Origin: Falciphora oryzae
Lineage: Eukaryota > Ascomycota > Sordariomycetes > Magnaporthales > Magnaporthaceae
Direction of reading: 5' to 3'
Length of the DNA: 64,000 nucleotides
NCBI GenBank assembly: GCA_000733355.1
Contig: JNVV01000017.1
Coordinates: 232,934 to 296,933 of the forward strand
Both the position numbers and the translations under genes were made by a program. The notes under the pieces were generated by a model. It was given only the letters and a program-made list of their open reading frames with translations. It was not told the origin of the DNA and made no database searches. Shown in pieces: positions 1 through 64,000 of the stretch; within the stretch, counting starts at the first letter, position 1; each line of letters begins with the position of its first letter.

Positions 1-299
1 GCGGCCTTATGTTGTGAGGGAGGCGGGAGGAGGACGGTGGGAGGTTGTTGGGCCGTGTGAGTTTAGTCGGGCTGAGATGGAGGGGTTGAGGGGGTCATGG
101 GAGGACGGTAAGGCCGAAGAGTTGGTTTTTGTCTGACGGGGGGAGATTGTGGGTAGCCTCGTTGGATTTGATAGCACATAATTACACGGAGTTTGGGTGA
201 AGAAAAGCAAATACCCACTCGTTCAACTACCTAAACTACCCACCGGGAACACCTGGGCAGATGTCCCATGTCTTCAATCCTCGACAGCTGGTGAAGCGT

Positions 300-970
300 C
301 AACCTCTTAACCCGCGATGGTTCCTCCACCCTCCTGATTGTCGGCCCTTGGAACCGTAACAATCCCTCCACCCTCCTGAGTGTCAGCTCCTGGAACCGTG
401 ACAGTCAATCCACCCTCGTTCGTGTTGGCCACCGGAACCGCGACAGCTCCTCCAGCCACGTAAGCGTCAACCCCTTGAACCGCGACTGTCCCTCCGCTCT
501 CCCGAGTGTCCATCACCTGACCCACCATGGCCCCTTTTCCCTCCTGAGCACCAACCCGTTAAATCGCGACAGTCGCTCCGTCCTCGCTCGTGCCTGTCAC
601 TGGTCCGGCGACGAGTCCCCCGCCGCGTGAGCGTCAACCCCTTGAGCCACGACAGGTCCTCCAGCCGCGCGAGCGTTGGCCCATTGAGCCGCGGCCAGTC
701 CTCCACCCGCGTTGAGTGTCGACCCCTGGAACCGGGACAGGCCCTCCCGGGAGCGTGTTAGCCCCATGAGCGGCGACAGTCCCTTCACCCCCGTGAGCGT
801 TGGCCGCCGGAGCCACGACCGCCCCAGCACCCGCCTGAGCGAGAAACGCCTGAACCGCGGCAAGCCCCCCGCCCGCGTGAGCGAGGTGCGGCCCCGGAGG
901 CACAGCCGCCCCCACGATCCACCGCGTGCCGTTGGCTCCCAGCACCGTAATAGCATAACCATTCGGCCCC
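300..970 (-). repeat. 42-bp coding-type minisatellite
   Basis: Imperfect tandem array of about fourteen 42-bp units. Read on the minus strand it gives 14-residue units of the pattern [AD][NT]xxxGGxVAVxG[AV], for example DTQEGGGIVTVPRA and ANAHGGEGTVAAHG. The unit phase is kept over long stretches in two reading frames (307-528 and 634-999), so an ancestral repeat protein has been broken by a frameshift near 600. No start codon or family could be assigned. Confidence 0.6.
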
Positions 971-1281
971 TGGCCTAAGACAAACCCCCCGCCCGGCACC
1001 TACACCCCTTTCCAGTTCGCATAATCCCCTTCCCCCTCCCTCGCCAACGCCCGCATCGGATTTCCCCACCGCTCTTCCTCCCCGGTAACATAGCTCTCCA
1101 CCGCCCGCCACACTAACCTCTCCGCCTCCCCTGCTGCCCCCGCACAACCCGCATCGCCACCCGCCAGAACCCGCCCCCCGCAATCTCCAGGCGGCACTCC
1201 CCCTCCTCCTCCACCACCGCCGCCCACCCGACCTCGCGCAACGTTACGTCACACAGCTCCAACCTACTCCGAATATCATCT

Positions 1282-1362
1282 TTTGCAACCCTATTATTAA
1301 CGTGAGGCCCGGAGTTAAGCTTTTGGTCGAAAAGGATACCCAACCATCGTAAAGTGGCAGGT
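1282..1362 (-). mobile_element. Non-LTR (LINE/Tad-like) reverse transcriptase scrap
   Basis: A short minus-strand stretch reads LRWLGILFDQKLNSG followed by HVNNRVAK. This resembles the conserved 'LRWLGhxhDxxLxFxxHV' segment downstream of the catalytic core of fungal non-LTR retrotransposon reverse transcriptases. Nothing else of the element is recognisable on either side, so it is a tiny relic or a chance match. The assignment rests on memory of the motif only. Confidence 0.35.
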
Positions 1363-2126
1363 TTCCTAGGGCTTCCTATAGCTTGGTGTATGGTAAAGCC
1401 CTCCGCCGTAACCGCCCATCTTTGGCGAAGGCGCCGTCGACATGAAGGGATACTGGTTGCTGTAAGTACCCGGCCGTTTCCGAGGTGTCATGCATGGTAT
1501 TACCCCTGAACCCCTGAACAGGTTCTCCCCTCGTGCCTCGGCCGAATCCGGCCCGGACTCCCCAGCCGGCCTGTTCGGCCGTTGGAAGACAATCGCCGCC
1601 GCCCTGAAGCCTACCGGCCTGCAGAATGTCCTGACCTCCATTAACACCCGCTTTTCGATGGTGTCCGACAACGGCCGCCACCTCGCAAACGCCAAGTTAT
1701 GTATCATAGCATCTGGGGCGGGTAAAATGGGCGGCAGAAAAGATGGTATTCAGAGTAGGCTGTGACCGGAGGCCCTGCCTGGGAGGAAATCTCTATCTAC
1801 TGCGGCTTGGAGGCCCGTGCGGAGGGCCTGGCAGGGCCAGGGCACGTGGCCCCTTGGGTGCCGTGACAATTGCTGGCCACAGAAAAGGTGCTGCCGTCCT
1901 CGGTGGCGTGCCGGGCACGGCGGGCAGGCCTGCTAGAATCTAGGTACAAAGGGGGTGATTCCTCCAATCCGTATGCCTTGTGACAGCCGTCGGGCCTGCC
2001 TGCGGGTCGGTCTCGTTGGCAGGGTTGGAGGCCTTGTGCGTGCCGGGGGCTCTGGGGCTCTTGCTTTTGTGCGCGAAGGGTCTTGCGGAGGCTCGAAGGG
2101 TCTGGCAGGTGCCGGAGGCTCTAGGG

Positions 2127-2202
2127 CTCTTGTGCGTGCTCGAGGCTCTTGTACGTGCTCGAGGCTCTTGTACGCGCTCGAGGCTCTTGTGCGTGCCGGA
2201 GC
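2127..2202. repeat. 19-bp tandem repeat, four copies
   Basis: Four consecutive 19-bp units of the form CTCTTGTxCGxGCTCGAGG at 2127, 2146, 2165 and 2184; the last is divergent. Looser copies of the same GGCTCT motif extend upstream to about 2040. Confidence 0.75.
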
Positions 2203-2244
2203 CCTTCTTCGCGCTGGCGCGTGCGCCGGGCGTCCCTTTTTTCC

Positions 2245-2961
2245 TTATACATATCCAAGCTTGCGGATATCTCTTTCCATTGCTTTTACGTCTCGCGTCT
2301 CGACGAGGCCGGCGAGGGAGATCGGGCCGGAAGGGCCACTGGAGGGGGTGCCGGAGGGGGTGCCGGAGTAGGTGGTAAGTAGGGCCGGCGTTGGTTGAGT
2401 GCCGCAAACGTCACTCCAGACGTGCTTTATGAGCTTGGTGCGAGACCCGAAAACGCGGGCGCATTTGCGGCAAGCCAGGTCGTTGGAGCCAGACGTCGGA
2501 AGCGAGGGCGAGGGTGCCCGGTGTGAGGGTGTTTTGCGCGCAGGAGAGGGGGCTTGAGGGCAGCCGTGCAGGTGCGGGCAGGTGCAGGCTGGTCGGCCCT
2601 TTGACTTGGGGGAGGCCTTCTGGCGTGTAGGTGAAGGCATTCCGACGGAAGGTTGATTCGGTGGGGGAAGCGTGCGTCGGGCCAACGAAGGGGACGGCGA
2701 TTGACGGGGCGCCTCGGTCGGAGACGACGTGCCTCGTCTGGAGGCTTCCAAAGCCGATAATCTGGATCGACTTGTCGCTGATAATCCGGATCGACGACGT
2801 TCTGTTGGCGTGCGCCTCGGGGGAAGACGGCTTTGGCCTCTGGTCTGGAGAGGCGTTTCCGATTGCCGAACCGCTCTGGCCACCACGGAGGCCAGGGCCA
2901 GTGGCCGCGAGTCCAAGGTCCACATACTCCTGGCCTTTGTCGCCATGTTGTACCTGCCCAT
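2245..2961 (-). CDS. Putative single C2H2-like zinc-finger protein (hypothetical)
   Basis: Single-exon frame of 238 residues starting at ATG 2961. The N-terminal two-thirds is low-complexity, rich in Ser, Pro and Arg. Near residue 165 is the pattern CRKC-x12-H-x5-C (CRKCARVFGS then KLIKHVWSDVC), like a degenerate C2H2 finger in which the last ligand is Cys. The tail carries SGTPSGTPSSGPSG repeats. Such short Pro-rich zinc-finger proteins are common orphans in Sordariales and in some retroelement Gag proteins. It overlaps a decayed plus-strand CorA-like exon, so one of the two readings may be false. No function is claimed. Confidence 0.35.
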   Translation of the reverse strand: MGRYNMATKARSMWTLDSRPLALASVVARAVRQSETPLQTRGQSRLPPRRTPTERRRSGLSATSRSRLSALEASRRGTSSPTEAPRQSPSPSLARRTLPPPNQPSVGMPSPTRQKASPKSKGRPACTCPHLHGCPQAPSPARKTPSHRAPSPSLPTSGSNDLACRKCARVFGSRTKLIKHVWSDVCGTQPTPALLTTYSGTPSGTPSSGPSGPISLAGLVETRDVKAMERDIRKLGYV

Positions 2962-3265
2962 GACGGCGGTTGCGGTAAGTGCTCAAACCATCGAATGCAT
3001 GCTATTCCGGCTCTGACGTTACAAACCATCTTTTCCATGCCCATCTTCGCCTTCCATAACGACTGGTGTGATCTCCGCTTCTCCAGACTCGGGCCCTATC
3101 GTCTCGGGCTACTTCTGGATCTTCCTTGCCGTCGCCCTGACCACCTTCTTCACCAGCGAGGGATGGTGGCGCTTCGCCGGCCGCCGGAGCCACTGGTCTG
3201 CCCACCTCGCTGGAAAACTGGTCAAATATGGAAGGAAAGGCCCGACGTGGGGTAGCAACTGCTAA
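2830..3265 (+). pseudogene. CorA-like membrane protein, C-terminal fragment
   Basis: The plus strand encodes the two-transmembrane tail typical of fungal CorA-like or ankyrin-CorA proteins. It reads KVHILLAFVAMLYLPMTAVA (ending about 2973), then after a GTAAGT donor TIFSMPIFAFHNDW, then DSGPIVSGYFWIFLAVALTT ending in a stop at 3265. The pieces lie in different frames: the last two are separated by a single-base shift near 3065, with no plausible intron between them. The cytoplasmic N-terminal domain is not visible. In the intact family this tail anchors the protein in the membrane. Confidence 0.4.
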
Positions 3266-3531
3266 GGTGGCAATGTGAAGGCAGCAGAGGAAGGCGGCAT
3301 CGTGTTTTCCTTGCGAAACGTGAAAAATAGAAAGAACTGCATTGGAAGAAGGCACGAACAGTTTTGAGGAAAGAACTGCATTGGAAATTGGAAGAAGGCA
3401 CGAACAGTCTCTGGCCAGCTGCACCAAAACTACCAGCAAATCTCCAGGCTTTGTGAACTCTTCTTTTTCCGACTCCAGCGCGAAGAGATCATTCGGTGTT
3501 GTACTGCTGACCTACCAATTTGAACAGATAC

Positions 3532-3563
3532 CACACACACACACGCACACACACACACACACA
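3532..3563. repeat. (CA)n microsatellite
   Basis: About 16 CA dinucleotides with one G interruption, ending 11 nt before the ATG at 3575, so it lies in the presumed 5' leader of the next gene. Confidence 0.95.
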
Positions 3564-3574
3564 ACTCGGACAAG

Positions 3575-4092
3575 ATGTTCGAGAACTGGCCAGCCTTTGG
3601 CAGCTTGCTGGTGGCCATTCTGGCCTTTCGCCTGGTGTCGCCGGGGGCCTGGGCCCTCAAAGAGGGTGGTCTTGGCGACAAGATCACGGCCTGGTGGAAG
3701 GGGGTGGTGCCCAAGCCTTGGCCCTCCCAGGAGCCCCGGACGGCGATCGGTTGGTGCCGGGTTTGGCTCGCGACCGTCCTGGCTTTGCTCGTCCTGGTCC
3801 CCTTCCGCCTCGTCGGGCTTGTGCTCCATTGGAGCTTTTGCGTCGACTTTTTCCGTGTCGTCGTCGCTGGCTTCGGGAACGACGGCATGTGGCTCTGGGT
3901 GTGGCTGGTCAAGCCAGCATGCATGCCGCTCTGGGACTGGCTGGTCAAGGCATGCATGCGGGTTTGGCAGAAACTTCGCCGTGGCAGCCAGCCCCAGCCC
4001 GACTTGGAGATGGGACTGCGAACCGCCTCCAACCCAGTCCTGCCGCCGCTTGACCCCGGCCCACCCTTCTCGGGGGTGCTCGCCGACCCAGC

Positions 4093-4137
<45 letters not shown>

Positions 4138-4300
4138 GTCGCCGCCGTCGCCGCCGTCGCCGCCCGCCATCGGCCCAGTCCTGCTCGGTGGCTCTGCCGC
4201 CGCCGGACCCCTGACCAGAACCTCGGCCGAGCTGCTCCTCCCGGCCAATCTCCGGCTCAGGCTGACCACTTTCCGCGAGGAGAGTGATGGCTCCAACTAA
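3575..4300 (+). CDS. Hypothetical membrane protein with polyglutamine tract
   Basis: Single-exon frame of 241 residues from ATG 3575. Two hydrophobic regions suggest membrane insertion: residues about 6-27 and 60-100 (WLATVLALLVLVPFRLVGLV). The C-terminal half is Pro-rich and holds 14 consecutive glutamines encoded by a pure CAG run, followed by PSPPSPPSPP from a CCGTCG run. No catalytic motif or known domain is recognised. The start is chosen because it is the first ATG after the CA microsatellite. The length variability expected of the CAG run would make this locus polymorphic. Its status as a real gene is inferred only from its coherent composition. Confidence 0.5.
4094..4135 (+). repeat. 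(CAG)14 trinucleotide run
   Basis: Fourteen uninterrupted CAG codons inside the membrane-protein gene, followed directly by imperfect CCGTCG hexamers (4137-4165). Confidence 0.97.
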
Positions 4301-4344
4301 GGAGTGATGTGGAACGCCCTGGTGTTGGCAGGTATAACCTGCAG

Positions 4345-6340
4345 TGAGGGCTTCGGCCACTTTCTTTTCTCGTCTTTTTTTTGTCTCTTGTGCTCATCGT
4401 CGTCTGTTTCTTGGTCTGGGTTTTCTTATTTTTGATTTACATCATTTTTACCCGCCAACGTTAGGGGGGTTCCCTTGGGGAGGGGAACGGATGGCGAAGC
4501 CGGATTCTGCACCTCCCCGTGGGGCCATCTGGAAACCTGGCTGCCGTCGAGGTGGCCAAGGCTAACGCAGAAACGCACTGACATGGCATCTGTCGCGGCC
4601 TCCCATCCACTCGCTGGGGCTGCCTTCGACTCTCTGGGACTCTCTGGGACTGCCTTCGAACGAGCACCGATATGCTGTGACCCCCGGTCAAGCTGTCTTC
4701 TTTGCACCGGGGCTCGATTCCGACCAGGCACAGCACGCAGCTCGATCGAACTCAGCCAAACGAACTCGAACCGGCCGACTCCACCATACTTTGCGTGTGT
4801 ACAAGCGCGTTCCAGTCTTTCAGGTGGAACTCGGGAGCACATCTCCATACCAGCTCCTTAAGGTACGTGTGTTGTGTGCTGTGTGCTGTTTCATGTTTGG
4901 TCGTGGTCGGCAGTACGCCCGATTCTTCGCTGCGCAATTCGTCTTCTCGCGCTTCTTTTTCTGCGAACCATCAACTATTCTCTTCCCACGGACAACTCTT
5001 ATCTTTGCCTTCACTAGGCTGCCTTCGTTGCTCCGGTGGCCCTCCCGATCCCAGCGTCGCTGGCGTCGACCCGGTCGCGCCGACCCAGCCGCACGGCTGC
5101 GTTAATGACGCACATCCACGCCAAACTGAAGTATGTTTGACCATGTTCCATTTGTTCCCTGCATCCCCTGTAGTTCCTTTCGATGCTGGCAGGCCGTTGG
5201 CGTCCGACATTAACACCCAGGCTGACCATTTGCCAGAGCAGCTTAGGGGCTCTATCGGGCTGAAGAGACAGATGTCTTCGGGCTCGCCCTCGGTCTCCAT
5301 ACTGCGCCCGCCGGCGCCCGACGATGGTAAATGGCGCTCGTGTGCCTGGCGCCACTGCACATTGCCACCGAGCCTCGGCGAGACTGCCAGTGCCACTGCA
5401 CGGCCCAGACCAAGCTCAGGCTGATCGGGGACGCCCACGAGAGGTAACGCCTGGTGTTTTTGACCTCATACGGAGCGGCCGCATTCAGGCCGGGTCAAAG
5501 GCATGTATAGCCTCGCTGGTTCCCTCCTGCGAGCTCTGTGGTCCCATTTAGTACTGCTATTTTGCTAACTTTTTCCACGTCGATTGTAGCGACATAACTA
5601 GGAAAAGCTCGCGCTCGCTTTTCGCACGGGCACGCGGTTGGATCCAGCCATATCTGATGGAAATACTGCTATCTCCGAAGCTGGCAGGGCCCCGGGTGCT
5701 AGAACTCTGTTGCTCGCAAATGCCCCTGACGCCACACGAGGTTCCATCTACCAAGCTCCGCCTGACACGCTTCTGAATTTGGAGTGCCCAGCCACTTTGA
5801 CAACCACAGCACCCTGCGGCTTCTCTCGCTGCTCTTCGAGCATCTCCGACGACCAGCAGCATGTGGGCACCACACATCGGCTTCAGGCACCGACGGATAA
5901 CACCCGTCCCGCGTTCAAAGCTTGAACCCCATCGAGCAGCCGTATGCGTGACAAATGCAGACATCACACTCCAACTGCATAGCAGCACCGAACTTATTTT
6001 TCATTCCATCCTTTGTCTTGATGCATTACGTTCTCTATTTTGTACAGTTGAAGAAGATAGGTAGTTAGATATTGGCCCACGCAAACCCTTTCACTCCCCG
6101 CATTCGCCTAATAGTGTTTACCTTTGAGTTTTGGATAAACCTCCATGCTGTACTTGCGCAGAAACGCTTTGGCCCCCCGTGCTCCGCTATCTCGCGTGGC
6201 TTTCGGAGAAAGCAGGATCGCTGTATATATTACTATCAAACTGCCATGCTCAAGTGATTTCTTCCCTTTCCACCGCTCGCCCAGCACTTTTTAGCGAGTC
6301 TACCACGCTCCCAGCGATATCGGCAGCCACCGCAAACTAT
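4345..6340. other. Intergenic, no supportable gene
   Basis: Several open frames exist on both strands but none has coherent composition, a splice pattern or a recognisable domain. One plus-strand stretch at about 5022-5125 reads AFVAPVALPIPASLASTRSR, Arg/Ser/Ala-rich like a targeting peptide, but leads nowhere. I see no gene here. Confidence 0.5.
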
Positions 6341-6348
6341 CAAGCACA

Positions 6349-7877
6349 ATGGCAACGAACACAGCAAATCGTCCTGTCGGCGGGAACTTATAGAAGCGCC
6401 TGGACGACTTCCGTCGCCTGGGTTTATTCGCCGGCAGCCACCACACATTGGAAACACATTTTCTTCCGCACCACCTACTGCAACAGAGGCTGAAGTCCCA
6501 CCGACCTATGAGGAGGCGGTTCAACAGCAGCCAGAGGATCGGGATGGAGGCCAGCCCAGCGGTAGCGTTACAGCAAATAATGTAGCCGGAGACGCACCCA
6601 GCGCTTCCACGTCGACGATTACCAGCCTAGATCCCCTCGTGGCAGCTCTCCTCCACAACAAGGCACGCAGTCCCATGTACCGTTTGCCATCACCCATCCT
6701 CAACCAGGTCGTCAAGCTTTTGGACATTAAAACCCGCTCGCGTTTGCGCCACACCTCAGGCCTCTTCTTCAACTTTGCAAAGCAACTGGGGAAGCCAGTC
6801 CAGCCAGCAGCACCGGCACAAAACGAATCTCTTGCGAGCGTTTACAAAAGATTGCCGAACCTCTGCACCGGCTGTATATGTGCGGCCTCCCAACCCGATT
6901 TCGAGCAAAAGTGCGCCGCCGCATTCGATACTTATCTCTACTGCAACTGGTGCGGACTGGAGCACCAGGTCTGGCTTTTCTCCCCGGCGCAACGCAACGT
7001 GGATTTCGACAACGTTAAAAAGAGATGGTGCATCGCGTATGAGGGTCAACTACGGCTTTGCGCTCACAAGGCAATTCGCCTTGGGGAGCTTGGTTCCATG
7101 GTACGGCTGGCACCGCCGGGGCCGGGATCGGGCAAAGTCGTTATTAACAAAACCCTGGCGTCGTGCAGCCACCCGAGCCATAAAACCACGTGTTGCGGCT
7201 CCAAACCCATGTTGGCAGAAAGGGTGCATGCTAATGGCTAAAGAGACCTGAATTGGAGCTGGTACACAAACATACCGGTACTACCGGACCGCGAGCCGAC
7301 GGCACGGCATCTCCGAAATCAGCTGGAGGAAATGCGTCGAACTGTCGGAAGGTATATTGTACCTCCAAGGACGCCTGGCGATTTCCCGGAGCTGCGTTGC
7401 ATCGACCCCCGGAACTGCGGATGCGTTCGATACGAAGGCTCGGAACTCCTTCCTTGCAAAGGTGTCCCTGCGTGGTGGCGGCAAAGCAATTGCAAACCAG
7501 TCCCCCAGACAGCTTCCAGTTCGAGACGCGAGGCATTGCCTTTTGCCAAAACCCACAAAGCCTATGCTTCAACATCCAGGTCGGAGGAAGCTCTAACTAG
7601 GTATGTGCTACTTGGCCAATGTCCGGAAACTTCAAGCCGCGGTGTCTCATGCATTACTGTCAAATGGGGGGCGATATTTGCTGTTTCTCGAAACTTCGAC
7701 TCCTGGATGTACGAGTGGTGCGCCGCCCTCGATCCGGGCTCGTACGGCGGCGGCGGCATCACCAGGGATTCCGATTTCCGGAATATCACATGGTGCAACT
7801 CGCCCGGCTGCGTGAACTATTCACGGTCAGATTGGAGGTTTAGGAAGCCTCGGTGGCGAGAGCATAGCAGGGGTTAG
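6349..7877 (+). pseudogene. Conserved F-box-like fungal protein, broken by frameshift and stop
   Basis: From about 6384 to 7877 one frame stays open except for a single TAA at 7239-7241. It contains a Pro-rich acidic lead (EVPPTYEEAVQQQPEDRDGG), an F-box-like segment (MYRLPSPILNQVVKLLD then RSRLRHTSGLFFNF, about 6675-6780) and many Cys residues downstream (CTGC, CNWC, CGC). The likely start MATNTANRPVG is ATG 6349, one frame off, so a one-base shift lies in the G-rich stretch near 6380. After the TAA the frame continues with coherent sequence (NWSWYTNIPVLPDREP). TAA is one C-to-T step from CAA. F-box proteins recruit substrates to SCF ubiquitin ligases; this copy looks inactive, unless the codon is a sequencing error. 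Confidence 0.5.
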
Positions 7878-7879
7878 CT

Positions 7880-8200
7880 GCGACCGTGGAGGGGAGATGG
7901 AAAGTGAGCGCGCCCTTGCAGACGTGGCTAGCCCTGTCCGCAACGACATCTTGTCGATTTTGTCCAATTTTCGCATTTTCAATGGAAGAATGTTGTTCGG
8001 TTATTACAAAGGAGGTGGGGCCCTACAGTCCGGGGTAAGCGTGTATGGAACCCAGAGAGTCTCCTACCCTCCATCGTCTTACTTCAGTTCTTTAGAGATA
8101 CAGGTCATTCCTCTAGGCCTGCTGCTGTGAAAACTTTTGTAAAACACCCTTCCTCGTCTCGATTCTTTTGATCGTATCCAAAGCCGCCCCAATGTCCTCC
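7880..8200. other. Intergenic, nothing recognised
   Basis: No coding signal, repeat or RNA gene seen between the broken F-box-like gene and the ankyrin fragment. Confidence 0.5.
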
Positions 8201-8529
8201 TTTTCTTGAGTTATCCTAAGCCGGAGCTTGGCACCTTGGCTGACTTTTGATTCGGTTCGTAGGCCAAGTTGCTAATCGTCGATAGTTTGATCAGGTGACG
8301 AGCTGGCACTAACATATGTTCCAACATCTTACAGGCGACTTCCCAGTCATCCCTCGGCGCCAAGGATATCCTATCATGGGATCTGCCGTAATCCCTCCCC
8401 ATCGACTTCCCCATCTTCCCTGGCATGCCATCTTGTAGGGCCCGGTGACAGCACGATTGCTCGACATAACCGTAGTCGAGTGCCATGCTAGGAGTGCGCC
8501 CATCGGGGAGCAAGGGGCACGAGCAGGCA

Positions 8530-8800
8530 TCAGAGGCAAGGAAGTCCTTGGAATATCCAAGGAGCGGCTTTGAATTCGGCATTCCTTTTGCGTTCCGATG
8601 CCTCGGAAGTAAGAATCGCTTGTAAAAACGCAGGAAAGGGGCGTGTGGTCTTGGTGGTCGATTGTTTCCGGATTTGCGCCGTTTTGTAGAAGAAGGTCAA
8701 CATATTTCGCCCGGGCTGCGGCAAACAGGCACTGCATACCTGGTCGACCGTATGAATTTTCCCCGACCCCATTCTCGGAATCGCCAGCGACAAGAAGCAA
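8530..8800 (-). pseudogene. Ankyrin-repeat fragment
   Basis: The minus strand reads VDLLLQNGANPETIDHQDHT followed by PLSC (about 8630-8700), a near-canonical junction of two ankyrin repeats (LLLxxGAxxxxxDxxGxTPL). The frame is lost within 60 bases on either side and no start or other repeat is found. It is a relic of an ankyrin protein of the kind abundant in Sordariales accessory regions. Confidence 0.45.
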
Positions 8801-9603
8801 ACATCACGTAGTCTTCAAAAAAGTTTGATGGCAAATCGCCGGTCCCAGGTGGATTGCACGTCCTTAGGTCCTGGGTTAGAGCGGCCTAGACAACGGAAGT
8901 CGCGTTATCACACTCAACCGGGTGGAGGTTATACACAACGGCGATGACAGTAAGGGAGATTGGGAGGAGGAGGAAAAGGTGAAAACTGTCCAGGTTTTTT
9001 ACAAGGCGTTCATGATACGAGGGACATTGCCGATCCTTGCGTGCATGTTTTGTTATCGCAAATATAGCAGGTTCAAACCGGAAGAGGCGAGTCTGGTCGA
9101 GAAGCGTGACGGCTCGCCCTTCCAATGCCTTCGGTGCCTCCCGAGTGGGGAAAAGATCCAGGGGGGTGGGTTGTGTTGAGTGTCGCGAGAGCGACCACAC
9201 GTCAGGCAGCGTGCTTGCGGGCGACGCGCGAGTGGTCGCCCAGGACACCGTGCTCGAGCGCGAAGGTGGCCAAGAGGCGGAGCCGGTCGAGACTGCCGCT
9301 GCTGTGCTGCCTTGCATTATTTCCGCAGGCAGCGCGCAAGGCTTCGGGCCAGCCTGAGTCGCCTGCGCAAACTTCATGAACAGCTCTGGTGCATCGCCAC
9401 ATGTTCTTGAACACTGGATGAACATTATGTTGATTGAAAGAAAGTGCCGCAGGATTCAATGAGGGACACTTGAGATCCTGTGCCGCCACGTGCCACTGCA
9501 CCGTGTCGCGCTCCAAGTGTTTTCAAGCCGTAGATTTCTCCTCTTTTCGGCGATATAGCGCCAACATCTATCGTTCTACATCCAGGCCGCGCGCTCGGTC
9601 CCG

Positions 9604-9958
9604 GCGATACTCGACTGTGCGTACCTGTCCATGCCGCCGCCCGAAAGGCGCACCAAGACGTGGCCATCCTGTATATTCCCGACGCCATGGGCATCTCGCG
9701 GAACAGCCAGCCGATCGCGGACCGGTACGCCGCCAACGGCTACACCACGCTAATTGTCGACGCCTCCGATGGCGACCCCATTTTGCTCAACCGCGCCGAG
9801 GAGTTCGGCTTTTAGAAGGGCTCCGGCGGCAAGAACCCCCACACTACCGAGGCCGTCGACCCCATCGATGAGGCCGCCATCAAGACTCTCTGGGACGAGC
9901 AAGGCCCCAAGAAGCTCGGAGTCGTTGGCTACGGCTTCGGCGCAGAGGTAAGAAAGCT
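9604..9958 (+). pseudogene. Dienelactone hydrolase family remnant
   Basis: The frame reads DVAILYIPDAMGISRNSQP, RYAANGYTTLIVDASDGD, LNRAEEFGF-stop-KGSGGKN and KKLGVVGYGFGAE, matching the N-terminal half of fungal dienelactone hydrolase (alpha/beta hydrolase) proteins. Two lesions are visible. An in-frame TAG at 9813-9815 lies where relatives have a residue inside GFDFxKW; it is one C-to-T step from CAG. The nucleophile elbow, normally GYCFGA, reads GYGFGA, so the catalytic Cys is replaced by Gly. The C-terminal half is missing after a GTAAGA at about 9950. Functional members hydrolyse dienelactones and related esters in aromatic breakdown. Confidence 0.75.
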
Positions 9959-9959
9959 T

Positions 9960-11498
9960 TCATGCCATCCGACGGCGACGAGATTGCGTGATCCGCCGCC
10001 TTTCGACCGCCTTCCTCCAGCAACCCGCCATGGCCTCCTCCAGCCCTCTCCCGTCTGGTCACTTGCTGGCACACGTTCCATGACACCAGCAATCTTTCCA
10101 CCACCGTGAAGAGCACCGCCCACGAAGCAAGTCAGCTAATAAAGAAGCTCCACAATAGCCGTCTAGCAGCCGCAAGCGCCCAATGATGGCGAGGTCGTCG
10201 CGTCTGTGCTGCGTACCCTCGAATCGGCCTGGGGAGGACGGGACGGCTCGGGCAGATTCGCGCCTTGTCGGCTTCTCAAGGCGTCGTGACCGATATGCTC
10301 TGCGGCCGCAAGGTCCCTGGGTGTCTTGGCCTCTCGAAGGTGGAGAGGTCGATGCGGTGGTGATGGGACGATGGCCAACCCAGCCGCACCCTTGCGTCGG
10401 CCCAGTTTTGGCCTCTTCAGAGCCGTAAAACGGGCCGCCTGTGCCCAAAACTGGGGCTTGATGCAAGACCGCAGCCGCCACGTTCCACTCGCCGAACGCA
10501 AGAGACGTCACCAGTGGTACGACCTGCTCGACACCGTGCTCGCCGGCCTCGTAAAATCTGTCCTTGTCCTGGCCGGGGTCGACTACTGTATGTGCCGCCG
10601 ACGTGATCCTCTTCCTTCATCTTCTCGTACTAGCGAAGGAAGAAGTTGGCCGTCAGTCGGGAGGTGGCCGGCCGGGTTAACCGGGATACCCCGGAGCGCC
10701 TTAGGAAAGAGCGTGGGCGCAACGCGCGTGGCCGCCTCTAAAAGCCCGTGCGCGCGCCGGTCGGGGAGGACGTGGGTGTTGGGCACGAAACCCGGAAACG
10801 GCGTGGCGGTTCATGGCTGGATACGGAGCGGACGAGGTGTATTCGGGATGGACGATTGGGAGGAGCCGTCACTCGCGTCGTTCTCCACCCCTTCCTCTTT
10901 GCCTGCTTCCTCGAGAACCGACGCCTATGACATCTCGAGATGCTCGCGGCGTCACGGCCCGGATCGAAGCCCCACAATGAGTTGGCAAATCTGTCGGGAT
11001 CCTCGCAGAACCTCCGGGTATAGCCAAGGGCATATACGCCGCTGTCCTCGTCGTTCGCTTGCCGAGGAATAGAGTTGACTTGACGGCCAGGCTTCTTTGG
11101 GACGTTGTCGTGGGCGTTTATGTTCTTCCTTCACATTTCGCCCAAAATATGGCGGCTTAGAAGGCTGCCAGCCCGAGAATGGTCGCGGCCCGCCAAGGAA
11201 TCCAGGTAAAGGATTTTAAAACCACCGGTGGCACTGTCGAAAACCCGAGCTGGGTTGCAGATGATTGCCGTCCACCAATGGCTTTTGGCGAACCGATGTC
11301 GACTCCTCGTCCCAGCCACCCTTGAAGGAACTGATGGCAGGCGACCACGTTCCGGCGACTTCCTCGCCGAGCGGAGGGAATGGCGGCGCTGGTGACGGTA
11401 TGGTGGTATTGTCCGGCAAACGCCTTGAAGGCAACTTCCCCGTCAACAGTTACTCACCTCGAACGCGGCTCTTTCGCCTCGGCAAGCGAGCCTCGACC
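9960..11498. other. Intergenic before assembly gap, no supportable gene
   Basis: A plus-strand open frame covers 10326-11072 but has shadow-like Arg-rich composition after residue 90. Its first part (HQWYDLLDTVLAGLVKSVLV) could be an exon, but there is no partner exon or domain. No call is made. Confidence 0.4.
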
Positions 11499-11647
11499 NN
11501 NNNNNNNNNNNNNNNNNNNNNNNNNNNNNNNNNNNNNNNNNNNNNNNNNNNNNNNNNNNNNNNNNNNNNNNNNNNNNNNNNNNNNNNNNNNNNNNNNNNN
11601 NNNNNNNNNNNNNNNNNNNNNNNNNNNNNNNNNNNNNNNNNNNNNNN
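11499..11647. other. Assembly gap (149 N)
   Basis: Run of 149 undetermined bases. Frames crossing it are artefacts. Confidence 1.
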
Positions 11648-12110
11648 AGAAGTAGGCAGACGTGTAATAGACCGTAACGGGTTGCTTTCTATGCCTCTAT
11701 GTACCTGCCTAACACAATGGCGTTTGCTCTTTCCCAAACTTTTAGCCAAACCGCACCAAACATCTTTTTTCGTCCGAACAGCTCCCATAGCTCCTATTTT
11801 TCTTCCCAGTCCTTTTGGCCACGATAATACTCAGCTCCCTTCCTTAACGTCGATTCCCTCGCGCATTCCTCATCAATACTCCCAACTGCTGCCGACCTCG
11901 TTGATCACTTCCAAGCATCTCCTCCTCGTCCGCAGCTACGGTCTGTGCCAACTTCGAAAATGGCTCCCGGCACCTCTAAAGCACGCATCCCCGTTGTATC
12001 ATCGTCGCCTCAGACCCCGGTCACTGACTCTCCCTCAGACCCCGGTCACTGACTCTCCTTCCAGCCCGATACGCCCGCCGAGCAAATCGTCGCCAAGCAC
12101 ATGCTTTGGT

Positions 12111-14290
12111 TCACCCACCTCGATCGGGGCGTTGGCGTCCTACGTCCCATCCTGAATCTGCGGCCTGTCGATCTGTCTGGCTGTGGCAATGCACGGTTTT
12201 CCTCTCGCTCACCCCGTCTCCGTTAGGTCTATTCTCAAGTCTACCAGCGTTGAGGGAGACCGCCAGCCCGTATCCGTCCTCCGCGATGTACGGGCGAGGC
12301 ACCTCAGCATCGCCCACCAGCACGGGCGCGTCCCAACGCCCGAGCACCCAACGGCCGCCAGGAAAGACACGGCCGTGTATGGCCAGTTGCAGGAGATGGA
12401 AGACGTTGTCCGCTTGTCTGGCGGCCGCCGCCTGCGACGCACGCCGTACCTGCCGCAGCCCGTTCATGCGGGCCATCAGAAGCCCGCTGCCCGCGTCCAC
12501 GGCGATGACGAGGGCGCTGGAACACACAATGGCCATCAGTCCGAGGAAACTGAAGCTCTGCACCTTGCCCGCCGTGCGGACGAGTTGGTTGCCGCACATG
12601 TCCTGGAACGCGACGAAGACGGCATTGGCTGCCGAGTTACCGGTGGCATTCCCTATGATGTCTATGGGAGGGGTGGTGTGTAGATCGGCGGCGTTGTTGG
12701 CAAATTCGACCACGTAGGACTGGAGCTTCACAAGGCTGGTCTGGAACCAACCCAAGGCCTCCAGCTGCCACTGGTTTTCCGGCAGGCTAGGAGACAGGTT
12801 GCCGTACACGAGGCTGTTAGCCCAGAGGGCCCCTCCCCTGAGAGATTGTACGCTGTAATGGAGCGTCGAGAGGGTCATGTGGGTCAGGATCCTCGTTGCG
12901 AGGACGAGCTGCGCAGTGTTAAACCCGGCGGCAAGACCATCTTCCAGGAGCAGATTCTGCAGGGCTGCCAAATCGGTAGCGGGCATGCAAGAGTCTGTCT
13001 TTTTGGCTGGATTGCAGAACTTGAACTGTTCGGTACAGGCCATAGGGTTGATGAAGAAATCCGCGACATTGTACTCGGTATCGCCAATTTTCTGCGATAA
13101 ACTGGCCAAGAACCAGGGATCGAGGGTAGGTTCCATGTAGCGGATATTATTCCGGCTCAGGAAGAACATATTCACGTCTGAATCGGCTCGATTGGAATCC
13201 ACGGTTGGGATACAGGTCGTGATGTCGGAAGGGTCGTTAAGTCTGGCGGCCTTGACCCAAATCAGTCAAGCCCTCCGGCAACAAGCCGCAGGGCCGGCAT
13301 GGTCTGGGTGCATACTCAACCAGGTAATCGGTCTGCGTGTTATTATCTTTTCGTATATCCGGTAAGCCCAATTTACCAGGTTACTTGCGGGGCCGAGTTT
13401 TAGTGCAGATGGCCCAAAGAAGGCCCGGCTAAAATTTCGCGGCATGTCGCCGGGTTCTGTGGGCGGCTCTGTGTCTCTCATGTCACCCCGGAATCGTCAA
13501 ACGGGGGAACAAGCGGCTTCGTACTGGAAGGTGACTTGGTCCGCGGGGTACGAGTTGATGCCAAACACCTCATGCGAGTCGAGCAAAGGCCTTCATCGTT
13601 AGGCCTCCGTTGTGTCCGAGTTGACATCGATCGGGGTTGGGAAAGGACACGGCGCAGAAGTATCCATCTGTATTGGGATGACGACGGACTTGAAAGGGGA
13701 TCGACTGATAGCCGAGACGGACGCCTGGTTGTAGGAGGTGCTGACGTAGTTCCTAGCTTGGATCGTGTCGTGGGCGACTTTGCGCGAGAACTCCCTTTAG
13801 CGCTCTATGCCCCCGCCGTAGAACGGGGACCATAACCCACAGCGGCCGGGTTGAATGGGGGAAACAGCATCCCCGTTGCCGCTGGTGATGGCAACCCGCG
13901 AAACAAGGACCGACGCGACGGCGAAGCCAACCCACACGAAGGCTGCCGGGACGAGGATGCCAAAGGTGCGGCGCCCCAGATTGTGCACGCCCTTGCCAGC
14001 CCACGCATGGTAAAGCTTGATGGACCCCAAGGCGACCTTTGCCGGTGTGCCCAGATACCGCAACGCGACCCGAAAGGCCAAGCCAACTACGTCGGCGGCC
14101 GGGCCCCTGGCCAGGAATCGATGAAGGAAAGCGCTGTGAGATTCCAAAAGCTCACGCCAGCGAGGGACACCAGCAGAGAGAGGAATGTGACGAGGTAGTA
14201 GCCCTGGTCCAAGGGGACGGCCAGCGTTGCCCCCAGGACGGCGGGCCGAGAACGGTCATTCCAGAAGCCGGAGCTGCTCGGTCCATCCAT
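12111..14290 (-). pseudogene. Conserved multi-pass membrane protein, RIP-like decay
   Basis: Starts at ATG 14290 (MDGPSSSGFWND), with hydrophobic segments GYYLVTFLSLLVSLAGVSF and TFGILVPAAFVWVGFAVASV, a Cys-bearing extracellular part (TTCIPTVDSNRADSDVNMFF, PMACTEQFKFCNP) and a last membrane span SFLGLMAIVCSSALVIAVDA. This layout belongs to a family of large uncharacterised Sordariales membrane proteins. After one frameshift near 14130, a single frame runs from 14147 to 12111 interrupted by five stops: TAA 13799, TAA 13601, TGA 13595, TGA 13499 and TGA 13268 (first bases). All five are one C-to-T change from CAA or CGA. The reading frame between them is still clearly coding, so the damage is recent and of one mutational type. 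Confidence 0.7.
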
Positions 14291-14935
14291 TTCCTGGGGC
14301 TCTAGGTACAGTGAGGCACGACACGGTTGGAAGGCGGAGCAGGGGTAGGTAGGTGCGCAACTGTGCACCTGCTGAGCGGTGTCCTGACCGAGCTGGCACT
14401 GGCTGCTGGAAGAGCACACTATAGGTACTTAGGTAGGAAAGGTAGGAAAGTTAGGAGGTATAAGCTGGGTGGGGAGGTAGCCAAGCTAGGCTGCGAATAT
14501 AAGTGCCTGCCTACCTACCTAAGGTTCTTCAGCCTTTCACAACTCCAGAGATGCTGTTTTTTCAGCTGGCACCGCTAATGCAGCCACCTGCCCGTGGCTG
14601 CTTGCGCTTGCAGCCTTGCGTGGCAGTGCTCTTGGCGCCGAGAGAACCAGACCGCTCATCAAGCACAAAGTCCTGGACCCCTATTCTCCTGGCACACGAG
14701 TATGACAATCGGGTGGAACCAGCACGACCATAGCCCAGGGTCGTGGGAAAGTGAACTGGGCGTTTCCAACGTGTTGTGTCTCTAGGAGCGAACGTGAATT
14801 GGCTCCCAGTCGTAAAAGCGGACGGTTCTAGCTACTCTAGAGTAGATTCCATCTGATGACTTCTGCCCGGCCCGTGCGGTTCGGCCCGCTCTGATGCGCA
14901 TAAGTTGCCGGGCTACGCTCCCCTGACATAATCTC
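14291..14935. other. Intergenic with TAGGTA-rich stretch
   Basis: Contains repeated TAGGTAGG/CCTACCTA motifs (14424-14460 and 14503-14522) that recur in other intergenic parts of the window (about 37710, 50885, 58488 and 61572). No gene seen. Confidence 0.5.
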
Positions 14936-15615
14936 TTAGGGTGAAGAAGGGCTCTCTGGCCTGTAAAGAGCAGCCTTAGCGTCGCTCCCCGCCCTCAAAG
15001 CATGCGCCATGTAGCTTTGCTGTAAAGGTGCTAGAGAGGTCTCCGGCGTTTGTGCGGAGCGCCATCGTCTTGGCGGACAGCCGATGGTGCAGACGCATGC
15101 CGCCTGCCTCCGACGTATGCGCGGAGCGGCATCATCTTGTTGTCCTTGGACGACAACCAATGGCGCAAATGCTTGTCTCCGGAGCCCGCGCCCGACACTA
15201 TCCAGGAGGCTGTGCAACCCACCGGACACGGGCGTCCCAAACAGCAGGGGCACCCACGATTCGGTCCCGAAGGCGTGCGGGTTGCATACTCAGCTCGTGC
15301 GGCTTGAAGCAGAGGCCGCCAAAGACGGGCGTGACGGTGAAGTTCTGGCCGTCGGGCAGGTGGACGATGGAGCGGCCCATGTTTGCGTCGCTGGTGCTAG
15401 GTGTCTGCAGTGCTAGGTGCGCGTCAGCGAGGAGGAGAGCAGGACGAAATGCACGTACGAGCTTGCCAAGAGAATGCGCAAAGAATGACGAGCGGGGCAG
15501 CCGTCGCGATCAAGAGCACTTTGCGACGGGATGGCGAGCGGTTTCTGACCACGGCGACGCTGGTGCTGTGTCCCATTGCCAAGGGCGGTTGCTGAAACGG
15601 CGCTGCGTTTGCCAT
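14936..15615 (-). pseudogene. Frameshifted single-pass membrane protein relic
   Basis: Begins at ATG 15615 (MANAAPFQQPPLAMGHST), with a membrane span VLLIATAAPLVILCAF, then shifts frame to SSYVHFVLLSSSLTRT. It then reads MGRSIVHLPDGQNFTVTPVF plus GGLCFKPHELSMQ, and shifts again to PLLFGTPVSGGLHSLLDSVG. At least two frameshifts break it. The span followed by an extracellular Cys-containing stretch resembles the N-terminal part of secreted or membrane proteins next to the large membrane-protein genes in related fungi. No function is known. Confidence 0.5.
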
Positions 15616-15895
15616 GGCGGGGGAAAACCTGCTGCATTCTCTGGGGAAACCCCCCACTGCTGCAGATCTAGGCAGGCCGGGGCAGCACTGGGCTGTCGGG
15701 GCGAGGAAAGGCGAGGGTCAGGTGCGGGCACTGGACCCTTGTCGCGCCGCACCATCCAGTGACCAGGCGGGTTGCCCGCAGCCTGTGACAGCCGCAACAG
15801 CCGCACCGTATTTCTCTGCCGCGCCCGTTCAGGCAACCAGATCCCTAGGGTGATGCGTGACCCTCGGTACTTGTGAAGAATTGCTCGGACGCAAC

Positions 15896-16662
15896 TCAAC
15901 AATTTTCACGCATCAACTCCTCACTCAGAACAACCAGCCCCACCATCGCAGCCGGGTCCGCACACGCCTGCGCCAGATCTAGTTCGTACCGGCGCGCGGC
16001 GACCCCGTATGCCTTCTGGGAATACACGGCCGACACCAAGCCCGTGGCCAGGCTCACGACCGCGAAGATGCCCACCAGCGCCGCGAGCCAGAAGTTCGCG
16101 ACCTGGAACACGTTGTGGTGGCGACGGCCCGCGGCGGCCCCGCCATGGAGAACGAACTGGCGTAGTGCCGAGGGCGCCTCGTTCCGGCGCTGCGTCGAGT
16201 TCTTCGATGCGCGTCCGCCAGACGGCGTATTCGGCCGCGTCGAGCTTGCGGGGCCGGCCGCAGGGGCGAGGTCGTGGATCGAGGCGGTGCGGCCGTGCGT
16301 ACGGAGGGTCTCGGTTGGGCAGTAGCCGGCGGGGAAGAGCAGGTTCAGTGTGTCGAGAGCTTCCTCGAGGACAGGCAGGGGAAGCGGGCAGGGGGTGCTG
16401 TTGCTGAAGCGCAGGTGATTGCGCAGCGCGACCTTGTGCTCATACACAGTCAGGACGCTGTGGCGCGACCCGGGCCGCTGGCTGATGCGCAGGTGGTCCG
16501 CGAGGTTGCTCGTCTAAGGGGGCACGAAGTCGTGTCTGCTGGCAAGTGTGGCCATGGCCAGGTCCACATCAAGACGCTTGGGGCGAGACTGCTCGACGGA
16601 GGCCCAGGGAAGTTCGATTCGAGGAGCTCGGTGAGGCTCTGGTTATGGTCCCACTGCGCCAC
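15896..16662 (-). pseudogene. Small membrane protein relic (frameshift plus TAG)
   Basis: ATG 16662 opens MAQWDHNQSLTELLESNFPG. After a one-base shift the frame continues SVEQSRPKRLDVDLAMATLA, hits TAG at 16516-16514, and goes on EHKVALRNHLRFSNSTP to a membrane span FWLAALVGIFAVVSLATGLV and a stop at 15896. The protein would be about 250 residues with a single C-terminal membrane span. It is of unknown function and is recognised only as coherent coding sequence. The TAG is one step from CAG. Confidence 0.5.
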
Positions 16663-16832
16663 TCCTTATAGTCCATTGCCATCTCTCACTCCCGCTCTAC
16701 TAAATGAGAACTGAGCGCGGGGTGTCTCAAAAAAGCGATGAGGGAACGTTGAGAATGACTGGTCATCGAGCGAGTTTCCCTCATCGTTAACAACAAGAAC
16801 CGAATCCCCCGTTAGGAAACAAAGACTGTACT

Positions 16833-17063
16833 TGTTGATCCATGTGATCAGCACGTGCATCCGGAAAGACCCCACGTCTCGTGGAGCAACAGGTCTATGG
16901 ACCGTGCGCTCCCACGAGCCTACAAAAGGGGATTTTGCGATCCCCTTCCTGTAACTAGATTCCTTTTTCTTCATGCATCAATACAGACACTTTTCAGATC
17001 TATAGATCTTTGTTCTTTCTTTTGGAGATCTCCGAGCCTACAGGAGTAACACTCCTACCAACA
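16833..17063 (+). mobile_element. Solo LTR with 5-bp target duplication
   Basis: A 231-bp element starting TGTTGATCCA and ending CCTACCAACA (TG...CA ends), flanked on both sides by GTACT (16828-16832 and 17064-17068), a perfect 5-bp target-site duplication. A second copy in inverse orientation lies at 29342-29574. The internal domain has been lost by LTR-LTR recombination, or only one LTR was ever present. Ends and duplication length fit Copia or Gypsy retrotransposons. Confidence 0.92.
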
Positions 17064-17110
17064 GTACTGCAATTCTCAAGCTCAACTAGCCACCGGACCC
17101 CTCTTCCCAC

Positions 17111-17600
17111 TTAGAGTGGCTCCAGCGCGCCCTGGCCGCTGGTCTTTGGTGGGTGTGCCTCCCTCACCAGCGAGCACCGCTCCCCCAGCCTTGCCTGGTC
17201 GACCCGGCTGCTGTGCACCTGCGCCTTGACGTGCAGGGGCAGCTGCACGACGGCCACGGGCTCCTTGAACTCACGTGTGTCGAGTTGCACCAGGTCGTTG
17301 CGGTTCTCGGCCCGGCGCTCCACCGCGGCCACGACCCAGCCATCGCCCTCGGGCGCGTCGGCGGAGCGCGGGATGAAGGCGGGCTCCTGGACGAGCGAGC
17401 CCGGCCCCGCGTGGAAGTAGCGCGTCTCGCCGGTCGAGTGGCGGTGCATGGCCAGGCCGTCGAGGCCGAGGAAGCCCGTCGGGACCTTTTTGTTAGATGC
17501 GCTGCTCCTGCCGGGATGGTGGGGCACGAGGACGTTGGCGAAGAGCACGTCGTGCTTCTTGGTCAGGGAGCGCTCGTCGATGCGGAGGGAACTCGGCCAG
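17111..17600 (-). pseudogene. Carotenoid oxygenase, C-terminal fragment
   Basis: The minus strand reads HDVLFANVLVPHHPGRS, then GLDGLAMHRHSTGETRYFHA, PGSLVQEPAFIPRSADAPEG and DGWVVAAVERRAENRNDLV. This matches the C-terminal blades of the carotenoid oxygenase (lignostilbene dioxygenase/RPE65) family around the conserved 'EPxFIPR...EDDGxhh' segment. The last iron-binding His is not identifiable with certainty. Upstream (17600-17846) the frame changes to unrelated coding-looking sequence (LLAGVNFNYGDPATIGKVTA, ETFTGNYCGAGPESNG), so the N-terminal half has been replaced or rearranged. Intact members cleave double bonds of carotenoids or stilbenes with Fe(II). Confidence 0.65.
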
Positions 17601-17851
17601 CACGTCGAGGATGACCTTCCACACCAAAGAAAATTCCCCTTTCACTGTCGTGATGTCGTCCTTGGAGTACTTGCAGTTGTCCGAGAGCCCCGTCCCGTTG
17701 CTCTCAGGCCCGGCCCCGCAGTAGTTCCCCGTAAACGTCTCGCAGATTTCGTCGAAGCTCTTGGCCGTGACCTTGCCGATAGTCGCCGGGTCGCCGTAGT
17801 TGAAGTTGACGCCCGCTAGCAGTCTGCCGCTGCGGCACGCGGACATGCCGA

Positions 17852-19390
17852 GGCCATACGTGTGCTGCTCCGATCGAGGCTTTACACAAGGCTTACCCGG
17901 GGCGCGACCAAGAAGCTGTGTCTTCCCACCGCGCTACTTAATGCTGAGGCTAACGGCCATGCTAATACCGCGAACCTGCTCTTCGAACACGTATATGCCC
18001 CATCCGAGCCGGTGGCCGATATCTGGTGGATAAAGGAGCAGAGGCGCTACATAACCGTGGGCGAGGCCCTTCGGAATGGGTTCACCCCCCGGGGAGAGTA
18101 CCCGAGGCCGTACCCAAGGGCGGCGCCTAGCCCAGGCACCTCAGGACCTCGCAGCCTGGTGCGCGCCGCTTGTAGAGGCGGCAAGAGTGATGCAGCGGGC
18201 ATTGAAGGGCTACACTAGCGGCTGGGCCATCAGCACAGACCTTGGTCTCGCCTAGGGCGTGGCTGAGACAGAGCCTCGGTGACAACGGTGTGCATATACC
18301 GAATACCAAAAGCCAATCGTGCGACACCGGTTCCTACAGGGGCCAGGGGTATATGTTAGTCACCCCCAATGGCAATAGGCGGAGATGCCCGCAAGCCGCT
18401 TGTCTTTGCTCCGCCCTCCTCCCTTCCCCGCAACGTTCCCTGATGTCATGGGCAAACGTTATCTCGAAGCCACTTCGTGTCTGTGAGCGAAATAAACCTT
18501 GGAAGAACCGCCGGGTCGTGGTCTTGGTTGGACGACGCGAACGGCTGGACGGGGGCCGCATTGGGGTCTCGCCCGCAACATATGCTTAGTGCCAGCCCGG
18601 CTCTGGAAATAAGTGACTACGTGATTAGTGCTCGGGCAATTACGCCCGTCATCACTGCTAGCATAGCGGCCTCGCCTCGGCTCCATGTATTGTACAGGGC
18701 GGCTCGCAGCGTCACGGCCGTCGAGTTGAAAGAGAGGCAAACACTGCTTGCCTTGATACGGGTGAAGGTATGACCGCGAGTCAGGTTCATTTGCTGCGAG
18801 GCGATCGGCGCAGCTTCGGGAGGGGGTTCATCTGAAAAGGATGTGCTGGCGTCAGCAGAGGCAAAATTTAAGTGTCCGAGCTATCCACATAAGTCAGGCA
18901 CGTCCAGGGCATGGTGCCTCTTTGATAAGCGGGTGGCGGGCGCAGCGTAGCGTCACGTCTGTAGGACGAAGTAGATTAAACGCCGCTGGACGGCGGTGTG
19001 GGAAAGCTGAAAAGGGCTGGAGGGGCGTTCGGTGATCTGGTTGGCCGTGGCCTGCCATCTGACCCAAGCAAACCCTGGGCGTGGGTGAAATTAAGGTGTC
19101 TCACCAGCGACGCAGGTCGATCCTAGCAGCAGTGGCAGCCTCGCGCCCGGGCGCAATGATCTACATGATTAATTTGCCCGTGCTCGCCGCTCCGCGAAGG
19201 ATCGCGACGGGAGCCCCGGGGCTGGTCGCCTCGCCGGGCGAGAGGCGGGGCACCGAAATCTGCCTCTTATCCTCCGGCCCGTCCGCATCACAGCCTGCTC
19301 TCCTGATATCGACCTCGTCTCTCTCTTATCGAACGCCTGAATGCGTTCTGCCATGTCTTTCTCTTTTAGCTAATCTCTAACTAAACGCTA
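17852..19390. other. Intergenic, no supportable gene
   Basis: Frames in this 1.5-kb stretch (for example 17862-18218 plus) have no coherent domain, intron pattern or start context. I see no gene. Confidence 0.45.
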
Positions 19391-19396
19391 ATCAAG

Positions 19397-22159
19397 ATGC
19401 TGACCATCGCCGAAGTCTCGGGTCTCATCGCCGCGGCGGTGATGCTGGGTACGAAAGACAAAATGATGCTCAACTTGCATGCTTGGAGGGCTAACCATCG
19501 CACGTGCCAGTCCAATATTGGCTTCCTCTTGCCCTGGTCATCATCCTCGTCAGACTGGTCGGGCATGAGAATACCGCAGCGACATGGTAAAGTCTCGTCA
19601 TCCTATCTCGCCTCGCGTTGAGACTAACCACCCGGCGTCTCGGCAGGTCCGCCATCAACCGAACCATATCCACGACGTTATGGCCGCTGCTCCTGCAAGC
19701 GGACTCGGTCGGCACTGCCCACCGCTCCCGAACGATCGTGGCCATTTCTTCGACCATGACCCTGTGCGCGGCCCTACTCGTCCTCGCCGGCGTGCTGGCG
19801 CCCCTTGGGCTGCGTGACGAGATCATCCCCGGAGCGCCGCAGCAGGTCCGGTTTGAGTACGTCCGGGACCCGAGCTCCTGGGGCAAGATTACCCCGGTGC
19901 GACCGGACCTCCCTTTCTCGCGGCACTGCGAATTCGGCCGCAGGATCAACTGCCCCGGGCAGTACCAAGGCGTCGACTTTGTCGAAGTAGCGCCTGGCAA
20001 GCTCTCGAGCGTCAGGAGGGACAACTCGTCCTTCGTCAACACGACAATCCCTCTCAACTACACCACCATGTTTGCCAGTGCAACCAGCGATCCCGGGAAC
20101 ACCCTGTCTGGTATGTTCGATGTCCAGTATCGCCGCTGGACCGTCAAGTTCGTCGACCTCATTGACGACGGCGCGCCCGAAGCCAATGGCGACTATCGTT
20201 TTATCGAACTGTTGATCCCGCAGGACGACATCCTGATCAAGGAGGGGCTGATCGTCGACGTGACGGACAAAAACCCTGGTATTGGGTTGCGAAACCACAC
20301 GGTGCCAACCGGCTTGGCTTTCGGCGGAACCTGGACCGAGGACCTCACTTGGCTAGAGCCAGTGACAAGCTGCGCCGACACCAATCTGACCGCAGAGTAC
20401 GTGACCCAGACGGTCGAGGAGAGCTTCACGCCCAACAGGACATGGACTCTCATCGATAGGGGCGCCTTCCGGGACCTGGACATGACGGCACTCGAATCCC
20501 CGCCTTGGGGCGACAACCAAACGCTCGATCTGTTCGGACGCGCCTACAAAGCCGCCCGAATGTACAACGTCCACGCGGCTAAAGTCTTGAACGTGTCTCT
20601 CCCTCTCGCTTCCTCAGTTGAGACGATACCCAAGATATTGCTCACAAATGGGTCGGGTATTTCCTCGCTCGACAAGCGCTTCAATGATCTATTGTTCAGC
20701 GATGTCGACGTTGACAACACCAGGCTCAGCGGCCTCATAGGGCTCGGCAAGACGCCATTTTCGTCGAACCGCTCGAATGCAGATATCCCGCCTCCCGCCA
20801 ACTTCACACCAAGGTACCCCGACGGCTTGAGGAAGCTCTTTGCCTCGAACTTGACGGCAATAAGTGCGTCTACCTCTCGTTGCTCCTCCTCTTGACACCG
20901 GGTGTATGCGTACTTTCGAAGGGTATTCGGGCTGACCATTCGCAGGTAATATTTGCAAGGGCTTTTACGCGCTGGGCGACTCGATCGATTGGAGGGCCGC
21001 CAATATCACGAACCCGATGGTGGAATGCGGGTTCCTGATCAGCGCCGGCCGAGCACCCCAAAGCGGAGACGACGGCGACACAACGACGCCGGTAGGCGAC
21101 ATTATGAAGGGTACCACCATCAAGCGCAAGAACTTCTACGTATGCGCGACCGGTATCCGGGCCAGCATCAAGACGGTCGCTTTTCGCTACAACGGCAGCG
21201 ACACGAAGTTGTCCAACCTGCACATCGACAGCATCACCGATAAGGTCTACCCGGACGAGCGGTCCAAGCCGCTCTGGTCCGTCGAAACCAGCGGCGACCA
21301 GCGCATGACCTTTGACCCGCTCTGGGGCATCGTCGACGACAGCTACGAGACGGTCGAGAGCTTCTACTCGATGCGGGCCGAGAAGCTGTGGCTGCCGGCC
21401 GTCGTCAGCCCCGGCGTCACCTTCGGGGCGCGGCAGGCCTTCGACCCGTTGGCCGCCGTGACCGCGCCAGGACTCAACGTGGCCAACCTATACACCGACG
21501 TAACCCGCGACGCCGCCCAGCACACGGGCGGGCAGTCGTTCCCGCTGGTGGAGCGCTTTACGCGGCTGTCAGCTAAGGAGACGACGGCGGGGCTCATCCC
21601 CAGCCTGATCCTGACCGATGTGCTGGCCAGCCTGCTGGTGGGTACAAAGACGGCGGTGCGGCGCGCGCCCGTGGGGTGGCCGGCACGGATGGCCGTCGAC
21701 GAGCCGGCGGGCGGGCTGGCGCGCGCCAACGTGACGGCGTACCGCCGCGCGGTCCGCTACGACCTGCGGTACGCAGTGCCGAGCTTCGTGCTGCTGGCGC
21801 TGCTGCTGGTGATCAGCGTGTGGGCAGCGGCGGTGCTACTGGTGGAGCGATGCGGCGCCATCCGGGCGCTGCGGGGCATGTATAACCAGACGTCAGCGGG
21901 CCGGCTGGCGACGTCGCTGCTGCGGCGCGGCGCGGCCGGTGACCCGAACCAGTCGTCGGCCGAATGGGTCGAAGGCGACGGCCGGCTGGTGCTGAGCTTC
22001 GGCAACATCGGCAGCCGCCGGGCCGGCTACTACGCCCGCATAGAGAAGGGCGAGGGCGGGAGCGGGCTGCTCCCGTATGCCGAGGACGGCGCGCAGGGGG
22101 ACGAGGAGAAGAAGGAGGGGGCGAACTCAGAGGCGGTGCCGGTCTGGCAGGGGCGGTAG
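19397..22159 (+). CDS. Large conserved fungal membrane protein (intact)
   Basis: Four exons: 19397-19448, 19511-19586, 19647-20863 and 20946-22159, giving 852 residues. All three introns have GT...AG ends and CTAAC/CTGAC branch points, and phases match at every junction (V, W and S codons restored). Exons 1-2 encode a first membrane span (ending about QYWLPLALVIILVRLVG). A second span is AALLVLAGVLAPLG. A long extracellular middle carries many N-glycosylation sites (NSSF, NTTI, NYTT, NVSL), paired Cys (HCEFG, NCPG, SCAD) and one last span FVLLALLLVISVWAAAVLLV near residue 750. The cytoplasmic tail is charged. This is the typical layout of a large uncharacterised Sordariales surface-protein family. 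It is the only unbroken member among several relics in the window. Confidence 0.85.
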
Positions 22160-22735
22160 GGACGGGGGATGGCGCTGGGTTTGTGTAGTTTTCTTGGGCC
22201 TGTACGCTTTCCTCGGGACGGCGACGGGGACGCCAGCCGTACGACCGTACGGTGGCTATAACATGGTATCATCGGTGTAGGCTGGCGCAAACTAAGGAAT
22301 ATGGAATCTGACCTGGGTATCTGGCCGAAGAGCTCTTGTTCAGTGTTGCCGTACTGAGCTCCTGAAGTCGACCTCACTCTGGCGCCAAGGACCTGCCTTC
22401 TCCAGCGTCCTTCGACCTGCCAGTGGCACGGGCGGTGAATGGAACTTGACGAGGTGTGTCTGAACTCTTTGAAACCCCGTCTGCAAAATGGCAAATTTGA
22501 CAATTAAAAAGCTTGCATGCTTTCAAAGCTCTTTGTACTTTATCATAACAGTTTCTAAGTGATACGTAGCAATGAGTATTATGAAACTATAACCCTAGGC
22601 GTTTTCTTTATTAGCTGACTTAAACCGCTTAAACATAGCCATGTTATAATTACAGCACTACCTAAACATTGCGTCATCCATATCATTCGATCCATAAGTC
22701 CCTGACATTTACCCCGTCCATAACGGACGGAGCTG
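22160..22735. other. AT-rich intergenic
   Basis: The part 22495-22690 is markedly AT-rich compared with the surroundings, with no coding signal; likely a decayed spacer or RIP-affected scrap. Confidence 0.5.
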
Positions 22736-23159
22736 TCATGCGAAAGAACTCAACCCGGCGGAACACATCGCCGTCGGGCCCAGTCCCAGTCGGAAGCAGG
22801 AGCTCACGTCCACGCAGCTGCCGCAGTACGCGGGGATGTCCTTGCAGTCGCTCTGGCGTCTAATCTCTGGACCGTCGTAGACGACCGCCAACATGTAGGT
22901 ATCCTCTTTATTTTCAGGCTCCGACAGTACGGCGCGGAGGTATGCCGAGCCCCAATCGACCGAGGCTAAGATTTTGCGGGAGGGTGTGTTAAAATCCGTT
23001 AGAATCCGGCAAGTGCTCCGGGGAAAGGGCGTGGACTAAAAGAGAAAAGAACTTACCGTTGCACTCTCCTCGACTTCGCGCTTCGACGGCCCTCTCTTCG
23101 GCGCTGTCATTGGGGCTTTCCTCGGAGCCTGACCCGCCGCTCTCCGAATAGGGAGGCAT
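22736..23159 (-). CDS. Short two-exon gene, possible Hsp70-like N-terminal fragment
   Basis: Exon 1 23159-23057 (MPPYSESGGSGSEESPND...) and exon 2 22965-22736 join in frame across an intron with GTAAGT, CTAAC and TTAG signals, giving 110 residues. Exon 2 begins SVDWGSAYLRAVLSEPENKE then DTYMLAVVYDGP. The position and pattern resemble the first strands of fungal Hsp70-like ATPases (hDxGTTxSxhxxh...), but the phosphate loop is degenerate. The rest of the ATPase is absent; the frame ends in a Cys-rich tail. It may be a truncated relic of such a gene, which often sits in accessory regions. Overlap with the next relic makes its 5' end uncertain. Confidence 0.35.
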
Positions 23160-23910
23160 AGCATCTGAAATAGGAGTCCCCGGAAAGCCATGTCGAGTAG
23201 CTTTGCAGCTCCGTGGCGGCGTGTGGCAGCGAAGGGGTGCGGCGGAGGATGAAGGGGAGCCTAACCAGGCCGAAGGCGCAAACGAGCCCGAGGATGGCGA
23301 AGACGGTGAAGCCGTATGGCGCCTGCTGGAACGCGGCGTTCTCCCGTGGCCGCTCCGTAGCGAGGCCGACCCGCGTGGCGGTTAGCACCAATGCGACGGA
23401 AACGCGGCGGCGGCCATCCAGGCAAATTTGCCGCGAAGGAGGCTACCGTAGTTATTCCTGGCGCGGAGGTACGGGCTAAAGGCTGGGAGGCGGGTGAAGG
23501 TGGACCTTTCCCGTTTGTCGCGGAGCTCCCTGGCCAGCTTCTCCCACATTGCCTATTTGAGGTCAAGTCGTTTCCTTGCGAGGTAGGAGGCGCTTTCGTT
23601 GGGAATAAAAACGTTAGTTTCCGACGATATAAAACAGGGGTATGTGTAAAGGAACCCCAAGGCGATTCGGGGCTGGTCCATTTTGCACGAGACCGGCGGA
23701 GGATCCTGGTACGCACAAGCATCAAAACGCCTTAGGTGGCTCCGCCAAAAGTCCGGATCGAAAAGAAAGCTCGGGACGGGTTTGAGAAAAAGCCTCCCAT
23801 CATTTCCCAGAGGAGGTGCAGGTCTATCCGGTTGGCGATGATGATCTGTTGGCCCAGGCGATTTGAAGGTGTAGCTGCGTGGTTGGATGCCTCGAGCCGG
23901 CGAGCCATAA
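23107..23910 (-). pseudogene. Uncharacterised membrane protein relic
   Basis: Minus-strand coding pieces in three frames: QIIIANRIDLHLLWEMMGGF, then ILRRSRAKWTSPESPWGSFT, then after a shift ARNNYGSLLRGKFAWMAAA, then NAAFQQAPYGFTVFAILGLV. Two hydrophobic spans are visible near the end. The pieces look like a conserved Sordariales orphan membrane protein broken by at least two frameshifts and one stop near 23735. Confidence 0.45.
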
Positions 23911-23938
23911 ATGCGGAAGCATTTCGCCCAGGACTCGG

Positions 23939-24063
23939 ATGCATGTGGATGCATTTGCGGGGTCGCGATATCACAAGAATACGGGTCGGGCGTCGGGATA
24001 GCGCAGCCGCTGTTTGCGTCGCATGGGTTTCCGGCTCGCTATGTCGGTACCCCGCGGGGTGCC
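23939..24063 (+). repeat. Dispersed 125-bp repeat, copy 1
   Basis: Starts ATGCATGTGGATGCAT and matches 38487-38611 in the same orientation over the full 125 bp, with scattered differences. Shared blocks include AATACGGGTCGGGCGTCGGG and GCTGTTTGCGTCGCATGGG. Similarity stops abruptly at both ends. Confidence 0.85.
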
Positions 24064-24645
24064 TTCTCCTGGTACTGCATCCGCAGCACCATCGACAATG
24101 TCGCTGTCGACCTCGAGCGCTGCGACTGGAATCGGGAAGAGGATAACAACGATCAAGACCCCAAGGCTCCCTGGGACAAGGTTCTCAGCACCGTAAGCAA
24201 GACGGCTGATTCCCGCCTGATGACGATGCTAGATTTTGCTAATCTTTTTTGGTTTTGTTTGTTCTCATAGGTATTATGCTGGAAGGCATGGACGCGCTCT
24301 TCTCGAAGCCGATGCACAGTACCATGTGGAACCAGATCGGGGTCGCCTCGTGGTCGAGGAGACGGACGTGGGCGACGGAAGGTCCGTCGCCGACTCGATA
24401 GAAAAGAAGAAGCCCGATGTCGCCCATATTGCATAACGAGGTGCAATTATTATGCAGGCAGGCATCTACCAGACGGCTACAAGTAACAAGATACAGGAAG
24501 AAGGCTCCTTGGGCTTTGAAGGGTACACTCGGCTCGGTACGGAGCACCCGATCTCAAACTAAATGTATCGACCAAAACACATTTGTTATCCACTGATGTT
24601 GTTGATTAATCGGCCCAGCGACCCCTCGACACCGCTTAAAGCATT
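24064..24645. other. Intergenic 3' of the protease, no gene
   Basis: No coding signal beyond short chance frames. Confidence 0.45.
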
Positions 24646-24648
24646 TAC

Positions 24649-26300
24649 CTATTTTCCACTATTGTTGTTGACCAGGCGGTTGGCCGAGCCCTTCGCATCA
24701 CCGACAATATCCTTGATCGACAGCTCGATGAGGCGGGACCGCACCTGGTCGGGGGTGTCCAGGTCCGTTTCAACCGACCGCAGGTAGGCCACCACGCCGG
24801 CGACGACCGGGGTCGCCATGCTCGTGCCGCCCTTGGTAACAACGACCGTGTCCGAAGTTATGCCGGCGGCCACGACGTCCTGGCCCGGGGCGAAGATGTC
24901 GACCTCCGGGCCGTAGTTACTGCCAAAACTGCCCGGTATGGGCGCGGAGCGGTTGCGGGCCGAGTTGGTCATGCCAACCGTAATGCACTCCGGGATTCTC
25001 GCCGGACTGTAGCGGCTGGCGGGCATCTAACATTCGAACACCATTGGTCAGCCCTGCGTATATAGCAGTTCTAGGTCGCAATGGAGCCTCACATCCTCGT
25101 TTCCTGCAGCGCAAACGGGAGTGACTCCCAGGTTGTACGCCGCGACAGTTGCTGCCTCGATGCCGGGGCTGGCGCCGTGGGGGGAGCCTGTGGTTGTTAT
25201 ACGACGTACGCTGTTAGTGACGCCTGATTTATCCTAGCCGCAAGTTTTGAAAATAGACCTTGATATTCTCTGGCGTAAGGAGGATAAAGTGGTTCGGAAA
25301 GGAAAAAAAGAGGAAAAAGAAAAAGTTCTCACCAAGAGACATGCTTAACACGGCCTTTTTCTGGATGCTGCGCGAGACGATATCATTTACAGCCCAGTTC
25401 AGGCCAGTTATAATGCTTGAAGCAGTGCCCTATATATCCGACAATTTTAATAAAGGTTAGCCGAATTAACAAAAGGGGAGAAAGGAGGAGCCACTGGTTA
25501 TTTATGCAGCAGAAGTGATGGTGCATGGGGCGGGGGAGTATGCTCACATAGCCCTGGTCGCTGAAGACCTTTACGTCAACAATCTGCGCCTTTTTGGCCA
25601 CCCCGTAGGTAGCGCCGGTCGCGAGGCCGGCGCAGTGCGTACCGTGCCCCTCCTTATCACCTTCGCTGGGAGCGGGAGGGGTGGTGGACCCGGTCAGGCC
25701 GTTGATGCCGAAGCGCACGCGGCCGCCGAACTCGACGTGGCTGGCACGGATGCCCGTATCCAGCACGTAGACGTGCGACCCCTCGCCCGCCTTGTCGTCG
25801 AAGACGTAGTCCCTGGCCCCGCGCTCCTTGCGCGAGATGTCGCCAAGGTGCCACGGCGCGCCAGCCTGCGTCTGGAGCGCGCGCGGCTCGACGGCGGAGA
25901 CGGCGGGGCCGCTGGTCGTGGGCTCCACCTTAATAACGAAGTCCTGCTCGACACTGACGACGCCGGGGAGCCGCGCGACCTCCTCGGCGGTGGCGTCGTC
26001 GAAATCGCCCACGTACGAGTTAAAGCCGTCGCCGATGCGGAAGACGCGGTCGATGTCGTTACCGCCCGCCGCGCCCTCCCGGGCGTCACGCTTGCGCAGC
26101 GCCATGCGGCGCACGTGCGAATGGTGGGCCGCCACCTGCTCGACCGACGCGCCAGGCTTAAGCAGTACGATGAAGCGGTTGGGCACGGTCAGGGCGGGGT
26201 CGGCGACGCGGCGCACGAGCGAGGACGGCTTATCGGCGACTGGCGCTGCGGACAGCGGGGCCGCGGCGCCGACGAGGCACAGGAGCAGGGTGGACTTCAT
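24649..26300 (-). CDS. Secreted subtilisin-like serine protease (S8, proteinase K type)
   Basis: Four exons (26300-25548, 25429-25333, 25187-25093, 25026-24649) give 440 residues. Introns begin GTGAGC, GTGAGA and GTGAGG. A signal peptide (MKSTLLLCLVGAAAPLSA) is followed by an inhibitor I9 propeptide (RFIVLLKPGASVEQVAAHHS to VVSVEQDFVIK). The catalytic triad is complete: D181 in YVLDTGI, H219 in GHGTHCAG and S384 in GGTSMATPVVAG. The oxyanion Asn is N313 (AAGN). It cleaves proteins outside the cell after the prodomain is removed. The family is used for saprotrophic and host-protein digestion. A TATA-like box lies 91 nt upstream. The third intron was placed to restore the frame into MPASRYSPARIPECITVG, where relatives read 'NIPEAxTVGA'. 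The gene looks fully functional. Confidence 0.93.
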
Positions 26301-26390
26301 GTTTGTGGGCGAGTAGCGAGCGAGCGACTTTTGCGGTGGTGGTGAACGGGCGGAAGAACGTCAACACTTCTTCCGCCCCAAACTCAGCCC

Positions 26391-26400
26391 TTTTTAAATA
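26391..26400 (-). promoter_or_regulatory. TATA-like box of the S8 protease
   Basis: Minus-strand TATTTAAAAA, 91 nt before the ATG at 26300, inside an otherwise GC-rich region. Confidence 0.5.
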
Positions 26401-26619
26401 CCGCGCAATCGGTGCGGTTGCGGGATGGGCCGAACCCGTATCTAAAATCACCTGCCGGATTCAGCAAGCATGGCCCGGGGAGGCATTTTGGTCACTTTCC
26501 TAATCCTGCAACGGCAGGTGGGATCGTAGACGGGCAGGTGGGAAATTTGCGGGGAGGCCAAGCCCGTATGCGCGCCCCGGCGCTCAATCGATGGAACCCC
26601 TTGCCAATTCGGCGGTGCA

Positions 26620-26940
26620 GCCAACTGCTGTGGGTGCTGGTTGAAGTGCGTACAGAGCAGATTGACAGCGGTGCAGCCAATCGGTCGCAGTGACGAATTG
26701 ACACGACCGTGCACGACCAAATTGACAGCGGTGCAGCGGTGCAGCCGATTGTGGGTGCTGGCTGACAGCGGGTCCAGATCACAAACCGTGCAGCAGCGAC
26801 GACGCAGCAGCAGACCTGCAGCGGTGCAGCCGATTGTGACGTGCTGCAGGCGACTGTGGGTCAGCGGCCTGCAAATTGACAGTGGTGCAGCGACCGGTCG
26901 CAGATCCGGATTGATTGCATGCGTGTCAACTCGTGCTGAT
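26620..26940. repeat. GCAGCCGATTGTGGG minisatellite, array 1
   Basis: Irregular array of the modules TTGACAGCGGTGCAGC, CGATTGTGGGTGCTGG and TCGCAGATC, repeated at least five times. The same modules recur at 35070-35530 in the same orientation. No coding potential is inferred. Confidence 0.85.
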
Positions 26941-27319
26941 TGATTGATAACTCGCGCACACATGGCCCAATTCAATTTGTTTCCCAATCGTCGCCAATGC
27001 CGTGTTCCCGGTGGTTAACGCCGCGCCCGGCCCCACCCACCTCGGCCTATTAGGGCCGGCAGGATCTAACAAATGGACCTACCAGCCCCTCAATCTGACG
27101 AGGAGAAACGATAAGGCAAAAAGAGGCGGCGACGACGCGAGCAAGCACTAACCATCGAACCCTATCTGGGCCTCGCCATGGCCAAACCTCTTGGTCGGCG
27201 CCCGGCCCCACACCAGGCCCCACACCGGAGGTCAAAAACTAATCAAGGCTCAACAAACAACTTGCACTTGTGGCCACCGGGAAATTGACAGGCCCGGTGC
27301 ATGAACCGAGCAGGGTCGC

Positions 27320-27700
27320 GGGCGCTGAAGCTCGTACTTAATTGGGGCAGCAGCACTAGGGCCTGGCGAGGCTGCTCGTTGCGCGGCACTGGGTGGTCTG
27401 CAGCCTGCGAGTTGGCGGGCTGAGCAAGGTTCTGAGCGGCCTTTACCTGAACAAGGTGCGGCCCGAAGACTGCTTGAATTGGTGGGGTCAGCACCAGAGG
27501 CCGGCTGGGTTCAACGCTAAACCGAAGCTCTCGTCTGGGCGGCACTGGCCACTTCGGCGGTGGTTTGCGGCCTGCGAGTCGGCGGGCATGGGGGTGCGGC
27601 ACCAAAGGGCCTCGGCTGGGTTCAGCGCTCGTCTGGCGCGGCACTGGCGGTGGTCAAAGCTCGTGCTTGAATTGGAGGGGTTTCGAGACAACAGGGCTCC
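27320..27700. repeat. Degenerate about 150-bp repeat units
   Basis: Modules TGCTTGAATTGG-GGGG, GCGGCACTGG, CTGCGAGTyGGCGGG and GGCyGGGTTCArCGCT recur two to three times (about 27335, 27470 and 27660). They are imperfect direct copies directly upstream of the TPR gene. Confidence 0.6.
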
Positions 27701-27712
27701 GAAAAGCGCGCG

Positions 27713-28681
27713 GTGCTGGAGTGCGGGCACGAGCACGGCGTCCGGCTGCTTAACGACAATAAGGACGACGACGCAGTGACGGTCCTATTGACCGTGTGGG
27801 AACGCAGGAAGTCGCTCGGTGAGGCTTATAACAGTGCTTCGATGGAGACGGCGCTTTACCTCGTCGACGTTTCGGTCAAAACGGATAACACTTCGCGGCT
27901 CGAAACGTTGTACCAATGGATTACCCAGAACGCGACGGATTAGGGAGAGGCGGACCGGCTGTGGGTACGGTACCATTTGGGGTGCGTCCAAGCAGTGTTG
28001 CAAAAGAACGCGGTGGCCGAAAACAACCTGCGCCGGGCGCTCCGCAGGCAGCAGAAGGTGTCCGGCAAAAACGATCCGAACACGCTGCAATACACCCAAA
28101 TATTTGCCGAGGCATTGCGGCGCGCGCAGCGTGGCGAGGACGCGATGGTGCTCGTCAAAAACGCCTGGGAAACAAGGCAACGATGCCCGCACGGCACGCT
28201 ACTGGCGGTGCTGTGCATCGGCCACCCGTGCGGCGACATTCCGTCCGAATCCAACATGCCAAAGGACCTGGCGACGGCCGAGGGGGTGCTGCGGGAGGTG
28301 TGGGATGCCGTGGGCCAGAACCTGTTGACCATGACAGTGTCAGCATCGGAGCTGTCCGCCTCGCAGCTCTCGGGGCTCGTATCGTCGGGCGACTGCTACG
28401 CCCTTGTGCTCATGAAGCGGCAGATGTTTGCTGCGGCCAAGGAGGTTCTGGCGCCCGTGCTGGACTGGAAGCGGTGGGCGCCGCTCAATGTAGACCCGGC
28501 GGGCGCGGAGCACACCAACTACCTGCTTAACAAGGCCGACGAACTTGAGCTCAAGGAGTCAACCGAGAACGGGAAGATCAATTACATCCCGAAGGCGCGC
28601 TACCACCCGCCGAGACTGAGACACCTCCTCGACCGCTGGTTCAGCACCGGCACCGTTGCTGGGTACATTGCGGGTTCGTGA
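27713..28681 (+). pseudogene. TPR-repeat protein with one nonsense codon
   Basis: One frame is open from 27713 to the stop at 28681 except for TAG at 27941-27943. Sequence on both sides is coherent and helical: DAVTVLLTVWERRKSLGEA, YQWITQNATD-stop-GEADRLWVRYHLGCVQAVL, NNLRRALRRQQKVSGKNDPN. These are tetratricopeptide-type units found behind NB-ARC domains in fungal NLRs. The TAG is one C-to-T step from CAG. The true 5' end is not visible: the annotated left end is a GTG within repeats, and no NB-ARC core is present upstream. It is either the truncated sensor tail of a former NLR or a free TPR protein. Confidence 0.5.
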
Positions 28682-28689
28682 ACGAGGGT

Positions 28690-29340
28690 AGCATAGGCGG
28701 CCTGCGTACACGCAACAACGTTGATCGCCCCGGGCGGAGTACTTTGGTAAAAGGTTGAGGCAAGGACAATAATCCTGAAAACCTTGCCCAGAGCGAATCT
28801 CAGGAAAGACGAAAGCCGGTAAGTTGTTTTGGGGGAAGCCTACAACCTTTTATACGTGGGCCTCCCCGACAAGCCCGATAGCCACCACCTGAATCGGTAC
28901 AAGCTACCAAGCGGCTACCTCCACATCCTGTTCGCGGCACTTGGAAATCGAGGCGGCACGAAGTTTTGGGTGGGTGTCGCGTCATATTCGTACCTATCAC
29001 GGGCTGCCACCACCCTTCCCTGCGCCTGGGGTCCACGGGATTCGCCAGAAAGGCTTTCGGAAGAAACAGGGCAGCACATTTGATACACAACGGGAACCTA
29101 ACCTTGTACCGCCGTCGTCGGCAATGATAGGGAGGGCCGGGTCGTACACAGTACACCCGATTTGGAGCTTAAAAATAACTGCTGTGTTATTGATGGCAGC
29201 CATGGCGACGGTCTTTTGTTCGGTTGACGTTTCATAAAATAAAACATACCCGAGCGGGCGCAGCTGGTTGAAGAGAACGAGGAGCGGCGGATAAGAAGCA
29301 CAAGGCCATGCATCAAATGTGCGAGAGGTGATAGCATACC
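28690..29340. other. Spacer with ankyrin-gene debris
   Basis: No supportable gene. Minus-strand frames near 29098-29337 may be further debris of the gene starting at 29876, separated from it by the solo LTR. Confidence 0.35.
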
Positions 29341-29341
29341 T

Positions 29342-29574
29342 TGTTGGTAGGAGTGTTACTCCTGTAGGCTCGGAGATCTCCTAAGAGAAAGAACAAAGAT
29401 CTATAGATCTGGAAAGGTGTCTGTATTGATGCATAATGAAGAAGGAATCTAGTTACAGGAAGGGGATCGAAGATCCCCTTTTGTAGGCTCGTGGGAGCGC
29501 ACGGCCCGTAGGTCTGCTGCTCCACGAGGCGTGGGCCCTTCCTGGATGCACGCGCTAGATCACGTGGATCAACA
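29342..29574 (-). mobile_element. Solo LTR, inverse copy, 5-bp target duplication
   Basis: A 233-bp element, reverse complement of the one at 16833-17063. Blocks such as GAGATCTCCGAGCCTACAGG are retained when read on the minus strand. It is flanked by TACCT on both sides (29337-29341 and 29575-29579), a perfect duplication. Differences from copy 1 are mostly transitions. Confidence 0.92.
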
Positions 29575-29656
29575 TACCTAAAATTAACTGCAAGATGTTT
29601 CCCCACATACCGTGGTCGAGATCAGGCGTCGAGTCCAACCCATTCGCTTCAGTCTC

Positions 29657-29876
29657 TTCACGATCCGCCCCCTCGCCTCCTGATCCAGCGTCGCGCCCCA
29701 GCGGGCCAGTAGGGGTCGAGGACCAGGGCGTCAGGGTCCGCGAGGGCGCCCAGGATGGCGTCGGCGAAGAGCCTGCTAACGAGCCGCAGGCGCACCGCCC
29801 GCGCCACGGTGCGAGCGCCCACGGCGGCGACGAGGATCGCGTGGACCAGCCCGACGGGCAGATCCGGGAGGCCCAT
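29657..29876 (-). pseudogene. N-terminal fragment of an ankyrin-type fungal protein
   Basis: ATG 29876 opens MGLPDLPVGLVHAILVAAV then ARAVRLRLVSRLFADAILGA, an F-box-like N-terminus (LPxELVxxIL...RLRLVSRxFA) seen before ankyrin repeats in Sordariales orphans. The frame ends about 80 bp before the solo LTR; a frameshift near 29690 lets it run toward the LTR. No ankyrin repeats follow, so the gene is truncated, probably by the LTR element's insertion and later decay. Confidence 0.5.
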
Positions 29877-30259
29877 TGCAGCGAACCACCAATGTACCCT
29901 TTTAAGGCTTGGGAGTTTGGGAAGAAGGCGGTTAGCCAGGCAGCCTTATCAGTCCATCTTTTTTCTTTCTTTTTTTTTTTTCCTTGAGAAGGGAGGGCGC
30001 AGTTGTTACACCCCGCTTGTTGCTGAATATGCCTGCCCCTGTCCTGCAGGGAGATAATCGTGGGTTGGGAACAAGCGTATTCAGGTCCGAGGGCACGAAA
30101 ATAGGTAGGCTTCCCGGGGATGTCTTACCCAAGTCAATCAGTGCAATATAGGCATTACTGGTGGCGCGGCCAACTTGGGTGCAGCCGCCCCTTGCATCGT
30201 CATAACCGGACGTTTCTGTCGGGCGCGGGTTGGCTCACTGTCGCGGGTACCTGGTAGTT

Positions 30260-30387
30260 CTGTCTGTTTAGAACCAAACCACAGTGGGTCCAATGGACCA
30301 GGGTGCACTCCCACCCACCCCCCTCGTTTTGCGGTGAAAATCGCGTTTTTTAAGGTGACGGCCTGGCCGGATCAACCAACGCGCGTT
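30260..30387 (+). repeat. Left terminal inverted repeat (128 bp)
   Basis: Begins CTGTCTGTTTAGAACCAAAC and ends AACGCGCGTT. It matches the reverse complement of 33726-33853 at 124 of 128 positions by eye. Confidence 0.95.
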
Positions 30388-30499
30388 GTAAAAGCAGCAA
30401 TACTAGAGTAAAGACCAAAATTAACGCGATTAAAGTAATGAAGCGATTCCCAACTCCGTAACGTACGTTTTTTTTTGCTGATTTTCGGGTCTCGTAGCC

Positions 30500-32224
30500 A
30501 TGCCGGACCCCCGACAAAAGCGTAAGGCGCCCAATAAGGAGGCAAGCGCCTAAAAACCGACGAAACGCTCTACACGGATCCTAAAGCCAACGGACCGGGC
30601 AATTACGCCGAGGATTAAGCTAAAGCTTAAAAGCACGCCGTCGCAAGCCTCCGAAATCGCTGGGCCCGCCGTTCAAGCGCCGGAAACCGAGTCTAAGGTC
30701 GAGGACGCGTTGGCGAAATACTCCAAGGCAGAATTGACGGCCGGATACAAGCTACTTCGCGTTATTGCCCCGCAAATCGTTTCGAGCACTTTTGATTGCG
30801 ATGAAAGGCTTGATAGCGTCAAGTTCAATAGCTTCATTTTTGGCGACGATATCCTTGAGGCGCTGATATAATACGCCAATCGCGAGTTGACGATTAGCTT
30901 GGATTACTATTTCCGCCTTCAACGGAAGGAATCCAGCTCGACTTCCTATCGATCCGCACCTTCGATCGCGCCGTTTATTTTTTTAAATAGGGTGCTCGAC
31001 GATGCAAAGTCAAGCGCCCGCAACCTTTTTGGAAATCACCTATCCACTATGCGGTCAGCAAAAACGATAGCCCCGGCGGCGACCTCGACTGCCCGGAAAA
31101 CGACTACTAATATAATGCGTACAGCGCTAAAGGAAAAGAAGCAATTTGATCCGCTAATTCGGTTATATTACGAGCTTACCGCGAAGTGGTTATGTACGTT
31201 ACCGAAAGGAACTTGCAATAACTTCCGCAATATTTACGCGCCTTTTTTGTACTTTATCGAGCGCGTTGGCCGAGAAGAAGTTTATTACCTTTTTGGCCTA
31301 ATACAAATTTAGCGGTGGGCGGTAGCGATTTAGGCTAGAACTGCATTGCTTAAGCAGCCTTTTGCTAATATCCGGGAAAGCTTTCGGAAAAAGCAGGCCG
31401 AGGTATATAGGAAAGCTTTTGCTAATCCGGAAACGGCCATAAACTATCACCGGCTTTTTGGCGGTGGTAGTAGGTAAAAGATCGGGCCTACTTATAATAA
31501 CGTTATTAACATTAACAACGACGGCATGGCTAAGCCGTTAGGCGAGTTAACCTCGCTGATTTTTAGCCTGGCACGACGAGATCCTCCTGCAAGCGCGCAC
31601 GTAACGTTGGCGCCGGCACCGTTGCACTAAAGTATCGTAAAAAACGTTAATATATTTCGGAACCTGCAACAAACCGTCTCTAGGACCTTGTTGGCGCCAA
31701 CGCTCGTTGCGCCGGCTAGCTACGAGATGAACGAGATCGCTTTATTTTTCCAATCACTTTTAGGTAGATTGCCGGATTTTTTGCTACCTTCCCGCGGGCA
31801 AGTCGCGATTTTGCCGTCGCATTACGGTACCGAATCTGCCTAAGGAAATCAGTACCCTTTTCCTTTTCATCCATCATTTAACGCAATAGTCCCGCCCAAT
31901 ATTTTTGCGGTAAAGCTATTTAACGAGTTTGCGGACGAGTTTGCGCGTATTTACGCTAGCGGGTCGCCTTAGCAATATCGAAAAATCCAAAAAACCGCTT
32001 AACGCCTTTCGAGGCACCTTTTTAACGGATTATTAAGCATTTAAGGTATTCGGGAAATGCCCGACGCACATTTCCTAGCCCTCGGCCTGCCGGCTAATTT
32101 CGTGCGGGCGTTTAAATCGTCGCTTAAAAAGCGCGTTAAAAACGAAGCTTTCCGCCTCGCCCTTAAAGCTAACGGCGACGGCGACGTGAACGAGGCCGTG
32201 CCGGGAGGAGGTTTAAGCCCTTAA
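30500..32224 (+). pseudogene. Unknown second ORF of the transposon
   Basis: Starts MPDPRQKRKAPNKEASA at ATG 30500 and is soon broken by stops. Later coherent pieces are EDALAKYSKAELTAGYKLLR, DERLDSVKFNSFIFGDDILE, LTISLDYYFRLQRKES and QFDPLIRLYYELTAKWLCTL. Beyond 31320 only fragments remain. Many stops are TAA or TAG from CAA/CAG-like codons. The strand and position, opposite to the transposase, suggest an accessory or cargo gene of the element. I do not recognise the family. Confidence 0.45.
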
Positions 32225-32516
32225 TTGTTTTAATATTTAAGCGGAATGCTTACTTACGATTAATTTTCCCCGCAAATCCTCCTACTTAACGCGATCCTAT
32301 CTAAAATCCTTTTATAAATACCAACAACCTCGATAGCTTCCTTCCGCCACCACCTCCCATAACGCGATAAACGATACCCTTTTCGAGCTAAAATCCTACC
32401 GACGACGATAGCCATAGCGACGAGGGCTCGATCCGGTAACAAAATGCAAAACCCGGGCGAAATATATATAAGGAAGGTTTTTAACAATCGCTTGGAGGTC
32501 GGTACGTTAACTTATT

Positions 32517-33674
32517 TCAATGTGCCGCTAAAAAATTTAGCATATTCTTTTTGATATAATTCCATATAATCAACTGCAGCGCCTTTTTCCCAGCCGTTTT
32601 CCATAGCACTTTCGCCTGTTTAAAATGCCCTTTGATCGCTTTTATACAAAATTTTCGAGCGGTTGCGATATCTAATAGGAATTGCTTAAATTCGTCCTTC
32701 GACATTTTTTCGCTTTTTTCGTACTTCCCGCAACGTTTAACAGCCGTTTTTAGGTCCTTAAAAAAAGCTTCGATCGGGTTGTAATTTGGTAAATAAGGTA
32801 GTAAAAACAGCAGCAAAACGCCAGCTTCCCGACAGGCCAACTCGACGCGAGGGTTTTTATACCAAAACGCGTTATTTATAACTAAAATACTTTTGGGGGC
32901 AGGGAATCTATCCATGCGAGGAAGTAGATCCTGTTTCAATTAAAAAACAAACCCATCAGCGTTTGTATAGCCTTCGTATACTAATTCGCAAACGAGACCG
33001 GTAATCGAAATCGCAGGCAAGATATGAAATCGCTTCCTTTTATCGAAAGGGTGCCGTTCGTAAGGAGAAATTCCCCGCGGTGCCCAACCAGTACGCCTCG
33101 CTGCATTTCGTCGATCTAGCCCAAATTTATCGCAAAAAACGAACATTTCGGCAGTAAACGCGCTGATTTTCCTTTCCCAATCAACGCGTAACTTTTTATT
33201 TCGCTAACTAGCTACGTGGTATAGCTTTTTATTGGACCACCTTTGTTCCTTTAGGCGTACCGAAATCGTCGGGATCGAAACGTATACGTGCTTTTCGAGG
33301 GCCAGCCACCATTGCATTTCGTTGAGGAATAAGCAGGGTTTATCCCTAAGCAGGTCCAGCAGCGACTGGCAGTTAAGATTAGCAAACACCTTTAAAAAAC
33401 GACGTCGCGGCGGAGGGCGAGAAAGCGAGAGGCGTACGAGCAGTACCGCGTGAGGTAATTTGACGGCATTCCCAAAAGATTTCCCAGGTGGGAAAGGGTT
33501 GCCAGTGATTTTATACTTGCGTTGATAATTATAAACCCGTCGTTTATTGAGGTCGAGCGCCGCCGCTATACGTTTAGCCGGTACGCAAAGCTCGAGCAGG
33601 ATGCATACGCTGTTTTTTTGCTGGATCGATAGATGTGGCGCCATTATATCGCTTTGCTGACCTCGTGGATTCAA
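32517..33674 (-). pseudogene. Tc1/mariner-like DDE transposase, inactivated
   Basis: Three minus-strand pieces in order: an N-terminal helix-turn-helix part (33674-33204, KNSVCILLELCVPAKRIAAA then FLNEMQWWLALE), a middle part with the first catalytic Asp (33146-32940, MFVFCDKFGLDRRNA; relatives read VFxDE), and a C-terminal part (32939-32517, SILVINNAFW, LLPYLPNYNPIEAFFKDLK). The second catalytic Asp, normally in the 'hhhDNA' motif, is Asn (INN). The final acidic residue in NPIE is kept. Stops and frameshifts separate the pieces. Asp-to-Asn and Glu-to-Lys are G-to-A changes, again RIP-like. Functional relatives cut and paste the element at TA sites. Confidence 0.8.
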
Positions 33675-33725
33675 TCCCGATACCGGTAGGCGCGATTTCG
33701 AGATGCATCCTCGAGCTTTGCTTTA

Positions 33726-33853
33726 AACGCGCGTTGGTTGATCCGGCCAGGCCGTCACCTCAAAAAACGCGATTTTCACCGCAAAACGAGGGGGGTGGGT
33801 GGGAGTGCACCCTGGTCCGTTGGACCCATTGTGGTTTGGTTTTAAACAGACAG
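33726..33853 (-). repeat. Right terminal inverted repeat (128 bp)
   Basis: Reverse complement of the left repeat. The outer end reads ...CAGACAG at 33853. Confidence 0.95.
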
Positions 33854-34035
33854 TTGTTGAAGATGAAAATGAGAGGCCGCCCCACTAAAATTTCCAAGCC
33901 CGCCCAATCAAGCTCAGCGATGGTGGGGGCCAGTTTTCGCAGCCCCGACATTTGGACTTCACACGCCATCTCAGTAGCAACACGCGACGCCTCGACTGTT
34001 TGACTCGGCTCTTTGCGAGGGCATACCACGCAAAG

Positions 34036-34781
34036 ATGGAAGACGTAGACCTAGAACAGGTTAGTCGCTGCATGCACTTTTAAGTCTACGGCTCGTCCCG
34101 GAAGCCACCTCCCCGCGGACTGACCATGCATCCAAGATCCGCAAAGCTCGCCTTGATCAGCTTGAGGCGCAAAGTAGGGGCGGGCAGCAAGGCCGGCAGC
34201 GGCGGCGTTGACCACGCGAGAGGAAGTGAGTTGTCGGCCCTTGATGCTTGCGACTGCAGAACGGCTCCAAGGCTCAGCGGCGACTGACAACAATCGTCTT
34301 TTTCCTAAACAGCAAGAAGGTAAATAACGACAACTCAAAGCTGCACTGCAGTCCCTCCCCCTCCGCCAAGGCCCGACAAACAACCCTCCTTTAGTCTCGC
34401 CGTCCGCTGACCCCTGGCGCGCACTTACTTGCGCAACCAACCAAAAAAAAAAAAAAAAAAACAGCCGAGGCCCGGAACAGCGCCCTGAACCAGATCCTGC
34501 ACCCGGAGGCCATGGACCGCCTCGGCCGCATCCGCCTCGTCAAGGAGTCGCGCGCGGCCGAGGTCGAAGACCGGCTGATCATGATGGCCCAGTCGGGCCA
34601 GCTGCGCCAGAAGGTGGCCGAGGACCAGCTCAAGGAGCTGCTCAACGCCGCCGCCGACAGGCAGGAGGACGAGGATGGTCCTAACCCTGCGAATGCCGTC
34701 CCCGATCCGTCTACCAGAGTGGGCACCCCGCCCATGTCCGTCCTACCAAGGCCTCGCCGGCACCAAAGCAGCCAAATCTAG
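34036..34781 (+). CDS. PDCD5-like DNA-binding protein, altered copy
   Basis: Exon 1 34036-34059 (MEDVDLEQ, donor GTTAGT), exon 2 34137-34173 (IRKARLDQLEAQ, donor GTAGGG) and exon 3 from 34465 (EARNSALNQILHPEAMDRLG, RIRLVKESRAAEVEDRLIMM, GQLRQKVAEDQLKELLNAA) form the three-helix core of the PDCD5/TFAR19 family. These proteins bind double-stranded DNA and take part in chromatin and cell-death control. Two oddities appear. Reading exon 2 further, to a stronger GTGAGT donor at 34225, meets TGA at 34209. The usual C-terminal tail (Arg-Lys-Gly-Trp then acidic Leu-rich end) is missing, replaced by a Pro-rich end. It may be a decaying duplicate of the housekeeping gene. Confidence 0.6.
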
Positions 34782-34784
34782 ACA

Positions 34785-35069
34785 AGCTCGACTCCCCCTG
34801 GTTAAGGTTTCAAAGACGCCCGCCAGATTTGCTGTCCGAAAGTGCCATCATCGCTCCGATTGGCCTTAACCAACCCGTCTTTATTGGACCGCGAAGCAGC
34901 AGACCAACTTTTCCCTTTCCTCGGACAGCTTTGCCGTAAGCACCTTGAGCGCTATGCCGAACTTTGGGCACGGGGGGGATTGGGTGTATGGGACGCAGGG
35001 ATTTGCAGCAATGGGAATGCATATCCGGGGTGCTGGTTAAGTGTGCTGGTCAAGTGTGCGACCGACTGT
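34785..35069. other. Spacer, nothing recognised
   Basis: No gene; leads into the second minisatellite array. Confidence 0.4.
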
Positions 35070-35530
35070 GCAAATTGACAGCGGTGCAGCCGACTGTGGT
35101 TGTAACAGCGGATGCAGGTTCACAGCGGCGCAGATTGACGCGACGTGCTGCAGCCGACAGTGGGTGCAGGTTGAGCGTGCAGGTTGAGCGTGCAGGTTGA
35201 GCGTGCAGGTTGAGCGTGCAGGTTGAGCGTGCAGCAGCCACCGTGCAGCAGCCGACCGGATTGGCGGCGGTGCACCGATTGTTTAAATTGACAGCGGTGC
35301 ACGGTGCAGCCGATTGTGGGGTGCAGCCGATTGTGGGGGTCGGCTAATAGTGGGTCGGTGACGTGCAAATTGACAGCGGCGCAAGCGCCGGCCGGGGGTT
35401 GATTGACAGCGGTGGAGCCGATTGTGGGTGCTGGTTGATATTGTAGTGGGCGCCGGGTCCAGATTGACAGGTGGGTTAGCGGTGCAGCCACCCGGTCGAT
35501 TGATAGTGGGTGCGGCTGACAGCATAGATT
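35070..35530. repeat. GCAGCCGATTGTGGG minisatellite, array 2
   Basis: Same modules as at 26620-26940 (ATTGACAGCGGTGCAGCCG, GATTGTGGGTGCTGG, CGGCTAATAGTGGGTCGGTG), at least six copies, same orientation. It includes a perfect inner tandem. Confidence 0.85.
35164..35228. repeat. Perfect 13-bp tandem, five copies
   Basis: Five exact consecutive copies of GTGCAGGTTGAGC inside minisatellite array 2. Confidence 0.97.
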
Positions 35531-35838
35531 GTGCGGCGCGCAGCATCGGCCGCAGATCCAGATCGTCAGTGCATACGGCGAACCCCTTGCAGTGCTTTAT
35601 TTCCCAGTCGTCGATAAGGCACCATGCTTTAGTATGCGCCATACGCATTTTAAACGGTGCAATTCGGGCGGCACACTCTGCTTCGGCAGCGCAACGGTCA
35701 AAGTACCCAGTTATGTCAGTTATGTTTGCATGCTGCTTATAAATCGAGCCTCACTTCCATGGCACACGCCGCATGCTGGCTATTACACAATTCGCCCATA
35801 CTGTTACCCATAGAAACCCCCCCCCCCCCAAATCTTCC

Positions 35839-37211
35839 TCACCGCGTCCCAGAGTTCACCGTTATGTCGGTTGTCATGATGATGTGCCCCATGCTTCCCT
35901 GTTCACCCGGCGCGAAGCTGTTTGCGCGGTCCGACGATGCGTTCGCGTAGCTGCCGGTCGCGATGCCGCCCTCGGGGCCCATCTCCCGGAGGGCCAGCTC
36001 CTCGGTGCCGATGCTCTCGGGCCGGGCGCCACGCTCGCCCGTAAAAGATCTGTCCGGGTTGGACTTTTGCGGGCCAGACAGGGTCGGGCGGCTGTAGCGG
36101 ATGTAGCTGCTGCGGTCGCGGCGGCCGCTGCCGAGGCCCAGGCCCGGGAGGAGGCGCGAGAGCAGCGGGCGGAGGGTGGGCAGGTTGGACGCGAGGATGG
36201 AGACGCCGAGCTCGACGCAGGACCAAATGGCCGCGCCGATGTTGTCCCACGACGGGTCGGTGCTGATAACGCCGCTGTAAAGGGTGAAGAGCCTGTAAAT
36301 GGAAACGATGCAAACGCTGGTCGAAAGTCAGCAAGGAAGGTGGGTTGGGTTATGGCGGTTGATTAGGGGGTTTCCACTTACAAAAAACCCAAACAAAAAA
36401 CGCCCATTACCATAAACCTTTGCTTTTGTGGGAGCTGGAGCTTCCAAACCCAAGGCAATGGTATACAAAAAATGGCAATATCCGTGGCCATGCTCATTGT
36501 CGAAGAAAAGTACCAAATAGGCAGGGTGTCGAGGCACTTATCAGCCATACTGGGGACGATAATGCTGAAGGGCAGACACGCGAGAAAGTTGAAAACGGCT
36601 TGTACGACAGCCCAAATGCAGACGTAAATAATGAACCAAAAGCAAACAGCTTGCACGACCTTGTCTTGGAAAATGCGCCTGTATTGGAACAGGAACCCCA
36701 GCTTTGCGGCGTTCATCCCTGCGTTATAGCTGACGATGCCGACCATAAGGAACTGCAAGCGGTATTAGATGAGGGGGCGTAGGGGAGGGGAGCAGGCGGG
36801 ATACCCTGGAGAGTGGAAATAATATATGAAAAAGGTACCTTCAACTGCTCCAATGTCTCGGCCATTGTAACATTTTCGACATGCCTTCCCATGCCGTACT
36901 TGACCTCGAAGCACATCGCTATCGAGTAAATGATGGACAGTACCTTTGAGGGTACCATATTCGCTTAGCAACAATTCGTTGTCCATGGAACAACACTCGA
37001 CGGGAAAACTGCCGCCTGGCCGAAATCGTCAACTTACCGTGGCGATCAGAATGGCCCAGTCATCTTTGCCCACGGCCTTTAAAATCGTGGCCCGCGTGAA
37101 GAAGCGAAGCGACGTGAAAATCACGTTGACCACGATAAAGCCGATGGCAACGCCAGCCACCACCGGCCCGTTGGTCTCGGTGCGGATGTGGGTTGGAGGA
37201 GCCTCTGCCAT
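35839..37211 (-). CDS. PTH11-like seven-transmembrane receptor (fungal rhodopsin domain)
   Basis: Exons 37211-37038, 36943-36839, 36752-36382 and 36316-35839 join with matching phases to 375 residues. Transmembrane segments include VVAGVAIGFIVVNVIFTSL, VLSIIYSIAMCFEV, VCFWFIIYVCIWAVVQAVF, ATDIAIFCIPLPWVW and FMVMGVFCLGFF. Family marks are KDDWAI after helix 1-2, VKYGMGRH before helix 3 and NLPTLRPL at the end of helix 7. The Ser/Gly-rich tail of about 110 residues is cytoplasmic. There is no CFEM domain. In Magnaporthe the founding member PTH11 senses surface cues; most paralogues have unknown ligands. The start is ATG 37211; the frame extends further upstream only through non-ATG codons. Confidence 0.85.
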
Positions 37212-38486
37212 GGCGTCCGGCGTGCGATGCTGGAGGGGCCGCGGGAGGGGTGGGCCGACCTGTACAGGCACGGCTCGTATGTTGATGGGAGGAGGGGTCC
37301 GGTCACACTGGGTGGTGCGGTCGCGGGAGGGGCTTCAAGGGAGACGTTTGTGGAGCCTGGAAGGAGCGCCCTTAAAAAGCAAATCCAAAGCGGGATCGAG
37401 GTGGTCATATCTCCGGCGGCTGCCATGATCAATCTTGCGGATCGGCAAAGTCCGCTTGTGAATCCGGGGCAGGAGTCCAAATGCGGAGAAAAGGCGTCAA
37501 TCATTTCCCCTGTGGCGTCAAGGCTATAAAACAGCCCCGATGTCCCTCTAACCTTTTATGCAACAGCGGGCAGCGCGTTGATGTTAGCCGATATGGCACG
37601 GACAACGAAGCCCAATAACATAACGCTTCTTTGAAAGCAGGCTGGCGCACCGTTGACTGGACTGGGCCAAGTGCAGGAGCTGTGGATGTGACACCCAAAC
37701 TAGTCCAGCGTAGGTAGCCGATACCTACCTGATTTAGTTTGGTGGCCAAAGCTGGACGAGGGCCTGAAGTGAATGGACAAAACCTTAAAGATCTTATCTC
37801 GGTTATCTGATAGCAGCCGCGGATGCCCGAGTAGGCCAGGGACCACAAGTCACCTTTGGGAGGAGCAATAAAGGCCAGCACTGTGATGGAGCGAGCCCAA
37901 AGTAAGGGTCGCGTTGGGGGCTCCTGACGAGGCGATGAATCCAACTAACTAGAAGGGAAAGATCTATCTGCCAGAGGCCCGACCACTGGAGGGCAAAGCC
38001 TCGGCCAAAAAAATAGGGCTAACAAGCCCGATCCATGACAAGCACCGCCAGTTCGCGCGAGATGGATAAAGAGAGAGTGACTGAGTGAGTGAGTGAGTAT
38101 ATTTAACGTCGGCTGGTCGGGATCTACCAGTCCTTGCCTCCCTAGGGACATACGACGTGCTAGCGCTACCTAAGCTTATCTCCACCAGGCTATAATGCTG
38201 CTATCGAGGAGGCTAACAAATTAAACCCGAAGGCATCGGGGTTCGGGCCGCATTCCGGCGCTCCTTGTTGGTGAGCGGGCCATCGGCAATGGGGCGGAAA
38301 GACGCCGGGGCGTTGTAAGCGCTGCGGGTGGTAGTATTCCGGTCGGCCGGCGAGTGTGCCGGAGAGGGGTAAGGCCAGGTTAGGGCGGGGGGGTCCTCGG
38401 GACTTCCCTTGGGCCCGGCCAGGGGTGCGGGGGACCAACGAGCCTACTGTTGGTCCGGGTGACAATAGCCGAGGTTGAATGGACGG
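37212..38486. other. Intergenic, includes TGAG microsatellite
   Basis: A short GAGT/TGAG run at 38082-38100 is the only structure noticed. No gene seen. Confidence 0.45.
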
Positions 38487-38611
38487 ATGCATATGGATGC
38501 ATCCGCGGGGTCGCGACACAACGGGAATACGGGTCGGGCGTCGGGACGGTGCGGGCGCTGTTTGCGTCGCATGGGGGTTTGGCTCGCTGTGTCGGTACTC
38601 CGTGGGGGGCC
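38487..38611 (+). repeat. Dispersed 125-bp repeat, copy 2
   Basis: Same length and orientation as 23939-24063; begins ATGCATATGGATGCAT. Confidence 0.85.
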
Positions 38612-38812
38612 TCCCGCACCGATTTGGGCTGAACTTCGGGCAGAGGGCCCGGCAGTTACATGGTTGCTGGCGCCCCAAGTGATTTCCCATTTAATGGAAG
38701 CCTCCGCAAACCAGGGCCTCCGGACTCTCACTCACCTTCTGCACTCATTTAAACCATCACCATAATCTAATAACCATCAATACCCCTGACCATTATTACA
38801 CACGGACTTGAC

Positions 38813-38818
38813 AGGAGA
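38813..38818 (+). promoter_or_regulatory. Shine-Dalgarno-like AGGAGA before ADH
   Basis: AGGAGA lies 5 nt before ATG 38824, the spacing of a bacterial ribosome-binding site. It has no role in a fungal nucleus but supports a bacterial origin of the gene. It could be chance. Confidence 0.35.
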
Positions 38819-38823
38819 CATCC

Positions 38824-39891
38824 ATGAAGGCGCTTGTGTATCAAGGCCCCGGCCGCAAGGCGCTGGAGCAGCGACCCAAGCCGGAGATCAAGGACCCCGG
38901 CGACGCCATCGTCCGCGTCACCAAGACCACCATCTGCGGCACCGACTTGCATATCCTAAAGGGCGACGTGCCCGGTTGCGCGCCGGGCCGCATCTTGGGC
39001 CATGAGGGCGTGGGCGTGATCGATGCGGTGGGCCCCGGCGTCACCGCCTTCAAGCCGGGCGACCGCGTGCTGATCTCGTGCATCACCGCCTGCGGCACCT
39101 GCGACTATTGCCGCCGCGGTATGTATTCCCACTGCCGCACCGGCGGCTGGATGCTGGGCAACGTCATCGACGGCACCCAGGCGGAATACGTCCGCATCCC
39201 TCACGCCGCCACCAGCCTCTACCCCATCCCCGAAGGCGCGGATGAGGAGGCGCTGGTGATGTTGAGCGACATCCTGCCCACCGGCTTCGAATGCGGGGTG
39301 TTGAACGGCAAGGTGGCGCCCGGCTCGACCGTGGCTATCGTGGGCTCCGGTCCCGTCGGCCTGGCCGCCTTGCTGACGGCCCAGTTTTACAGCCCGGCAG
39401 AGATCACCATGATCGATGTCGACGACAACAGGCTGGACGTGGCGCGCCGCTTCGGCGCCACCCGCGCCGTCAACAACGCGGCCACCAACGCGGTGGAGGC
39501 GGTGAAATCGGGGACCGGCGGTACCGGTGTCGACACCGTGATCGAGGCGGTGGGCATCCCCGCCACCTTTGAACTCTGCCAGGACCTGGTGGCACCGGGC
39601 GGCACCATTGCCAACGTTGGCGTCCACGGCCACAAGGCCGACCTGCACCTGGATCGCCTCTGGTCCCAGAACATTACCATCACCACCAGGCTGGTGGGCA
39701 CCGTCAGCACGCCCATGCTGCTGAAGATGGTGCAATCACGAAAGCTGGACCCCAGCGTGCTGATCACGCATCGCTTCACCTTGGACGCCGTCCTATCCGC
39801 CTACGACACCTTCGGCCGAGCCGCCGATACGCGTGCCTTGAAGGTGGTGATAGTTCCTGAGCACCAGCCGCCCGCGCCGGCCAGTGAATAA
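38824..39891 (+). CDS. Zinc-dependent medium-chain alcohol dehydrogenase, bacterial-like
   Basis: Intronless, 355 residues. Catalytic zinc ligands C38 (CGTD) and H60-E61 (GHEGVGVIDAVGPGV) are present. The structural zinc cysteines C90, C93, C96 and C104 (CGTCDYCRRGMYSHC) and the Rossmann loop GSGPVG (174-179) are present too. It oxidises alcohols or reduces aldehydes with NAD(P). D149 in the MLSDI segment could be the remaining zinc-site residue. Protein wording (MKALVYQGPGRKALEQRPKP at the start, LITHRFTLDAVLSAYDTFGR near the end) and the very GC-rich third positions resemble proteobacterial alcohol dehydrogenases. There is no intron, an SD-like hexamer sits upstream, and no neighbouring metabolic gene is found. 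Horizontal transfer from bacteria is likely. A contaminant inserted by misassembly is the alternative. Confidence 0.93.
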   Translation: MKALVYQGPGRKALEQRPKPEIKDPGDAIVRVTKTTICGTDLHILKGDVPGCAPGRILGHEGVGVIDAVGPGVTAFKPGDRVLISCITACGTCDYCRRGMYSHCRTGGWMLGNVIDGTQAEYVRIPHAATSLYPIPEGADEEALVMLSDILPTGFECGVLNGKVAPGSTVAIVGSGPVGLAALLTAQFYSPAEITMIDVDDNRLDVARRFGATRAVNNAATNAVEAVKSGTGGTGVDTVIEAVGIPATFELCQDLVAPGGTIANVGVHGHKADLHLDRLWSQNITITTRLVGTVSTPMLLKMVQSRKLDPSVLITHRFTLDAVLSAYDTFGRAADTRALKVVIVPEHQPPAPASE

Positions 39892-39894
39892 GGC

Positions 39895-42380
39895 AGACCA
39901 AAATGACCTGCGTTCGCGGGCAAGCGCAGCCGGCACCGGTATGGGTTTTGATGGACCGGCCCTTGTTACTGCGGCCATTGTGGTGTCGCTGGGCAGGCCA
40001 GGGAGACGAGATGGGATTGAATGGCGGATAGGGTTTACAAGGCAGACGGACAAACTTATGACTAGCTGGACTGTCAAGTATGTCGAAAGGGGAAGGGAAA
40101 AGGGCGAGGGGTGGGCCCGACAGGGGAGCGTAGGGCGCTCGCGTCATGGAGAATATGGCAAATCGACAAGCAGGACGAGGGAAAAAATGGCGGCTAAGCC
40201 TAGCGTTATTATCATAATCCTTATCCCATCCGTGCGTGGGCGGGGGGTCGCACTAGGCTGCTGTCCGGTTATTGTGATCGCTGCCGTCTGCATCGCAACC
40301 GTACCGTGCCTTTTGCTGTTGCGCGCCGACGAGAACTGGGAGCAGGAAGGGACGAGACGGGGCGGGCTCACCGGTGACCTTGCACGTCCGCCGCAGACTG
40401 AAGTGCACAGAGAACTTGGAGTAGCTGGACGATGGTCACGAGGCGGATGATGGGCCGCTCAATCACACGGCATAATTGCTGCTCTTAGCCCTACCTAGTT
40501 GGATCGTCAGTGGGAACTTTGGGCGTTCTTGCTGCCGCTGCGGGGTGGCAGATCAGCTGCGGCGACACGGGCGGTGTGAGAGCCGATAGGTAGGGTCGTC
40601 GAAAGTGATGGTTAGGTGGGTTGTATTAGGAAGAATTGCAGGCCCAGAGGCCGGAGGCCCTGGGTGCAAGATACTTGGCCCTCTATCAGCCATGACAGCG
40701 GGTGTTAAGGAAATGCATACAACTTGGCAATGTGCACCAACAGCAGAATGCCAAAAATTCGATAGGTTCGAGGAAGGATGCTCCTCACAGTCCACTTAGC
40801 CGTGCGAAGGGGCTGTGGTGGTGGGGCCAGCCGGAGAACTGCAGGCTCGTGCGTAGAATCCCCGCAGCCAATGAACCTGCCGCACGCGGAGCAACTTGAG
40901 TCACTCATTGATGCAAGGGGGTTCCGAAAAAGAACCCTGCGAATGAGTGCTCCAAGCCCTTTGTTCCGCTCCACCTCCCTCAGATATGCACGCGCATCGA
41001 TCGCCGCCTCAAGGCCGGTTACCCGAACGCTGTTACTTTGGCCCCCGCGGTCGCATTCGCTTCAAGGGCAGCGGCGTGGAGCAAAGCTTGCGGCCCGTGG
41101 TCACCGGTACATCGCACATCCCATGCGGCTGCGGAGCAGCTCCAGGGGCATGCCCAGCGCCCCACCTGTAGGCACCCGCTTCCAAAATGCCGGAAGTCGA
41201 AAGGCAAAGAACGAAAGGGTGAGCGAGCTGTTCGAACGATCAGGTTCAATGGAAAATTCGCTGCCCGCATCCATCCACATCCGCGGCCCTTCTCCATTAC
41301 TCGGTCGGATCCGGATGGTTGTGGTATGGCTTTCGAATTGCCTGCTAGCAGCTACCGCATTCGTAACTAAGTTGTGGCCTTTTGAGGCTGGGCACCTTGG
41401 GTGTGTGAGGCAAGCCACTCTTCTGCTGACTTGCTGCCTCATATAGCACGGCTGACCACTGGCTTGGAGCGGCCAGGGTTGCTGAGAACTTCCCAGCCTC
41501 GAGAAGCGACAGCGTGACGGCTCAGCCGCGACACCAGTCTCAAGCTGCTGTCCCCTGGCGGACTAGGTGGCTTAGTTGGTCTGAGGGCCTCAAGGTGGGC
41601 GGGGAGTCTGGCGGGAAAATGGTATCCGACAGGAGGGCCGTCGTCGAGACAGGCCACAGTTTTCGTCTTCTAGAGAGGATGCGCCGAGGCTCCGCACCCC
41701 GGTTCGGTGTCGACTCAGCTCCGACTGTGCACGCGGAAATGGTGACGTGGGCCAGGAGCAGAGTTTTCTTTCTACTTACGGTTTTTCGGCACGCGACTCC
41801 AAACCCGACTGGAGGTGCGCATCGCCGAAGCCCGGAGGCTCGACGCCGCCAGCACTGCGAGTGACAGTGATGCAGCCGACCTAAGAAAGCGCTGGAAGTT
41901 TTGGCGTACTACCAGACACCGCCACCACCATAACAAACCCCCGCCGATGCCACCAAGCCGTTCGAGGCATGCAGGATAAAACTCCTTCCTCGCGCCCCGA
42001 GGAGGTCGTCAGAGAAGGAACGTCGGTCGATACCGAGGAGCGGCTTGACCCAGTTGCCTGTGTAGATGAATACGCTCGTTACAAAAGTGCACGTATCCGG
42101 CACGGTCGACCCAAAAATCAGGATGACCGTAAAGAGCCAGTGACCATTTTGGGGGTAGATGGGATGGGTAGAGGGAGAAGAGGGGCGGGCGATTCCATAC
42201 CAGCGTCGCACGTCTAAACAGGGAGTGCAGGCAGACAGAAAGCAAGCGTGGTGGGTGGGTAGGCTTGCTTGGAAGGATAAAAGTATGTATGTTGATAAAG
42301 CGATAACGAAACGCGAAATTCTATCCACGGATATAGCCGAGTTTAACCAATTATAATGCATGTATGACATGTCTATCCGG
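39895..42380. other. Long intergenic stretch, no supportable gene
   Basis: About 2.5 kb with frames on both strands but no domain, splice pattern or repeat that I can support. Confidence 0.45.
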
Positions 42381-42382
42381 TA

Positions 42383-42870
42383 CGATACATCGTTGGCACC
42401 AAGGGGCTCGCGATCGCGTTTGGGGGGCCGGGATATAACGCCGAAAAATATGGCCTGAAGGCTTACGGAGACGCCTCGTTCGCCAACCGCTTCCGCACGA
42501 GGGCATCTACAGGCGACCTGGTGGTGATGCTAGCAGGAGGACCGGTTTATTGGCAGTCCAAGAAGCAGATGCTCGTCACTACATCAACAAAGGCGGAGTT
42601 CGTCGGCCTCCTGCCTACCGGACGTGCTCTACTTTGGGTCAACGGCATCCTCAGCGAGACGGGCTACCCTTAGCGGGAGACCCTGGTGGGCGCACGCTAA
42701 TAGTGCTCAACACATATGCTACAGTGCTGAGCCCCCCGGAGTCGGCCCGCAGCCGGATAATCAACTTACGCTACAAGTGGGTGATCGACGCTGTGATCAG
42801 GCCACTGCACGACAGCACCCATTGGAACCCAGGTGGTTTCTGCGATTTAGCCGGTTAACTGACGAGCAAG
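42383..42870 (+). mobile_element. Ty1/Copia RNase H remnant
   Basis: Reads RYIVGTKGLAIAFGGPGYN, KAYGDASFANRFRTRASTGD, VYWQSKKQMLVTTSTKAEF and ALLWVNGILSETGYP-stop, then in another frame RIINLRYKWVIDAVIRP. These match the Copia RNase H signature (YxDADWAxxxxxRxSTxGxxhxh...SxKQxxhxxSTxEAEh...HIxhxxHhhRxxh). The DNA ends about 40 bp before the 3' end of the HeLo gene. Confidence 0.85.
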
Positions 42871-42907
42871 TGTCCCATTATCGAGCCATTCTAGCTAAAG
42901 CAGCTGA

Positions 42908-43795
42908 TCATTGTGTTCCAGACTCTGTCTCCTGTCCAGGAGCATCGAATACAGACTTTGCGTTTGCGTACCCAATGACATTGCCAAAGTGAGTGACTGA
43001 ATACCCACCAGCTTTGACCCCCCTAACCACAGTACTTCTCGCGCTAGCCGCCTGCGCAACGATGTCACCGTAGTGTCCGCGAGCGTTGCCTTCCAGTACG
43101 ACGTCGGAAAAGAGATTGGGACGCTGCTGGGCCTCAGTTTGGAGAACCGCTCTGAGCATCTCGTCGTCGTCCCCGATGGCCTTGTCTAAAAGAGCCAAGC
43201 TCTCGGTGTCCAAGCCCCCGACCTCGCTTTTACACATCTGCTTCTGAGCATCGCGGGTTGAGGGAAAGAGCTCCACCAGCTGGCTTGTGAGAGCAGAGAT
43301 CGTCTCGATCAGGTTCTGGAACGCGCCTTTCTGATAAAGAGCCCATTTGATCCGGTCTCTCACTCTAGGCTTGACGCGCCGGTCGACCATTCCGCGCATA
43401 TGCTTGTGCAGTGTCTGAAGCGCGCCGCTCCCTTTGCAAAGCTGCGTATCCGTGTCCAGAAGCTGAAGCTTCTCGGGCTTGGCGATTCCCCTGTAGCGCG
43501 CCGAGGTCCGCATCGCGGAATCGAAGGCTTGCCGGATTTCGAGAAGCCAGCGGTAGGCCGTCTTGACTTCTTCTTCATCGTAGCCGTCGCTGCGAAACTT
43601 CGTCTCTGGATCCCCGATGCCCATGGATGCCCCCCAGCGCGTCAGTCGCATCTCAGAGGCTTCAAGTTGGCACCATGTTCTTTCAAAGTCGTCCTCGAAA
43701 TCGCGTCCGAACTGTATGTACCCAAAGCATTGGACGCAGGTTGCGAATGCCCCGGGAATGCCGGCTACGGCAAGAGCGAGGCTGACGGGTTCCAT
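42908..43795 (-). CDS. HET-S-like HeLo-domain protein with C-terminal amyloid repeats
   Basis: Single exon, 295 residues from ATG 43795; Podospora HET-S is 289. The HeLo domain (about 1-225) has the short hydrophobic start SLALAVAGIPGAFATCVQCF, then GYIQFGRDFEDDFERTWCQL, EMRLTRWG, SARYRG and a Trp-bearing helix RIKWALYQKGAFQNLIETIS, in the same order as HET-S. Residues after 225 look like two prion-forming repeats: R1 at 231-246 (DVVLEGNARGHYGDIV) and R2 at 255-274 (TVVRGVKAGGYSVTHFGNVI). In HET-S the equivalent repeats form a beta-solenoid amyloid that unfolds the HeLo domain into a membrane-targeting toxin, giving cell death. It is divergent from the NLR gene 905 bp away, whose N-terminus carries a related motif. 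The 36 in-frame codons upstream of ATG 43795 lack family resemblance. Confidence 0.85.
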   Translation of the reverse strand: MEPVSLALAVAGIPGAFATCVQCFGYIQFGRDFEDDFERTWCQLEASEMRLTRWGASMGIGDPETKFRSDGYDEEEVKTAYRWLLEIRQAFDSAMRTSARYRGIAKPEKLQLLDTDTQLCKGSGALQTLHKHMRGMVDRRVKPRVRDRIKWALYQKGAFQNLIETISALTSQLVELFPSTRDAQKQMCKSEVGGLDTESLALLDKAIGDDDEMLRAVLQTEAQQRPNLFSDVVLEGNARGHYGDIVAQAASARSTVVRGVKAGGYSVTHFGNVIGYANAKSVFDAPGQETESGTQ

Positions 43796-44700
43796 TGGTC
43801 GCTGTATAAACAGCGTGCTAGTACGTAGGCGTTTTGGGCCAGCGGATGTCGCCCAGGTCCCAATGGGGGGTGAGGGACAGAAGAGAGGAGCCGGCCGGAA
43901 CAACTGAGCGCGAGAGGCAGGCTATGCAAGATATAAGGACTGGTTGCCCGGCACGCAATTCGGTGGGCGAGGGTCTATATAATCCATCACAATGCACGCA
44001 TGCAACAAATTAGAAGGCCTGAAGAGTGTGTGGTGGGCCAACTTGCAGAAGACAGGCGACTGATGCAGCCATTGGGCCTCGCACTCTGGCCAATCGGACA
44101 GGATAAAAAGGGCCACACTAGGCAGCCTCCAACAGCCATGGCCTGTTCTTTGCACACGGGCGTATGCCATGCCTAGGCCCACAGAATGGTGGGTTGTGAT
44201 TGTCGGGTGGTCTGCAGCGATTATTACCATCCTGGGTTCCAATAGGGGCTGTCGTGCGGTGGCCCGACTGATACGTGTACTAGGCGGATGCCACCCAAAG
44301 TTGCAGCTGGTGTTGCAGCATAATGCAGAGGCATTCGAGGCGGGGCATGTGGAAAAAGTAAGCGATGCCCTGGGGCATGTCTGCCTTTGAATGGGCAGGC
44401 TGAGCCACGCTGAGCCACGCTTCGTACGGGCTCCCTCCATTGCTCGGGCAATGCACCGCCAGGGTGGTTGCACCGGGACGTGGATGATCTGGAGGTCAAA
44501 TGCAGCCCTGCCCAACGAACAGCATCAGTGTCCTTCCACCGCATTCTCGCTGCCGGCCCGCCACTCATATTCTTGATCAAAGGCGAATCCCATTCGGCTG
44601 GTGGCCGCGACAACCTGGTCGCTCGCGATGAGTACGCGATGCAGAAAAGGACTCATTGAAACACTCACGACCAAAGCAATCGATTGCACAATTACCTACA
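43796..44700. promoter_or_regulatory. Shared divergent intergenic region of the HeLo/NLR pair
   Basis: 905 bp between the two ATGs, presumably holding both promoters. Its middle contains a Copia remnant (44222-44400). No TATA box or operator is convincing by eye. Confidence 0.5.
44222..44400 (-). mobile_element. Copia remnant, inverse orientation
   Basis: The reverse strand reads GIRLVHVSVGPPHDSPYWNP, similar to Copia RNase H tails (hxhVxTxxxxADxhTK). At DNA level a 26-29 bp block GCACGACAGC..ATTGGAACCCAGG is an inverted match to about 42805-42835. It therefore forms, with the remnant at 42383-42870, an inverted pair around the HeLo gene. Confidence 0.55.
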
Positions 44701-47127
44701 ATGTCTATTCTAATGCGCGACACTGCCGTCCAGGGGAATGCTAGAGTTCACGTCGGAAACAATGTCTTTCTACCTGCGGAAAACGCAACCCCAAAGTCCC
44801 ACCGGGTCATCCCGTTCGATCGCAACCTGAATGTCGTCGTCCGCGATGGCATCTTCGCGGAGCTCGAAACACTGCTTCCCCCGTCCACCGGCTGCCGCAG
44901 CGCCGCCCTCTGGGGTCTTGGCGGGTCTGGGTAAGTTAAAGCGGCTGGCATTTTAAAGGGCAATGCTGGCGGAGGCAATGCTGACGGACCCAGAAAAACG
45001 CAGGTCGCACTCGAGTACGCCTGGCGCCGCGCCGAGGACCCCGCCTGCTCTGTCTTCTGGGTGCAGGCGGATGACGAAGCCACGTTCGCGCAGAGCTACA
45101 AGAAGATTGCGGAGGAGCTGGGTTTGGGAGGCGTCGAAGGCGAGAAACTCCTGGCGGCTGTGCAGAAGCGGATCGAAGCCGAGCCGTGCTGGGTGCTCGT
45201 CCTCGACAATGCGGACAACCTTAATCTGTTTGGCGTCGGCCAGACCTCGGCAACGACCGGCCTGCGTGGCTTTGTCCCACGCGCCGTGTCAGGGACGGTG
45301 CTGTGGACGAGCCGTGACGAGCGGATTGGCGGACTCGTCGGACCACCGCGGGCGATCAACGTGGCTCGCATGACAGACAAAGAGGCGATGGCACTACTCG
45401 AGAGAGTCCGGGGCAAAGCCGTTGGCGACGAGATGGACGACGCGAAAGCCCTCCTGTCCGAGCTCGATTGGCTGCCACTCGCTATCTCGCAAGCCGCGGC
45501 ATACCTGTGGTTGAACAAGATGCCGATCAAAAGCTATCTATCCAAACTGCGGAACGGCAAGAAGCGCTGGGAGGTGCTTAAGCAGTCACAGTTCGACCCG
45601 CATCGCCGGTACGACGTGCCAAACAGCATCCTTGAAACGTGGGCCATCTCGATCAAGCAAATCCGGGGTGAGAGCAGCATGGCATACAACATCCTCCACG
45701 TCCAGGCTTTCTTGGATAACGAGAACATTCCGTTTGAATTGATCCAAAAGGCGGCGACATTAGGCGACGTTGATGGCGTCGACGACGAGGACGTCTTTAC
45801 GGCTGCTGCCCGTCTCCAACATTTCTCCTTCTTCACCAAGCGTACAGACGGGCTTGTGTACGATATGCACAAGCTCGTCCAGGAGGCGGCACGGTACAGC
45901 CTAAAAACGGAGGACGCGGCGCATTTCGCGCGGGCGGCTCTTCGGGTTATGGCAGATCTGTTCCCTGAGCGGCGGCGGGAGCTGTGGGACACGTGCGAGA
46001 AGTATCTTGTGCATGCGCAGCGGGTGGGCGAGTGGGCGGAGCTGTCTAGGCAGGCAGTGGAAACGTCGGCGCTTTTGACACGTATCTCAAACTACCTTTT
46101 CGACTGCGGGAGGTGGAGAGAGAAGGAGCCTGTGGATGTAAAAGCGTACGAGCTTAGGAAGACAGCGCTAGGCAAAAGGCATCCCGATACGATCCGGAGC
46201 ATGGCAGAGCTTGCAGCGACATACCACGGCCAAGGGAGATACGACGATGCCGATAAGATCCAAGTTAAGGTGTTGGCACTGCGGCGCGAGGTGCTAGGCG
46301 AAAAGCATCCCGATACGATTTGGAGTATGGCGAGCCTTGCAACGATATACCACGGCCAAGGGAAATACGACGATGCCGAAAAGATCCAAATCGAGGTGTT
46401 GGCACTGCGGCGCGAGGTGCTAGGCGAAAGGCATCCGTATACGATTTTCAGTATGGCGAACCTTGCAGCGACATACCAGGCCCAAGGGAAATATAACACT
46501 GCCGAGAAGATTAAAGTCGAGGTGCTAGGCGAAAGGCATCCCGACACGATTTGGAGTATGGCGAGCCTTGCAACGATATACCACGGCCAAGGGAAATACG
46601 ACGATGCCGAAAAGATCCAAATCGAGGTGTTGGCACTGCGGCGCGAGGTGCTAGGCGAAAGGCATCCGTATACGATTTTCAGTATAGCGAACCTTGCAGC
46701 GACATACTACGGCCAAAGGAAATACGACGATGCCGAGAAGATCCATCGAGACGCTTTAGCATTACGGAGCGAATTTCTAGGCGAGAGGCATCCTGATACA
46801 CTTGTTAGTATGCACTACCTTGCACAGACACGGTACATGCTGGGCCGGAAAAGAGAGGCAGCAGAGATGATGGACGAGTGCTGCGAGCAGCGGCGCGTTG
46901 TTTTAGGCGCGGACCACCCGGATACGCGAGAGTCTGAGCGTGAGCTAGTTGCGTGGAAGGGAGCGGCGTCAGAGATGATGGATGAGTGCTGCGAGCAGCG
47001 GCACGTTGTTCTAGGCGCGGACCACCCGCGTACGCGAGAGTCTGAGCGTGGGCTAGTTGCGTGGAAGGGAGCGGCGTCAAAGGGGGGTTCATTTCGGACC
47101 AGGCTTTCAAAGTACCTCGGTTTCTAG
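44701..47127 (+). CDS. NB-ARC/TPR NOD-like receptor with N-terminal amyloid motif
   Basis: Exons 44701-44930 and 44994-47127 give 787 residues. The 63-nt intron (GTAAGT, CTGAC, CCAG) splits the Walker A codon and restores GLGGSGKT at 72-79. Residues 7-22 (DTAVQGNARVHVGNNV) form a HET-s-type amyloid motif closely like R1 of the neighbouring HeLo protein. Other NB-ARC marks are Walker B WVLVLDNADN, TVLWTSRDERI, LPLAISQAAAYL and an MHD-like MHKLVQ. From about residue 460 come about seven tetratricopeptide units of 42 residues (SMASLATIYHGQGKYDDAEK), several nearly identical in DNA, then a duplicated 36-residue tail. Known NWD2-type receptors oligomerise on ligand binding and template the HeLo partner into amyloid, triggering cell death. 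No lesion is visible. Confidence 0.92.
46315..46477 (+). repeat. TPR-coding direct repeat, copy 1 (163 bp)
   Basis: Identical to 46546-46708 except one G/A difference (46455 against 46686). Confidence 0.93.
46546..46708 (+). repeat. TPR-coding direct repeat, copy 2 (163 bp)
   Basis: Second copy, 231 bp (77 codons) downstream of the first. The intervening unit is one of 42 codons plus a short one of 35 that lacks seven codons (LALRREV). Confidence 0.93.
46864..47079 (+). repeat. Tandem 108-bp duplication in the NLR tail
   Basis: Two adjacent 108-bp copies (46864-46971, 46972-47079) encode EMMDECCEQRxVVLGADHPx and TRESERxLVAWKGAAS twice, with a handful of differences. Confidence 0.95.
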
Positions 47128-47129
47128 CG

Positions 47130-48380
47130 AAGTAGCAACCCTTTGTATATCACGATCTGGCCGGTCTGGAGTGCAGGAGAACGAAACGAACGCGATGGCT
47201 TCGTTCCGATCCGTCGCGTCAGCGCGTTCTGCCGCGTATTATGGGCGCGGCGGTCTCAAAACGCATCTGTGCGGCCAGCCGGCAGTTCTGGTCAAGGTAC
47301 CTACTATTGCGTGTAACGCTTTACCAATAAGTCGTACAACTGGACCTGGCAGGTCCGTCGGCCAAGCAGATCAAATACAAATAACATCACCAGATTGCCG
47401 GCCGGTTTCTGTCTTCCAGGCGGTCCAGACTGATGCATGACGACCGGAAAGACGCATTAGCGCAGAGGCCACAATCCCCGCTGGGGGAACTGAGCCGCGT
47501 GCACGAACACTCGGCTCGCGCCAAAACGTGTACGGAACTACCGAGTTCAAGACCGACGTCGCGTTCCGCGTCGTTCAACGCGGCCGTTTAGTGCTGTGCG
47601 GATGTACATGTTGCACGAACCCACGTTTTCCTCGTATACCGCGCGACAGGCGGGTGTGCTTTGCAGGGTCAGTGCATCGCGACAAGGGCGTGGCTAAGTA
47701 AACCTCGTTTTCAGGATGGCGTGTATAATATACATCTTCGCAAACAGTGGAATGGGTTCTTTTCGCAGCCGCTACGCTGTGTTGCACCTTGCGAAACAAC
47801 CTTGTATCTTGACATCCATATTCGACTCTGTCTTCCTGCATGTGCTTGAACTGCGTGGCTTTTCGATTTTTGCTTCCCATACGCTCCGGCCCATCTCAAG
47901 GGCTGAACAGATGTGCGAAGAGCAGATAGGACAAGAGGTAAAGGCAGACAAGGATGCAGCTGCCAAGGCAACTGCGTCGGCTTCACCATCGCATCTTCAC
48001 CGCCTCTTCGCGCTTCAATGTGCGGTTGAAACGATGCACCTGCCAATCGAGGCACAGGAAGGAAGCAGGCGGAAGACAGGCTGCTATTACTTATTGTCGG
48101 CGAATACACTGCGGGCAAGAGCCAGGGCAGCAACGGGCAGCAGCGCGCAAGGAAGGAAAAAAGAAAGGGGCGGGGGGTGGACATACTGAGGGCCTCATCG
48201 CCTCTGCCTCAGCCGCATCCTGTGCCAAATAGGTCGTTTAGGCAGGAACTGGCCTAGATCGAGGAGAGGCTTGCATGGGCCGAACAGAAAGTCTCACTCA
48301 GCCTCGAGCTGAACGCCACCTCTATGTCCGCTGCCGTCCAGCTGTACGATACTGGTGGTCGGCGCCACAGAAACCTGCTA
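47130..48380. other. Intergenic, no supportable gene
   Basis: A possible short exon MASFRSVASARSAAYYGRGG at 47195 is followed by a GTACCT donor-like site but no second exon. Not called as a gene. Confidence 0.4.
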
Positions 48381-48389
48381 AACCGGCAG

Positions 48390-48900
48390 CTCGCTCAGCA
48401 GCCGCCCCCACCCGACTCCACCAGGAGAATCTGCGCGTCAAGAGTGGGCAGGAACTGGCGGTTTGCACCAGCACCTCGACGAATGTGACACCCCCGAAGT
48501 TGCCGTCCGGTTGGAAGGCAGAAGGCGGGTTAATATCCAGCATTGAGTTCGGGTTCGTCAGCCTGGTGACCAGGTAACTGTAAGCTGTCCACGACGCCGG
48601 TTGTGTCGAACAGGCGCGCGTCGAGTTCCGCGGCCCAGCGCGACTGGACCTTACTTCCGCCACCGGGGCTGAACCGCCGGCGCAGTGAGACGCACGGCCT
48701 TAATGGTCGTGCGGTTGAATGCCGGGAGAGTGGCCAAAGAGCCGCGAGAAGTTCCAGTGAACCGAAAGGTAACAGCCAATGAGTTGGAAGGCAGACACGG
48801 ACACGCCTTTAACCAACGCTTCGCCCGTAAGATCTGCAGGTGGGCCAAGATATATTCGGGACGTTTTCGTCCCGGGATACCTCAGCGGTCGGTCATGCCG
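48390..48900 (-). pseudogene. GH95 alpha-fucosidase fragment (partial duplicate)
   Basis: Minus-strand pieces NFSRLFGHSPG (about 48730), then SYLVTRLTNPNSMLDINPPS and AFQPDGNFGGVTFVEVLVQ correspond to the segment from HRHFSHLWCLFPG to FQLDGNYGGSTLVEALL of the intact GH95 gene 3 kb away. The pieces lie in different frames with stops between. The catalytic Asp of the DGNxGG motif is retained. It is a truncated paralogue in the same orientation. Confidence 0.7.
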
Positions 48901-48954
48901 CTGGATGAAAGTCGGCCTCACTGCATTCTCTTCCGATTACACTAATCCGCGAGG

Positions 48955-49416
48955 CTACCTCTCCGCTAGCACCTCTGGGTCATTCCGAGCTTCTTCACAA
49001 ATACCCTTCATCCGAGCGTATAGTCCTTGGTCTTCTCGCTTCCACTTCCTCCCATCTGGAAACACGACTCTTCGCAGCCGACCTACCCAGGGAATTAATG
49101 GTTGGTAGTATTCGCTGAAGAAGTCCGTCATGGTCTTGTCAAAAACCCCATCGTCAGACACCGTGCCCAGTTTCTCCTTTGCCAACAATTCCATGCTGGT
49201 GTAATTCCACTGGTCAAACTCAGGAAGGACTCTGCTTTTATATGGCCCGTAGTAGTGGACGCATATCCAGAATAGGACCCAAAAGAATGACTTGAGGTCG
49301 TGCATGAAGGAATGCTGCTCGCCGAGAAGCGCCCCGATTGCCATGAACGCCCGCGTACCGGTTTTGCCCTTTGCTCCGGAGGCGTCTTCTCGTGGCTGTC
49401 TTACGGCGAGGCCCAC
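48955..49416 (-). pseudogene. FunK1-type fungal protein kinase, C-terminal fragment
   Basis: Reads VGLAVRQPREDASGAKGKTG, TRAFMAIGALLGEQHSFMHD, LKSFFWVLFWICVHYYGP, then YYQPLIPWVGRLRRVVFPDG. This matches the activation loop (GTxxFMAhxxL), helix F (HDLESFFWVLhWIC) and tail of FunK1 kinases. The DFG-equivalent, usually DLDLA, reads NVGLA, so the metal-binding Asp is missing. The N-lobe upstream is broken into several frames (to about 49700). FunK1 genes are frequent in accessory regions of filamentous fungi; their role is poorly known. Confidence 0.75.
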
Positions 49417-49659
49417 GTTGCTAACCCGCGACTCATCAGGCGCAGAGCCTCTGCGGAGCCTGCGGGAGCGGAGATCTCAACCAGGACATGACGCTCGTGC
49501 AAGCTCGGAAGAGACGATTCGGCGCGACAGCCGGAACTGATCCGCGGCCCCGAAGCGAACACGATTGACAGAGGCGGACTCGCGACAGCGTGGAGTTGAG
49601 GACGAGGAGGCATAGCACGGGTGTAAAGTTCATGGCTAATGGAACAATATATACAGACG

Positions 49660-50090
49660 ATTTTATACCACCCGGAACCCCAGGCTCCTGGGCGATCCAC
49701 CTCGTTCCTCCGAGATTTCGTCGGACCTCTCCATCGCGAAAACCACCCATTCGTTTCCGAGTGGCTGGAGTCGGTCCCGGAAGCACGCTGCCGGTCGGGT
49801 AACTATCTTTTCCGCTCAGCCGACCTTACGAGAGCTCTCAAAGACCGGTGTCCGACATGGGTAATAGAGGGGATGCCGATGGGTATGCGGTTCCGCCGAC
49901 GCCGGCGTTTATTGGGGCCCAGTCGTACCGAGGAGATGCGGATGCCGGATCGGTTGCGCCCTCGGACCTTACCGGTGCACTTTCCGGATCAGGGCGGTTA
50001 TCTGGGCGGAATCTCGTCGAGGACCCATACGATCGGGACATGAACTTGGCCGCAAACAACGTCTTGCTCCGTTCCTGGGAAGGGGGGCAA
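49660..50090 (+). pseudogene. N-terminal fragment resembling fungal DUF7924 proteins
   Basis: Plus-strand pieces in two frames: PFVSEWLESVPEARCRSGNY, then after a shift DADGYAVPPTPAFIGAQSYR and SGSGRLSGRNLVEDPYDRDM followed by NLAANNVLL. Wording and order resemble the variable lead of the fungal DUF7924 family, which sits before a nuclease-like core. The core is absent here. The family name is from memory and uncertain. Confidence 0.35.
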
Positions 50091-50099
50091 AGGTTAGGA

Positions 50100-51370
50100 A
50101 ACCCATGCCCGCTCTATGCCTGCTTGCTCATCAAGACAGCACCATTGGCCTGTCTTTGACGCGCAGTCTGTGTTCATCACGTCGGAAATTAGGTTCCGAT
50201 CGTTCTGACCTTCGAGGCGCCGGCCGGATCCCCGAACGAGTCGAGCACGGGAGACTTTATGGCCCACCAACGTGCCTAGTTTGAGTAAGTAATGACGTTT
50301 CCAAGACGGGGAAGAGAAGGTGAGCGGCGTTTCCAAGGATAAGGCACCCCGTCAGCTATCCCGGATGGCAGGCTTTCAGGCCGATATTCGACGGATGCGG
50401 TGGCTTGGGACGAGTGCAAGCTGCATGCAACTCGTAAGGTAAGCCTAAAGACTTGTCGGATCCTTTCACGCCGTTATAATGAGAGTTGCTTACCAGTCAG
50501 CTTATATAAAATAGTAACCTGGACACTTCGGGAACACCCCTAAGCGCGGTCCAAAAGTATAAAGTTCCTCAGCACCCTACGACGCATAGAAGTAGCAGAC
50601 ATATAAGAAATTTAGTTACAGGACGTCCAATTTATCGCTTGACTCCCTTTTAGGCCTTCCTCCCTAAGGGGAAAGATGTCTTCTGGAAAGACTTCTGGAA
50701 ACCGGAAAAATAGCCCCCGTCCTGACAAACAGCCGAAGGCGACTGTTGACCTGGCTACAGCTGACCTGGCCTGCTGGTACTCAGGCGGCAGCCGTAGCAG
50801 ATTCCGCCCGTTCCAAGTGACACATGCCTGATTAGAACTGATTCCTTACATTTCTGCATGTGTAGAGCTTGCTATTCCGTAACTACCTACCTACCTAGGT
50901 AGTCAGCGAGCTGTCAAGCCTGTTCAGGCCCTATTATGCCCTTGCCGCCGCATTCTGCTGGCAGCCATCTGGGCGTCAGGATCGGGCCGTCAGAAGGAAG
51001 CGGAATCCACTCGATTATCCAAAGCAAGCACACTACAAACGTGGCAACCACCAAAGAGCACAAGCATAGCAAACGCCCAAAACAGCACCACCAAGAAGGA
51101 CTATAACGCCTATCGCCCATGTCACTACTCGCGGTCGGCCCTGGTCGACAGTCTTTTATCCCTCATCCCCCTCTTCACCGACCGGCGCAAGCTCCTCCGC
51201 GTCCACCGTCACGGTCTCGCTCGGGCTGTCCGTAACACCCTCCACCTCCGCCGTCGCCCCGTCGTCGGCAGCGCCGCCGCCATTGCCTAAGACGAGGGCG
51301 TCCCCACTGATGTGCCTTTCTCGGCGGCCTAAATGCGTAACATAACTAGGTGGGTACAAAGAGTGTGTGT
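50100..51370. other. Intergenic, no gene
   Basis: AT-richer around 50450-50650. It includes the CTACCTACCTACCTAGGTAG palindrome-like run at 50883-50902. No coding signal. Confidence 0.45.
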
Positions 51371-51373
51371 CAT

Positions 51374-53969
51374 TTACGCTCGCGTGACTGTGAACTTCTT
51401 GCCAGCCTCTCCTTGCAGCTTGAGCACGGCCCCTTGTCCGACCCCGTCGACTTTAATAGCTTGCGCCGTTCCCGAATTCGCAGCAGCATCCCCGATGGGC
51501 ACGTCGCCCAGCATGACCCAGGCCGTGTTACCTTTCACGCTCGTGATGACCGCCCTCGTTAGCTTGGCGTCGGCGCCCCAGGACGCCTCGACCTCGAACC
51601 CGCCGCGCGCCAGCAGGCCCCTGAAATAGCCTCCGCCGCTGGACGCCCACTGGGTCGGGATGGCGGGGATGAGGCGGATGAGGTGGTGTGCGTTCTTGCC
51701 GCCGTTGGAGTCGCCCACGAATGCGGGTTTGAGGCCGCGGGCGTCGCTCACCACCACGGAGGCGTTGGAGGGAAGCGCGACGAGCTCGTGGCTTTGAAGG
51801 AGGGCTTCGACGAGGGTGGAGCCGCCGTAGTTGCCGTCGAGCTGGAATACCGAAGGGGGGTTCATGTCGAGCATGGAGTTGGGGTAAGTCAGGCGGGTGA
51901 GGAGGTACTTGTAGCTGTCAGCCACCCCGGCGCCATCCAAGAGGCGTCCGAGAAGGGCGACGGCCCAGGCGCGGGACCAGCCGGTGGAGCCACTGCCGTT
52001 GCTAAGTCGACGGCGGACGGCCGCCCTGGCGAGGTCGAAGGAGGTTCGGTTGGCCGAAGTGATGCGGCTTCCGGGGAAAAGACACCAGAGGTGGGAGAAG
52101 TGGCGGTGTCCCGGTTCGTTCTCGGTGAAGTCACGGTACCACTCGGCCAAGCCGCCGTATTGATCCTTGCGCAAGGGCATAAGGCGGGCCCGCGCAGCCA
52201 TGAAGCGTCGCGAAAGGGCACCTCCGTCGCTGGCGCCGATGATCTTTTCCATCTCCAGCATCTGGCCCGCTAGCTCCCAAAGGAGGCAGTTGTCCATGGT
52301 CGGGGCGATGGACATGGCGACGACCTGCCCACCGTTGGGCGCGCGGTATCGCTGCTCGGGCGAGACGGACGGGTTGCTAACCAGGTAGCCGTTGTATTCG
52401 GTCAGGAAGTCAAGGAAAAAGGAAGCGACATCGCGCAAGACCGGGTAATAAGCTTTAAGGACTTCCGAATCTCCCGTAAAATCGTAGTGCTCGAAGATGT
52501 GCGTTACCAACCAAGCCAGGCCGCTGGGCCAGAATGTCGAACCCGTGTCGTTATCCTGGGGTGCGCAGTCTCCCCATAGGTCCGTGTTGTGGTGGCAAAC
52601 GGCGCCCGACATGTTGTACATCCTTTTGGCCACATCGCGGCCGTTTTCCTGCATCCGCTTGAGGTGCTTAAACATAGAGTCATGGAGCTCCGGCATATCT
52701 GCGAGGCATTGTCAACACAAAACCCATTTCCAGTAAGAGTTGGGCTGCTTCGTATGTAAAAGGGAAAAGCATACTCGTGACAAGTGCGGGCCAGTAATTC
52801 ATTTCCAAGTTGATATTGATGGTGAATTTAGACCCCCACGCCGGATTGGGGCTGTCGTTCCAGATGCCTTGCAGGTTCGCCGGCAGCGTTCCCGGCCTCG
52901 CGCTCGCGATAAGCAGGTAGCGGGCAAAGTACCAGTACAGCGTCGAGATCTCCGGGTCGAACGTGTTGGCCAAGCCACGGAGTCTATCCGCCGTGGGCTT
53001 GGACTTTTGCGCACTGGACGAGGTACCCAGGCTGAGCTCGACGCGGCCCGCCAGTGCCTTGTAATCTTTGATATGGTCAGCTCGAATAGCGTAGTAGCCT
53101 TTCGCGGACGCGCGGGCGAGGTCGGCAAGAACGGCGGACTGCAGGTCGCCCTTTGCCTTGCGGAAAGTTGTCCACGCCGACCAATAGATGACGGCCGAGT
53201 CGGCGCCGTCGACGGTGATGGTGTCTCCGGACTTCCTGACGGTGCCGCCCGTGGTGACGACCTTGGCTCCGGCGGTGAGAGAGATGGAGTTGCCGCCGCT
53301 CATGACGATGGTGTCGCTGCCAGGGGCGCTGGCCGAGTTCTGTCCGGAGGCGAGCGTCTGGCGCAAGTCGAAGGACACGGCGCCGCTCTTGCTAGCCGAG
53401 ATCTGGACGGCGATGATATCGTCGGGGAAGCTGGCCAGGTACTCCCTTTTGAAGGCCACGCCACCTACGGTGTAGTAGACCCCGCCGATGGCCTCCCCCA
53501 GGTCCAGCCATCGCTCGTAGCCACCAACCGATCCCGAAGCTCCTTTCATTGAAATGCTGAGTCTGCCAGGGTAGTCGTAGTTGCGCATCGAGTTGGGCGT
53601 CCCGGCGTAGTTGGTTGACGCGACACTATGTGCGCCGTTGAGGTCGTTGTTCACGATCATGGAGCGGATCCGGCCCAGGTTGGACAGGGCGTTGCGGTTA
53701 ACGCGGTCCATCTTGGCGCCGGACCAGAACGAATCCTCGTTGAGCACAATCGTCTCAGAGGTGGCGCTGCCGGGGAGCGAGAAGCCAAGACGCCCGTTGC
53801 CGATGAGGAAGCTGTCGCTGTAAGTGGTGCCGGCCGACGTCTGCCACATGCGCATGGGGTTGGATGCCGAGTTGGGCGGCGTGATGTCTGCAGCAGTGGC
53901 GCCGACCGTCATCCAGCCCGCGGCCAGCGCCGAAGCGAAGGCCTTGAGTCCGTCCCGAACCGAAGGCAT
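51374..53969 (-). CDS. Secreted GH95 alpha-L-fucosidase
   Basis: Exons 53969-52775 and 52698-51374 around a 76-nt intron (GTATGC...CGCAG) give 839 residues, the usual GH95 size. A signal peptide (FASALAAGWMTVGATA) precedes the N-terminal beta domain (MRMWQTSAGTTYSDSFLIGN). The (alpha/alpha)6 barrel holds the family marks: NINLEMNYW (about 384-392), CHHNTDLWG (433-441), ENEPGHRHFSHLW (around E591/E593) and FQLDGNYGG with D686. In the bifidobacterial enzyme the Asn pair, Glu and Asp at these places form the catalytic site, acting with inversion. It removes fucose (alpha-1,2 or L-galactose analogues) from plant or animal glycans outside the cell. Nothing is broken. A degenerate partial copy lies about 2.5 kb further along the same strand. 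Confidence 0.93.
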
Positions 53970-54036
53970 AGTGTCTTAGCGAAGGCGCGTGCGCGCGTCG
54001 GTATGTCAGTGCCCAGGTGTCTGCCATTCTGGGCCC

Positions 54037-54044
54037 ATTTATAG
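54037..54044 (-). promoter_or_regulatory. TATA box of the GH95 gene
   Basis: Minus-strand CTATAAAT centred about 70 nt upstream of ATG 53969. Confidence 0.55.
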
Positions 54045-54049
54045 CTCTG

Positions 54050-55440
54050 GTGGTTGCCAACCCCTATATTTATATCGAACCATAGTACACAGCTCATATC
54101 TGTCACAGCGAGTGCATAACCACCATGCGGGGAGTGCGCATGCGAGCTCGGGCAATCTTCAACCGATGTCCGCCATCGCGTGGCAAATGCAAGGGCCCGA
54201 CGACCCAAGCGGAGTCTTGGGTGTTCGCGATGAGGGGTCCCGATCTGGCACTATAGTAGTTCCGCAAGTTCATGTGTGTTTCTTTTTTCTTTTGTTAATT
54301 GTGTTCTACTCGACCGTACACGACTGTAAGTCTGGGTTTCAACTACCGGAACGGGATTTACCCGGATCAGACGGACCACGAGCGCCGCCGCTTCGGCCGG
54401 CTATCTCTACATGCTCCCCGAGACGAACTGATGCGGGGAACGAGGGGAAAACAAACGAATAACAGGGATGAGCCGACGGGGAGGCCAGATTTATTAAGGG
54501 AAAGTACTCCCCCAGATTTAGTTTATCACCCGACGGACGCAAGATTTTCCCAACGGTCTCTTTAACGGCCCCGCTTTTGGTATCCCTATACATCATAGGA
54601 GGGCGAACAAGATAGCGATTCGTGGAGTTTTGGCAGAGAAGCTCGCGAATGGGCGCGAAGTTTTCCACTTCGCTAGCCAATTTTGTTCGCCTCCGGTAAT
54701 TTGACGACGGTGGTATCCATAGCTATGGAAGGATATGCGGAGGCCACAACACCGGCTGCGAGGCGATGGAGCCCACGATGGCACAAAGAGATGACACCCG
54801 CGGGGACGGTTCTTCCACGGAACTAACAGGGATTAAAGTGTGTGGCCAAAAGGTTCAAAGTGGTGATTGTTTGCGAAACACGCTACTGTCCATCTGTCCA
54901 TTCTTATTCTGTCCGTGTTCTCGTTCTTAAGATGGCCGATCCCCCATTCGACCTAAATCCCCGCGAGGAAAAGGAAGGCTACCGCAGCATCTGCTGCGTA
55001 GCATCCACGCGGTAGTTCTCGCTCCGCTCCATCAGCCTACGGTGACTGATGGGATCTCTAATACTGGGGCAGAAAGACCGGTCGACACAACGATCTAGGC
55101 GTCGGGCTCCGAGACTCCGAAAGGATGGGCGAGAGGGCAGCTACCCGGGCGCCTTTGTCTAGTCGCTTGTGTTCTCCGTCTAGCCGCGCAAGGGAACGAG
55201 ATCCAGAAAAAAACGGCGAGGCGGACCAGCGCCACATGGTTTGGCTCTTTGCTCTTCGAAATATGAACCGAGCTGTGTGGCACAAACCTCTATTGTTGCC
55301 ATTGAACGCAGTTCTCGGCAAGCAGGCTAGCTCACCGACCAGCGGATAACGTGGCGTCGGATGGCCTCTTGAAGTACGCAGCACTACTCCATGCGCATAT
55401 GAGGGCCAGAACCTCGAGAACTAGCATCACCACGACCGTG
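54050..55440. other. Intergenic, no supportable gene
   Basis: No coherent coding stretch on either strand. Confidence 0.45.
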
Positions 55441-55444
55441 GGAG

Positions 55445-56150
55445 TCAACGGAGACTTCTCGTCGCTATAGGGCCACTTATGCGCGATAGGGCGATGGGCT
55501 TGCTTACGGGATACGCGAACAGCCAGGGAGGGATGAGGGGCAGGATGTAGCGGTACACGATACGGTCGCGCCACCCGGCGGTCCACGTCAGGAAGCGGAC
55601 CTGGTCCTGGCCCTGCTGGACCATGTAGGCGACCCGGTCGCGCGACGAGTGCTGTAGGTCCTTGTATGCCGCCTCGAGGCTTTCAACCGGCCAGGACGGC
55701 CGGGTCGCCAGGTCCGGCCCGAGGTGGTCCTGTAGCGCGTTGATTAGCGACGCGCACGAGTCTATGCAGGTGTTGTCGCCCATGCCCGCGAGGGGGTTGA
55801 ACCTGTGCGCCGCGTCGCCGAGGATGCAGATGCGGCGGAAGCCCCATTTGCGCATCGTGTAGTGCGGTAGCGCTGTTATGCCGATGCGCGTTATGTGGTC
55901 GAGCAGGTCTCCCATCCTGGAGCCGTTGTTCCCGTAGACGATGTCCCTGAACTTCCCGACCACCCTTAGTTGCTCCACCTTGGTAAACGGGGAATGGCGT
56001 CGACGGCGCACCTTTGATGCTCCTTGGGCAGTGGCCAGCTTAGGAACGGGTAACACTCGCCCTCGGACCCGGTGAAAACGAGTGCCTGCTTTCCTGGCAG
56101 ATCTCGGACGCGAGGCTGCCGCTGGCCGTGGTCGAGAACGAGTTTAACCG
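55445..56150 (-). pseudogene. FAD-dependent monooxygenase, C-terminal fragment
   Basis: Contains the FAD-binding GD motif ICILGDAAHRFNPLAGMGDN followed by TCIDSCASLINALQDHL, as in UbiH/PaxM-type flavin monooxygenases. Upstream, RVVGKFRDIVYGNNGSRMGD precedes it. The preceding part (KQALVFTGSEGECYPFLSWP, about 56100-56000) lies in another frame, so a frameshift sits near 55985. The N-terminal GxGxxG domain is missing. The end has hydrophobic stretches (YRYILPLIPPWLFAYPV), typical of fungal meroterpenoid epoxidases anchored in membranes. With the NRPS remnant nearby it suggests a lost secondary-metabolite cluster. Confidence 0.7.
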
Positions 56151-56540
56151 GTGGACTCTGCCGGGCCTGCAAAAGCCCACGGACGCACTGCAACCCTGGC
56201 TTTCCTCCACAGAAATCGAGCTGCTCAACGTTAAGCAGTGGTCCTTCTTCACCCCTTTCTTCGCATGAGAAAGACGGCACCGCGAGGCACTATCCGGTCG
56301 CTGAGAGCGGAATCCTTTACACTTTTTACCCAACAGCATTTTTACGATACATGTTTTACCGCATACCTGGTTAATTTGCACCGCCATTTGAAACCTGGAA
56401 TTATATAAATTTTAAATTGTTTGCAGAATTCAAAAGAAGCTATATACTGGGTGAAAAATAGCGGTAGGGCCACGTTGAGGAAAAAGGAAAAAGCAATCTT
56501 TTTTTGGTTCATCTTGATAGATGTTATGAACGGAGGGAGG

Positions 56541-57133
56541 CTACTGAGGGGCCGTGGGAGTCATGCCGTCCTCGGGGTTGCAAAGCTCCAGGTTCCCGGT
56601 TACCTGCTCGCGGCAAAGCTTGGTGGGCTTGCAAACGGCCTTGTTGAACTCGGGAGCCCACACGTAATATTTTGAGCAGGCTTCGTTCGTCCACCACCCG
56701 GCGACATCCGAAGTCCAATCGATGTAGGCAAAGCACTGTAACGGCGTGTCAGAAAAGAATAATAATAATAATAACCAGAAAAAGGCCACAAGAGATTTAC
56801 CCAGCCCGCGGGCGTGCTCTGCCCGTAATTGTTGAAGCACAGGTCCCCCTTCGCGAGTTCGCCAGCGGCATTGGCGCAGGCACAGAGGTGCGAGTCCCGG
56901 TCGAAGACACTGCCAAGCCCCGGACGGAACCCCGGAATTCGTTAGTTTGGGATTCGCACATAGTTTTTCTCTCCCCCTTTGACGCCGATGGAGTAGGACT
57001 GCACGTGCGCGTGGGAAAAGTTGTGGGGAGGAGGATGGGGTACATCAACATACGGTGCGGGCGAGCTAGCCTGGGGCGCGGGGGCGGCCAGGACGGCGGG
57101 CAGAGCCAGGAGACAAGCGACGGAGAACTTCAT
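56541..57133 (-). pseudogene. Small secreted cysteine-rich protein, possibly broken
   Basis: ATG 57133 gives a signal peptide (MKFSVACLLALPAVLA) and PAPQASSPAPYVDVPH. Further on come CACANAAGELAKGDLCFNNY then GQSTPAGW (ending 56801), a GTAAAT...TACAG intron, and exon 56735-56541 (CFAYIDWTSDVAGWWTNEAC ... TKLCREQV ... LCNPEDG). In the first part an in-frame TAA appears (about 56945). The surrounding sequence GTGCGA...ACTAACG...GGCAG looks like a 50-nt intron, but removing it shifts the frame by one. Either a one-base error or lesion lies in the nearby A run, or the gene is dead. About eight Cys in the mature part suggest a small disulfide-stabilised secreted protein. Confidence 0.5.
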
Positions 57134-57139
57134 GGTGGG

Positions 57140-59020
57140 CAGAAAGGTAGGCAGACAAAAAAAACACGAATATTGGAGCTAAGGGTGATGATAATGAAAA
57201 TGCGTTGGAGTCGAAAACTTGGGAACAGTGGTGGAAAAAACAAAGCAGAAGATGTTCAACGTCGATGTCGAGGCCCGTAGTTATATATACCACGGTTCAG
57301 TATTCCGCGCCCCTTATCCATACCGACATACCAACACGCATGTTAACCCATTGTCCGCCACCCCGACAGATCGGAGAGAGCGACGTTGGAGAGCAAAGCG
57401 ATGGTTCATGCGTATTCAGCATTTCATCGGCATCCAAGGATGGGGAGCAAGGGCGGGGTTGACGTTATATTGAATCCAACGCTGTCAAGCGATGCAACGC
57501 CAGCTACCTTCCTTGCTAGGCAATCTGAGCCGAAGAACCCTCCGGGCAGCGCTATCAAGGCGACGGATCAGAGGCCGGCAATAAAGAAAATGGGTCGACT
57601 GCCGCGAGCATCCTCGGTACAATTGCTTGCTGCTGCCCCTTACGGCTGCGGCTGCCCTTTTATGCGATGCTTGCAAATTGCAATCCATCCCCAAAATGCA
57701 AAAGGACGTGGTGTGCTACGCTACTCTGCAATTACAAATCATGAGATGCAAAGCATAGCCGTCCCCGAAAATTACCGAGTAAAAGCGTCGTCGTATCCTT
57801 GCTACTTTTTCGATGCCCAGCATAGCTTGTCAAGGGCCTTGGTTTCCAAACTGTTCGCCACCGTTCGGGATGACCAAAGCACACGTATATAGGTACCTAT
57901 AAACATATATCGCGCGCGTCAACGGGCCAATGGACAGCCCCACGCTGTTGCCAGGATCAAGCAGATGCCCCGCAGATTGCCGCCAAAATCGACAAACGTC
58001 GGGTCGGGGAATGTCCTTGCTTGAGATAAGCGTGGCCACGGCCGATGTAGGTCTTGGAAACGGAGAGTTTGTGCGAACACGTGCCGTCCCTGCCCGGCAA
58101 ACTGTTGGCGGCTACCCACAGTGTCGGCCTCGGTCCGTCCCGAGCGCGAGCCGCTAATTTTTCTTTACCTGGCCGCTTGTCGGAGACGCTTGTGTTGCAC
58201 TGCCCAGTAAACATATGGAAATACAGAGACCACCTGGCCAAATGTCAACTGGCCGTTCTCCTCACTTGGCGCATGGCTCGTCGGCGACGCACCTCACCCG
58301 GCAAATGTGGCCCCGTCAAAGGTTGTGTGATTTGCCACTGTCCACTACATCTCGCCTGCAGGAGGAGGGGAACGGGAACGTCGAAACCTGCCTACGATAG
58401 CCGCTTCCCAGTTCTTTTGCGGCTTAGAGGGCAGCTTTTGGGTGGGCCGCATTATGGAGGAAGTGCTGTCTCGCTACCTGCCTGCTTAGGTAGGAGAATT
58501 CATGTATGACGTCGATATCGGGTTTTTTTTGGGTGTTTGCGCTGCCGAGCCAAGTTCGATTGAAGACCATACCGACCTCAACCTACTCCTGCTCTGAGAG
58601 ACAAACGCCATAAAATGTGACAATTAGAATGCAACCCAAAAAGGCAACCCAAAAAAGAAGATGGCTCAGAAACGTCAAAACGCCAACGCCGTCGCCATTT
58701 GCGATGCTCCTTGAACTGTCCACCCGATACCAACCCCGCTTGTCAACTCCCAACAAGATGCCAATTCCCCTACCACTGCCGCCAAACGCCTTCCGCCGCC
58801 GGGGGCTGTTCGCCGTTGCTTCGCGTTGATGGTAGCGAATCTCCTCCTTCCGTCTTTTTTTGAGCACCACGCTATTCGGGGTCTTACTACTGGGTCGCCC
58901 GCGGCCTTGCCCTCGGCGTACTGCCAGCTCTGCTTCTTGAGCCCCCCCGGTCGGCGCCACTTTCGGCCTGTCTCGCCGGGGCGAAGAAGGGTCGGCAGAC
59001 CGGCACCGGGTCAAGCCTAA
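57140..59020. other. Intergenic, no supportable gene
   Basis: Several frames, none coherent. A minus-strand frame 58583-59023 ends in a hydrophobic stretch (LTFLSHLLFWVAFLGCILIV) but its N-terminal part is shadow-like. Confidence 0.4.
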
Positions 59021-59023
59021 CAT

Positions 59024-61490
59024 TCACGACGAGGGTGCTCGGGAAGGATTCCGGGGCGTCGAGGGTATTCCAGGTAGGGCGAGCGGGCTTGGCGACAGCT
59101 CGAGTGAGTCCGTGGCTTGCGCCTCAAAGTTGAAGATGCTGTCAAAGGCACACGCAAGGCGGCAGTCGTCGCTGATGCGGGAGATGCGGCCCAGTCCGAG
59201 GTGGGCGTGCTTGGCCATGTCGAGCGCCGAGCGCTGCACGCCGGCGAGGAACTCGGAGACGCTGGTGGAGTGGTCAGCCAGCACGCGGTAAGGAACCGTG
59301 GCAATGGTCGGGCCGGCGATGCCTTGGACGTTGGGGATGTCGGCGACGGCAGATTCCCGCCCGGAGACGGTGGCGCCAAATACCGTGTCGCAGCTCGCCG
59401 TGTAGTGAGAAATCGTCAAGGCCATGCGGCGTGTGATATACTGGCCAGGCTCGCTCCCAGATGACGGTATGTCTCCATGGGCGGCAGGGTAATCTTCTGG
59501 TTGGCGACGATGGGGGAGGCCGAGGCCGGGACCTCACCCTCCTGCTGCCTCCGCCGACTTATGCGCGGAGGAAAAGCAGCATCGGCGAATCCAGCCAGCT
59601 TGTCTCTCCAAAAATCAGACGCCCCTTGCTCGCTCCGGCTGGCCAGGTGTTTAATGAAGACTTCGAAAGGGGTGATGCTCGTTGCCGTTTCCGGGGCGGA
59701 ATTGCCAGCACTGGGTTGACGGTCAAGCTTCATCGGATCCAGGGTCCTCTGCTGCACCATCTGCAGCGACCAGGCGTCGTAGAGAGCATGGTGCAAGCTA
59801 AATACAGTCTGCACCATCTCGTCGTCGTCATCTTGGCGGGCCGAGTCGGGCACCGGCTCAACGACGGTGAAGTGAACCAGCGGGTTGCCGACGACCTCCA
59901 GGGCGCAGACGCGATCCATGAAGCCTTCGATGCTGTGCACATTTTCCCAGCGCAGCGACAGATTGCCGAGAACTACCTGCAGCGCGCCGTGAGCGTCGAT
60001 GTCGTCCAGGATGACGATGGTTCTCAGGACCTCGGAGGTGCGCAGGACAGACTCCCAGGCATCTTGGAGCCGCTTGAGATGCCCACGCGGCAGCCGGACC
60101 CCACGAAACATAATGTACGACCCACGGTGCCTGGAGGTCAGGGCAACGAGAGCCTGCTGCAACGGCGTCGCCGGGTATGCGTTCTTGACATCCTCCCACG
60201 CGATTCCGTAGCGGTCTGGGAGTTGCGCCTTGAGGTGTGAAACGCTCCTTCGCTCTAGCGGTTCGAAGGGCTCGATAACTACCGACGGCACAGCAGATGG
60301 ACTAGACCCGGGTGCACTCGGCCCTGGGTGTCCCAGAGCGCCAGTGGGCTTCGTGGCCATGTCCATCAGAACCGGCGAGAGCACCACGTCGCTATAAGGC
60401 AGCAGACGCCCCTGGAGCGTGCGAGGCCAGCAAGACGGATGGCCGAGACGGAGCTGCCGCCCATGGCCAAGAAGTGATCATCATGGCCAATGGAGTCCTC
60501 GTCGACACCCAGAACTTCGGCCAGAGGCTCCATAGCGAGAGCTCGTGGGGGTCATCTATCGCGTTTGGGTTCGGGATGGCTACTGCTCCTGTTGCTGCTG
60601 CCGCTGCGCCTGATGACCGGTCAGGCGATCCAGCCGCAGCAGTCGCCGGGAGTTCGTTCAAGTACGTCCTAACAAAGTCGCGATCGACCTTGCCAGAGGA
60701 CTTGGTTAGAAGCCGGCCGACCAGGACGAGCAAGGAGGGCACCATGTAGGCAGGCAGCAGGCCGCGCAGGCGTCGGCGCATCTCGTGCGCGGCTCGGAGC
60801 GGCTGCTCGTCGGCGGCTCTCCCTGTGCCCGGCGCGGATGGTAGCAGAGTATTGGGGACCTGGAGAAACGGGACGCCGAGAACTTGCTGGTCCATGGCTA
60901 CATCACCCACCGTAAGCAGAGCCGCCAGGGTTGGTTCCTGGGCCGCTTGGTGCACCCGAACGGCGACATGGCTAAAGTGTAATCTGCCAGCCATGAGCTT
61001 TTGTATGTGGTACTCAACCTCGGCAACTTCGATGCGGTGGCCCCGGATTTTGACTTGGCTGTCGACTCCGCCCAGGAATTCCATAGACCCGTCGGCCAGG
61101 TATCTGACCATGTCGGCGGTCCGGTACATGTGTGTCGGTCGCGGCGTCGTTTGAGGAGATGAAGACCCAGCATCTGCAACGGCGGCATGAAGAGGAGGAG
61201 GATGAAGAGGATATATGACGAACGAGGCCCAAGTTCGCTGCTCGTTCTGCCAATATCCGGACGCCAGACCAGGCCCGGCCAGGTAGAGCTCGCCGATCGC
61301 CCCGACCGGACAGATGGACCCGGTCTGCGGGCTGACCACCCAGGCGGCGACGGCGTCGTCGCCTTCGGGTGGAATCCTCCGGGTCATGGTGAGGATGCTG
61401 GCCTCGGTGGGGCCGCAGCCGTTGAAGAGCTGGCGGCCGGCCCACGCGTCGATGCTGGTCGGAGCTCCGCGCGGTCGAGAGCCCGTGGCT
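59024..61490 (-). pseudogene. NRPS remnant: partial A, T and C domains
   Basis: In coding order: A-domain core A5 [11 protein letters not shown]6 [16 protein letters not shown]7/A8 [17 protein letters not shown] and [16 protein letters not shown]10 [11 protein letters not shown]. The thiolation motif [18 protein letters not shown] follows, with its phosphopantetheine Ser present. The condensation domain has SLHHALYDAWSLQMV (HHxxxDxW kept), then DTVFGATVSGR. At least three frameshifts separate these parts: before T, between T and C, and at about 59425 where one base is missing from a Trp-Ala junction (relatives read AAWAL). The A domain starts abruptly at about 61490. Functional enzymes activate one amino acid and condense it with another. 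Here only a dead module remains, beside aminotransferase and monooxygenase relics. Confidence 0.85.
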
Positions 61491-61780
61491 CCAGGTCCAC
61501 GGCTTGGCCCCGGGACTACACTATGGTAAGAAGCAGCTTTAATTCCTCACTTTCTATAGTACCCCCTACATAGGTAGGGGGGAAACTATAGCAGATTACG
61601 GACACTGACAAAAAGGCTTCATTAGGACAGCAAGCATTTGAAGGGGTACAGGGTAAATTGTGCAATATCCTTTTGTATCAATGACCCTCTTTTTTTTTTT
61701 TTGGAGCGAGTCTCGCCAAAGGAAAAAAAAGCCAAGCAGCCACTAACGGTGTAGTGCAAATAAGAACTATGTAGCCAGAC
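61491..61780. other. AT-rich breakpoint-like spacer
   Basis: AT-rich stretch with T11 and A8 runs and the CCCCCTACATAGGTAGGGGG hairpin at 61562-61581, directly where the NRPS A domain is cut off and before the truncated aminotransferase. Confidence 0.5.
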
Positions 61781-61785
61781 AGACG

Positions 61786-62470
61786 GCATCAAATGACATA
61801 CTCATCTTCCGCCCAACTTCGCACGCGGCCCGGTTCGCCCAGTCCTGCGCGGCCGTGTCCATGCCCGTAGTGCCCGAGACGCTCTTCCTCGACGCGGTGC
61901 ACATGGCCGTGTCGCTGAACGCGCAGCATGTGCCGCCGCACGACGTGCCCGGCGGCATGTACGTCCGTCCGTCCGTCCCAGTTCGGATCGGGCCCGCAGC
62001 TCGGGCTCGACCCGCCCGACGAGTTCACGTTCTGCGTCTTCGTACAGACGCTCCCCGCCTCCTCCCCGGCCCCGAGCCCCGTCAGGGCCCTTGTGGCCGA
62101 GCACTTCGACCGCGCGGCGACGAGGGGCACGGGCGCCTTCAAGGTCGGCGGCAACTACGCGCCCGTCGTTCGCTGGACCGCCGACGCTAGGAAGAGCGGC
62201 TGGGACATGCTCCTCCACCTCGACAGCACCACGCGGACCTACGTCGACGAGTTCAGCCTGTCTGCTTTTATCGGAGTCAAATCCCACGGGCCGCCTGCCG
62301 ACCGCAATGGCGATGTTGACGGCGAGGACGATGGTGGATCGGCGCCGCCGCCGCCGCATTCTATCCTTGCGACCAGCCCCAGCGCGCTGGGGAGCATCAC
62401 CGCTGACTCCGTCGCCGAGCTCGCCGGGTCTCTCGGATGGGTTGTTGAGAAGCGGGCGGTAAGTCCCTGA
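61786..62470 (+). pseudogene. Branched-chain aminotransferase-like (class IV), truncated and frameshifted
   Basis: Coherent pieces are ILIFRPTSHAARFAQSC, VPETLFLDAVHMAVSLNAQH, then GSGPQLGLDPPDEFTFCVFV, RGTGAFKVGGNYAPVVRW, LHLDSTTRTYVDEFSLSAF and SVAELAGSLGWVVEKRAV. These follow fungal BCAT/class IV PLP aminotransferases (GGNYAP, ExxxxN/S region). The N-terminal third with the PLP Lys is absent upstream, and a GTAAGT donor at about 62460 leads to no visible last exon. In the middle the frame is broken where a GTCC tetranucleotide occurs four times (61971-61987). The family makes or uses branched-chain amino acids; copies near NRPS genes often supply unusual precursors. Confidence 0.75.
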
Positions 62471-62474
62471 CTCG

Positions 62475-63130
62475 CGGATAGCACCTTCACTTCAGGAGGG
62501 ACTCGGAGGATCGATTAGACTGGATTCCTCGGATCTTCGACGAGATACCTTAATAATTGGGTGTTGCTCGTGTTCGAGGTGTTTCTCCATCGACAAGCTT
62601 CCCCAAAAGAAACTTCGACATGAACCGGTACCGCCGCGGCATCCCGGCCGGCCACGAATAATGAGGCGTCCGCCCACTCCTGCAAGGAGATGTTATCCTG
62701 CTGGCATATCCCTCCCAGCAGGGTAAAAAGCAGTCCTTGTTCCACTATTTATATCGGTAATAATTTGTCCGGCTAGAAGTACCACGAATCAAACGCAGGG
62801 ATGGAAACCACCTGTCAAATTTATGACGGGACCGATTGCACCGGCTCTGGCACTGCAAGCATACATGCCACCATCTTGGTCCCAGTAAAGCTGTTTCTGA
62901 AATCGTCAGCAGGGGAGAGGGATTAATCTTCACGTGGCCGTTTTCGCTTCTCCCTGTTCCGCAATTTCTTCCTTGGCGGCCACCCTCTGGGAATGCCCGG
63001 CACTCCCGGGAGCGTTTAAACTTTTGCTCCGCTGCCCCCCATTGACGCATAAAGGGGCAGGGGCAGTGCAAACCACATAAGGCCGCGGTACGCTGGATGC
63101 CCAGGTTTAGAAACGGCCGTGTCCTCGCTT
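62475..63130. other. Intergenic, no supportable gene
   Basis: A minus-strand frame at 62515-62745 (LLFTLLGGICQQDNISL) is short and unsupported. Nothing else seen. Confidence 0.4.
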
Positions 63131-63137
63131 TTCGTGG

Positions 63138-63145
63138 TTATAAAT
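63138..63145 (+). promoter_or_regulatory. TATA box of the aspartic protease gene
   Basis: TTATAAAT about 75 nt before ATG 63218. Confidence 0.55.
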
Positions 63146-63217
63146 TCTCGCCGGTCAAGCCGGGCAGTCACCTTTTTGTCTCACCTTCCCCTGGTGTCCG
63201 CACGTGCACTTATCACA

Positions 63218-64000
63218 ATGCCTAGCTTCTGCCAAGCCCTCGTTGTACTTGCGACCTTCGGCATCTCGGCCGTCGCCAACCCCGTGGGCAAGAGGCAGCT
63301 CGATGCCGGCGGCTTCACCCTAGACCAGGTCGCCCACCCGGCCAGGCGGGGGGAGCCGCCAATGCTAAACGGCCCCCTCTCCGTCTATTTGACCCACCTC
63401 CGCTACGGCGCCGACGTCCCGGCCAACCTAGCCGCGGCCGTTGACCGCGGCGGTCTTAGCTCGCCTGCAAGACTGGGAAAGAGGCAGGGAAAGGAGCAAG
63501 GAACCGCCTATTCGCCCAACTCACGCCAAGACACAGAGTGGATCACGACGATCCAGATCGGGACACCGCCCCAGACCGTGCACGTCCAGCTCGACTCGGG
63601 CTCCTCCGAGTTTTGGGTCCTCAGCGACGGCGCGAATGCCAGTAACCATGCCCTCTACCACCCCGCCAAGAGCACGACCGCGACCCCGATACCCGGCTTG
63701 TCGTGGGTCAAGAGCTACGTCGGCGGCAGCTCGGTCTCTGGCAATTCTGTCTACAGGGATGTCGTGCGCGTTGCCGACGGCGTGGTTGTGCAGGACCAGG
63801 CCGTCCTCCCGGCCACCAACGCGTCCGACTCTTTTCTTGAACGCCCTTACGACGGTCTCATAGGCCTTAGCCTTGCCGAGTACGGCACTGTAAAGCCCCT
63901 CAACAAGTCGCACCTCAAAAACTTCTTCCAGGCCATCAAGCCGTCACTCTCGGCACCGCTTTACGCCGCCGATCTGAAGTACGGGAAGGCGGGCTTCTTC
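63218..64000 (+). CDS. Secreted pepsin-like aspartic protease (A1), 5' part
   Basis: Open from ATG 63218 to the window edge (261 codons, no stop), so the gene continues beyond. A signal peptide (LVVLATFGISAVA) and a propeptide ending near LGKRQGKEQG precede the mature enzyme (WITTIQIGTPPQTVHVQLDS). The first catalytic Asp is D126 in VQLDSGSSEFWV; relatives more often have DTGSSDLWV. The flap reads KSYVGGSSVSG instead of YGDGSxxSG, so the flap Tyr is kept but the GDG turn is altered. The second Asp lies outside the window. Such enzymes digest protein at acidic pH outside the cell. Intron-free so far. Confidence 0.9.
   Translation, partial: MPSFCQALVVLATFGISAVANPVGKRQLDAGGFTLDQVAHPARRGEPPMLNGPLSVYLTHLRYGADVPANLAAAVDRGGLSSPARLGKRQGKEQGTAYSPNSRQDTEWITTIQIGTPPQTVHVQLDSGSSEFWVLSDGANASNHALYHPAKSTTATPIPGLSWVKSYVGGSSVSGNSVYRDVVRVADGVVVQDQAVLPATNASDSFLERPYDGLIGLSLAEYGTVKPLNKSHLKNFFQAIKPSLSAPLYAADLKYGKAGFF

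What the first reader, a model, noticed from the sequence alone, without database searches (positions are those of the whole stretch)
42908..47127. HeLo effector and NLR sensor joined by a shared amyloid motif: a two-gene prion-signalled cell-death module
Seen: a 295-aa HET-S-like HeLo protein (minus) diverges from a 787-aa NB-ARC/TPR receptor (plus). Receptor residues 7-22 (DTAVQGNARVHVGNNV) align without gaps to HeLo residues 231-246 (DVVLEGNARGHYGDIV), identical at 8 of 16 positions including GNAR, H and G. Known: in Podospora, NWD2 N-terminal motif templates HET-S C-terminal repeats into beta-solenoid amyloid. Inferred: the same wiring operates here, but with a TPR sensor in place of WD repeats and its own motif variant, so it may define a signalling-specific motif class that does not cross-talk with HET-s.
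Basis: partly seen in the sequence, partly recalled or inferred. Interest (0 to 1): 0.92.

Follow-up and report, generated by a model that had tools for sequence, protein, structure and literature searches.

The report
Fungal amyloid-triggered cell-death gene pair
Two neighbouring fungal genes, a predicted membrane-killing protein and its immune sensor, share a short prion-like motif by which the sensor probably switches on the killer; it is a well-supported new example of a kind already known in fungi.

The parts
42908..43795 (-). HeLo effector gene, 295 aa, single open frame
   Evidence: ORF; PF14479 E 2.1e-37; 21 homologues
43199..43780 (-). HeLo domain, residues 6-199 (predicted membrane-targeting cell-death domain)
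43061..43123 (-). r1, first amyloid-type repeat, HeLo residues 225-245
   Evidence: can be placed in 21 of 22 members of A1; modelled strands 228-230, 233-234, 239-242, 245-246
42977..43039 (-). r2, second amyloid-type repeat, HeLo residues 253-273, 7 residues after r1
   Evidence: can be placed in 21 of 22 members of A1; modelled strands 256-258, 261-262, 267-270, 273-274, i.e. offset 28 from r1
43796..44700 (.). 905-bp intergenic region between the two divergent start codons
   Evidence: coordinates
44701..44930 (+). receptor exon 1 (residues 1-76 and two bases of codon 77)
44701..44766 (+). r0, single amyloid-type motif, receptor residues 1-22
   Evidence: profile score 26.3, 0 of 101,023 background windows as high; with r1 and r2 the only instances scoring 12 or more in six frames of the window
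44931..44993 (+). 63-bp intron inside the P-loop
   Evidence: GT-AG, frame restored; same break in own-genome paralogues
44994..47127 (+). receptor exon 2
44890..45225 (+). P-loop NTPase core (AAA_22, residues 64-154; P-loop 72-79, Walker B 143-151); intron inside
   Evidence: motif names recalled
45865..45882 (+). MHD-like motif MHKLVQ, residues 368-373
   Evidence: position; motif name recalled
46129..47073 (+). TPR array, 42-residue repeats (two spacings of 35-36)
   Evidence: TPR_10 7 stretches, TPR_12 6 stretches; a 231-bp composite unit present twice with 95% matches; HP.T anchors; outer limits approximate

Best explanation
A two-gene, HET-s-related amyloid signalling module. The NB/TPR receptor carries one motif copy (r0) at its very N-terminus; the neighbouring, divergently transcribed HeLo protein carries two copies (r1, r2) in its C-terminal tail. 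Proposed order of events: a ligand binds the TPR array; the NTPase domain oligomerises and gathers several r0 motifs, which fold into a stack of beta-solenoid rungs; this templates r1-r2 of the HeLo protein into the same two-rung solenoid; the HeLo domain is released and its N-terminal hydrophobic helix inserts into membrane, killing the cell. Shown here: the two genes, their domains, the three motif copies, their statistical relation, the presence of both repeats in related HeLo proteins, and a modelled tail that resembles the HET-s amyloid. Inferred from studied relatives: ligand sensing, oligomerisation, amyloid templating, membrane attack and cell death.
Confidence: 0.9

Rival explanations
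1. The motif is shared, but the pathway is dead or the HeLo protein is a non-toxic, HET-s-like form, so no cell death is triggered.
For: Receptor paralogue matches on C92, C97, C9 and C108 contain stops, though single stops can be introns read through, as in the window's own exon-1 match; C108 has eight. r0-like relics lie elsewhere in the genome.
Against: Both window genes are open, with P-loop, Walker B and MHD-like motifs; the HeLo protein lacks the proline that the HET-s chain 2wvn shows at the site where HET-S chain 2wvo has histidine (alignment; that this site separates the inactive from the active form is recalled).
Confidence: 0.1
2. The pair works in recognition of other strains of the same species (vegetative incompatibility) rather than in defence against other organisms.
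For: [Het-s] is such a system; the TPR array holds a 231-bp composite unit twice at 95%, and highly conserved repeats with copy-number change and concerted evolution are described for fungal NLRs (PMC5485727 passages; PMC4986451 passages).
Against: PMC7885112 (passages) does not take HELLP for a natural incompatibility gene; PMC7889193 (passages) says that only [Het-s] and sigma occur as natural prions.
Confidence: 0.15
3. The similarity is chance or reflects only G/N-rich composition.
For: The motif is short and G, N and A are common in loops.
Against: 0 of 5,000 composition-preserving shuffles and 0 of 101,023 windows reach the profile score; two independent profiles agree on the same register at residue 1.
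Confidence: 0.02

Closest known systems
FNT1/HELLF of Podospora anserina (HRAM5)
   Same: Two adjacent genes; NB-ARC/TPR receptor with one N-terminal r0; cell-death effector with two tail repeats of the HRAM type (PMC7885112, passages). A P. anserina TPR receptor (P0046) is 56% identical over 655 aligned columns; whether P0046 is FNT1 was not established.
   Different: HELLF has a HeLo-like domain; here it is a true HeLo (PF14479). The Podospora relative P0046 has a different N-terminal motif.
NWD2/HET-S of Podospora anserina (HRAM1)
   Same: HeLo domain on the HET-S fold; r0, r1 and r2 arrangement; tail model aligns with the HET-s amyloid.
   Different: NWD2 is NACHT/WD; PF11558 does not match this tail.
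HeLo + NB-ARC/TPR pairs of Arthroderma otae and A. gypseum
   Same: HeLo effector beside a NB-ARC/TPR receptor with a shared terminal motif (PMC3321046, section 8).
   Different: There the shared motif is PP (FxGx(x)NxGLQLxGxNxGxL), not the HET-s type.
All-in-one HeLo-NB-TPR receptors, e.g. Fusarium oxysporum FOXG_15699 (P0038)
   Same: Same three kinds of domain; HeLo part 30% identical, receptor part 59% over 82% of the 140-residue query.
   Different: One polypeptide; no HET-s-type repeat seen in it.

Membership tests
HRAM-type two-gene amyloid signalosome | effector with HeLo or HeLo-like domain | tested here: met
HRAM-type two-gene amyloid signalosome | two ~21-residue tail repeats with G at position 19 and a 6-18 residue linker | tested here: met
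   r1 225-245, r2 253-273, linker 7; G19 in all 21 r1 and all 21 r2 compared, of 22 members; criteria from PMC4518210 Results
HRAM-type two-gene amyloid signalosome | hydrophobic residues at positions 5, 8, 10, 16, 18 | tested here: inconclusive
   r1: F,V,L,G,Y; r2: V,V,A,T,F; r0: M,T,V,V,V: one site of five deviates in each repeat, 16 in r1 and r2 and 8 in r0
HRAM-type two-gene amyloid signalosome | adjacent NLR gene with one copy of the same motif at its extreme N-terminus | tested here: met
   r0 at residues 1-22, genes 905 bp apart
HRAM-type two-gene amyloid signalosome | beta-solenoid fold of the repeats | tested here: inconclusive
   AF2 with alignment and VIA-align support it; Foldseek E 1.4 and the single-sequence model do not
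HRAM-type two-gene amyloid signalosome | amyloid formation and templating from receptor to effector | not testable with these tools
   needs Thioflavin-T, foci and barrage assays
canonical HET-s prion domain (PF11558, HRAM1) | match to the Pfam model | tested here: not met
   no match at E <= 1 in any of 22 members. Only 38 of 155 published HRAM proteins match it. The own-genome search also found none, but its control genomes rang nowhere
HRAM1 to HRAM5 classes | class-marker residues: N3 (1), Q3 (2), H3 (3), Q18 (4), Q16 (5) | tested here: inconclusive
   N3 in 12 of 21 r1 but 1 of 21 r2; H3 in 3 of 21 r1 and 2 of 21 r2; no Q at 3, 16 or 18 in any of the 42 repeats; published class profiles not held
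HELLF/FNT1 type | HeLo-like (HELL) effector domain | tested here: not met
   Pfam gives HeLo only, at E <= 1
PP-motif signalosomes | pseudopalindrome FxGx(x)NxGLQLxGxNxGxL in both partners | tested here: not met
   no GLQL core in either terminus, by inspection against the consensus
NB-ARC/TPR NLR | PF00931 NB-ARC domain | tested here: inconclusive
   not listed for this protein at E <= 0.1; 10 of 15 aligned members match
NB-ARC/TPR NLR | C-terminal TPR array | tested here: met
   TPR_10 E 1.7e-72, 7 stretches; the family profile matches kinesin light chain TPR structures and 4y6c, whose depositors' name reads 'anserina putative kinesin light chain'

The most novel reading that the evidence does not exclude
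This HeLo clade, with relatives among the 120 listed profile hits in Fusarium, Penicillium, Aspergillus, Talaromyces and Cephalotrichum, defines its own amyloid signalling class with a private code (mostly aromatic 5 and 18, H17, small residue at 16) that does not cross-seed with HET-s, HELLF or HELLP. In this genome it is wired to a TPR receptor, with further r0-like N-terminal mini-ORFs scattered elsewhere that could act as free seeds or decoys.
Probability: 0.15. Interest if true: 0.5.

Novelty: new member of a known kind. Interest (0 to 1): 0.32.

Why it matters
It adds a clear HeLo plus NB/TPR pair joined by a HET-s-type motif, a mix of parts whose separate combinations are published, and it supplies a matched r0/r1/r2 set with relatives for asking what sets seeding specificity between amyloid motifs of one fold. 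It also suggests that receptor and effector modules are exchanged while the motif keeps them matched. It would not change the accepted picture of fungal amyloid signalling.

Tried and rejected
Chance similarity was tested with shuffles, real receptor N-termini and profiles, and rejected. PF11558 in the whole own genome: no match, but the control genomes did not ring either, so this does not show absence. Own-genome search for other r1-r2 tails: only the window's own, at E <= 10; a divergent tail could be missed. Loci were held for 8 of 22 HeLo matches, one of them the window's; the ORFs of the seven others show no such tail by eye and no six-frame profile hit of 12 or more; the other 14 matches were not examined for tails. 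The cut-off of 12 also misses the L039 relic (11.2). Charge pairing between r1 and r2 over 21 proteins: in register 19 opposite and 14 like; 12 of the like pairs are at position 1, but leaving that position out was thought of after seeing it, so no weight is put on it. Single-sequence AF2 of the tail: helical, pLDDT 51. A weak TPR match at 27944-28678 is unrelated to the receptor. No solved structure was found for the NTPase part by single-sequence search at E <= 0.1; the family profile matched TPR proteins only. Whether P0046 is FNT1 could not be settled.
Full report
What is there. On the minus strand, 42908-43795 reads as one open frame of 295 residues with a HeLo domain at residues 6-199 (PF14479, E 2.1e-37). 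On the plus strand, 44701-47127 encodes a 787-residue receptor once a 63-bp GT-AG intron, 44931-44993, is removed. The intron sits inside the P-loop; paralogues in the same genome on C92, C51 and, decayed, C108 show the same break after GLGGSG, and most annotated relatives read GLGGSGKT without interruption. The receptor has a P-loop (72-79), Walker B (143-151), LPLA (237-242) and an MHD-like MHKLVQ (368-373) (motif names recalled), and a TPR array with 7 TPR_10 stretches. Pfam lists AAA_22 and DUF7779 rather than NB-ARC for it, but 10 of 15 aligned members match NB-ARC, so 'NB-ARC/TPR' is right at family level. The two start codons are 905 bp apart and the genes diverge.

The motif. There are three copies, not two: r0 at receptor residues 1-22, r1 at HeLo 225-245, r2 at HeLo 253-273 with a 7-residue linker. 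Numbered so that the conserved glycine is position 19, r0 position equals receptor residue number. Both HeLo repeats can be placed in 21 of the 22 members of alignment A1 (the exception, P0019, lacks the tail). The relatives include proteins of Fusarium decemcellulare, F. albosuccineum, Penicillium expansum and Talaromyces stipitatus. A profile search found 122 HeLo proteins among the 7,995 candidates scored and listed 120; of the 100 that were new, 32 have two repeats scoring at least 8 bits and 25 have one, so 43 have none.

Is it above chance. Ungapped BLOSUM62 score 45; 1 of 5,000 shuffles of receptor 1-34 reaches it against the HeLo tail, 0 of 5,000 against the whole HeLo; 0 of 114 N-termini of other receptors reach it, best 33 (6 of 120 skipped). 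Profiles built from 19 r1 and 19 r2 segments, leaving out the window and P0001, each place r0 at residue 1 with 24.8 and 21.0 bits, 26.3 together; the next best place in the receptor is below zero. 0 of 101,023 windows from 120 related receptors and 0 of 5,000 shuffles are as high. Among the best of those background windows are further receptor N-termini (P0050, P0140, P0087, P0125), which fits an N-terminal motif class, beside internal segments such as one of P0048. In six-frame scans of the window the profile finds r1, r2 and r0 and nothing else at 12 or more; among the other loci held one further instance appears, at 14.6. A DNA pattern for the r0 core (A-R-V-[QH]-V-G-N, with a slightly wider second codon) occurs three times in 50.2 Mb, reversed control 0. 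Of 42 repeats in 21 HeLo proteins, the window's own r1 is the best match to the window's r0 (45; next 40), which hints at matching within the pair, though this is one pair only.

Genome and relatives. The own genome has 22 HeLo matches; a search with the r1-r2 tail finds only the window's. It has r0-like relics elsewhere: an isolated r0 plus linker with no NTPase seen in the readable sequence after it (L039) and a set of short ORFs beginning MASNAVDN or a decayed form, three of four with a decayed motif, two of the four matched only at E 0.06-0.1. The receptor's relatives carry various N-termini in front of the same linker: a Gaeumannomyces relative has a related motif (P0023; 8 of 22 identical to r0, but weak against the HeLo profiles), M. 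poae P0022 keeps only the second half, Madurella has an r1-like one (P0050; 15.8), Podospora P0046 a different one, and in Fusarium oxysporum a HeLo domain is fused directly (P0038). This fusion is independent evidence that HeLo and this receptor type work together.

How it most likely works. By analogy with NWD2/HET-S and FNT1/HELLF: ligand binding by the TPR array, oligomerisation of the NTPase domain, r0 stacking into a beta-solenoid, templating of r1-r2, release of the HeLo domain and membrane attack. Shown here are parts, motif relation and a plausible fold; every dynamic step is inferred.

What is known. PMC4518210 (abstract, Results and one Discussion section read) describes 155 HeLo-related proteins with two HET-s-type repeats, 98 beside a receptor with one r0, in five classes proposed not to cross-seed. 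PMC3321046 (section 8 read, otherwise passages) describes HeLo proteins beside NB-ARC/TPR receptors with the PP motif, and HeLo-NB-ARC-TPR fusions. PMC7885112 (passages) describes FNT1/HELLF: NB-ARC/TPR receptor, HRAM5 motif, no cross-seeding with HET-s. PMC12258605 (passages) counts amyloid N-termini on NB-ARC receptors in Sordariales (87, 56%). PMC9815663, PMC7889193, PMC5485727 and PMC4986451 were seen in passages. I did not see the exact mix of true HeLo, HET-s-type motif and NB-ARC/TPR receptor as a two-gene pair in the text read or in the listings of four paper searches; supplementary tables were not held, so it may well be listed there.

Verdict. Observation confirmed and extended; mechanism supported by analogy; novelty claim not supported. 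A new member of a known kind.

Noticed in passing
L039 (G000:C60:131468-134400), about 278-535: An isolated r0 plus the conserved receptor linker (71% identical over receptor residues 9-49) with no NTPase domain seen after it in the readable sequence: a relic of a second r0 receptor, or a solo motif mini-ORF.
   Followed up: partly
L050-L053 (G000 contigs C60, C70, C15): Four scattered short ORFs beginning MASNAVDN or a decayed form of it; the C60 copy carries an ARVQVGN core, the motif is decayed in the other three, two of which match only at E 0.06-0.1.
   Followed up: partly
G000:C17:190416-192339 (about 41 kb before the window): HeLo match (one TGA in frame) followed by receptor matches: looks like an all-in-one HeLo receptor on the same contig.
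   Followed up: no
L005, L006, L007: Three very similar HeLo genes on different contigs, without HET-s-type repeats, resembling by eye the HeLo part of a fused HeLo-NB-TPR protein of Schizothecium (P0059).
   Followed up: no
window 42455-42673 (+): Fragment that reads by eye like the RNase H end of a copia-type retrotransposon just beyond the HeLo stop; no Pfam match.
   Followed up: partly
window 48955-49344 (-): ORF whose first 28 residues match the C-terminal end of a fungal FunK1-type kinase (PF17667, E 9e-10), about 1.8 kb after the receptor.
   Followed up: no
window 51374-53975 (-): Glycoside hydrolase family 95 gene read in two overlapping frames, as with an intron or a frameshift.
   Followed up: no
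window 59416-61546 (-): Condensation-domain match and a sub-threshold AMP-binding match in two frames: possibly part of a non-ribosomal peptide synthetase-like gene.
   Followed up: no
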